31,191 bases of DNA from a virus: positions 1-31,191 of IMG/VR virus record IMGVR_UViG_3300008266_000414; one strand, given 5' to 3'. Below are positions 1 through 31,191 of the stretch, piece after piece. A program made the translations under genes and the position numbers. Below the pieces are notes generated by a model that ran no database searches, had not been told where the DNA came from, and was given only the letters and a program-made list of their open reading frames with translations. Position 1 is the stretch's first letter, and the number at the start of each line of letters is the position of its first letter.

Positions 1-144
1 GAGACTGTTGGCGCAGAGGCATCGGGGATTGCTTTGGATTATGCCGAGGCGTTTCTAGCGCAGGTGAATTGGTATGAAATCGCGTCGATGAATATCGATG
101 CGTATCGGCCAGAGGCGGATGAAGATGAAGAGGAGGATGCGTGA
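1..144 (+). CDS. C-terminal end of an unknown acidic protein (partial)
   Basis: The frame is open from base 1 to a TGA at 142-144 and gives 47 residues of a protein whose start lies left of the window. The tail is strongly acidic, ending in a run of Asp/Glu (ADEDEEEDA). I do not recognise the family. The stop overlaps the ATG of the next gene (TGATG), the same tight coupling seen throughout the small-gene cluster, which supports it as a real gene end rather than chance. No function can be given. Confidence 0.6.
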   Translation, partial: ETVGAEASGIALDYAEAFLAQVNWYEIASMNIDAYRPEADEDEEEDA

Positions 145-317
145 TGGCTGCGACATACGTTTTTAGCACGGATTTATATATCGGTGCGGATAGCTTGGAG
201 GAGGCACGGGATGGCCTCTTGGAATTGCTGGCTATGATGGTTCGCGGCGAGGATAGCGGCGCGTTTGAACTGATAGAGATGATTTACGAGGAGAAGAATG
301 ATGCCGAATTGGTGTGA
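144..317 (+). CDS. Hypothetical protein, 57 aa
   Basis: A 57-residue frame starts MAATYVFSTDLYIGADSLEE and ends in KNDAELV. Its ATG overlaps the stop of the preceding gene, and its last 17 bases overlap the next gene. The middle (ARDGLLELLAMMVRGED) looks amphipathic and helical, and the protein is acidic. No known domain is recognised. Support comes from the overlap architecture and from a composition like its neighbours. It probably belongs to the set of small early phage proteins of unknown role. Confidence 0.55.
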   Translation: MAATYVFSTDLYIGADSLEEARDGLLELLAMMVRGEDSGAFELIEMIYEEKNDAELV

Positions 318-609
318 AAATGTGGTGACGTTTACGGGGCCGAGGGCGAAGCTAGACGCGCTGATTGATGGCGCTGGCAAGCGGGAATTGTTGAACACAA
401 TCCGCCCGATGCCGGATAGCGTCTTTCGGGGGAACGTGGGCAGTGCCGAGCGCGAGAAGCATGGCTCGAATAATTGGTATGACTGGAGCGTTGAGCATTG
501 GGGGACGAAATGGGAGGTTGGTGACGTTGGCATTGAGGACGAGGGCGAGAGCGTGACGTTCCGCTTTGACAGCGCATGGTCGCCACCTGTTGAGGCGTAT
601 CGTCGGTGA
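301..609 (+). CDS. Api92-like (DUF1281-type) phage protein, possibly frameshifted at its end
   Basis: The product (102 aa) begins MPNWCENVVTFTGP and carries WGTKWEV and FDSAWSPPVEAY. These are the hallmarks of the Api92/DUF1281-type small phage and plasmid proteins, which have a ferredoxin-like fold and no known activity. I chose ATG 301 over ATG 298 because the family starts MPNWC and because GAGGAG then lies about 7 bases upstream. The frame stops at TGA 607-609 soon after the AWSPP motif, whereas relatives usually continue. The +1 frame stays open across this point to TGA 671-673 and reads an acidic stretch (GECEDEELRDCFAFAFEEW). That stretch then overlaps the next start, as expected of a true gene end. 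The gene may therefore be frame-broken or frameshifted. Confidence 0.75.
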   Translation: MPNWCENVVTFTGPRAKLDALIDGAGKRELLNTIRPMPDSVFRGNVGSAEREKHGSNNWYDWSVEHWGTKWEVGDVGIEDEGESVTFRFDSAWSPPVEAYRR

Positions 610-673
610 GTGCGAGGATGAAGAGCTGCGCGATTGTTTCGCGTTTGCGTTTGAGGAGTGGGACGATGAATGA
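599..673 (+). other. Candidate frameshifted tail of the Api92-like gene
   Basis: This open stretch in the +1 frame relative to the Api92-like gene has no start codon of its own. It encodes about 24 residues rich in Asp, Glu, Phe and Trp, in the same acidic style as neighbouring proteins, and stops at 671-673, overlapping the next ATG at 666. The frame used by the competing longer reading (GTG 606) would instead give a very basic, Arg/Ser-rich leader unlike anything else in the cluster. The stretch is therefore more likely the displaced C-terminus of the upstream gene, through sequencing error, mutation or +1 frameshifting. Confidence 0.35.
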
Positions 674-971
674 AGCGAAGGATTTGGCGAGATATGCGGC
701 GATTTTTGCTGCCGATGCAGGGACGGACGCGCTGTATTATGATGAACGCTACACCGATGAGATGGCGGAGCTGTGCATATCGGTAGCAGAGGAGGCGATT
801 CGGCGGCGCGAGGCGGCCAGAGAAGCTGGCGAGGACTTTTACGCCTGTGAATTTGTAGAGGTGGCTGCGGATGCGCTGAACCAGTGCCATGCGGCAACGC
901 TGGAGCAGTTGTTTGAAGCTGGGCAGATGGCTTCGGATAGCTTGGCGGGGAAGGATCGGGACGATGACTGA
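666..971 (+). CDS. Hypothetical protein, 101 aa
   Basis: A small, acidic, Ala-rich helical protein starting MNEAKDLARYAAIFAADAG. The ATG at 666 is preferred over the upstream in-frame GTG 606 because a GGAG sits 7 bases upstream, and because the extra 20 residues would be an Arg/Ser-rich stretch that looks out of frame. It contains a YYDERYTDEMAELC segment, then helices with EEAIRRREAARE. The C-terminus ends KDRDDD and overlaps the next gene by 8 bases. No family is recognised. Its position suggests the early accessory set. Confidence 0.65.
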   Translation: MNEAKDLARYAAIFAADAGTDALYYDERYTDEMAELCISVAEEAIRRREAAREAGEDFYACEFVEVAADALNQCHAATLEQLFEAGQMASDSLAGKDRDDD

Positions 972-1224
972 CGATATATTCCGCACAGTGCGTGAGCTTC
1001 TGGAGAGCAGCGATTGCGTGCTGATGGGCAATGCGGTGAACACGGAAGGCAAGCTGTATGACGATAGCGTAGCGAACCTGACCGCGATCTTGGCGATGCA
1101 GGAGCGTTATGACGCGATGCGGACGGCACTGCAAAGCATGGTTCTGAATTATGCTGCGTTTGGTCGGGTGACGGACACCTTCGTGGCTGATGCTGCGCGG
1201 CTGCTGGAGGAGATAGACGGATGA
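964..1224 (+). CDS. Hypothetical protein, 86 aa
   Basis: Starts MTDDIFRTVRELLESSDCVL, with AAGGA 8 bases before the ATG, and overlaps the upstream gene by 8 bases. The sequence is helical, with repeated Met/Ala/Leu (ILAMQERYDAMRTALQSM), and ends RLLEEIDG. The stop overlaps the next ATG (ATGA). No known domain is recognised. Length and layout match the small accessory proteins of phage early regions. Confidence 0.65.
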   Translation: MTDDIFRTVRELLESSDCVLMGNAVNTEGKLYDDSVANLTAILAMQERYDAMRTALQSMVLNYAAFGRVTDTFVADAARLLEEIDG

Positions 1225-1394
1225 ACGTGCGGCTGGAGGTGGATTGCAAGGAAGTTGCGCGGTTCGAGTATGGCATTCACGCCATGTGGGCGGCGCGGTC
1301 TTTGAGCATGGAGGACGATAGGCTTTGGACTGTGACTGATGAGCGCGACAGCGAGGTGACAGTGATCGAATACCGCAATGGGAAGGGATATTGA
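1221..1394 (+). CDS. Hypothetical protein, 57 aa
   Basis: A 57-residue frame (start MNVRLEVDCKEVARFEYGIH, end YRNGKGY) begins in an ATGA overlap with the upstream gene and stops one base before the next ATG at 1396. Its alternating polar and hydrophobic pattern (VRLEVDCKEV, DRLWTVTDERD, EVTVIEYRN) suggests a small mostly beta protein. No homology is recognised. It is supported by complete tiling between neighbours. Confidence 0.6.
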   Translation: MNVRLEVDCKEVARFEYGIHAMWAARSLSMEDDRLWTVTDERDSEVTVIEYRNGKGY

Positions 1395-1395
1395 T

Positions 1396-1653
1396 ATGAT
1401 TGTGAATATGACACTGGAAGTGACGCTGACCCTGCCGGATGACAGTGCGTCGATGGACATGGCAGGTGGGCGCGGCTGGGTTCTGCCCAATGGGGATTTC
1501 GAGTTTGATTTCACGCTGGGCTTTTCCGTGATGGCTAGTCACGAGCTGGACGCACGGGTGAAGCTGAAGGAATTGCTGAAGGCGATTAGCAAGGAAGAGA
1601 TTTTGTGGGCAATGCAGATTGTGGATGAGGAAGAGGAGAAGGATGATGCGTAA
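1396..1653 (+). CDS. Hypothetical protein, 85 aa
   Basis: I chose ATG 1396 (MIVNMTLEVTLTLPDDS) because GAAGGG lies 8-9 bases upstream, whereas the in-frame ATG at 1378 has no ribosome site and would overlap the upstream gene more. The N-terminal half looks like beta strands, followed by GGRGWVLPNGDFEFDF. The C-terminal half is a helix with LKELLKAISKEEILWAM and an acidic tail, EEEEKDDA. No family is recognised. It overlaps the next gene by 8 bases. Confidence 0.65.
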   Translation: MIVNMTLEVTLTLPDDSASMDMAGGRGWVLPNGDFEFDFTLGFSVMASHELDARVKLKELLKAISKEEILWAMQIVDEEEEKDDA

Positions 1654-1906
1654 ATGGTTAGCAGAGAAGTTTTTTGATTGGGCTGTTCGTCTGGACTGGG
1701 ATGCGGTTTTTATAATGTCATTGGAAGTTGTGATGATCGAGGCCAAGGAGGAGAAATTATTTACCCCGAAGAAGAAGGTTGGCCGTCCGCTTGGCAGCAA
1801 GGATAAGAAGCCGCGCAATAAGGCGAACATGGGCCGTCCGGCTGGTAGCAAGAATAAATCCTCATCGCGCAAGAATAAATCCTCATCAAGCGAGGTGCAG
1901 CCATGA
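1646..1906 (+). CDS. Small basic protein with two AT-hook-like motifs
   Basis: An 86-residue protein from ATG 1646, with GGAGAAGG just upstream (ATG 1643 is also possible). The first half is amphipathic (MRKWLAEKFFDWAVRLDWDA). The second half is Lys/Ser-rich with two copies of a GRP-x-GSK-x-K unit: VGRPLGSKDKK and MGRPAGSKNKS. GRP flanked by basic residues is the core of AT-hook motifs, which bind the minor groove of A/T-rich DNA. It stands out as strongly basic among acidic neighbours. Plausible roles are binding host or phage DNA, or a host-takeover regulator; this is inference from the motif. The end carries a short duplicated stretch (see the repeat entry). Confidence 0.7.
   Translation: MRKWLAEKFFDWAVRLDWDAVFIMSLEVVMIEAKEEKLFTPKKKVGRPLGSKDKKPRNKANMGRPAGSKNKSSSRKNKSSSSEVQP
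1848..1887 (+). repeat. Short tandem repeat inside the AT-hook gene
   Basis: The 19-base unit GCAAGAATAAATCCTCATC occurs at 1848-1866 and again at 1869-1887, a period of 21 bases. It keeps the frame and duplicates the residues KNKSSS in the basic tail. It probably arose by slippage and lengthens the Lys/Ser-rich tail. Confidence 0.85.
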
Positions 1907-2091
1907 GAGAGCTAGACGCAGCAGACGCAGGTGAGCTGCTCGATGTGCTGGATTTGCTTGTCAATTCGATTGATGAACACGTTAATGGGGATGACAGCCC
2001 GTATATCGACCCGTCTTTATGGGATGACTATTACACGGCGTTTGACACGCTGGTTGAGTATGGCCGCAGAGAGCCGAGGAGGAAGAGATGA
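1903..2091 (+). CDS. Hypothetical acidic protein, 62 aa
   Basis: Starts MRELDAADAGELLDVLDLL in an ATGA overlap with the AT-hook gene. The body is acidic and helical and includes an aromatic patch (SLWDDYYTAFDTLVEYG), while the last ten residues are basic (RREPRRKR). The basic codons contain the GAGGAGGAAG ribosome site of the next gene. No family is recognised. Confidence 0.65.
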   Translation: MRELDAADAGELLDVLDLLVNSIDEHVNGDDSPYIDPSLWDDYYTAFDTLVEYGRREPRRKR

Positions 2092-2369
2092 ACACGGAAG
2101 AACGATTCGTGGTGAAACAGATAGTGGGGCGCGCTCTGGACAAGGGCTATTTGTTGTCGGTGTTTGACGGCGAGGAATATCCTATCATGCACAGCGATGA
2201 CCCTGAAGCGGTGATGGTCGAGCTGGGGCACTGCGACGAAGAGTGGCTGCAGGTGGCGAACGCTGACCGCAAGCGGATTGGTTCTATTTATCTGGTCTAC
2301 GGCAATGACGCTGACGAGGTGGTCGCGGACTGCACGGACAAGCCGGAGATTTTGGAGATTGTGGGATGA
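2088..2369 (+). CDS. Hypothetical protein, 93 aa
   Basis: Starts MNTEERFVVKQIVGRALDKG, with a strong GAGGAGGAAGAG ribosome site and an ATGA overlap with the upstream gene. The sequence reads as a compact alpha/beta protein (YLLSVFDGEEYPI, SIYLVYGNDADEVVADC). I recall similar small proteins in phages of aquatic proteobacteria, without a function. It overlaps the next gene by four bases (ATGA). Confidence 0.7.
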   Translation: MNTEERFVVKQIVGRALDKGYLLSVFDGEEYPIMHSDDPEAVMVELGHCDEEWLQVANADRKRIGSIYLVYGNDADEVVADCTDKPEILEIVG

Positions 2370-2560
2370 CTGATACCGAAGTTATACTGAAGGCACGCGA
2401 TGCCTTTAGTGAACGTGATAGGGCGGCGCGTAGGCTGCAAGAGATTGATGGTGAGATCAAGGAGCTGGTGAAGGCGTATAGCTTGGCGACTAAGGTCTGG
2501 GGCTTCACGGCGCTAATGTTGAGGCAGGCTGTGCGTGCGAGGCTGGGCGACGCTGCGTAA
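2366..2560 (+). CDS. Hypothetical helical protein, 64 aa
   Basis: Starts MTDTEVILKARDAFSERD, overlaps the previous stop by ATGA, and shares one base with the next ATG (TAATG). The central part (RAARRLQEIDGEIKELVKAY) looks like a charged coiled coil, and the C-terminal part is Arg/Ala-rich. No family is recognised. Confidence 0.65.
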   Translation: MTDTEVILKARDAFSERDRAARRLQEIDGEIKELVKAYSLATKVWGFTALMLRQAVRARLGDAA

Positions 2561-2832
2561 TGCTGGGCTATGCGAACCGCTATGAGGAGAAGGGGACTCT
2601 TCCCTTCGAGGTGGTAGGTTGGCGTCCGGCCATGATCATGGGCCATTGCACGAATGAGGAAGAGCAGGACTGGACGATAGCACCTGACCCGCAAGCACTG
2701 ACGTTCCGTATCCGGCTGGACAAGCATGGGAAATGGAAGGATGCAGCGGGAAAGGTGTATCGCACCGAGGCTATTCCGATACGCTTCCACCGATATAGTT
2801 TTGTCGGAGGCGTTTACGACAGCGAGAGTTAA
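2560..2832 (+). CDS. Hypothetical protein, 90 aa, last gene of the small cluster
   Basis: Starts MLGYANRYEEKGTLPFEVVG at a TAATG overlap. The sequence contains FRIRLDKHGKWKDAAGKVYR and a C-terminal beta-like stretch (IRFHRYSFVGGVYDSES). No domain is recognised. It is the last of twelve consecutive small genes. The first sizeable gap of the + strand follows it, so it may end this translational chain. Confidence 0.65.
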   Translation: MLGYANRYEEKGTLPFEVVGWRPAMIMGHCTNEEEQDWTIAPDPQALTFRIRLDKHGKWKDAAGKVYRTEAIPIRFHRYSFVGGVYDSES

Positions 2833-2833
2833 G

Positions 2834-2862
2834 GCTTGTAAGTTTCGGTTCCGTATGCAAGC
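2834..2862 (+). promoter_or_regulatory. Dyad in the 79-base gap before the primase genes
   Basis: GCTTGTA (2834-2840) can pair with TGCAAGC (2856-2862) through seven positions, one of them G-U, closing a 15-base loop. It starts two bases after the stop of the small-gene cluster. There is no T-run after it, so it is not a standard intrinsic terminator. It could be a transcript-end hairpin or a processing site. The rest of the gap to 2911 holds only the AAAGG ribosome site of the next gene and a weak promoter-like pair. Confidence 0.35.
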
Positions 2863-2911
2863 ATTAGTGTTTGTGCGTTTGACGGCGCGATTTTAGAAAG
2901 GTATTAACAAC

Positions 2912-3304
2912 ATGACCGGAAAATGTGGCAATGTCCAAGGCTTGCCTAAAAACCACATAGCTTCCAGCGAGCGGCCTCCTTTCCCCGCCGCTGGCAAGGC
3001 CGTCAATCTCCGGTCAATATCTATAAGCGACATCAAGGATCGCTTGAGTTCCACACACATCGAGGCACTGTGCAAGGCTTGGCTGCCGGATGGCAAGCGG
3101 CAGGGTGGGTGGTTTGTCTGCCGCACTCCGTGGCGCGAGGATCGCAGTGCTTCGCTGGGCGTTTCGCTTAGCACGGGGCGTTGGAAAGATTTTGCGACTG
3201 GGGAACATGGCGACATGATCGACCTGTCTATGAGGCTATTCGGGGATAGCCTGCATGAAACATTAAAAGGATTCGCAGATATGCTGGGCATGAACCATGC
3301 GTAA
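2912..3304 (+). CDS. Primase zinc-finger-like N-terminal domain protein without zinc ligands
   Basis: A 130-residue protein starting MTGKCGNVQG, with AAAGG upstream. Residues about 55-111 follow the plan of DnaG/gp4-type zinc-binding domains: WLPDG, then GWFVCRTPWREDRSASLGVS, then RWKDFATGEHGDMIDLSMRL. The last segment matches the usual 'wkDfatGe.GD.idl' signature. The family normally has Cys/His zinc ligands around the CPFH position. Here only C70 is present in that region, so the domain is degenerate or metal-free. It overlaps the primase-helicase gene by 8 bases and probably acts with it as the template-recognition part, split off as a separate chain. Confidence 0.75.
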   Translation: MTGKCGNVQGLPKNHIASSERPPFPAAGKAVNLRSISISDIKDRLSSTHIEALCKAWLPDGKRQGGWFVCRTPWREDRSASLGVSLSTGRWKDFATGEHGDMIDLSMRLFGDSLHETLKGFADMLGMNHA

Positions 3305-5279
3305 GATAGACCTGACGGCGGTTAAGGCCGAGGACATAACGGACACACCGAGCATAGTCACACCCATGCCAGAGCCGATTGAGGTTCCTGCGAAGTTGAA
3401 GGCTGCACTGGGCGGTGAGCCGGACTCGATGTGGATATACCGCCTTGCTGATGGCTCTGCCTTTGGTGCGGTGGCACGCTGGAACCCTGAAGGGAAGCGC
3501 AAAGAAATCCGACCGATTGTTTGGGACGGAAAGAAGTTTCTGACCTCTGGGTTTGGGACTGGCCGTCCGTTGTATAACAGCGACATGATTGCGTCCGCGC
3601 CGAACTCGCCTGTGCTGATTGTCGAGGGTGAGAAGGCTGCGGATGCAGCGCAGCAGTATCTGCCTGAGGGTTGGGTTGTTGCGACGTGGCAGGGTGGCGC
3701 GAACGCTGTGGATCAGAGTAGCTGGGCTGTGCTTGAGGGTCACAGTGTTGTTGTCTGGCCGGATAATGATGGCGCTGGGGCGCAGGCTGCGATGGAGATA
3801 CAGGCTATTCTGGCGCGTCACGCTGTTCCGGTTTCGATTGTGGGGCTGAGCCCTGCGTTTCCTGATGGCTGGGACTTGGGCGACGAGCTGCCAGCGAAGG
3901 TAAAGCCGGAGAATATCACGGGCCTGCTGCGGCGGGAGCTGAAGCGTGCTGCTGTGGCTACACCGGACGCGCCGGAGCCTGTGAAAGAGAAGAAGGTCAT
4001 TGACTACGACGAGGATGCGGAGCGTGAGTGGCGACCGCTGGGCTATGATCACATGAAATATATGCTGATGACGCAGCAACGGGAGCAGGTGGATGTGTTC
4101 GATCCCGACCGCCTGATGAGCCAGAAGGGCTGCATGAATATCTATGGCGACCCGACCTACTGGGGCGGCCAGCAAGGCAAGCCGGACGGCAAGGGCGTGG
4201 ACTGGATACAGTCTGGGATTACTATCATGGATCGTTGCCATGAGCTTGGCGTCTATGATCCGAAGCGCCTGCGTGGGCGCGGCATCTGGATTGATAAGGC
4301 TGACGATAACGTCGAGCGGGCAGTGATGAACACGGGCAGTAAGCTGGTGGTCAGTCGGTCTGGTGGTGCGACACGGGAGATTCCGTTTGTTCGGTTCAAG
4401 AGCCGCTGGATTTACGAGAAGAACGCCGACCTGATCTTGGATGTGGACGACTATAACACACGGGCCAGCGATGACGATGGCCGCATGATCCGTGAGCTGT
4501 GCAACAAGGTGCGCTGGGATGCGCCGATCTATGGCGACCTATTGGCTGGCTGGATTGCGACGGCGGTAGTTTGCGGTGGTCTGCAGTGGCGGACGCACGC
4601 TTGGGTTACAGGCAATCAGGGTTCGGGTAAATCGACAGTGGTCAATGAGATTGCGGGCGCGTGCCTTGGGGACTTGGCTATCTATCCATTAGGGGCAACG
4701 ACCGAGGCTGGCATCCGTCAGGTGGTGCGTAATGATGCTATGCCAGTGGTGTTCGATGAGAGCGAGGCTGACGATAAGCAGAAGATGCAGGCCGAGGCGC
4801 GGCGCAAGGCGGTTCTGGATCTGATGCGGCAGGCTTCGAGCGAGGGGCGTGGCCGCATTCTGAAGGGGTCGGCGAACCATAGCGCACAGGCGTTTACGAT
4901 GCGGTCGTCGTTCCTGATGTCATCGATTGGTGTTGGCCTGAAGGAAGCAGCTGACCTTACGAGAACGGCAGTGCTGACGATCAAGCCGCTGGACAGTTAC
5001 AGCCATGACGAGCGGAAGAAGAAGGAGCAGGAGTTCAAGGACTTCCTGAGCCTTGCATCGGAGATACCGCAGGATATGCCGCAGCGCCTGTTGGCACGGC
5101 AGTTGCATAACATATTTACGCTGCGTCACAACGTGGAGATATTCAAGGAAACGATTGCTACTGTGCTGGCGAACCGACGCATTGGCGACCAGCTGGGGAC
5201 GCTGATGGCTGGCTGCTATAGCCTGTATCGAGGACATATCGCTGCTGCATCACATCGTGGGGAGCATGATCCGCGTTGA
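3297..5279 (+). CDS. Primase-helicase: TOPRIM domain plus P-loop ATPase
   Basis: A 660-residue replication protein. Residues 105-170 form a TOPRIM-like domain with the acidic pair in VEGEKAAD (E110, E112) and WPDND (D156, D158), as in primases. Residues about 410-600 form a P-loop ATPase with Walker A GNQGSGKST (439-447) and Walker B VVFDE (D487, E488), as in phage/plasmid helicases. Together these should prime and unwind DNA at the phage fork in the cytoplasm. The start at 3297 overlaps the zinc-domain gene. The last ~16 residues (after YSLY) look out of frame, because the +1 frame here reads sequence that fits the conserved C-terminal region, continued in the next gene. See that entry and the finding. 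Confidence 0.88.
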   Translation: MRKIDLTAVKAEDITDTPSIVTPMPEPIEVPAKLKAALGGEPDSMWIYRLADGSAFGAVARWNPEGKRKEIRPIVWDGKKFLTSGFGTGRPLYNSDMIASAPNSPVLIVEGEKAADAAQQYLPEGWVVATWQGGANAVDQSSWAVLEGHSVVVWPDNDGAGAQAAMEIQAILARHAVPVSIVGLSPAFPDGWDLGDELPAKVKPENITGLLRRELKRAAVATPDAPEPVKEKKVIDYDEDAEREWRPLGYDHMKYMLMTQQREQVDVFDPDRLMSQKGCMNIYGDPTYWGGQQGKPDGKGVDWIQSGITIMDRCHELGVYDPKRLRGRGIWIDKADDNVERAVMNTGSKLVVSRSGGATREIPFVRFKSRWIYEKNADLILDVDDYNTRASDDDGRMIRELCNKVRWDAPIYGDLLAGWIATAVVCGGLQWRTHAWVTGNQGSGKSTVVNEIAGACLGDLAIYPLGATTEAGIRQVVRNDAMPVVFDESEADDKQKMQAEARRKAVLDLMRQASSEGRGRILKGSANHSAQAFTMRSSFLMSSIGVGLKEAADLTRTAVLTIKPLDSYSHDERKKKEQEFKDFLSLASEIPQDMPQRLLARQLHNIFTLRHNVEIFKETIATVLANRRIGDQLGTLMAGCYSLYRGHIAAASHRGEHDPR

Positions 5280-5625
5280 GACTGTTCACGGCGCACAGGA
5301 GCGGACGATTGGCGAGCTGCTGATAGTTTGCTTTACCCGCGATGACACGACGGACGTTCGGTTGAAAGTGGCAGAGTCCACGCTTTCCCGTTATGGAATG
5401 AAGATCGAACGTGAATATGGGAATGTCGTAGGAGTATGGATAGGCCAGAGCATCCAGCCGATGAACCGGATCATGCAAACGTCTGTCTATTTCGAGGGCT
5501 GGGCTGGTGTCTTGCTGCGCCACCCATACGCCAAGAAGAGCACCGAGAGTGTTCGCTTCGGGGGCGCGACTTCACGAGCGATTTATCTACCTAAACAGGA
5601 GTGGCCAGTAGGACTATGGGAATGA
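5257..5625 (+). CDS. C-terminal piece of the primase-helicase in the +1 frame
   Basis: This frame (122 aa from GTG 5257; ATG 5266 also possible) overlaps the primase-helicase end by 23 bases. Neither start has a well-placed ribosome site. The frame is open back to 5206 and reads EDISLLHHIVGSMIRVE in place of the upstream gene's last residues. Downstream are RTIGELL, GWAGVLLRHPYAKKSTESVRF and RAIYLP, the pattern I associate with the C-terminal domain of TOPRIM/P-loop phage replication proteins. The simplest reading is one ancestral gene broken or programmed at a +1 shift near 5221-5235. It could instead be a true separate subunit. The stop overlaps the next ATG (ATGA). Confidence 0.6.
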   Translation: MGSMIRVETVHGAQERTIGELLIVCFTRDDTTDVRLKVAESTLSRYGMKIEREYGNVVGVWIGQSIQPMNRIMQTSVYFEGWAGVLLRHPYAKKSTESVRFGGATSRAIYLPKQEWPVGLWE

Positions 5626-5789
5626 AGAATAAACACGAAGGCACTGAATTAGCCTTCCAGATCATCCGCGATTGGCCGGACACTACGCTTCTGGGCAAGC
5701 GTCCGCATCAAGTTTCTGCGGCGTTTGGTATCAGCTTGGATACTGCTGAAAGACTGTTGAAAGAAGAGCGTCGTCGCCGTAATTTCTGA
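5622..5789 (+). CDS. Small helix-turn-helix-like protein, 55 aa
   Basis: ATG 5622 overlaps the previous stop as ATGA and has AGGA 8 bases upstream, so it is preferred over the in-frame GTG 5601. The product starts MKNKHEGTELAFQIIRDWPD and contains PHQVSAAFGISLDTAERLLK. The 'vsaaFgiSldTaerllk' spacing resembles a helix-turn-helix recognition unit, followed by a basic tail (EERRRRNF). A DNA-binding regulator is plausible, but the match is short and rests on pattern alone. Confidence 0.6.
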   Translation: MKNKHEGTELAFQIIRDWPDTTLLGKRPHQVSAAFGISLDTAERLLKEERRRRNF

Positions 5790-5842
5790 GTTGAATTACA
5801 GTGATGAATGTGCGAGATTGATAAAAACAACCGGAGAATGAT

Positions 5843-6070
5843 ATGAGTTTTGAAATTGAAGATGAACATGCGATTCCTGCTGCGCGGCAGCATAGTGGAC
5901 GCCGAGAAAAATACCCTTGGTCGCAGCTGGATGTGGGCCAGAGCTTCTTTGTGAAGGATGTTGCGCTTCGCTCAATGAGCAGCACTGCGTCTCACGCTGG
6001 CCGTCGCAACGGCAAGAAGTTCATTGCCCGTGAGTCCGAAGGTGGCGTCCGGGTCTGGCGCTATGAGTGA
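5843..6070 (+). CDS. DUF7303-like small phage protein, 75 aa
   Basis: Starts MSFEIEDEHAIPAARQHSGR, preceded by CCGGAGAATGAT. It contains YPWSQLDVGQSFFVKD, then an Arg/Ser-rich middle, and ends KKFIARESEGGVRVWRYE. This 'L.vG.SF.v ... F..R....G.rvWR' plan is that of a family of small phage proteins I know as DUF7303, function unknown. The second copy at 7036-7236 keeps the same outline (MEVGDIRTFD ... GDTIRIMRV). The 53-base gap before it shows nothing but the ribosome site. Confidence 0.7.
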   Translation: MSFEIEDEHAIPAARQHSGRREKYPWSQLDVGQSFFVKDVALRSMSSTASHAGRRNGKKFIARESEGGVRVWRYE

Positions 6071-6278
6071 TATAGTCGAGGCAATGGACATTGACGGGCA
6101 GCTGTATGTGTCCGGCCACAATCTACCGCAATTTCTTGAGCGCGCTATGGAACGAGGCGCGGAGATCGAACGCGCCCGCATCGTGGCGTGGCTGCGTGAT
6201 GACGTTGCCACAGTGATAAGCGACTTGATCAGCATACAGATCGAGGAGTGCGTCCATATGAAGGATTCCGTGGAGTGA
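6063..6278 (+). CDS. Hypothetical protein, 71 aa
   Basis: I chose ATG 6063 (MSDIVEAMDIDGQLYVSG) because it overlaps the preceding stop by eight bases, as neighbours do. A longer reading from 6024 would sit inside the DUF7303-like gene. It includes a helical AMERGAEIERARIVAWLRDD. The 'ERARI' unit recurs in the next gene (EERARIVGIIQG), so the two may be diverged relatives. No domain is recognised. Confidence 0.6.
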   Translation: MSDIVEAMDIDGQLYVSGHNLPQFLERAMERGAEIERARIVAWLRDDVATVISDLISIQIEECVHMKDSVE

Positions 6279-6454
6279 CTGAGGCAGAGGAAGAGCGCGC
6301 CCGTATTGTGGGTATAATCCAAGGGCGCATCGACATCCATAGCCGCTTCGTTGAGTTCTGCATGGAAAATGATGTGCGGGTAACGCCGAGTATCTTTAGC
6401 TCCTTAATGGAGCTGCGTTCATTGTTGCGAAAAATAAAGGAGGAATCGAAATGA
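6275..6454 (+). CDS. Hypothetical protein, 59 aa, GTG start
   Basis: GTG 6275 overlaps the upstream TGA (GTGA) and has AAGGA about nine bases upstream. The in-frame GTG 6248 lies deep inside the previous gene. The product (VTEAEEERARIVGIIQGRID) is a charged, helical protein ending in ELRSLLRKIKEESK. Its EERARI segment echoes the gene before it. The function is unknown. Confidence 0.55.
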   Translation: MTEAEEERARIVGIIQGRIDIHSRFVEFCMENDVRVTPSIFSSLMELRSLLRKIKEESK

Positions 6455-6633
6455 AAAAGTTGGCGATTGGATTTATGATTGGGTTGGCTGCAGGCGCAGC
6501 GGCTCCGGCAGCAGCAGCTAAACTTGTTGGCGATACTGGTTACCTGTTCGGCTGGAGCGTGACCAAGGACGGCGAGGACATCTGCTACATGCCCTTCGTA
6601 TGGACGGCGACCCGCGAGATCGAATGTGATTAA
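6451..6633 (+). CDS. Small exported protein with signal peptide, 60 aa
   Basis: Starts MKKLAIGFMIGLAAGAAAP with a strong AAAGGAGG ribosome site and an ATGA overlap. The N-terminus is a textbook signal peptide: two Lys, a hydrophobic Gly/Ala core, then an Ala-rich cleavage zone ending near residue 23 (AAAA before KLVG). The mature part is only about 37 residues, with two Cys (45 and 59) that could form a disulphide, and ends TATREIECD. It should go to the periplasm or stay as a membrane anchor. Phage genes of this type can act in superinfection exclusion or envelope modification, but nothing here decides the role. Confidence 0.72.
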   Translation: MKKLAIGFMIGLAAGAAAPAAAAKLVGDTGYLFGWSVTKDGEDICYMPFVWTATREIECD

Positions 6634-6694
6634 ATGCTTAATCGACTGGGTGTTGACGCGCCTGTTTGATGGATATGGGGATTGGGAACAGTGA
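6626..6694 (+). CDS. Tiny 22-residue protein
   Basis: GTG 6626 opens a frame reading VIKCLIDWVLTRLFDGYGDW plus EQ, and it stops at 6692-6694. It fills the gap between the exported protein (overlap 8 bases) and the next gene, with which it shares a GTGA overlap. The end LFDGYGDWE resembles the LFDNFGWDIYEWE end of the other tiny frame at 6975. Two such frames placed at matching gene junctions support translation. The ribosome site is weak (GAGATCGAAT). If real, it is an amphipathic, Trp-rich micro-protein. Confidence 0.45.
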   Translation: MIKCLIDWVLTRLFDGYGDWEQ

Positions 6695-6978
6695 GCGACA
6701 GAGAAATCATCCGCACGATTGGATACATAACCGACGATAAGTATATCGCATCCTATCACGGTGTTGATGTGCGGCGTGTTTCTAATCTGCGTAAGCAGAT
6801 CAGCAGGCGCAGTGCTGAGGTGCCGAAGAAGTCATATGTTTCCCGGAATACCGCGACCACTCCAGTGAGCAGTGAGCCTGACAACAAGCGCTACATCGAT
6901 GCAAGAGATGGATCCAATGCGTTGCTCAAGGCACTGCATCAGTTCTTTGAGGCGCGTTTGAGGGAGCAAGCGCAGTGA
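6691..6978 (+). CDS. Hypothetical protein, 95 aa, GTG start
   Basis: GTG 6691 (reads VSDREIIRTIGYITDDKYIA) is chosen because it overlaps the upstream TGA and has GGGAA upstream. TTG 6682 is the only earlier in-frame start. The first half (YITDDKYIASYHGVDVRRV, then NLRKQI) looks like a small helical DNA-binding unit of the kind in which a conserved helix precedes basic residues, but this is weak. A Ser/Thr-rich linker and a helix (LLKALHQFFEARLREQ) follow. No family is firmly recognised. Confidence 0.6.
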   Translation: MSDREIIRTIGYITDDKYIASYHGVDVRRVSNLRKQISRRSAEVPKKSYVSRNTATTPVSSEPDNKRYIDARDGSNALLKALHQFFEARLREQAQ

Positions 6979-7052
6979 CCCTGCGCCAATTCCTGTTCGA
7001 TAATTTCGGCTGGGATATTTATGAATGGGAAATAGATGACATCAGATTTTGA
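6975..7052 (+). CDS. Tiny 25-residue protein related to the one at 6626
   Basis: GTG 6975 overlaps the preceding TGA (GTGA) and has a good ribosome site, GAGGGAG, 8 bases upstream. The frame reads VTLRQFLFDNFGWDIYEWEI then DDIRF and overlaps the next gene by 17 bases. Its core LFDNFG...EWE parallels LFDGYGDWE of the 22-residue frame upstream. The ribosome site, the coupling and the match between the two make translation likely in spite of the size. The function is unknown. Confidence 0.55.
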   Translation: MTLRQFLFDNFGWDIYEWEIDDIRF

Positions 7053-7236
7053 CATCCGCAGTTCAAAGTATAACCTAAGCTCAATGGAAGTCGGTGATAT
7101 TCGCACGTTTGATGCACCGGAGGCCGCTGACAAAAGACGAATCCGTCGCGCTGCGCACAATCAAAACGAGCGGACGGATCGGCATTATGCGACCACCGCC
7201 AAGGGCGACACTATCCGTATCATGAGGGTTAGATGA
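7036..7236 (+). CDS. DUF7303-like small phage protein, second copy, 66 aa
   Basis: Starts MTSDFDIRSSKYNLSSMEVG and carries MEVGDIRTFDAPEAADKRRI and an end GDTIRIMRVR. The layout (a 'L..M.vGD' strand, an Arg-rich middle, a G-x-x-hydrophobic-R end) matches the gene at 5843-6070, so the two look like diverged paralogues within about 1 kb. The stop overlaps the next ATG (ATGA). The function is unknown. Confidence 0.65.
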   Translation: MTSDFDIRSSKYNLSSMEVGDIRTFDAPEAADKRRIRRAAHNQNERTDRHYATTAKGDTIRIMRVR

Positions 7237-7766
7237 GCAGCAGAAACCTACCAAACCATCTTTACGTTTATGTGGACAGCGCATTCATTCGCAGGGATGG
7301 CAAAGGTTTCGAGCCTGCTGTTTGGTTCGCCCTGAGATCCGAGCCTGACCGGGCGTGGGGTTGTCACCTCATGCTGGAATGTGGCGCGGTCTATCGGAAC
7401 GTGCCGCCTCATGCACTGGCGTTCTCTGACAAACCAGATGTTTACTGGCCGTTGGAGAAGGCGCAGGTCTGGGACTGCTACGGCACTGAGTTCGATGTTA
7501 TCCGCTATGAATATCTGGCAAACCTTGAGGCGCGTTACGATGGCAGCGATGACCGAGCGACCTGCCTGTTCACTGCCTGCCCGCACAGCGATGGGTTCAG
7601 CGCAGCGCCAGACCAGAGCAAGGAGTTCATGTTCATGCGAACGACGGGTGATCGCCTGCTGATAAGGCCGACGAATATGGTTCTGTTCGAGGAGCGTAGC
7701 TTCACTGAGGACAGCGGCTGGCCTACCGACATTGCGACATCAACGCAGGTATGGCGGGCAGAGTGA
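7233..7766 (+). CDS. Hypothetical protein, 177 aa
   Basis: Starts MSSRNLPNHLYVYVDSAFIR in an ATGA overlap. It has many Trp, Cys and aromatic residues (AVWFALRSEPDRAWGCHLML; VYWPLEKAQVWDCYG) and ends STQVWRAE. The sequence looks like a compact globular alpha/beta protein. I recall nothing specific for it. It is larger than its neighbours and lies directly before the helicase gene. In its own frame, a further 22 codons after the TGA are open (7767-7832). Confidence 0.68.
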   Translation: MSSRNLPNHLYVYVDSAFIRRDGKGFEPAVWFALRSEPDRAWGCHLMLECGAVYRNVPPHALAFSDKPDVYWPLEKAQVWDCYGTEFDVIRYEYLANLEARYDGSDDRATCLFTACPHSDGFSAAPDQSKEFMFMRTTGDRLLIRPTNMVLFEERSFTEDSGWPTDIATSTQVWRAE

Positions 7767-7852
7767 CGGATCAGCTTCGGTCGTGTCGTTAAGGCACTTT
7801 GGAACCCTGCTGGCAGGCCGGGGCGAAGATAGTCTGCCACATAAGGAAATCT

Positions 7853-9343
7853 ATGGTTCAGCTTAGAGACTATCAAGAATCAGCCGTTCAGGCTGTGCGC
7901 GACAGCTTTCGCAATGGGCACAAGAAAACCCTGCTCGTTTCCCCTACGGGATCGGGCAAGACGGTGATCTTCAGCTACATCGCGGCAGGCATGGCGAAGA
8001 ATAACAAGCGCATCCTAATCGTGGCGCACAGGCGCGAGCTGCTCAAGCAAATCAGCGGCGCGCTGAAGAAGGTGGGCGTGCGTCATGCTGTCCTATCTGG
8101 CGGGACGCCGGGTATTCCTATTGCCAATGTCGTGGTGGCATCCGTGTTCACGCTGGTGCGGCGCATGAAGATGATGAAGCCGTTCGACCTGATCATTGGC
8201 GACGAGGCGCATCACTTCACCCCTGACAGCAGCTGGGGCAAGGTCGTGGCTGGCTTCCCCTCTGCCCGTGTGCTGGGCGTTACGGCTACGCCTGAGCGCC
8301 TTGACGGCAAAGGCATGGGCCAGATGTTCGATGATATGGTGATGGGCCCTACAGTCGCAGAGCTGACCGCACAGGGCTTCCTGTCGCACGCTGTGGTCTA
8401 TGCACCAAGCGCACCTGATCTTGGCTCTGTTGGTACGCGCATGGGCGATTACGTATCCAAGCAGCTCGAAGACGCGATGGACAAGCCGATCATCACTGGC
8501 AGCGCGGTCAAGCACTATGGTAAATACGCGCCGGGCAAGAAGGCAATCGCGTTCTGCGTGAGCGTTAAGCACGCCAAGGATGTGGCCGAAGACTTCCGTG
8601 TCTCTGGCTATGCAGCCAGCCACATCGATGGCGGCATGGATGATACTGAGCGGGATGCTGTTCTGAAAGCCTTCGAGGAAGACCGGATTCAGATCCTGAC
8701 GAGCTGCGATCTGGTGAGCGAGGGCTTCGATCTTCCGTCCGTTGAGGTCGCGATCCTACTGCGCCCGACGAAATCCCTTGGCCTGTTCCTGCAGCAATGC
8801 GGTCGAGCAATCAGGCCGCACCCTGACAAGGAGAGGACGATCATCCTTGATCATGCCGGCAACACCGCAAGGCATGGGTTCATTGACGATGAGCGGGATT
8901 GGAGCCTTGCTGATGGGTTCGTTGCGAATCGCGGCAAGAGTGGAGAAAAGGTTGTATCCGTTCGGACATGCACTGCCTGCTTCGCGGTCCACAAGCCGAC
9001 ACCTACCTGCCCCATGTGCGGCCATGTCTATCCTATCACGGCCAGAAAAGTGAAGCATGTGGATGGCGATCTGGTTGTCACACGCCGCGAGGGTGATCCT
9101 GAAACTGAAACCATAGAGGGGATGATGCAGAAGAAGTTCCGCGTCCTCACCAGCGTGGCCCGCAAGCGCGGCTACAATAACCCGACGCAATGGGCATTCA
9201 ATGTTATCTGCGGGCAAGAGGCATCACGCCTTGCCAAGAAGGTGGGTATGCGCGATGCTCAGACAACCAACGGCCTGACGGCAGAAGAGAGGGCTTCGAT
9301 ATGGAAGATGACGATGGGAACGAAACAGAGTTCCATTCGGTAG
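7853..9343 (+). CDS. Superfamily 2 DNA helicase with C-terminal zinc ribbon
   Basis: Product of 496 residues. ATG 7853 (MVQLRDYQESAVQAVRDSF) has AAGGA 6 bases upstream and places the usual 'LRdYQ..av' Q-motif at the start; an in-frame ATG at 7799 lacks support. Helicase motifs are in order: SPTGSGKT (30-37), DEAH (117-120), TATP (144-147) and QCGRAIRP (315-322). After the second RecA-like domain comes a four-Cys zinc ribbon (CTACF ... CPMCG). This is a DEAD/DEAH-type phage helicase of the kind that works in replication, recombination or fork remodelling in the cytoplasm. It overlaps the next gene by 43 bases and lies two genes before a VRR-NUC nuclease, a frequent partner. Confidence 0.92.
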   Translation: MVQLRDYQESAVQAVRDSFRNGHKKTLLVSPTGSGKTVIFSYIAAGMAKNNKRILIVAHRRELLKQISGALKKVGVRHAVLSGGTPGIPIANVVVASVFTLVRRMKMMKPFDLIIGDEAHHFTPDSSWGKVVAGFPSARVLGVTATPERLDGKGMGQMFDDMVMGPTVAELTAQGFLSHAVVYAPSAPDLGSVGTRMGDYVSKQLEDAMDKPIITGSAVKHYGKYAPGKKAIAFCVSVKHAKDVAEDFRVSGYAASHIDGGMDDTERDAVLKAFEEDRIQILTSCDLVSEGFDLPSVEVAILLRPTKSLGLFLQQCGRAIRPHPDKERTIILDHAGNTARHGFIDDERDWSLADGFVANRGKSGEKVVSVRTCTACFAVHKPTPTCPMCGHVYPITARKVKHVDGDLVVTRREGDPETETIEGMMQKKFRVLTSVARKRGYNNPTQWAFNVICGQEASRLAKKVGMRDAQTTNGLTAEERASIWKMTMGTKQSSIR

Positions 9344-9525
9344 TTGTGCCGCTGTCCCTGATCCATGCGCTGACATTCGAGATGTTGCATGTGCTGGATC
9401 AGTGGCATGAAGATCGGAAGATTGATGTGATTGATCACCGGCAATGCTTCGCCGCCATGATGGCCGCGACTGAGGCTGTGCTTGAGCAGCTGGACAATGA
9501 CGGACAGGAGCTAACCCTGCAATGA
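9301..9525 (+). CDS. Hypothetical acidic protein between helicase and nuclease, 74 aa
   Basis: ATG 9301 (MEDDDGNETEFHSVVVPLSL) begins inside the helicase 3' end, after a GAGAGGG stretch. The N-terminus is acidic, and a helix (LIHALTFEMLHVLDQW) and a second helical stretch (AAMMAATEAVLEQLDND) follow. It shares an ATGA overlap with the nuclease gene. No family is recognised. Its position suggests a link with the helicase or nuclease. Confidence 0.62.
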   Translation: MEDDDGNETEFHSVVVPLSLIHALTFEMLHVLDQWHEDRKIDVIDHRQCFAAMMAATEAVLEQLDNDGQELTLQ

Positions 9526-9845
9526 GCAGTGAAGCTGCAATCCAGCAGGCGATTCGTCTTGCACTGGGCCAGAGGCAGGACATCATGATGTTCCGGATCA
9601 ACGTCGGTAAGTTCCGACCGCTCGATGGCGGAGCCCGTGTCATCCAGTCCGCGCCTGAGGGGACACCCGACCTGCTTGGCGTCATGTCACCGGGCCGAGC
9701 GTTTGCTATCGAGGTCAAGACCGAGAAGGGAAAGCAGCGGCTTGCGCAGGCAGCATGGCAGAGCGCATGGGAAAAACGCGGTGGAATATACGTGTTGGCG
9801 CGATCTGTTGAAGATGTTTACAAGGGACTTGACATAACTCCGTAG
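9522..9845 (+). CDS. VRR-NUC domain nuclease
   Basis: A 107-residue stand-alone VRR-NUC (PD-(D/E)xK superfamily) nuclease. Expected motifs are present: an N-terminal helix with Glu (SEAAIQQA), the strand MFRINVGKF, the GTPDLLG motif with D50, the IEVKT motif with E64 and K66, then Q80 and GGIYVLARSVED at the end. The active-site set D-E-K is intact. These enzymes cleave branched DNA such as Holliday junctions or flaps, so it likely works with the adjacent helicase. The start overlaps the previous gene by ATGA. The next promoter's -35 box (9829) lies within its last codons. Confidence 0.9.
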   Translation: MSSEAAIQQAIRLALGQRQDIMMFRINVGKFRPLDGGARVIQSAPEGTPDLLGVMSPGRAFAIEVKTEKGKQRLAQAAWQSAWEKRGGIYVLARSVEDVYKGLDITP

Positions 9846-9858
9846 ACATCTGTATACA
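9829..9858 (+). promoter_or_regulatory. Predicted sigma70-type promoter before the recombination operon
   Basis: TTGACA (9829-9834) is a perfect -35 box, followed after 18 bases by TATACA (9853-9858), four of six matches to TATAAT in a usual position. Transcription would start near 9865, some 37 bases before the exonuclease ATG, inside the only real gap in this stretch (9846-9901). The -35 box overlaps the end of the nuclease gene. It would allow the exonuclease, RHH, recT and ssb-like genes to be expressed apart from the upstream genes. Confidence 0.6.
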
Positions 9859-9883
9859 CAATGTAGGCCGACTGTATACGGCC
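9850..9883 (+). promoter_or_regulatory. Candidate operator: repeated CTGTATAC boxes and a GGCCG hairpin
   Basis: CTGTATAC occurs at 9850-9857, over the -10 box, and again at 9872-9879. The spacing is 22 bases, about two helical turns. Each box holds the palindrome GTATAC. The second is embedded in an inverted repeat GGCCG (9866-9870) / CGGCC (9879-9883) around an 8-base loop just after the predicted start site. A protein bound to both boxes would block RNA polymerase. The ribbon-helix-helix protein encoded at 10837 is an obvious candidate; this is inference. Confidence 0.45.
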
Positions 9884-9901
9884 AGTAACCGGAGAAAATA
9901 A

Positions 9902-10837
9902 ATGGCTATTATACAAGTACGTGACCAGAAGCACTGGCACGAGTTGCGTTCTCAGCACGTTGGTGGGAGCGATGTTGCTGCGTTGTTTGGGCTGTCGCCC
10001 TATTCGAGCCGCTGGCAACTGTGGATGGAGAAGGCTGGCAAGCTGCCGCCGGAGGACATCTCTGGCAACAAGGCTGTGCAAGCTGGGACATTCCTTGAGA
10101 GTGGCATTGCAAACTGGGCGTCGCACCGTTGGTCGATGGATCTTGGTAAGGTCAGTGACTATTACACGGTCGATGACTGCCCCGGTATGGGTGCATCGTT
10201 CGATTACATCACGGCAGGCGGCGCACCTGTGGAGATCAAATGGTCTGCCCGTGGCTATGGCTGGCACTACAATGGCGAAGAGATTGACGAAGCGCCTGAG
10301 AACTATCTGCTTCAGGTGCAGCACCAGCTGGCTTGCACGACTTCGGATCACGCATGGCTTGTTGCCCTGATCGATGACGAGCCGCGCCGCATGAAGATCC
10401 CGCGCAACGACAACATCATTGATGCAATCAAGCATGAGATTACATCGTTCTGGCAGTCGATTGCTGAAGGCAAGGAGCCTGAGCCGGATTACACGACCGA
10501 CGTGGGCGCTATCACCAAGCTCATGGGCACGCTGCCTAAGAGCGATGTCGTGCTCGATGACGGAGACGCGCTGCTCTTCTTGGAATATAAGACTGCCAAG
10601 CAAGACGAGAAGTATGCAGCTGCCCGCGCCGACGAGGCTAAGGCTGAGATCTTGATGAAGGCCCGTGCAAAGCTGGAGCTTATGAACACATCGAAGGACA
10701 AGGCTTCCGTGAAGTGCGGAGAACATAAGATGTCGATCAGTGTGGTTGCTGATAATCCCGGCAAGGAAATCACGGCTGACATGGTTGGCACCCTGACGGG
10801 CAAGCGTTCTGGCTACACTACAGTAAGGATTACCTGA
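9902..10837 (+). CDS. YqaJ-type viral recombinase (exonuclease)
   Basis: A 311-residue protein of the YqaJ/lambda-exonuclease class (PD-(D/E)xK fold). Visible motifs are GGSDVAALFGLSPY (21-34), the AGTFLESGIA helix with E66, SFDYI with D101, VEIK with E111 and K113, and YLLQVQHQL with Q138 and Q140. These are the family's catalytic residues, all present. The enzyme resects double-stranded ends 5' to 3' so that RecT can anneal the strand left. The C-terminal 90 residues are Lys/Glu-rich and helical. GGAG precedes ATG 9902, and the gene follows the predicted promoter. Its stop shares a base with the next ATG (TGATG). Confidence 0.9.
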   Translation: MAIIQVRDQKHWHELRSQHVGGSDVAALFGLSPYSSRWQLWMEKAGKLPPEDISGNKAVQAGTFLESGIANWASHRWSMDLGKVSDYYTVDDCPGMGASFDYITAGGAPVEIKWSARGYGWHYNGEEIDEAPENYLLQVQHQLACTTSDHAWLVALIDDEPRRMKIPRNDNIIDAIKHEITSFWQSIAEGKEPEPDYTTDVGAITKLMGTLPKSDVVLDDGDALLFLEYKTAKQDEKYAAARADEAKAEILMKARAKLELMNTSKDKASVKCGEHKMSISVVADNPGKEITADMVGTLTGKRSGYTTVRIT

Positions 10838-10998
10838 TGAAAGATATTGTTATGATGAGGGTCGATAGGGATCTGCTGGCAAGGCTGCGCGATGTCGCAG
10901 CCAAGCACCCGCTAAAGCCTACGCTTCGAGCCGTTGTCGAACGTGCCATTGAATTAATGATTGATGATCTAGAAGAGGAATTGAAAAATGCAAAGTAA
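10837..10998 (+). CDS. Ribbon-helix-helix (Arc/CopG-like) DNA-binding protein, 53 aa
   Basis: This small gene lies between the exonuclease and RecT genes, starting in a TGATG overlap and overlapping RecT by 11 bases. The product reads VMMRVDRDLLARLRDVAAK, then LRAVVERAIELMIDDL. That is a short strand with alternating residues, a first helix, a turn (HPLKP) and a second helix, at the length and layout of Arc/CopG/MetJ-type RHH repressors. Such proteins bind DNA as dimers with the strand in the major groove, at repeated short boxes. The repeated CTGTATAC boxes lie at the promoter of the same operon, so autoregulation is plausible. Confidence 0.72.
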   Translation: MKDIVMMRVDRDLLARLRDVAAKHPLKPTLRAVVERAIELMIDDLEEELKNAK

Positions 10999-12022
10999 TG
11001 AGATGGTTCCCGTGAAGCCGATAGATCGGTTTAAGCAGGAGCTGGCCATGCGCGAAGGGCATCTCCGCAGCCTTCTCCCGCAGTCTATGACAGTCGATAA
11101 GTTCCAAGGCATTGTGGTGGCGGCTGTCGCTGACAACATGGACTTGCTGGACTGCGACCGTGGTTCACTGCTGAAGGCGTGCCTGAGCGCCGCTGAGCTT
11201 GGCCTGTCGCTCAATAAGAGCATGGGTGAGGCTGACATCCTGAAGGTTTGGGATGGCCGCATGAAGAAGAATGTCGCGCAGTTCCGTCCACGTTATAAGG
11301 GATTGATGAAGCTGGCGCTGCAGGCTGGTGAGGTTCTGAAGATCGAGAGCCGTCTGGTATATAGCAAAGACTTGTTCGAGGTCGAAGAAGGCATCGAGTC
11401 GCGCATCATCCACAAGCATGGCCTGTCTGATCGCGGTGAGAAGATCGGCGCGTACTGTGTGTGGAAGTTGAAGAACGGCGAGACGCAGTTCGAGATCATG
11501 AGCAAGGAAGAGATCCTTTCGATCCGTGACCGCTCATCATCGAAGACTAAGGACGGCACTATCGTCGGCCCTTGGAAGACTGATGAAGCTGAGATGTGGC
11601 GCAAGACTGTGGTCCGCCGAGCCAGCAAGTATATGCCACTGTCCACCGAAGCGCAGCGTGCTGTGATGGCTGACAATCAGGCTGAAGGCATCATCGAGGC
11701 CGATGAGTATAGCGGCAGCGAGATGGACATCACCGACTTCGATGACGTTCCTGCAGCCGAAGCTCAGGTGCAGACCCTTGAGGAAAAGATTGTAGCCAAG
11801 GCTAAGCCTAAGGCTCCGCTGCACATCGATGTGCTGGAGGCTGGCGAAGACGAAGAAGGCATGACGGATTGGGATGGGTGGGCAATCACTGCGTGTGAGA
11901 TTGTTGCAAGCCTGTCCCCTGAAGAACGCGAAGCATGGCGCGTATTGCACGAAGCAATGCTTGAAGAGGCAGAGCTAATGGCCCCACGCAACACCACCAA
12001 GTTAATGAAGCTGTTTCAATAA
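10988..12022 (+). CDS. recT: RecT-family single-strand annealing protein
   Basis: A 344-residue RecT-like protein. The N-terminal part has the family layout: LLPQSMTVDKFQGIVVAAVA (about 29-48), LLKACLSAAELGLSLN (about 61-76), FRPRYKGLMKLALQAG, then WKLKNGETQFEIMSKEEI and the MWRKTVVRRASKYMPLS helix. It would pair complementary strands produced by the adjacent exonuclease, giving phage recombination without RecA. ATG 10988 has AGAGGAA about 9 bases upstream. The C-terminal third is acidic and extends beyond the core (ending NTTKLMKLFQ), possibly a partner-binding tail. Confidence 0.92.
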   Translation: MQSNEMVPVKPIDRFKQELAMREGHLRSLLPQSMTVDKFQGIVVAAVADNMDLLDCDRGSLLKACLSAAELGLSLNKSMGEADILKVWDGRMKKNVAQFRPRYKGLMKLALQAGEVLKIESRLVYSKDLFEVEEGIESRIIHKHGLSDRGEKIGAYCVWKLKNGETQFEIMSKEEILSIRDRSSSKTKDGTIVGPWKTDEAEMWRKTVVRRASKYMPLSTEAQRAVMADNQAEGIIEADEYSGSEMDITDFDDVPAAEAQVQTLEEKIVAKAKPKAPLHIDVLEAGEDEEGMTDWDGWAITACEIVASLSPEEREAWRVLHEAMLEEAELMAPRNTTKLMKLFQ

Positions 12023-12033
12023 GGAGAAAGTAA

Positions 12034-12330
12034 ATGGGTAAAAAGTATGATCTCGTCGTCAAGGTTGGCGAATACACAGATGGCCAAGGCCAGACCAAGG
12101 GCCGGTTCAAGAACGTCGGCGTCATGATGGACGGGGACAAGGGCCCTTACATCCTGCTCGACCGCACGTTCAATCCAGCTGGCGTTGGCGGCAATGAAGG
12201 CCGTGAGAGCATCATCGTGTCGCTCTATGAGCCTAAGGATGGCGGCGGCCAGCAGGCGCACTCAGCCGCTAAGGCAGACGGCTATCAGCCTGCAGCGCGT
12301 GACTTAGGCGGGGATGATGTTCCGTTTTAA
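12034..12330 (+). CDS. SSB-like single-stranded DNA-binding protein
   Basis: A 98-residue protein with AAGGAG before ATG 12034. The N-terminal part is beta-like (KKYDLVVKVGEYTDGQGQTK, FKNVGVMMD, YILLDRTFNP, ESIIVSLYEP). A flexible Gly/Gln/Ala linker follows, and the last residues are GGDDVPF. An acidic tip ending in Pro-Phe is the hallmark of bacterial-type SSB proteins, used to dock partner enzymes. With RecT and the exonuclease upstream, a role in coating single strands during replication and recombination fits. The core is shorter than classical SSB, so the family assignment rests on the tail and context. Confidence 0.7.
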   Translation: MGKKYDLVVKVGEYTDGQGQTKGRFKNVGVMMDGDKGPYILLDRTFNPAGVGGNEGRESIIVSLYEPKDGGGQQAHSAAKADGYQPAARDLGGDDVPF

Positions 12331-15300
12331 TTACTGGGGTAGGGCGGGTTCAATCCCGCCCTCCGCTTCATACTCGCCATCTTCGGATTCGTCTTCTTGA
12401 TCCTCAACCATAATCGTCTGGTAAATATCTTCAACTGCCTGACGCTTCAGCTTACCCACTCTGTCGAGCTTCATGCCCGGGTATAGCTCCGACATCATGG
12501 CGTTTTTAAGAGTCTGATCTGACGGCGGCTTGATGGCGTCTTCCATATTACCAGCTTGGATTTCAGCTGAATACTCACTGGAAATCTTGCGTATTTCCCT
12601 ATCGAATTGCATGCGGATCTTTTCTGCTTCAGCCTTTTTGCCAGCCTTGTCAGCTTTGACTGCATCAGCCAGTAGCTTGCCAAGACGCAATGTATTTCTC
12701 CGCTCTGCGTCACGAGTGGACTCATTAAGATTCTTTACTGCCTGCCTCGCCTGCTGCCGGCGCGCAATATCAGTTGTTTGAAAACCCCCGGCGCGAGGGA
12801 GCTGCTCTTCAAAGAAACCCATTTCCTCAGCTGGTTTTACAAGCGTACCGTAGCGCGTCCTGACGCCCTCCTGCGGATACTGCACGAAGCCCTTTAAGAG
12901 ATCCGACGGCCCTTTACCAATGAACGGCGATACAGCTGCCACATAAGCGCCAATCGGCTGCACCCCAGATGCGCGACGATCAAGGTACTCTGAGATCTTC
13001 AGGACGCTGGTTGAGATAGCCGGAACGATACTGAGACCGTCTTCAAATTCAGGGATGATGGACGTGAATCCAATACGCTCACTGATATTCAAACCAAATG
13101 CCCGTGACGGCCCACGGAAGATTGCTTCTGCATCCCGGCGCGCATCTTCGTCGCCGCCAAACATCTCGGCCAGCATCATCTGCGCCTCAGTGCGCATGTC
13201 TAATTTTTTCCCGTTGAGCTTGTTATAAATATACTGGAAGATATTGATCGCATCGTCGCCAAATGGAATAGCAAACAACAGGCCAGCCACAGTCCACATC
13301 GTCATGATCGTGAACATGGCAGCTATCTTACCACGCGGGCCCTGCTTGCGGAGATTCTCAGACAATAAGAACATAGTCTGCAGAGCATACTGGGAAAACT
13401 GTAGCAGCACGCCGCCAGCACCACGCATGACGGGCGGCTTCTCGATCTGACCGCCCATGAACGTCGCTGTCTCAACCATAAATTCAGCAACGTCGAAGGG
13501 ATCGGAGCCCTCATCCATGATTATCTTGGCGCGCTCGTTGTCCTTGTAGGCTTCCTGCCAGTTCTTCAGAGCTTTTTGATCTTTGGCATAGCGATACGCC
13601 ACAATGAACGCAGCCGCCTTGTTCATCTCTTCAGTGACAGAGATGACGCTCGATCCGTACTGGAAGTATCGCTGTGCCGCCTGCCTAATACCGCCGCCGC
13701 GAGACGCCATGATTTCGGTTTCAACACCCATAAGCTCTGGGTTCATCTGGGCCCGGACGGTTCCACGCTTGTTCGCAAGAACGAGAGCGTCGCGCTCTTC
13801 GTCGGTCAGGCCCGGTATCGCGTATGGATCAACGTGCATTCCATAGCCAACCTGACCACGGAATCCGGCGATGACCTGAGCTGACATCTTATAAATATCA
13901 AGACCAGCCGAACCCTTCATGATCGTCATCTGTGGGGCAGTGACTGTCCAGACAGACATGGCGTTCACCGATGATGACGCAATGCTTCCCCACATAGAGT
14001 TAAAAAAGCCAATCGTCCGGAGAGCGCGAAATATACCATGCTCAGGGCTATCTACGTATTCGTCCCAGCCCTCAGCATATTCACGCTCAGCATCGCTTAC
14101 GTTGCGCTTCAGATCATCAAACGCCTCGGAGTATTCCTCACGATACATCCGGTGAGAAACCGTCGATGCCACGATGCGATTGTAATCGAGCAGCCGATCC
14201 GTGAAGTTCGTATCATAACCCGGAATGTCGCGGGATTGCTTCATGTAGCTGGAGATCAGATCTTCCATCAGGACGGAGCGCACGCTCTTCGGGAGATCAG
14301 CAATTACGCCACGCGCAACCTGCTCTGCGTTTGCTGCGCTGAGTTCACCAACGGTATCCTGAGAGAACATGCCGCCCATAGTCCGGTCGAAGTAATTCTT
14401 GATGATCTTGCCAGCGTTGGCATCCATCAAGTTCAGCAGCTTATCCAAGCCGGATAAGTCGTCGATAGTCAGGCGCTCATTCACGTCGGCAGCGCGGCGA
14501 CTCACGACCACCTTGTATCCTTCACTGGATGGGTACTTCTTTTGAATCTCAGCAATCTTTTTGTTGATGCCCGGATCTGGAATCAGCTTGGCAGCCTTCG
14601 GTCCCACCATATTCTTCAGCCACTGAAGGCTGTCCAGCATGAAGAAAGCGCCACTGTCTATCGTGCCATCGGGGCCATAGACCATGATGCGCGTATCACC
14701 TGAGCGCATGAACGGGATGTAAGATATCAGACGCTGCGACTCAATGGCATCGAACAGGCGGAGAAGTTCGTCGCGGAACTCCTCGTCCTCAACACCCTTT
14801 TCAATACCTTCACGGCTGTATTCACCATCGTAACCAAGCGCAGCCAGTCGCGATTTGGCATCCAGCGTAAAGCGACTATCCAGATAATCCCGCACCTCAT
14901 GTAGCAGGCGGGTTTCATTTGCATCCAGCTTCAGTATTTCGCCGGGCTTCGATAGTTCAGGAGCGACGCGTCGCTCGATCCCGTCCGCACCTTCGCGCCG
15001 AAGTTCACGGGTCTTGAGGGAAAAGTTACGCCCAGTGTCGCGGACAGGTGTCCTTGACAGGCGGAGATACTCGAAAACCGCGTTGAGCTTCTGCTTGGAT
15101 TCCTTCGGCAGCTGGTTCACTTCATGCAGCAGCCCTTCAAAGTCAGCCATGAGAAGGTTGCGCATCTTGATCTTGTCGTTCGTTGCCTTGTGCATGCGGG
15201 CAAAGAACTTGCTTTTCCGGGCAACGGCAGTCGCTGGACGCAGCCACGACGAAAAGGCCCCAATGTTTTGCACGGGGTCCAAAAAGACCGGAGCCTCCGG

Positions 15301-15354
15301 AGGATTGTCCAGAGCAACATCAGCAATATCAAGGGAGCAGTTAGATCCTATCAT
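12331..15354 (-). CDS. PLxRFG-like large virion protein, 1007 aa
   Basis: A large late protein with ATG 15354 in a TGATG overlap with the upstream giant gene and GAGGG about 7 bases before. The first 250 residues are charged and helical. The second half holds VLLQFSQYALQTMFLL (about 645-660), one strong hydrophobic segment, MFTIMTMWTVAGLLFAIPF (680-698), then an ERIGFTSIIP stretch. This resembles the C-terminal domain of phage polyvalent proteins known as PLxRFG proteins. Such proteins are packed in the virion and thought to be injected with the DNA. The end has a coiled region and an acidic tail. It may be the second half of a giant protein whose first half is the next gene on the right. The stop lies directly against the end of the + strand operon. 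Confidence 0.6.
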   Translation of the reverse strand: MIGSNCSLDIADVALDNPPEAPVFLDPVQNIGAFSSWLRPATAVARKSKFFARMHKATNDKIKMRNLLMADFEGLLHEVNQLPKESKQKLNAVFEYLRLSRTPVRDTGRNFSLKTRELRREGADGIERRVAPELSKPGEILKLDANETRLLHEVRDYLDSRFTLDAKSRLAALGYDGEYSREGIEKGVEDEEFRDELLRLFDAIESQRLISYIPFMRSGDTRIMVYGPDGTIDSGAFFMLDSLQWLKNMVGPKAAKLIPDPGINKKIAEIQKKYPSSEGYKVVVSRRAADVNERLTIDDLSGLDKLLNLMDANAGKIIKNYFDRTMGGMFSQDTVGELSAANAEQVARGVIADLPKSVRSVLMEDLISSYMKQSRDIPGYDTNFTDRLLDYNRIVASTVSHRMYREEYSEAFDDLKRNVSDAEREYAEGWDEYVDSPEHGIFRALRTIGFFNSMWGSIASSSVNAMSVWTVTAPQMTIMKGSAGLDIYKMSAQVIAGFRGQVGYGMHVDPYAIPGLTDEERDALVLANKRGTVRAQMNPELMGVETEIMASRGGGIRQAAQRYFQYGSSVISVTEEMNKAAAFIVAYRYAKDQKALKNWQEAYKDNERAKIIMDEGSDPFDVAEFMVETATFMGGQIEKPPVMRGAGGVLLQFSQYALQTMFLLSENLRKQGPRGKIAAMFTIMTMWTVAGLLFAIPFGDDAINIFQYIYNKLNGKKLDMRTEAQMMLAEMFGGDEDARRDAEAIFRGPSRAFGLNISERIGFTSIIPEFEDGLSIVPAISTSVLKISEYLDRRASGVQPIGAYVAAVSPFIGKGPSDLLKGFVQYPQEGVRTRYGTLVKPAEEMGFFEEQLPRAGGFQTTDIARRQQARQAVKNLNESTRDAERRNTLRLGKLLADAVKADKAGKKAEAEKIRMQFDREIRKISSEYSAEIQAGNMEDAIKPPSDQTLKNAMMSELYPGMKLDRVGKLKRQAVEDIYQTIMVEDQEDESEDGEYEAEGGIEPALPQ
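12341..12362. terminator. GC-rich hairpin at the convergent gene junction
   Basis: AGGGCGGG and CCCGCCCT form a perfect 8-base-pair stem with a 6-base loop (TTCAAT), placed 10 bases after the stop of the ssb-like gene. It lies within the last codons of the oppositely oriented 1007-residue gene. No T-run follows on either strand, so it is not a standard intrinsic terminator. It may slow or end transcription from both sides, or protect the ends of both messages. Confidence 0.45.
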
Positions 15355-18300
15355 CAGTCACACCCTCGGTTTTCTTTCTGCAAGTCAGCGCCTTCTTTGA
15401 TGATCTTATCGTTGGGTTTCTGCGCTTTGGCAACCGCATTCCGCATCTGCTTAGGCGTCCCATTAATCAGAGCCTGAACAGCCTGCTTGTTGTTTGTTAC
15501 CTTCTCAGGTGAAACCGATTCTTCGTTTACTGCAGCTACGCGGAAGTCGGCCTTCGCCTTGTCACCCGCCGCTATTACGCTATTAGCAGCGTCTAGGAAG
15601 TCGTTGAAGAACTGATCTCGCGCCGGGCCCATGCCGAATATCTTGCGGATCATATCCACAAAGTCATCCCACCATGACCGCTTACCAGCTTCCTTCTCAC
15701 TCATGAGACGGTAACCGCTGCCATCCTTCACGACACGCTTAGCGAAATCCTGAATATCCTTATTGGTCAGCAGGTATGCCAGCGCTTCATTCGGAGATTC
15801 CGCTGCGCTTATAACGGTACTGGGGATGCCTGCGCCACCCTCGTATTCTTTCTTAATAACATTACCGAATTTGCGCCACATGTTATTAAATTTCTGGACC
15901 TCTGCCGCGACATCTTCATTGTATAAACCGCGATCTTCCAGAGGCTCACGATTGCGTTCATTGTAAACTCCAACGCTTGACCAACGCGCCTTCACGTAAG
16001 CGTGGATCGCTTCATGCAGGAACGTCTGCTCATTAACACCGTTCGCTGCTTGGTATTTGTTCTTTATAAGGTAGATGTTCTTATCTTTTGGCGTCGAAAG
16101 AACCATGCCGCGAACGTCACCGATAGTCACAAGATAAATGGAATCTTCGTCAGCTCCGTTCTTTGAGAGCGTAGCTATCGCTTTGTCATAGTCGTTGACC
16201 GGATCAAGGATAACCGTCTTCTGATCACCAACGCCGTTCAAGGCTAGAATGGCGGCCATTTTCCGTGCGTCTGGGTTCTTGCTGCTCTTCTGGATTAACT
16301 CAATGGCCTTCTTCGTGTCACCACTTTCAAGCGTTTTGTAGAGAGCGCTGTTCGGCGCAATCGGGGTATCGTTAATAGTCGCACTTGCTGGCGATGAAGC
16401 CAATGCCGCCGCTGCTGCAATGGCAGTTACAGGCTTAGAGTCGCGTATGTTGGCATATTCAAAAGCCTTGTCTTCGAGCATCTGGTTAGAAACAAACTTA
16501 CCATCGCTCTTCGCCAAGCTATCCAGCGCCTTGATGATTGGCGCGTTTGAATCCAGCTTGAAGAGACCCTTGATCTTTATCGAAAGCTCACGCAGCCAAT
16601 TCTTCAGGCGTCCAAGCAGCGAACCCTGCACATCATACCGGCCCTGCAAAATTTCAGTGGCGTTGACGGCCCAGAACTCTGACGGGTTCACATATTGGTA
16701 GAGGCGTCCGTCAACTTTCCCAGACGAAATCAGCCCCGTCGCAAACTTGAATGCCGAGCTAGGGCTATAGTATTTATCCTTTAGCTTAATCTGCTCTTGG
16801 TTATGGAACGCACGGATGGCTTGGAAAAACAGGGTATCGTTTTCATTCTTGCCATCGTAAGAAAGCACCTCAACTTCATTCAGCTCCTTCGCCCAAGCCC
16901 GCTTGATTGCTGCACGAATATCCTGCGGCATCATGCGCTCAAGGTGGTGCATGATTTCATGGACCGTCGTGCCATCGTTAGCCCGGCCTTTAATCAAGCG
17001 CATGACACGGGAAAGCGGATCATATTCTCCTAAGAAACTACTATCCTTAGGCTGCTTTACTACAGAAATGCCAAGATCATTAAGCAGGTTTTCATTGCGC
17101 AGAATGAACCACTCTGCAAAATTAGCTTCCTCTTCAGATATGTTGCCTTTGCGCTTCTGCTCAAGGAGAACCGACCTGATCCTGTCAGGGCCACGAACCT
17201 TCAGCTTACCAAGATCTTCCCAGCGCTTCCAGTTCTTCATGTCTTCAATGAAGTTAGAGTACGACGCTACCTCAAAAGCAAACTCATTGGCATTTATCTT
17301 GCCGTCAGCCCACAGCTTCATGAGCTTGGTAACGCCACGGGACAATGACGGAACCCTGCGGGCCTCATCGAGTATCTCCTCTCGACGCTTTGGCGAGATC
17401 GGCTGGATGCTGGCAAACATATTGGACTGCCCAGCGCCACTGCCGCGTTCGTCCAAGATGCCGTCAAGGATTTCAACGGGCGACATTGAATCGCTCTCAA
17501 ACAAGCCCTCGCTCGTTGTCTGCTCAGAAGCCCGGCGCGCATACTTTTCAAGCACGTCAGCAATGGCTTCGCGGCCAGCTGCGCGACCCAAGGTTTCATT
17601 ATAGAACGAACGAATGAACCGCTCCGTCACAGGATTCAACGGATTGAATGCGTCCTGCTGGCTTAGGAAGTCGCCAATCTTCATGCCCTTGTTGCGGACA
17701 TCGCGAACAATCTTTGCCGCTTCAACAAGCTGCTTGGTCGTGTCCATTTCTGGCTCGACATCACCCTCTTTGATTGCATCGAGCATACGACGCCATGCCG
17801 GGGCAGCATCCTCAAGCGCACCACCAATGCTCTTGATGTTATTGTCCTGAGATTCATCAAGGGTGTTGATCAGGTCAGCATCACCGTATGCCGATGATTT
17901 AACAGCGGTGCGAAGGCGGCGAGTGCCTTCAGCTGACAACCGACCATCTTTATCAAGGAACGCAGCCTGCTCTTGCGTTGGCAGCTTCGACAGGAACGCA
18001 CGCACAAATCCCTGATTGGTTGAAGCATTGACATCAGGAGACGCCATGAGGCTCATGACATCTGGGGTCAAAGACGCTGCGTCAGTCTGAGCTTTCTCGC
18101 TGGTGCTGAGCTGCAGCTTCGTGTCCATGTTGCTTTCGCGCACGAACTTCGAGCGCTCCTCCGGCGTCATCCGGTCAATACGGCGGCGCACCAGAACTGG
18201 ACGATCAAGACCAGATATGTCGAAGCCCTGATCTTCAATGAACTTACGATAGGCATCAGCCTTCTCAGGAGACTCGTCGTACACTTTGTTAATCGCCAAG

Positions 18301-20846
18301 ACGCGACCGTTGCCGCTCTCGACCACATTGTCTGGGCCAACAATCGGAGAACCACGGTCGCTCTCAAGGCTCTCACCAAGGCGCTCAGGGTCAAACTTAG
18401 CGAAGATGTCCTGAACCTGCAGGTCAGTGGAAGATCGGCTGCGGTCGCGGTTCTGCAGGTCGCCTGTAGCCGCTGTCAGATTGGCTGCATCCACGACCTC
18501 GAAGGCAGTTTTTACTTTCGATCCACCGGGAGTGGTTACGGTGCGGACACGCTCTGGTGGTGGCGGCGGGAGCTCAGGCTCTTGTACAGGTTCTTGTACA
18601 GGTGCAGGCGCAGACACAGGCACAGCGGCCTCATCCAGAAACGCTTCTGAGAAATTGTCCGTAGACTGCCTACCGTCTTCACCAGTCATGCTCGAAGCAA
18701 ACGAGTTGATCTTGCCTTCATCGAGCGACCTTGCGCGCTGTTCGCCTTTACCAAAGATGTGAACCGGGACAGGAACGTCCCCATTCTTTTCCTGAATGAC
18801 CATCATCCGGTGACGACCATCATGGCTCTTGACCTTACCCGTTTCAAAATCCAGATTCAGGAATGGCGATCCAACGCCCTTACCTTCTTCTACGGATTGC
18901 CGGATGTAATCGAGACTCGACTGCTTTGGCTTTTCAAGATCAGCAGCCAGCTCAAGGAACTTTGATGGACGCATCATGGCTGTGAAGCCGCGATACTTCA
19001 CGTTCTGGTTCAACGGAACCTGACCGACGCCATTTTCTTGGTCAAAGATTACCTTGCCAACCTGAGACTTGCCCTGCGCATTCATTGGCGAAGGAGGAGG
19101 CATCTCGATGGTGAACTTCGGCTTCCCAGCAGGCGGTGAAAATATCGGTGGGGCCACATCCGGAGAAAATACCGGTGGTGCTACAGCACCAGACTTGATT
19201 GCGGCCTTAGCTTCCCGCGCCGCTTCTTCTTCCGCCGTTTCAATGGTAAACTTCGGTTTCTCAGTAGGTGCAGTAGGCGGTGGTGGTGGAGGAGGCGGTG
19301 GAGCAAACACATCATCCAGACCCTCTGTAATATCCATGCCAAAGGCCATGCCGCCCAAGCCGCTTTCAGGCTCAGCGACGCCAGCTTTGATCGCAGCCTG
19401 AATCTGATCTGGATCTTCAGAGAATACTACGCCGTCAGCATCCGCGAGGACAACGCCGCCGTCTTCATCGAAGCCTTGGAATGTATATTCCTGCGGCCCG
19501 GTTGGTTCCTGAAGAATGACTTTGCCGCCGACAGGGCCAAGAGCTTTAGCAAGGGCCTCCATGTCTGCTGGTGGCGGTGGCGGAGGCGGAGGAGGCGGTG
19601 GAGTGCGAGGAGCTTGTGCAGCACCGGACGTTGGAGCGGTTGGCCCCGTGTCACGCCCAGAGAACACACCCTGAAGACCGCCGATAGGGGCTGCGATTGT
19701 CGCTCCACCGATTGCGCCCAGAGCGCCGGAGGACATAACATCTTCGCCGATAGGCACTTCCGCTGCGGTTCCGAGCTTGGCGATGTTTGTTGCCAGCTTA
19801 GATCCAGCTTCTTCAACAAACTCCTGCGGAGCCTCGCCAATAGCCGCTCGACCCGCAGAACGGAGGATACCTTCCCGCACTGGTTGACCGGCGAATACTC
19901 GCTGCTCAAGGCCCGGTATTTTTGCCGCGACGGCAGACGTAGCTGCTGCGCCAGAAAATGCTATCTGGAATGCACGGTCAGCCTCTTCTTGGGTTCCGCC
20001 TTTGGCAAGCACATCTTCGTAGGCTTGGCTACCAGCACTAGCTGCGTTTATTGTGGCACCAGAACCAACAACGCCGCGCCTAACCACTTTGTTGAGTGCC
20101 GCTTCAGAAACCTCAGCCCCTAAGCGCGGCAGTATTGCGCGAGCACCGGACTGAACGAGTTTACCCGGAATGACCGTAGCAAGCGTGGCAGGCAACATTG
20201 ACGCTGTAGTTTCAGCAAGACTTCGCGGCGTATCAACTGCCGTTTGAACTGTAGCTATTTGAGTAGCAGCCTCTTTCGGCGTTTGAGGCAATAAGTTACG
20301 GGCGAATGCGTTGATGGCGTAATCTATTGGACTAAATATTTTCGTACTAGTACTTGGAGGCGCTGCCAAATATCTGCCAATCCCAGAGTAAATTTTAGAA
20401 CCCATGCCGGGATCGGATTGAGCTATTTCTCTCTGCTGCCTAGCCTGATTTTCAAGGCTCGCCTCAGATAGTTCAGCCTCAGCCCTAGTCTTAATTCCCT
20501 CACCGGATTTCCGAAGGTAATCCCCAAGTAGCGCGTCTACCTGTCTATCTATCTCGCCAATAACAGGAACTGATTTAGTAAGATTTGCTGCCTGCTTGAA
20601 TGTTAAGCCAAGCTCGGACACGAGGCTTCCGATGCCACCCTTAAACCTTGCGCCAACATCGCTAAGAAACGACTCGTCTTCTTTCTTCTTCGGCTTCGGC
20701 TTCGGCTTTGCAGCAGGCGGTGGCAGAGCAGCCGCCCGCCCGGCACCGTCAACGATTGCTTGAAGGTCAGCTGGCGTAGCTCCGTCAGGGGCTTCGATTA
20801 CGTAGCGGTATCCGCCGGATTCATATGTGTACCGATAGTTTGCCAT
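15354..20846 (-). CDS. Giant polyvalent virion protein, 1830 aa: DdrB/ParB-like domain and two zincin motifs
   Basis: The start is ATG 20846 with GGAG 6 bases upstream. Visible modules are: an N-terminal small domain (APDGATPADLQAIV, about 18-31); Pro runs near 415-426 and 516-525; a 'G.GSPFLNL ... HDGRHR' module (HDGRHR at 675-680); a DdrB/ParB-superfamily-like domain about 790-880 (DLQNRDRSR, SPIVGPDNVVESGNGR, RPVLVRRR); and a first zincin motif HEIMH at 1296-1300. A signal-peptide-like hydrophobic segment follows at 1472-1489, ending ASA, then a second zincin motif HEAIH at 1611-1615 with SPNEALAYLL downstream. This domain mix is typical of large polyvalent proteins in phage and mobile elements, delivered with the DNA to act on the new host. 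Exact substrates are unknown. Confidence 0.72.
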   Translation of the reverse strand: MANYRYTYESGGYRYVIEAPDGATPADLQAIVDGAGRAAALPPPAAKPKPKPKKKEDESFLSDVGARFKGGIGSLVSELGLTFKQAANLTKSVPVIGEIDRQVDALLGDYLRKSGEGIKTRAEAELSEASLENQARQQREIAQSDPGMGSKIYSGIGRYLAAPPSTSTKIFSPIDYAINAFARNLLPQTPKEAATQIATVQTAVDTPRSLAETTASMLPATLATVIPGKLVQSGARAILPRLGAEVSEAALNKVVRRGVVGSGATINAASAGSQAYEDVLAKGGTQEEADRAFQIAFSGAAATSAVAAKIPGLEQRVFAGQPVREGILRSAGRAAIGEAPQEFVEEAGSKLATNIAKLGTAAEVPIGEDVMSSGALGAIGGATIAAPIGGLQGVFSGRDTGPTAPTSGAAQAPRTPPPPPPPPPPPADMEALAKALGPVGGKVILQEPTGPQEYTFQGFDEDGGVVLADADGVVFSEDPDQIQAAIKAGVAEPESGLGGMAFGMDITEGLDDVFAPPPPPPPPPTAPTEKPKFTIETAEEEAAREAKAAIKSGAVAPPVFSPDVAPPIFSPPAGKPKFTIEMPPPSPMNAQGKSQVGKVIFDQENGVGQVPLNQNVKYRGFTAMMRPSKFLELAADLEKPKQSSLDYIRQSVEEGKGVGSPFLNLDFETGKVKSHDGRHRMMVIQEKNGDVPVPVHIFGKGEQRARSLDEGKINSFASSMTGEDGRQSTDNFSEAFLDEAAVPVSAPAPVQEPVQEPELPPPPPERVRTVTTPGGSKVKTAFEVVDAANLTAATGDLQNRDRSRSSTDLQVQDIFAKFDPERLGESLESDRGSPIVGPDNVVESGNGRVLAINKVYDESPEKADAYRKFIEDQGFDISGLDRPVLVRRRIDRMTPEERSKFVRESNMDTKLQLSTSEKAQTDAASLTPDVMSLMASPDVNASTNQGFVRAFLSKLPTQEQAAFLDKDGRLSAEGTRRLRTAVKSSAYGDADLINTLDESQDNNIKSIGGALEDAAPAWRRMLDAIKEGDVEPEMDTTKQLVEAAKIVRDVRNKGMKIGDFLSQQDAFNPLNPVTERFIRSFYNETLGRAAGREAIADVLEKYARRASEQTTSEGLFESDSMSPVEILDGILDERGSGAGQSNMFASIQPISPKRREEILDEARRVPSLSRGVTKLMKLWADGKINANEFAFEVASYSNFIEDMKNWKRWEDLGKLKVRGPDRIRSVLLEQKRKGNISEEEANFAEWFILRNENLLNDLGISVVKQPKDSSFLGEYDPLSRVMRLIKGRANDGTTVHEIMHHLERMMPQDIRAAIKRAWAKELNEVEVLSYDGKNENDTLFFQAIRAFHNQEQIKLKDKYYSPSSAFKFATGLISSGKVDGRLYQYVNPSEFWAVNATEILQGRYDVQGSLLGRLKNWLRELSIKIKGLFKLDSNAPIIKALDSLAKSDGKFVSNQMLEDKAFEYANIRDSKPVTAIAAAAALASSPASATINDTPIAPNSALYKTLESGDTKKAIELIQKSSKNPDARKMAAILALNGVGDQKTVILDPVNDYDKAIATLSKNGADEDSIYLVTIGDVRGMVLSTPKDKNIYLIKNKYQAANGVNEQTFLHEAIHAYVKARWSSVGVYNERNREPLEDRGLYNEDVAAEVQKFNNMWRKFGNVIKKEYEGGAGIPSTVISAAESPNEALAYLLTNKDIQDFAKRVVKDGSGYRLMSEKEAGKRSWWDDFVDMIRKIFGMGPARDQFFNDFLDAANSVIAAGDKAKADFRVAAVNEESVSPEKVTNNKQAVQALINGTPKQMRNAVAKAQKPNDKIIKEGADLQKENRGCD

Positions 20847-20866
20847 GTAGCGCTCCTATCGCACTA

Positions 20867-22288
20867 TTAGATTTTTTCTTTTTTAAGAACTTTACCAGTC
20901 GTGCCAGCGGGAGGACGTGTCCCTCTTAACTCTCCCAGCTCCCTATCTATGTATGCTATTGCCAGTTTAATAGCCGCCTTCTCAGCGCCTACAGTCGTAG
21001 CGCTGTTAAGTTCAATCATCAAGCCGCGACGCTCCTTGCTAAGATCGCCGATCTTTGTCTGGATCTGATTCTGCGTCATGGGTTTATCGCCACTGCCGCC
21101 ACTGCTTCCGCGACCTCCGCCCAGTCTGTAATACGCGGCCTGAGCTGCCCTGAGATCATTCTCGGACCGAATAGTTTCCTCAGCAGTATCAGCCTTGGTC
21201 TTAGCTTCAGAGGCCGCTGACTTGGCCTGACTAATAACATCGTCCCTAGTAGATAATGCGACAATATCGTCATTACTTAATTTCGACATCGCGTAACCTT
21301 CTTGGGTCAACTTAACGCCAGCATCGCTCAGGGCAATCGCTTTGTCACGGGCGGCCTGAAGCGCATCCATCTTCTGCAGAGCATACGCGTCACGCTTCTC
21401 TTCAATGCCACGAAGAGCTGCTTCACGCGCATCACGCGCACCAGTATATTTTTCAGATCCAGCCTGCAGCCCGCGAGCCAAGGCAGAGCCGAAGCTCTCA
21501 CCGGGCCTCGCGCCTGCAAGTGCAGCGCCTCCAGCAATCAGCGCATCAAACGGAGCGCGCTTACGTGCCTTCTCAACCAGCTCTTCTTCACGGCCAAGAC
21601 GCGCCGCCTGCCGCTCCAATAGAGCTGCGCGATCAACATCGACAACAGCGCCCTCTTCAGCTGCGACGAGCCCCTGCAGACGAGTAACCACCCCGGATAG
21701 GTTTGTTATCTTAGACGCCAGTTCAGGAGGAGTTGCGGCACCCGCTGGCACAGTCGCCTTCAGCTGATCAAGCTCAGCTTTTGCCTGCTCAAACTGTGGC
21801 CTAAAACGTGATGCGTATTTTGGTTTTTCCGGAGCCTCCTCCGCAGGGGCAGCAGGTGCCGCAGCAGCTACCGCAGATTCACGCGCATCTGGCTGAGCAG
21901 TGCCCTTACCAGCCTGCATTCCGGCAATCATTTCTTCTTGCCAAGGTGCAAGCGGCACACTCTGAGGGTCTACAACTAAAGTTCTGCCAGTCGCCCCAAC
22001 TGGTACCGTGGGATCAACGCGGCGCGCATTTGAAACCGGAACCAACTGAGAGGTAGGCTTCGGAGCTTGCAGTCGTGCAACAGCCATAGGCGCTGGAGAT
22101 GACGGGGTTAGAACCGTAGCTGGCTGGAATATATCCGCGAGTCCGCCACCACCAGCGCCCGGAGCGCCCATGCCTTCGGTCGCCATGACCTGCGCAATGA
22201 GATCGTCAACAGCCATGTTCTGCAGCTCAGGCCTATCTGCCCGCAACTGCATGGCTCTCATTTTCGCCTGCTGAATTGTCATCGCCAT
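20867..22288 (-). CDS. Virion/ejection-type helical protein, 473 aa
   Basis: The start is ATG 22288 with AAAGG about 8 bases upstream, one base after the stop of the preceding gene. The N-terminus (MTIQQAKMRAMQLRADRPEL) is a short helical unit. Residues about 30-150 are Pro/Ala-rich and probably flexible, and about 155-400 are Ala/Glu/Lys-rich coiled coil. A PFDALIAGGAALAGARPGES segment and a GLQAGSEKYTGAR segment sit in the middle, a pattern I have seen in phage internal proteins. It ends in two consecutive stops (TAATAG). Its place among the ejection-type genes suggests a component delivered into or through the host envelope. The function is not proven. Confidence 0.55.
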   Translation of the reverse strand: MAMTIQQAKMRAMQLRADRPELQNMAVDDLIAQVMATEGMGAPGAGGGGLADIFQPATVLTPSSPAPMAVARLQAPKPTSQLVPVSNARRVDPTVPVGATGRTLVVDPQSVPLAPWQEEMIAGMQAGKGTAQPDARESAVAAAAPAAPAEEAPEKPKYASRFRPQFEQAKAELDQLKATVPAGAATPPELASKITNLSGVVTRLQGLVAAEEGAVVDVDRAALLERQAARLGREEELVEKARKRAPFDALIAGGAALAGARPGESFGSALARGLQAGSEKYTGARDAREAALRGIEEKRDAYALQKMDALQAARDKAIALSDAGVKLTQEGYAMSKLSNDDIVALSTRDDVISQAKSAASEAKTKADTAEETIRSENDLRAAQAAYYRLGGGRGSSGGSGDKPMTQNQIQTKIGDLSKERRGLMIELNSATTVGAEKAAIKLAIAYIDRELGELRGTRPPAGTTGKVLKKEKI

Positions 22289-22289
22289 C

Positions 22290-23219
22290 TTATTTGCCTT
22301 TCAGCCATCCAAGCCCGTGCATTGGGTGCTTGATGTTACGCTTGCCGTTGGCGTCGATTGGGCCACCATCCTTCTTACCGAAGATGTTTCCAAGAGCGCC
22401 AATGCCAGTGGCAATCGCACCGATTGTCGATGCCGTCTTATTTACGCCGGGAGCCGTCTCATAACGAGTGCCTGATCCGCTTGCGCTTGGTGTGCCAACA
22501 ATGTTTGAAAAGCGCTGGGCTTGCGTGTAATCATAATCGCGCTGGGCTTCAAAGTCGGATTTCGCTAGGTCAAGCGACTCCTGCTCGAACCCGCGCTGTG
22601 CGCGGCCAGCCGCTTCAAGAGCAGCCGTTTCAGTTCCAGCCAATCTCTGAATGTCGCTACCAAGCCCCGCAGCCTTCTCAGCTGCCGTGAGGTAGCGTCC
22701 AGCTTCAGTATTGAACTGGCCCATGCCGCTCTCATAGCCCTTCTGCAGAGCCTCGTTCTGAGCCGACAGAGCAGCAGCGTTAGCGTCACGCACCGCACGC
22801 GCCGTGAACTCTGCGCTCCGGCTTCCGCCAAACGTACCACCACCGACAAACGTGCGGTTAACCTGAGGCAATAGATTCTCATACAGGTTGCGACCAGCTG
22901 CAGCGCCAATACCAGCAACGACGTTCTGAGTGTACGGATTCATGAACCGCGACGCGACGCCCGGATCAGTGAACGATTGCGTGCCACCTGCAATGTATTG
23001 GCCAGCTGCCTGCGTGTAAGGCCGGAAGTTTCCGACGTTCGCAGATGTCATCTGATAGGCTTGCTGTTCCTGCGGGGAGATAGAAGCAAGGCGCGGGCCG
23101 CCAGTATAGGGCTGATAGTCAGCACTTGTGGCCGTTGCGGCCCGTTCGATGCTCTTGGTATAGGCATCAACAAGCCACTGGGGCAGCTTGGTCTCCGTGA
23201 CAGTTTGTGTGACAGCCAT
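22290..23219 (-). CDS. DNA-ejection-type virion protein, 309 aa
   Basis: ATG 23219 overlaps the previous stop (TAATG) and has GGAGG 9 bases upstream. The protein contains SADYQPYTGGPRLASISPQEQQA, trimmed here to its start SADYQPYTGG, then SRFMNPYTQNVV, FVGGGTFGGSRSAE and a long Ala/Glu/Gln helical part. A Gly-rich hydrophobic piece (TIGAIATGIGALGNIFGKKDG) and a basic tail (GLGWLKGK) end it. The 'MNPYTQ ... GGSR' plan is common in podovirus proteins placed next to ejection proteins. Such proteins form or coat the channel for DNA entry. This is family recollection, not proof. Confidence 0.58.
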   Translation of the reverse strand: MAVTQTVTETKLPQWLVDAYTKSIERAATATSADYQPYTGGPRLASISPQEQQAYQMTSANVGNFRPYTQAAGQYIAGGTQSFTDPGVASRFMNPYTQNVVAGIGAAAGRNLYENLLPQVNRTFVGGGTFGGSRSAEFTARAVRDANAAALSAQNEALQKGYESGMGQFNTEAGRYLTAAEKAAGLGSDIQRLAGTETAALEAAGRAQRGFEQESLDLAKSDFEAQRDYDYTQAQRFSNIVGTPSASGSGTRYETAPGVNKTASTIGAIATGIGALGNIFGKKDGGPIDANGKRNIKHPMHGLGWLKGK

Positions 23220-26200
23220 TACGCCAATCCTCCAACAGCTTTAAGCATTGTATCTATACCCTTCTGGGGTTTTGCAATCTTTTTTACATCCTTACGTCCA
23301 GCCTGACGACGCACCATTTGGCGCATTTTGTCAAGACGGCGCACGCCTTCATCATTTGATCCATCACCAAGATCAGCAACATCCTGCGCGCTCCAGACAT
23401 ATTCGCCATCGGACAGCCACGCCGGGATCTTATCGTCCTGACCGCTGCCGATGCCCTTTACCTGTCCGGGGCCCTGATGACCGCCGTTCTTATGATACTC
23501 GACGAGATGCTTTACCATATCATCATCGACTTCGCCACCTTCAGCAAAAGTGTTTCCGGATGGAAGAATCATCGCTGGGCCAGCAGACTCATTTGCAATA
23601 GGTGTAGTGATAGGTGCAGGGGCAGACTGCAATAATTCTTGTCCCGTCACAGGATCTTTGGTGAAGAACAGATACTCTGTCTCCTGATCGCCGCCACGCC
23701 GGCCATAAGTCTGTGGCGTATAGGGATAGCCACCAACACCACCGATTCCGCCTACAGGAATAGTCGGCCTCAGCGTGGTTTTCGTGAAGTTTATTTTGCT
23801 GGTATCTGGGGCAATCGTGCCGCCACCGTCACCACCGCCTCCGATAACGCCTCCGATTATAGGCGCAGCTACCTGTACTATATCAGCAACGTCGCCTATT
23901 TTTTCCAATAGGGACTTATCTTTGTCTTTGCCCGCCTGCTCATCAGCAAGATCTTCTTGGAACTCAGGCGATTTGATTAAGTCTTCAACGCCGGGAATAC
24001 CACCGCCAATACCAGCGGCAACATCAGGAAGCGGAGTTGTAGTCTCTGGGGCCGTGACCAAGATTTCTTCCTTGGGTTCTTCGACGACAGGCTGCTCTTC
24101 CACTGGTTGCGCCGGAGTGGTTGTGACCGCTGTATTAATAGGCGGAATCCCGCCAATTCCTGCAGCTGTTTCTGGAATAGGAGCGACATCAGACTCCGGA
24201 GCTGTGACGACAATTTCTTCCTTAGGAGGCTCAGTCGAAACCGTCGAAGGCGGAATTTCGACAGGAATAATATTGCCAATACCAGCGGTTTCAGGAACAG
24301 GAATAACTTCGGGTTCCGGCGTGGCCGTGACAACTATATCTTCTTTGACTTCTGGCTGCCGCTCTTCAGCGCGTGCGTCTTGAAGTTCCGGCGAATTAAC
24401 CAAGTCGCCAATACCTGCAAAGCCGCCTGCAACACCAGCTGCCGTCTCCACAATTGGGTTCGCTCCAGATACAGCCGTCGTAACCGGGTTGGCCGAAACA
24501 ACAATTGTTGGATCTGCCGCAACCGCAGCCGAATTTGCTGCCGCCTCATCAAGTTTATTAAGGGCAGCGTTTGTTTCTGGGCTTGGTTGATAGTCAGGCA
24601 CAACCTGCTGGACTGCATCAACAACTGCAGAGCTAACAGCGGCCCCAGTTGCTCCCGCAGATATTGCGGATACCGCCGCGTCAGTGGCCGCGTTGATAAC
24701 AATGTCACCAGTCACTGCATCAACAGTGCCACTTCCTCCGATGCCGCTTATGATGTCTCCAACCTGAGATTCCACCCCAATATCCTTGAGAACGCCACCA
24801 ACAGCTTCTGAAATATCACCACCAATATCAGTGCCCGACATAACGCCCGCTGTCGCACCAGCCGCTGCGGCGCGTATCAATGTCTCCTCAATGGAGCGGC
24901 CCTGAACTGCGCTCGAAACGGCAGACCCAAGAGCAGCAGCGCCAGCCGTCGCCGCAGGCCCAACCGGGCCAAGGACAGCTGTTGCAATAATTGGATAAGC
25001 AATATCAGATACGTTGACGCCAGCCGCACTTGCACCAGCAGCAATCGCCGCACCTACTGGGCCACCAATGATGAAGCCAAGGGCAGCATCACCAATAATA
25101 TCAAGGGCTTGATTAAATATGCTTGTATTTCTCTTCTCATTCGCAACGGTCTTAAAGGTGTCCCCGAATGACAAGTCTCCAGAGCCGGGGTTCTTGAATT
25201 GACCAGTCTGGATCTCCCAGTCAGCCTTGTTACCACCCGCTTTAGTCAATCCTGCAGCAAGCTCTATGGCCTTTTCAGCGGCCTCATATCCAGTGCCTTG
25301 GAAGACAACCTTCTTGGTTCTCATGTCAACAAGACGTACCGGCTGGTTTTCAATTACGTTGAACGTGTTGTCTTTTTTTGCCACCGTGGAAGTGGGGTTG
25401 CCTTTGTTTGACTTTGGTGCCGTGAAGGTTCTGAAATTGTTTGTGTAATCAGGGTTTGTCACCCCGAAGTTACCAAAATTCAGATTGCCAAGATCCAACG
25501 TGGCAAGCGAAGCCATCATTTCGTTCCACTGATCCCTAGACATCTGCATGGTCTGAAGATCGGTATCACTTGGCGAGTAGTCATTGTTGTTAATGACCTG
25601 CGTGCCAGCAGCGGGAGCCGTAGCCGGAGATGCCGGAGCCGCCACAGCAGTCTCAATAACCGAAGGAGCCTCGGCTGGCGCAGCAACGGCAGGAGAACCG
25701 ATACCAGCTACAGGCTCAGCCTCAACGGTCACGGGCTCTACGGCTGGCGTGTAAACAGACTCTGGAACTGGAGCGTATGTTTCCTCAGGCATGCCATAGT
25801 AGGCATCGGGTTCGTAATAATTTACGTCACGACCTATGCCCGCGACAGGCGCTGGCTCGTAATAAGTAGGAGCAGCTGGAGGCGTGTAAACGGGAGCGGG
25901 AACTGGCTCTGGAGCATAGATCTGCTCTGGCACGAAACCATAATCAGGCTCAGCGGAAACCTCTCTACCTCCTATACCGCGAACAACATCGGCCTCTGGA
26001 GTAACCACTGGAGCAGGCGTGTATATCTGCTCAGGAGCCTGAACCTCAGGCACATAATAGTTCTCATCAACACTGCGACCGATTCCGCTCAATGGCTGCG
26101 GCTCTGGCGTAAAGACTGGTTCTGGAGCTGGAGTAACTGCGTCGGCTTGTTCCGCTTGGACACGCGCCTGTTCTTGGGCAGCCACTTCTGCTTGAATAGA

Positions 26201-27208
26201 TGCCTGTTCTGCAGCTTCGCGCTCAGCGGCAGCCTGAGCGGCAGCAACCCGCTGTGCTTCTGCCTGCACTTCAGCAGCGCGCTGTGCGGCTTGTGCATCT
26301 GCAACACGCTGAGCTTCTGCTTGCTGCGCCGCAACACGCTGTGCTTCTGCCTGCTGTGCTGCTTGAACACGCGCCTGCTCTGCTGCTTGTGCTTGTGCCT
26401 GCGCTTCAGCCTGAACCTGAGCGGCAGCAACGCGCTGAGCCTCTGCCCGTGCTGCTGCTTCAGCCTGAGCCTGTGCTGCGGCCTGAGCCTCTGCTGCAGC
26501 CTGAGCTGCGGCCTGCTCTGCCAAAGCTCGCTCCTGAGCTGCGCGTTCGGCGGCTGCCTGTGCTGCTTGGGCGCGCCTTTCATTCAGTTCGGTTTGCTGT
26601 CTTTGAGCGGCGGCTTCAGCTGCTGCTGCTCGTTCCGCTGCAACTCTTTCGGCCTCGGCTCTCTCAGCCAGTTCTTGGGCTGCGGCAACGCGCTGGGCTT
26701 CAGCGGCGGCGGCTGCCTGTTGTGCCGCTGCCTGTTCTGCGGCTGCCTGTGCTGCCGCTACGCGCTGTGCTTCAGCCTGCTGAGCGGCATACTGCGCTGC
26801 GGCGGCCTGTTCTGCAGCGACACGCTGAGCTTCCGCCTGCTGTGCTGCCGCTTGTTCTGCGGCGTAGCGTTCAGCAGCTGCTCTCTGAGCTTCTATCTGT
26901 TGCGCTGCCTGATCTGCAGCATAGCGCTCTGCAGCCAACTGTTCAGCTGATATTTGCGGCGCTGTGAATCGATCTGGCGCTCCACCGATCAGGCCGTAAT
27001 CCTCAACCATATACTGAGGAATGTCGCCAATACCGGCAGTGATCTCTGGAGCAGGCGGCGGTGCATAATACACCGGCTCCGGCGCATAATACACAGGCTC
27101 AACGGGAGCTGGAGAATACTGTTGCACAGCCGCAGCAATGGCCTGCTGAAACGCGGGGCTATTGAAATAGTCCGCATCAAACTGTGGCATGTAAAAATCT
27201 TCAAACAC
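23219..27208 (-). CDS. Giant repeat-rich virion protein, 1329 aa, with TonB-box-like repeats
   Basis: The start is GTG 27208, overlapping the previous TAG (TAGTG), with GGGAG 9 bases upstream. Residues about 92-355 are an Ala/Gln/Glu/Arg coiled-coil of repeated EAQRVAA-type units. About 360-560 is Pro/Tyr-rich with EPVYTP and GIG motifs. About 705-880 is Gly/Ala-rich and hydrophobic, with glycine-zipper character (GFIIGGPVGAAIAAGA). About 900-1060 carries repeated (E/D)I(V/L)VTA-PE units at 956, 997 and 1047, each followed by Pro-rich linker and GIG. The C-terminal part has a 'DDKIPAWLSDGEYV ... LGDGSN' motif (about 1253-1297) that I know from phage ejection-type proteins. It likely helps the virion cross the host envelope. 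The repeats are discussed in findings. Confidence 0.65.
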   Translation of the reverse strand: MFEDFYMPQFDADYFNSPAFQQAIAAAVQQYSPAPVEPVYYAPEPVYYAPPPAPEITAGIGDIPQYMVEDYGLIGGAPDRFTAPQISAEQLAAERYAADQAAQQIEAQRAAAERYAAEQAAAQQAEAQRVAAEQAAAAQYAAQQAEAQRVAAAQAAAEQAAAQQAAAAAEAQRVAAAQELAERAEAERVAAERAAAAEAAAQRQQTELNERRAQAAQAAAERAAQERALAEQAAAQAAAEAQAAAQAQAEAAARAEAQRVAAAQVQAEAQAQAQAAEQARVQAAQQAEAQRVAAQQAEAQRVADAQAAQRAAEVQAEAQRVAAAQAAAEREAAEQASIQAEVAAQEQARVQAEQADAVTPAPEPVFTPEPQPLSGIGRSVDENYYVPEVQAPEQIYTPAPVVTPEADVVRGIGGREVSAEPDYGFVPEQIYAPEPVPAPVYTPPAAPTYYEPAPVAGIGRDVNYYEPDAYYGMPEETYAPVPESVYTPAVEPVTVEAEPVAGIGSPAVAAPAEAPSVIETAVAAPASPATAPAAGTQVINNNDYSPSDTDLQTMQMSRDQWNEMMASLATLDLGNLNFGNFGVTNPDYTNNFRTFTAPKSNKGNPTSTVAKKDNTFNVIENQPVRLVDMRTKKVVFQGTGYEAAEKAIELAAGLTKAGGNKADWEIQTGQFKNPGSGDLSFGDTFKTVANEKRNTSIFNQALDIIGDAALGFIIGGPVGAAIAAGASAAGVNVSDIAYPIIATAVLGPVGPAATAGAAALGSAVSSAVQGRSIEETLIRAAAAGATAGVMSGTDIGGDISEAVGGVLKDIGVESQVGDIISGIGGSGTVDAVTGDIVINAATDAAVSAISAGATGAAVSSAVVDAVQQVVPDYQPSPETNAALNKLDEAAANSAAVAADPTIVVSANPVTTAVSGANPIVETAAGVAGGFAGIGDLVNSPELQDARAEERQPEVKEDIVVTATPEPEVIPVPETAGIGNIIPVEIPPSTVSTEPPKEEIVVTAPESDVAPIPETAAGIGGIPPINTAVTTTPAQPVEEQPVVEEPKEEILVTAPETTTPLPDVAAGIGGGIPGVEDLIKSPEFQEDLADEQAGKDKDKSLLEKIGDVADIVQVAAPIIGGVIGGGGDGGGTIAPDTSKINFTKTTLRPTIPVGGIGGVGGYPYTPQTYGRRGGDQETEYLFFTKDPVTGQELLQSAPAPITTPIANESAGPAMILPSGNTFAEGGEVDDDMVKHLVEYHKNGGHQGPGQVKGIGSGQDDKIPAWLSDGEYVWSAQDVADLGDGSNDEGVRRLDKMRQMVRRQAGRKDVKKIAKPQKGIDTMLKAVGGLA
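24030..24345 (-). repeat. Repeated EEIVVTAPE modules in the 1329-aa protein
   Basis: Three diverged copies of a module lie 41 and 50 residues apart: EDIVVTATPE (956-965), EEIVVTAPES (997-1006) and EEILVTAPET (1047-1056). Each is followed by P(V/I/L)P(E/D) and then (A)AGIG. A fourth related site is TIVVSA (901-906). The unit matches the E-x-I-V-V-T-A pattern of TonB boxes of outer-membrane receptors. Confidence 0.75.
26150..26935 (-). repeat. Low-complexity coiled-coil coding repeat
   Basis: About 260 codons of near-repeats such as AEAQRVAA, AAAQQAAA and EQAAAQ make up the N-terminal coiled coil of the 1329-residue protein. The DNA is imperfectly repeated (CTG/GCC-rich in the + orientation) but keeps frame throughout. 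It would form a long helical rod. Such DNA is prone to slippage and to misassembly, so its length could vary between isolates. Confidence 0.8.
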
Positions 27209-27459
27209 TACGAACCACTCCCGCCGCTATCAAGCAACTGTATAAACCGCATTGCCCAAAGTTTCCAGTCATCAAACTGATATGGATTGGGAGCACCAAT
27301 CTCAGCTATTTTATTCAAAGCCTGCAAGCCAGCCGCCCAGTCCTGCCAGTTCGCGCCGGGCATCATCTGCGTTACCACGCCAAACTGCTGCAGATCAGGA
27401 TACATATAATCAGCCCAGTCAATGAAGTGATCAATGCCACGAGGATCGATGCCAATCAT
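27208..27459 (-). CDS. Small protein before the giant ejection gene, 83 aa
   Basis: ATG 27459 overlaps the HNH stop (ATGA), and the stop shares one base with the next GTG (TAGTG). The product starts MIGIDPRGIDHFIDWADYMY, is rich in Trp (NWQDWAAGLQALNKI, FDDWKLWAMRF) and ends with a Gly/Ser tail (GGSGS). I recall such small Trp-rich proteins next to tail or ejection genes of podoviruses, with no known function. Confidence 0.65.
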   Translation of the reverse strand: MIGIDPRGIDHFIDWADYMYPDLQQFGVVTQMMPGANWQDWAAGLQALNKIAEIGAPNPYQFDDWKLWAMRFIQLLDSGGSGS

Positions 27460-28001
27460 ATGAAGTGCCTCGCAGCTATACGACCATGATTTTCATGATA
27501 CGCGGCTTGATTCTGCGCCTTTTTACGGGCCACAAAGGCGTCATCTAGATTCTTAAAATAGCCAACAAGATGCCTTTTCCCTTCGCGACTAACACGAACT
27601 CGCCACGCAGAGGCGTTAATTTTCCAATCTATTCCGGGCATTCCAGATTTATTATCGTGCCTTAACTTTACGTTTTTTTGGTTATCCGAATGTGAAACGT
27701 CTCTAAGGTTTGCAATTCGATTGTCAGATCTCAGCCCATTGACATGATCAATTTGGCCTGTTGGCCACGAGCCATAGTGCATCGCCCATGCCACTCTATG
27801 TGCGAAGTAATGTTTTTTAAAAATGTGCCCGTTAAGATAACCGTAATGCAGCGTTTGAAACGCTTTTGTGCCGCTATACTTCTTATTCCAACCCGTCGCA
27901 TCCTTGGGGTTTTTAAACCAGCTTTCATCACGCATGAGCCAAACAAGCTCACCCGTGTCAGGATTATATGAAAGTAACTGGCGCAAGATCTCAGGGTCCA
28001 T
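27456..28001 (-). CDS. HNH homing endonuclease with AP2-like domain (1)
   Basis: ATG 28001 follows the gp10-like stop by one base. An upstream in-frame extension to 28106 lies inside that gene and is rejected. The product (181 aa) starts MDPEILRQLLSYNPDTGELV. It has the HNH nuclease pattern: H68 (FAHRVAW), D85-H86 (IDHVNG), N98 (IANLRDVS) and N107. A C-terminal DNA-binding part of AP2 type follows (GIDWKINASAWRVRV ... GYFKNLDDAF). Such genes cut intron- or gene-free alleles and spread themselves. It lies exactly between two structural genes, without disrupting either. Confidence 0.85.
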   Translation of the reverse strand: MDPEILRQLLSYNPDTGELVWLMRDESWFKNPKDATGWNKKYSGTKAFQTLHYGYLNGHIFKKHYFAHRVAWAMHYGSWPTGQIDHVNGLRSDNRIANLRDVSHSDNQKNVKLRHDNKSGMPGIDWKINASAWRVRVSREGKRHLVGYFKNLDDAFVARKKAQNQAAYHENHGRIAARHFI

Positions 28002-28002
28002 A

Positions 28003-29610
28003 TTAACTCTGATACCTCCCATCTGAAGGCTGCAGGTGGACGATGATTTGCCCGGCTTGGTAATCCCCACCAATCGTATTGCTCTGGAATTTAAAGCGCA
28101 ACTCACGCCGCTGCTCCTTAAAGAACACCTGCTGCTGCTCCGGCGTCGTTGCCTGATCCGGGAAGGTCATGATGGGTCCATTAACTTCAGGCGAGCGAGC
28201 GTTGATACGCCCAGTGATCTGCACCGTCATGTCGCCAGTCTGCACAAAGTCAGGTTCAATTATGCTGACGTGAATGGAGCGCGACTTCGGGTCAGGTGTC
28301 GTGAGCAGTGATACGTCGCCCGTCTCGAAATAGCTCTGAACGGCATTGATCGACGAGCCATCGATCTCATCAACGCCGGATTCATGCCGCCATATCTTAT
28401 ACTGCGTAAAGCCTGTGTCCGTGATGCGGAAATCATTGTCAGCTTCCGTGATGCGGCTGTCGCTGGCTTCCGTGATGCGCAGATCGCCAGCTGGCGGCAA
28501 GATAGGCGCAACGCCAGCAAGAATGGGTGACTGAAATACCTGCGCGTAAATGCCCGCTGAGCGCCCGCCGTTTGGCAGCGCGGTGTCGTACCACGTACCT
28601 TCGCGGACGTTATAAATTACAGCGTGATTCGGCTCAGTGCTGTCACCCTTGGGGAAGCACCACCAGATCTCACCAAAGCGAGGAACCTTATAGGCGAACA
28701 CCTTATTGGCATAGGTGTAATTCAGGTTGTCGAAGAAGAAGTTGATGTTCAGCTCATTCGGGACTTCACGGACAACACCATTGTACATCAGGAATCGGTC
28801 GAGCCCGACCCAATAATAGATGCCGTCATACTCAATGATACCATTGGCCGCGAGCACTGATGAGGCCGACGTGATCGTGTCGAACGAGAACACATCCGTG
28901 CCACCCGTGTAAAAAGCCCTGACAAGACTGTCCAGCGTCCAGAATAATCCAGCAGGGTTCTGGCCGCCGCCACGCAGAGGGAGGCCCTTGATGATCTTCG
29001 AGGAGGTAATGAAGGCATCGCCCGCATCACCCGTCGTAAAGTTCGTTGGGTCGTTTGCGTCAGACCACTTAATGAAACCGTTGCTGGAATACATAAATAG
29101 GTACGGGTGCAGGACCACGATGCCGCCAGAAACGCCTGCGGTCGGAATCTCAGTGAGCGCCGAAGACCCATAGATGTTTCCGATGTAAGCCGGGTAAGTT
29201 GCAGAACTGGAAATATCGAGCAGCGTCTCAGCCGGATGCGCGATGATGACGTTGCCGCCACCAGCGCCGTCATACATGGCATCGAACATCCAGTTGAAAT
29301 TATCATCAGCTATGTAGCCGACAGGGCTGCGGTCGATAGGCGCGCTGGTGTTTCCAGACACGTCAATCGTGAATTGCTGAATGCCATTCTGGTTGCCAGC
29401 ATGCGTATAGACGAAGTTATTCAGAGCCTGCGTGTGCAGCTGCCGAACGATCCCCGCCATGTAATTGCTGATCTGCCTATAGCCGCCAATCTTGCGCGGG
29501 AGTCCGCGCTGAAACCGAACCCACTGCCCGTCAACGTAATAATCGCCTTCAAACTTCGTGCCGTCACGCTTGATGCCGGCCTTAGATTTTACGTTGACGG
29601 GTTGGAGCAT
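28003..29610 (-). CDS. Tail hub / DNA-stabilisation protein (P22 gp10- or T7 gp12-like), 535 aa
   Basis: Starts MLQPVNVKSKAGIKRDGTKF. It then reads DGQWVRFQRGLPRKIGGYR, a signature of podovirus tail-hub proteins. The middle has FGEIWWCFPKGDS ... VIYNVREGTWYDTALP, the 'eiWw ... vYny.egtW' strand pattern of beta-propeller nozzle proteins such as P22 gp10 and T7 gp12. These plug or extend the portal and keep DNA in the head. A three-copy RIT(E/D) repeat lies at residues 378-397. It overlaps nothing: the upstream stop is 3 bases away. The ATG has only a weak ribosome site (GGAATAAG). Confidence 0.68.
   Translation of the reverse strand: MLQPVNVKSKAGIKRDGTKFEGDYYVDGQWVRFQRGLPRKIGGYRQISNYMAGIVRQLHTQALNNFVYTHAGNQNGIQQFTIDVSGNTSAPIDRSPVGYIADDNFNWMFDAMYDGAGGGNVIIAHPAETLLDISSSATYPAYIGNIYGSSALTEIPTAGVSGGIVVLHPYLFMYSSNGFIKWSDANDPTNFTTGDAGDAFITSSKIIKGLPLRGGGQNPAGLFWTLDSLVRAFYTGGTDVFSFDTITSASSVLAANGIIEYDGIYYWVGLDRFLMYNGVVREVPNELNINFFFDNLNYTYANKVFAYKVPRFGEIWWCFPKGDSTEPNHAVIYNVREGTWYDTALPNGGRSAGIYAQVFQSPILAGVAPILPPAGDLRITEASDSRITEADNDFRITDTGFTQYKIWRHESGVDEIDGSSINAVQSYFETGDVSLLTTPDPKSRSIHVSIIEPDFVQTGDMTVQITGRINARSPEVNGPIMTFPDQATTPEQQQVFFKEQRRELRFKFQSNTIGGDYQAGQIIVHLQPSDGRYQS
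28418..28479 (-). repeat. Three copies of a CGCATCACGGA repeat in the tail hub gene
   Basis: On the - strand, CGCATCACGGA recurs three times (+ strand 28418-28428, 28445-28455 and 28469-28479), 27 and 24 bases apart. It encodes RITE/D at residues 378, 386 and 395 (LRITEASD, SRITEADN, FRITDTG). It forms a short acidic/polar repeat block in the middle of the beta-propeller region, probably an exposed loop. Confidence 0.85.
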
Positions 29611-29613
29611 ATC

Positions 29614-29772
29614 TTATTCCGAGGTCTGCTCTGGCTCTGGGGCAACCTGAGCTTCCGCCTGTTCCTTGATTTTTACTACGAGAGGCCATGCGCCTGAAGA
29701 CGTAGGCAGGTTGCCCAGCGTCTGGAGGACTGCGTTGATCTCATCGACGGTCAGTTTAAGTTCTATTTCCAT
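29614..29772 (-). CDS. Small conserved-type phage protein, 52 aa
   Basis: ATG 29772 has GGAG 10 bases upstream and the stop lies 3 bases before the gp10-like start. The product reads MEIELKLTVDEINAVLQTLG, then NLPTSSGAWPLVVKIKEQAE, and ends in acidic PEPEQTSE. I have seen the 'LTVDEINAVLQ.LGNLPTSSGAWPLV' plan in several phage structural regions, with no role assigned. Placement suggests a tail or head accessory. It is too short for usual gene finders. Confidence 0.75.
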   Translation of the reverse strand: MEIELKLTVDEINAVLQTLGNLPTSSGAWPLVVKIKEQAEAQVAPEPEQTSE

Positions 29773-29777
29773 TGTTA

Positions 29778-30104
29778 TTAGCTCCAAGGTAATGGTGGCG
29801 TCACAACAGGTGGATCGACCTGATCGCTGATCTGCTGCGCCACATTAGCTTCATAGGCCGCAACTTGCTCTTCGCCAAGTGCATCTTGCACCCAGCCAAT
29901 TACTTGGGCTTCGGTGAGCGAGGCATAGGGTGTGAAGGCTGCGCCTTCGTCGAGCGTGACGCCAACCGAGCCGTATACGCTGCCGTTGTAGGTGCCGTCT
30001 GTTCCGTTTAACACCCAATGCACTACAAACACCACATCGGCTTCGCCATCCATTTCTGGATACGCTTGCATTTGAACAACGGTCCAGTTGTAAGTTGTTG
30101 TCAT
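29778..30104 (-). CDS. DUF7936-like phage protein, 108 aa
   Basis: ATG 30104 (MTTTYNWTVVQMQAYPEMDG) is chosen because GGAG ends exactly 6 bases upstream. The in-frame ATG at 30110 would touch that site. The protein has the 'TYNWTV..MQ.YP..dG..DVVF.VhW' pattern I know as DUF7936, a small phage family found near tail-fibre genes. It continues with a short beta-rich part (GSVYGSVGVTLDEG), a helix (LTEAQVIGWVQDALGE) and a Pro-rich end. The exact role is unknown. Its ribosome site overlaps the stop of the HNH gene. Confidence 0.75.
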   Translation of the reverse strand: MTTTYNWTVVQMQAYPEMDGEADVVFVVHWVLNGTDGTYNGSVYGSVGVTLDEGAAFTPYASLTEAQVIGWVQDALGEEQVAAYEANVAQQISDQVDPPVVTPPLPWS

Positions 30105-30113
30105 GTTCATCTC

Positions 30114-30605
30114 CTATATTCTGGCAAAATCGCCGTGATGCCGTAAACGGCCTTCGTTCGCAGCCTGACAAGCCGCATCAAAGTCAGTGTAAAGTCCTAA
30201 ATATACTTTCTTACCAGCCACAACAACACTTGCCATCCACTTGCGTGCAGCCTTGTGCCAGACAACCCCTTTGTTGCCCGAAGTGTTGTTAATAGGCCTA
30301 TCGCGGTTCATGCCGTTAAGCGATTTGCTTGCGGCACGTAAGTTTTCAATAGAATTGTTGCCCGCGTCGCAATCAACGTGATCCACGACATCCGGAATAT
30401 ATCCGTGGTGCATCAGAAAAACGATCTGGTGCGCATAATACGAGCGACCAGCAAGGCGAATTTTGATGTATCCGTGGCCGCTAGGACAACCAGCTTGCTT
30501 ACCTGCGTGCTTAGAGTTCCACCGCTTAAGAGCATCAGCCCTTTCACGCCAATACAGCGTGCCATCGCGGTACTCAAAAAGCCGGATCGCGTCTTCCTGT
30601 GTCAC
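30114..30605 (-). CDS. HNH homing endonuclease with AP2-like domain (2), GTG start
   Basis: GTG 30605 (reads VTQEDAIRLFEYRDGTLYWR) has AAGGAAA about 8 bases upstream and follows the fibre stop by 13 bases. An in-frame ATG at 30746 lies inside the fibre gene and is rejected. The product (163 aa) has HNH elements H59 (YAHQIVFL), D75-H76 (VVDHVD), N84, N88 (IENLRAAS) and N97. A C-terminal AP2-like unit follows (SGNKGVVWHKAARKWMAS ... GLYTDFDAACQ). It is the same class as the gene at 27456 but at a different site. It lies where the tail-fibre S74 domain should continue, which suggests it invaded that gene. Confidence 0.85.
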   Translation of the reverse strand: MTQEDAIRLFEYRDGTLYWRERADALKRWNSKHAGKQAGCPSGHGYIKIRLAGRSYYAHQIVFLMHHGYIPDVVDHVDCDAGNNSIENLRAASKSLNGMNRDRPINNTSGNKGVVWHKAARKWMASVVVAGKKVYLGLYTDFDAACQAANEGRLRHHGDFARI

Positions 30606-30618
30606 ACCTAGTTTCCTT

Positions 30619-31191
30619 CTAGTTGTGCGCAACGGTGACAAGTTCTTGAGCCACGAAGCCGTAGCGTTGCTCGGTGTTATCGGCGTTCCACTTGAAGCTG
30701 CGGACCTGTATCGCGTCGATGAGGCTTGATGCTTCTGGGGCGTCAACGATGTCGTGCTTTAGGCGAATGTCTGACGAGGTAGGGAAGCTGGTCGCCGTGT
30801 CACTGTAAACCACGCCACCAACATATGTGCCGTTGTGGTAGTTAGCTAAGGCATCATAGGCACCGGATGCTGTCTTCCCTAAAAAGATGCGCCCAGCGGT
30901 GCCAGATAGGTCTTGGATATTAACGCCGCTAGTACCTACGCCAGAGGGTTCTACCGTCGTACCGACAAAAACACTTCCGGTATCCCGGCACAGATAGACA
31001 TTCCCGCCAGTAATGTCAGCGCCGCCTTCGACGTTCAGTTTGCCAAGGCCGGAGTCGCTGCTACGGTTTATTAGGACGTTGCCGCTGCTGTCGATGCGGG
31101 CGCGTTCTGTGTTGTTGGTAATAAAAATCTGCGGGTGGTTGCTCTTAGTGCCAAACCAGTTTGCGCCGCTATATGAATACCACTCTGCGTT
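30619..31191 (-). CDS. Tail fibre C-terminus with truncated S74 (endosialidase chaperone) domain (partial)
   Basis: Open from the window edge for 190 residues to a TAG at 30619-30621; the start lies beyond 31191. The early part has the phage fibre motif TERARIDSSGNVLIN (28-42). Near the end, SSDIRLKHDIVDAPEAS (139-155) and the RSFKWN ... YGFVAQELV stretch are the start of the peptidase S74/intramolecular chaperone domain, in which the Ser-Asp before the RLK is the self-cleavage site. After VAQELVTVA the frame ends abruptly with HN and stop. The usual remainder of the domain (some 50 residues, helical) is missing and is not found after the HNH gene. The domain is therefore truncated, apparently by the HNH gene's arrival. 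Confidence 0.82.
   Translation of the reverse strand, partial: NAEWYSYSGANWFGTKSNHPQIFITNNTERARIDSSGNVLINRSSDSGLGKLNVEGGADITGGNVYLCRDTGSVFVGTTVEPSGVGTSGVNIQDLSGTAGRIFLGKTASGAYDALANYHNGTYVGGVVYSDTATSFPTSSDIRLKHDIVDAPEASSLIDAIQVRSFKWNADNTEQRYGFVAQELVTVAHN

Follow-up and report, generated by a model that had tools for sequence, protein, structure and literature searches.

Within the window (the whole 31,191-nucleotide stretch of viral DNA that was analysed), a 1329-residue protein carries several copies of a short peptide whose resemblance to the TonB boxes of outer-membrane receptors is established at the level of sequence; iron-uptake receptors use such boxes to engage TonB, an energy-transducing protein. 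We tentatively read these copies as a multivalent β-strand docking motif that belongs to an ejected protein and whose likeliest partner is TonB, an interpretation that we hold with somewhat less than even confidence. TonB boxes bind the C-terminal domain of TonB by strand addition, the strand structure outweighing single side chains (PMC11658791), and the open-access literature searched contained no description of such boxes in the ejection or tape measure proteins of phages. That the protein is ejected and that its linker is disordered is probable, on grounds of homology and prediction. Coordinates are collected in Table 1.

Table 1. Features of the 1329-residue protein and its neighbours, with positions in the window.
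Feature	Position	Strand	Remarks
1329-residue tape-measure/ejection-like virion protein	23219..27208	-	GTG start; C-terminus matches phage tape measure proteins
Ala/Gln/Glu-rich repetitive segment, about residues 88-356	26141..26947	-	in the window and in relative L006, missing from the remaining aligned relatives
Small α/β domain, residues 585-700	25109..25456	-	kept in many relatives and in Caulobacter phage GB2A
Gly/Ala-rich hydrophobic region, about residues 697-897	24518..25120	-	helices by predicted secondary structure
Pro/Glu/Val/Thr-rich linker, residues 898-1075	23984..24517	-	predicted disordered; holds boxes and GIG motifs
TonB-box-like TIVVSA, residues 901-906	24491..24508	-	PTIVVSAN profile score 14.3, at real-box median
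TonB-box-like EDIVVTA, residues 956-962	24323..24343	-	profile score 19.2
TonB-box-like EEIVVTA, residues 997-1003	24200..24220	-	profile score 18.8; verbatim TonB box of sampled receptors
TonB-box-like EEILVTA, residues 1047-1053	24050..24070	-	profile score 17.1; verbatim TonB box of sampled receptors
Conserved C-terminal domain, residues 1218-1329 (...IPAWLSDGEYVWSAQDV...)	23222..23557	-	common to tape measure proteins
309-residue DNA ejection protein, downstream neighbour	22290..23219	-	phrog_4287, E 1.5e-13
535-residue virion structural protein, upstream neighbour	28003..29610	-	phrog_3287, E 5e-34

The C-terminus and the gene neighbourhood are those of a tape measure or ejection protein. 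The C-terminal ~110 residues matched phrog_6090 (E 1.3e-6) and gp16 of phage Douge (PDB 8zdo; E 3e-6), as well as a Caulobacter phage tape measure protein (47% over 66 residues), and the gene lies among virion ejection genes in the same order as in phage GB2A. The phrog_4287 DNA ejection gene is directly downstream, in agreement with the placement given in the initial annotation. No Pfam match of any kind was obtained for the protein. It was therefore rejected both as a TonB-dependent bacteriocin, having no receptor-binding or cytotoxic domain, and as a TonB-dependent receptor, having no plug or β-barrel and a hydrophobic region predicted to be helical. This Gly/Ala-rich helical region could possibly insert into a membrane, judging from the prediction.

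Modelled alone using AlphaFold2, the small α/β domain reached a pLDDT of 86 and a pTM of 0.80, and it matched the GB2A homologue at 5e-7 (phmmer). Foldseek gave no significant PDB match for this 116-residue domain, the matches being uncharacterised phage proteins only, nor for the long AlphaFold2 model. The linker was modelled at a pLDDT of about 30 with almost no secondary structure, as a disordered region would give.

The IPAWLSDGEYVWSA region at 23222-23557 is common to ejection proteins of the podovirus-like kind, tape measure proteins of siphophages and the tape measure protein resolved in the baseplate of Douge, within which gp16 has been modelled (PMC13033339). Its presence in ejection and tape measure proteins alike suggests a common tail-tip role. 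Siphophage tape measure proteins such as Douge gp16 have the same IPAxLSDGEYV region near the C-terminus, whereas here the genes and neighbours are podovirus-like and the box-bearing linker varies freely in length. Elsewhere in the window, two homing-endonuclease-like HNH genes (PF13392; 27456-28106 and 30114-30746) lie either side of the structural-protein gene, and an 1830-residue protein with a ddrB-like ParB domain (15354-20846), found among the ejection genes, is a possible injected polyvalent protein.

The contig family contains genes for the terminase large subunit, portal, major capsid protein, SU10-type adaptor, phrog_3287 and phrog_4287, with no tail-tube match among the genes searched. 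Capsid, portal, adaptor and ejection genes without such a match point to a podovirus-like phage; as regards a tape measure in the strict sense, it is also the case that the protein ranges from 383 to 1575 residues across relatives. The portal has kin in Pelagibacter phage HTVC023P, phage DSL-LC04, Roseobacter phage CRP-901 and Caulobacter phage RW/GB2A. One relative lies on a MAG contig (L078) labelled Alphaproteobacteria, and the same genome has a protein with a TonB C-terminal domain and a receptor. The host is probably Gram-negative and alphaproteobacterial.

Translation of 23219-27208 bore out the three E[DE]I[VL]VTA copies first proposed, at residues 956, 997 and 1047 (41 and 50 residues apart), together with a weaker fourth, TIVVSA at 901. 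The constant x-P-E extension that had been described after the box proved instead to vary (ATPEP, APESD, APETT). Compositional chance, considered in the initial annotation as a possible source, is contradicted by 5000 composition shuffles, which yielded no strict motif against the 3 observed and a mean of 0.005 for the relaxed form. The flanks of the three boxes are only 13-23% identical and their codons differ mostly at synonymous positions; where the residue is identical, 8 of 17 codons show a synonymous difference. This indicates that the copies are not fresh duplicates. The motif was absent from the other selected ORFs of the 53.6 kb contig of the same sequence.

Scans located the C-terminus in 59 IMG/VR loci and in one locus of an Alphaproteobacteria MAG; for 4 of the IMG/VR loci, and for most of the other genome loci, the match was confined to the short tape-measure region. 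The set of relatives comprised 56 proteins, reduced to 50 non-redundant ones, 42 of them of complete length, and the linkers are mostly unalignable. The expectation that the motif would be kept while linkers vary held for a relaxed form, at least one site of which is present in 36 of the 42 complete relatives, with 6 lacking any box. It did not hold for the strict E-x-I-V-V-T-A-type string, which occurs in only 8 of 50, several relatives being box-free; an intermediate pattern, [IVL][IVL]VTA, was found in 15 of 50 (27 sites, 1.0 expected).

The relaxed consensus, acidic-acidic/P-I-V-V-(T/N/S)-(A/G) with +3 and +4 left free, gave 113 sites, with up to six boxes in one protein, and these site counts are not independent because the relatives share ancestry. 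The core has I at position 0 in 99 sites, V at +1 in 84 and V at +2 in 109, followed by T/N/S at +3 in 89 and A/G at +4 in 95. Acidic residues are enriched about 5-fold at -1 and 3- to 5-fold at -2, and K/R 3- to 4-fold at +6. Mapping box presence on a tree of the C-termini required six changes. The TonB-like form has been lost in L006-L008 (ILVKA, TVIGG), and none of these box repeats is seen in HTVC023P and DSL-LC04, podoviruses that share the portal lineage but are further removed. At the same position, the box-free relatives L048, L051, L057 and L065 have their own lineage-specific tandem repeats (STVNTDTIRGGTGNDTIPG, TTPVVPIQTPSTGTQQGGGD), and the DSL-LC04 homologue (L096:31138-33417) has five copies of a YAGMDLSSAQGTLGGPS-like repeat in place of boxes.

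The context of hydrophobic triplets in the linkers was compared with that in 343 other ORFs of the same contigs. Triplet density was equal (38 per 10,000 residues in both). An acidic residue precedes 68% of linker triplets against 19% of the others, [TS][AG] follows 43% against 2%, and both are present in 28.5% against 0.4%. The mirror-image motif occurred 0 times in the linkers and once in the other ORFs. A generic β-strand reading, tested against the equal triplet density and the mirror-image motif, was rejected, since it leaves this context unexplained.

A second control used a profile built from 66 TonB boxes, aligned by hand, that lie upstream of Plug domains in alphaproteobacterial genomes. 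The motif patterns given above were partly chosen or tuned after inspection of the data, whereas this receptor-trained profile uses no phage sites. At the receptors' 25th percentile, 87 matches were obtained in the family (33 of 50 proteins) against 5.6 in local shuffles, and at the receptors' median 38 against 0.1. The density of profile matches was 21.5 per 10,000 residues in the family, compared with 0.85 in other phage ORFs, 1.1 in cultured podovirus ORFs and 0 in bacterial ORFs. Seven receptor-box 7-mers recur verbatim in the family and none in the controls. With scores of 17-19, the window's three main boxes exceed the median receptor box (14.2).

The phage peptides share with receptor TonB boxes the acidic-x-I/V-V-V-T/S-A/G core, often with K/R two residues later, and a flexible, likely disordered placement; EEIVVTA, EEILVTA and DTIVVTA occur verbatim in the phage family. 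They differ in being multi-copy, in residing in a virion protein without plug or barrel, and in allowing N at +3. TonB boxes normally occur once per protein. Pyocin S2 and colicins B, M and Ia, which cross the outer membrane as the phage protein would do, likewise bear a short strand-forming peptide within a disordered stretch, but theirs is a single N-terminal box, in contrast to the several internal boxes of a DNA-delivery protein. For bacteriocins, pulling by TonB on the TonB box is established (PMC9022066).

Gene order, α/β domain and C-terminus are shared with the 580-residue 'tape measure' protein of Caulobacter phage RW/GB2A (WNV48097.1), the linker of which has the segments DEIVVTP, DPVVVNP, SPVTVSP and DELVIKP. 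That homologue is, however, shorter, has Pro after the strand (+4), and only one of its segments is receptor-box-like (DEIVVTPS, score 15.3). The T7-type internal core (gp13-gp16) and the P22 ejection proteins have an analogous position after the tail genes, with an ejection protein adjoining; a sequence relation between these and the 1329-residue protein was not found. Phage T1 is TonB-dependent, and a pattern search of five of its tail proteins gave no box motif, so that a phage can depend on TonB without having a box of its own.

The 1329-residue protein has 12 copies of a second motif, GIG (often AGIGG), where 0.5 would be expected. Each of the 50 relatives has it too (279 copies, 39 expected), and it is more general than the box. 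A fixed spacing from box to GIG was rejected, the 43 cases seen against 35.5 expected (sd 4.1) being weakly above random.

N occupies +3 in 24 of the 113 phage sites and in none of the 66 receptor boxes. This, together with the box-free relatives, Pro at +4, the kinship of the proteins, the tuned definitions and GIG, keeps our confidence in TonB docking somewhat below even. For the same reasons we regard as a serious, if rather doubtful, alternative that the boxes are genuine β-strand docking peptides for another partner, the likeness to TonB boxes reflecting convergence on a generic strand-addition peptide. Such a partner could be another ejection protein, the tail nozzle or tip, the protein itself in the virion, or a different periplasmic host protein. 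It would accommodate a multi-copy motif that is directional and persistent, yet is more permissive than receptor boxes of N, E and K at +3, and that is followed within 30 residues by GIG at about 40% of sites (weakly above random), GIG being a second family-wide motif not needed by TonB boxes. The acidic residues before the strand, T-A/G after it and K/R at +6 are nevertheless specific points of agreement with TonB boxes, and the agreement extends to verbatim 7-mers.

It appears improbable that the units are low-complexity repeats that expanded in a linker free of constraint and have no specific role. The broad length range, the lineage-specific tandem repeats, the relatives without boxes and 12 box pairs with similar flanks, which are near-identical recent copies, would all be expected of it. 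Most within-protein copies, however, have unrelated flanks, and in these pairs (14% flank identity) synonymous divergence is near-saturated (72 of 141, with 90 expected if independent), indicating that they are not recent. Simple expansion, tested by synonymous divergence and flank identity, was rejected because it leaves most copies unexplained. Moreover, the motif recurs across relatives whose linkers are unalignable, and its mirror image is absent from the linkers.

Sequestration of TonB by the boxes, as in superinfection exclusion or inhibition of iron uptake, would draw on the same receptor-profile matches and acidic/[TS][AG] context but is very unlikely, as the setting among virion ejection genes and the tape-measure-type C-terminus indicate a protein that probably acts at entry and in low copy number.

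In the favoured reading, docking onto TonB, the variable-length, predicted-disordered linker would display several directional acidic-I-V-V-(T/N/S)-(A/G) peptides. Once ejected, the protein would reach the outer membrane or periplasm, and its boxes would be exposed either in the periplasm or by way of an opened receptor. The boxes would then add as β-strands to the C-terminal domain of the host's TonB, as the boxes of receptors and bacteriocins do, and pulling or tethering by the Ton system, driven by the proton-motive force, would help the ejection protein, with the DNA behind it, across the envelope. Multiple boxes would permit repeated grabs along a long disordered chain.

The energy source and route by which the DNA of short-tailed phages crosses the Gram-negative envelope are only partly understood. 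The persistence of the box motif amid changing sequence suggests that the virus may plug into the TonB machine of its host. The wider proposal, that widespread freshwater podovirus-like phages inject an array of TonB boxes by which the Ton motor draws the DNA and its ejection protein across the outer membrane, is somewhat unlikely. The idea is testable in culturable relatives, namely the Caulobacter phages RW, GB2A, KcrB and RLK, which grow on C. vibrioides CB15. If true, the entry of phage DNA would be coupled directly to the Ton motor, which the proton-motive force drives, much as bacteriocin uptake is, and a dependence on TonB downstream of the receptor would become possible.
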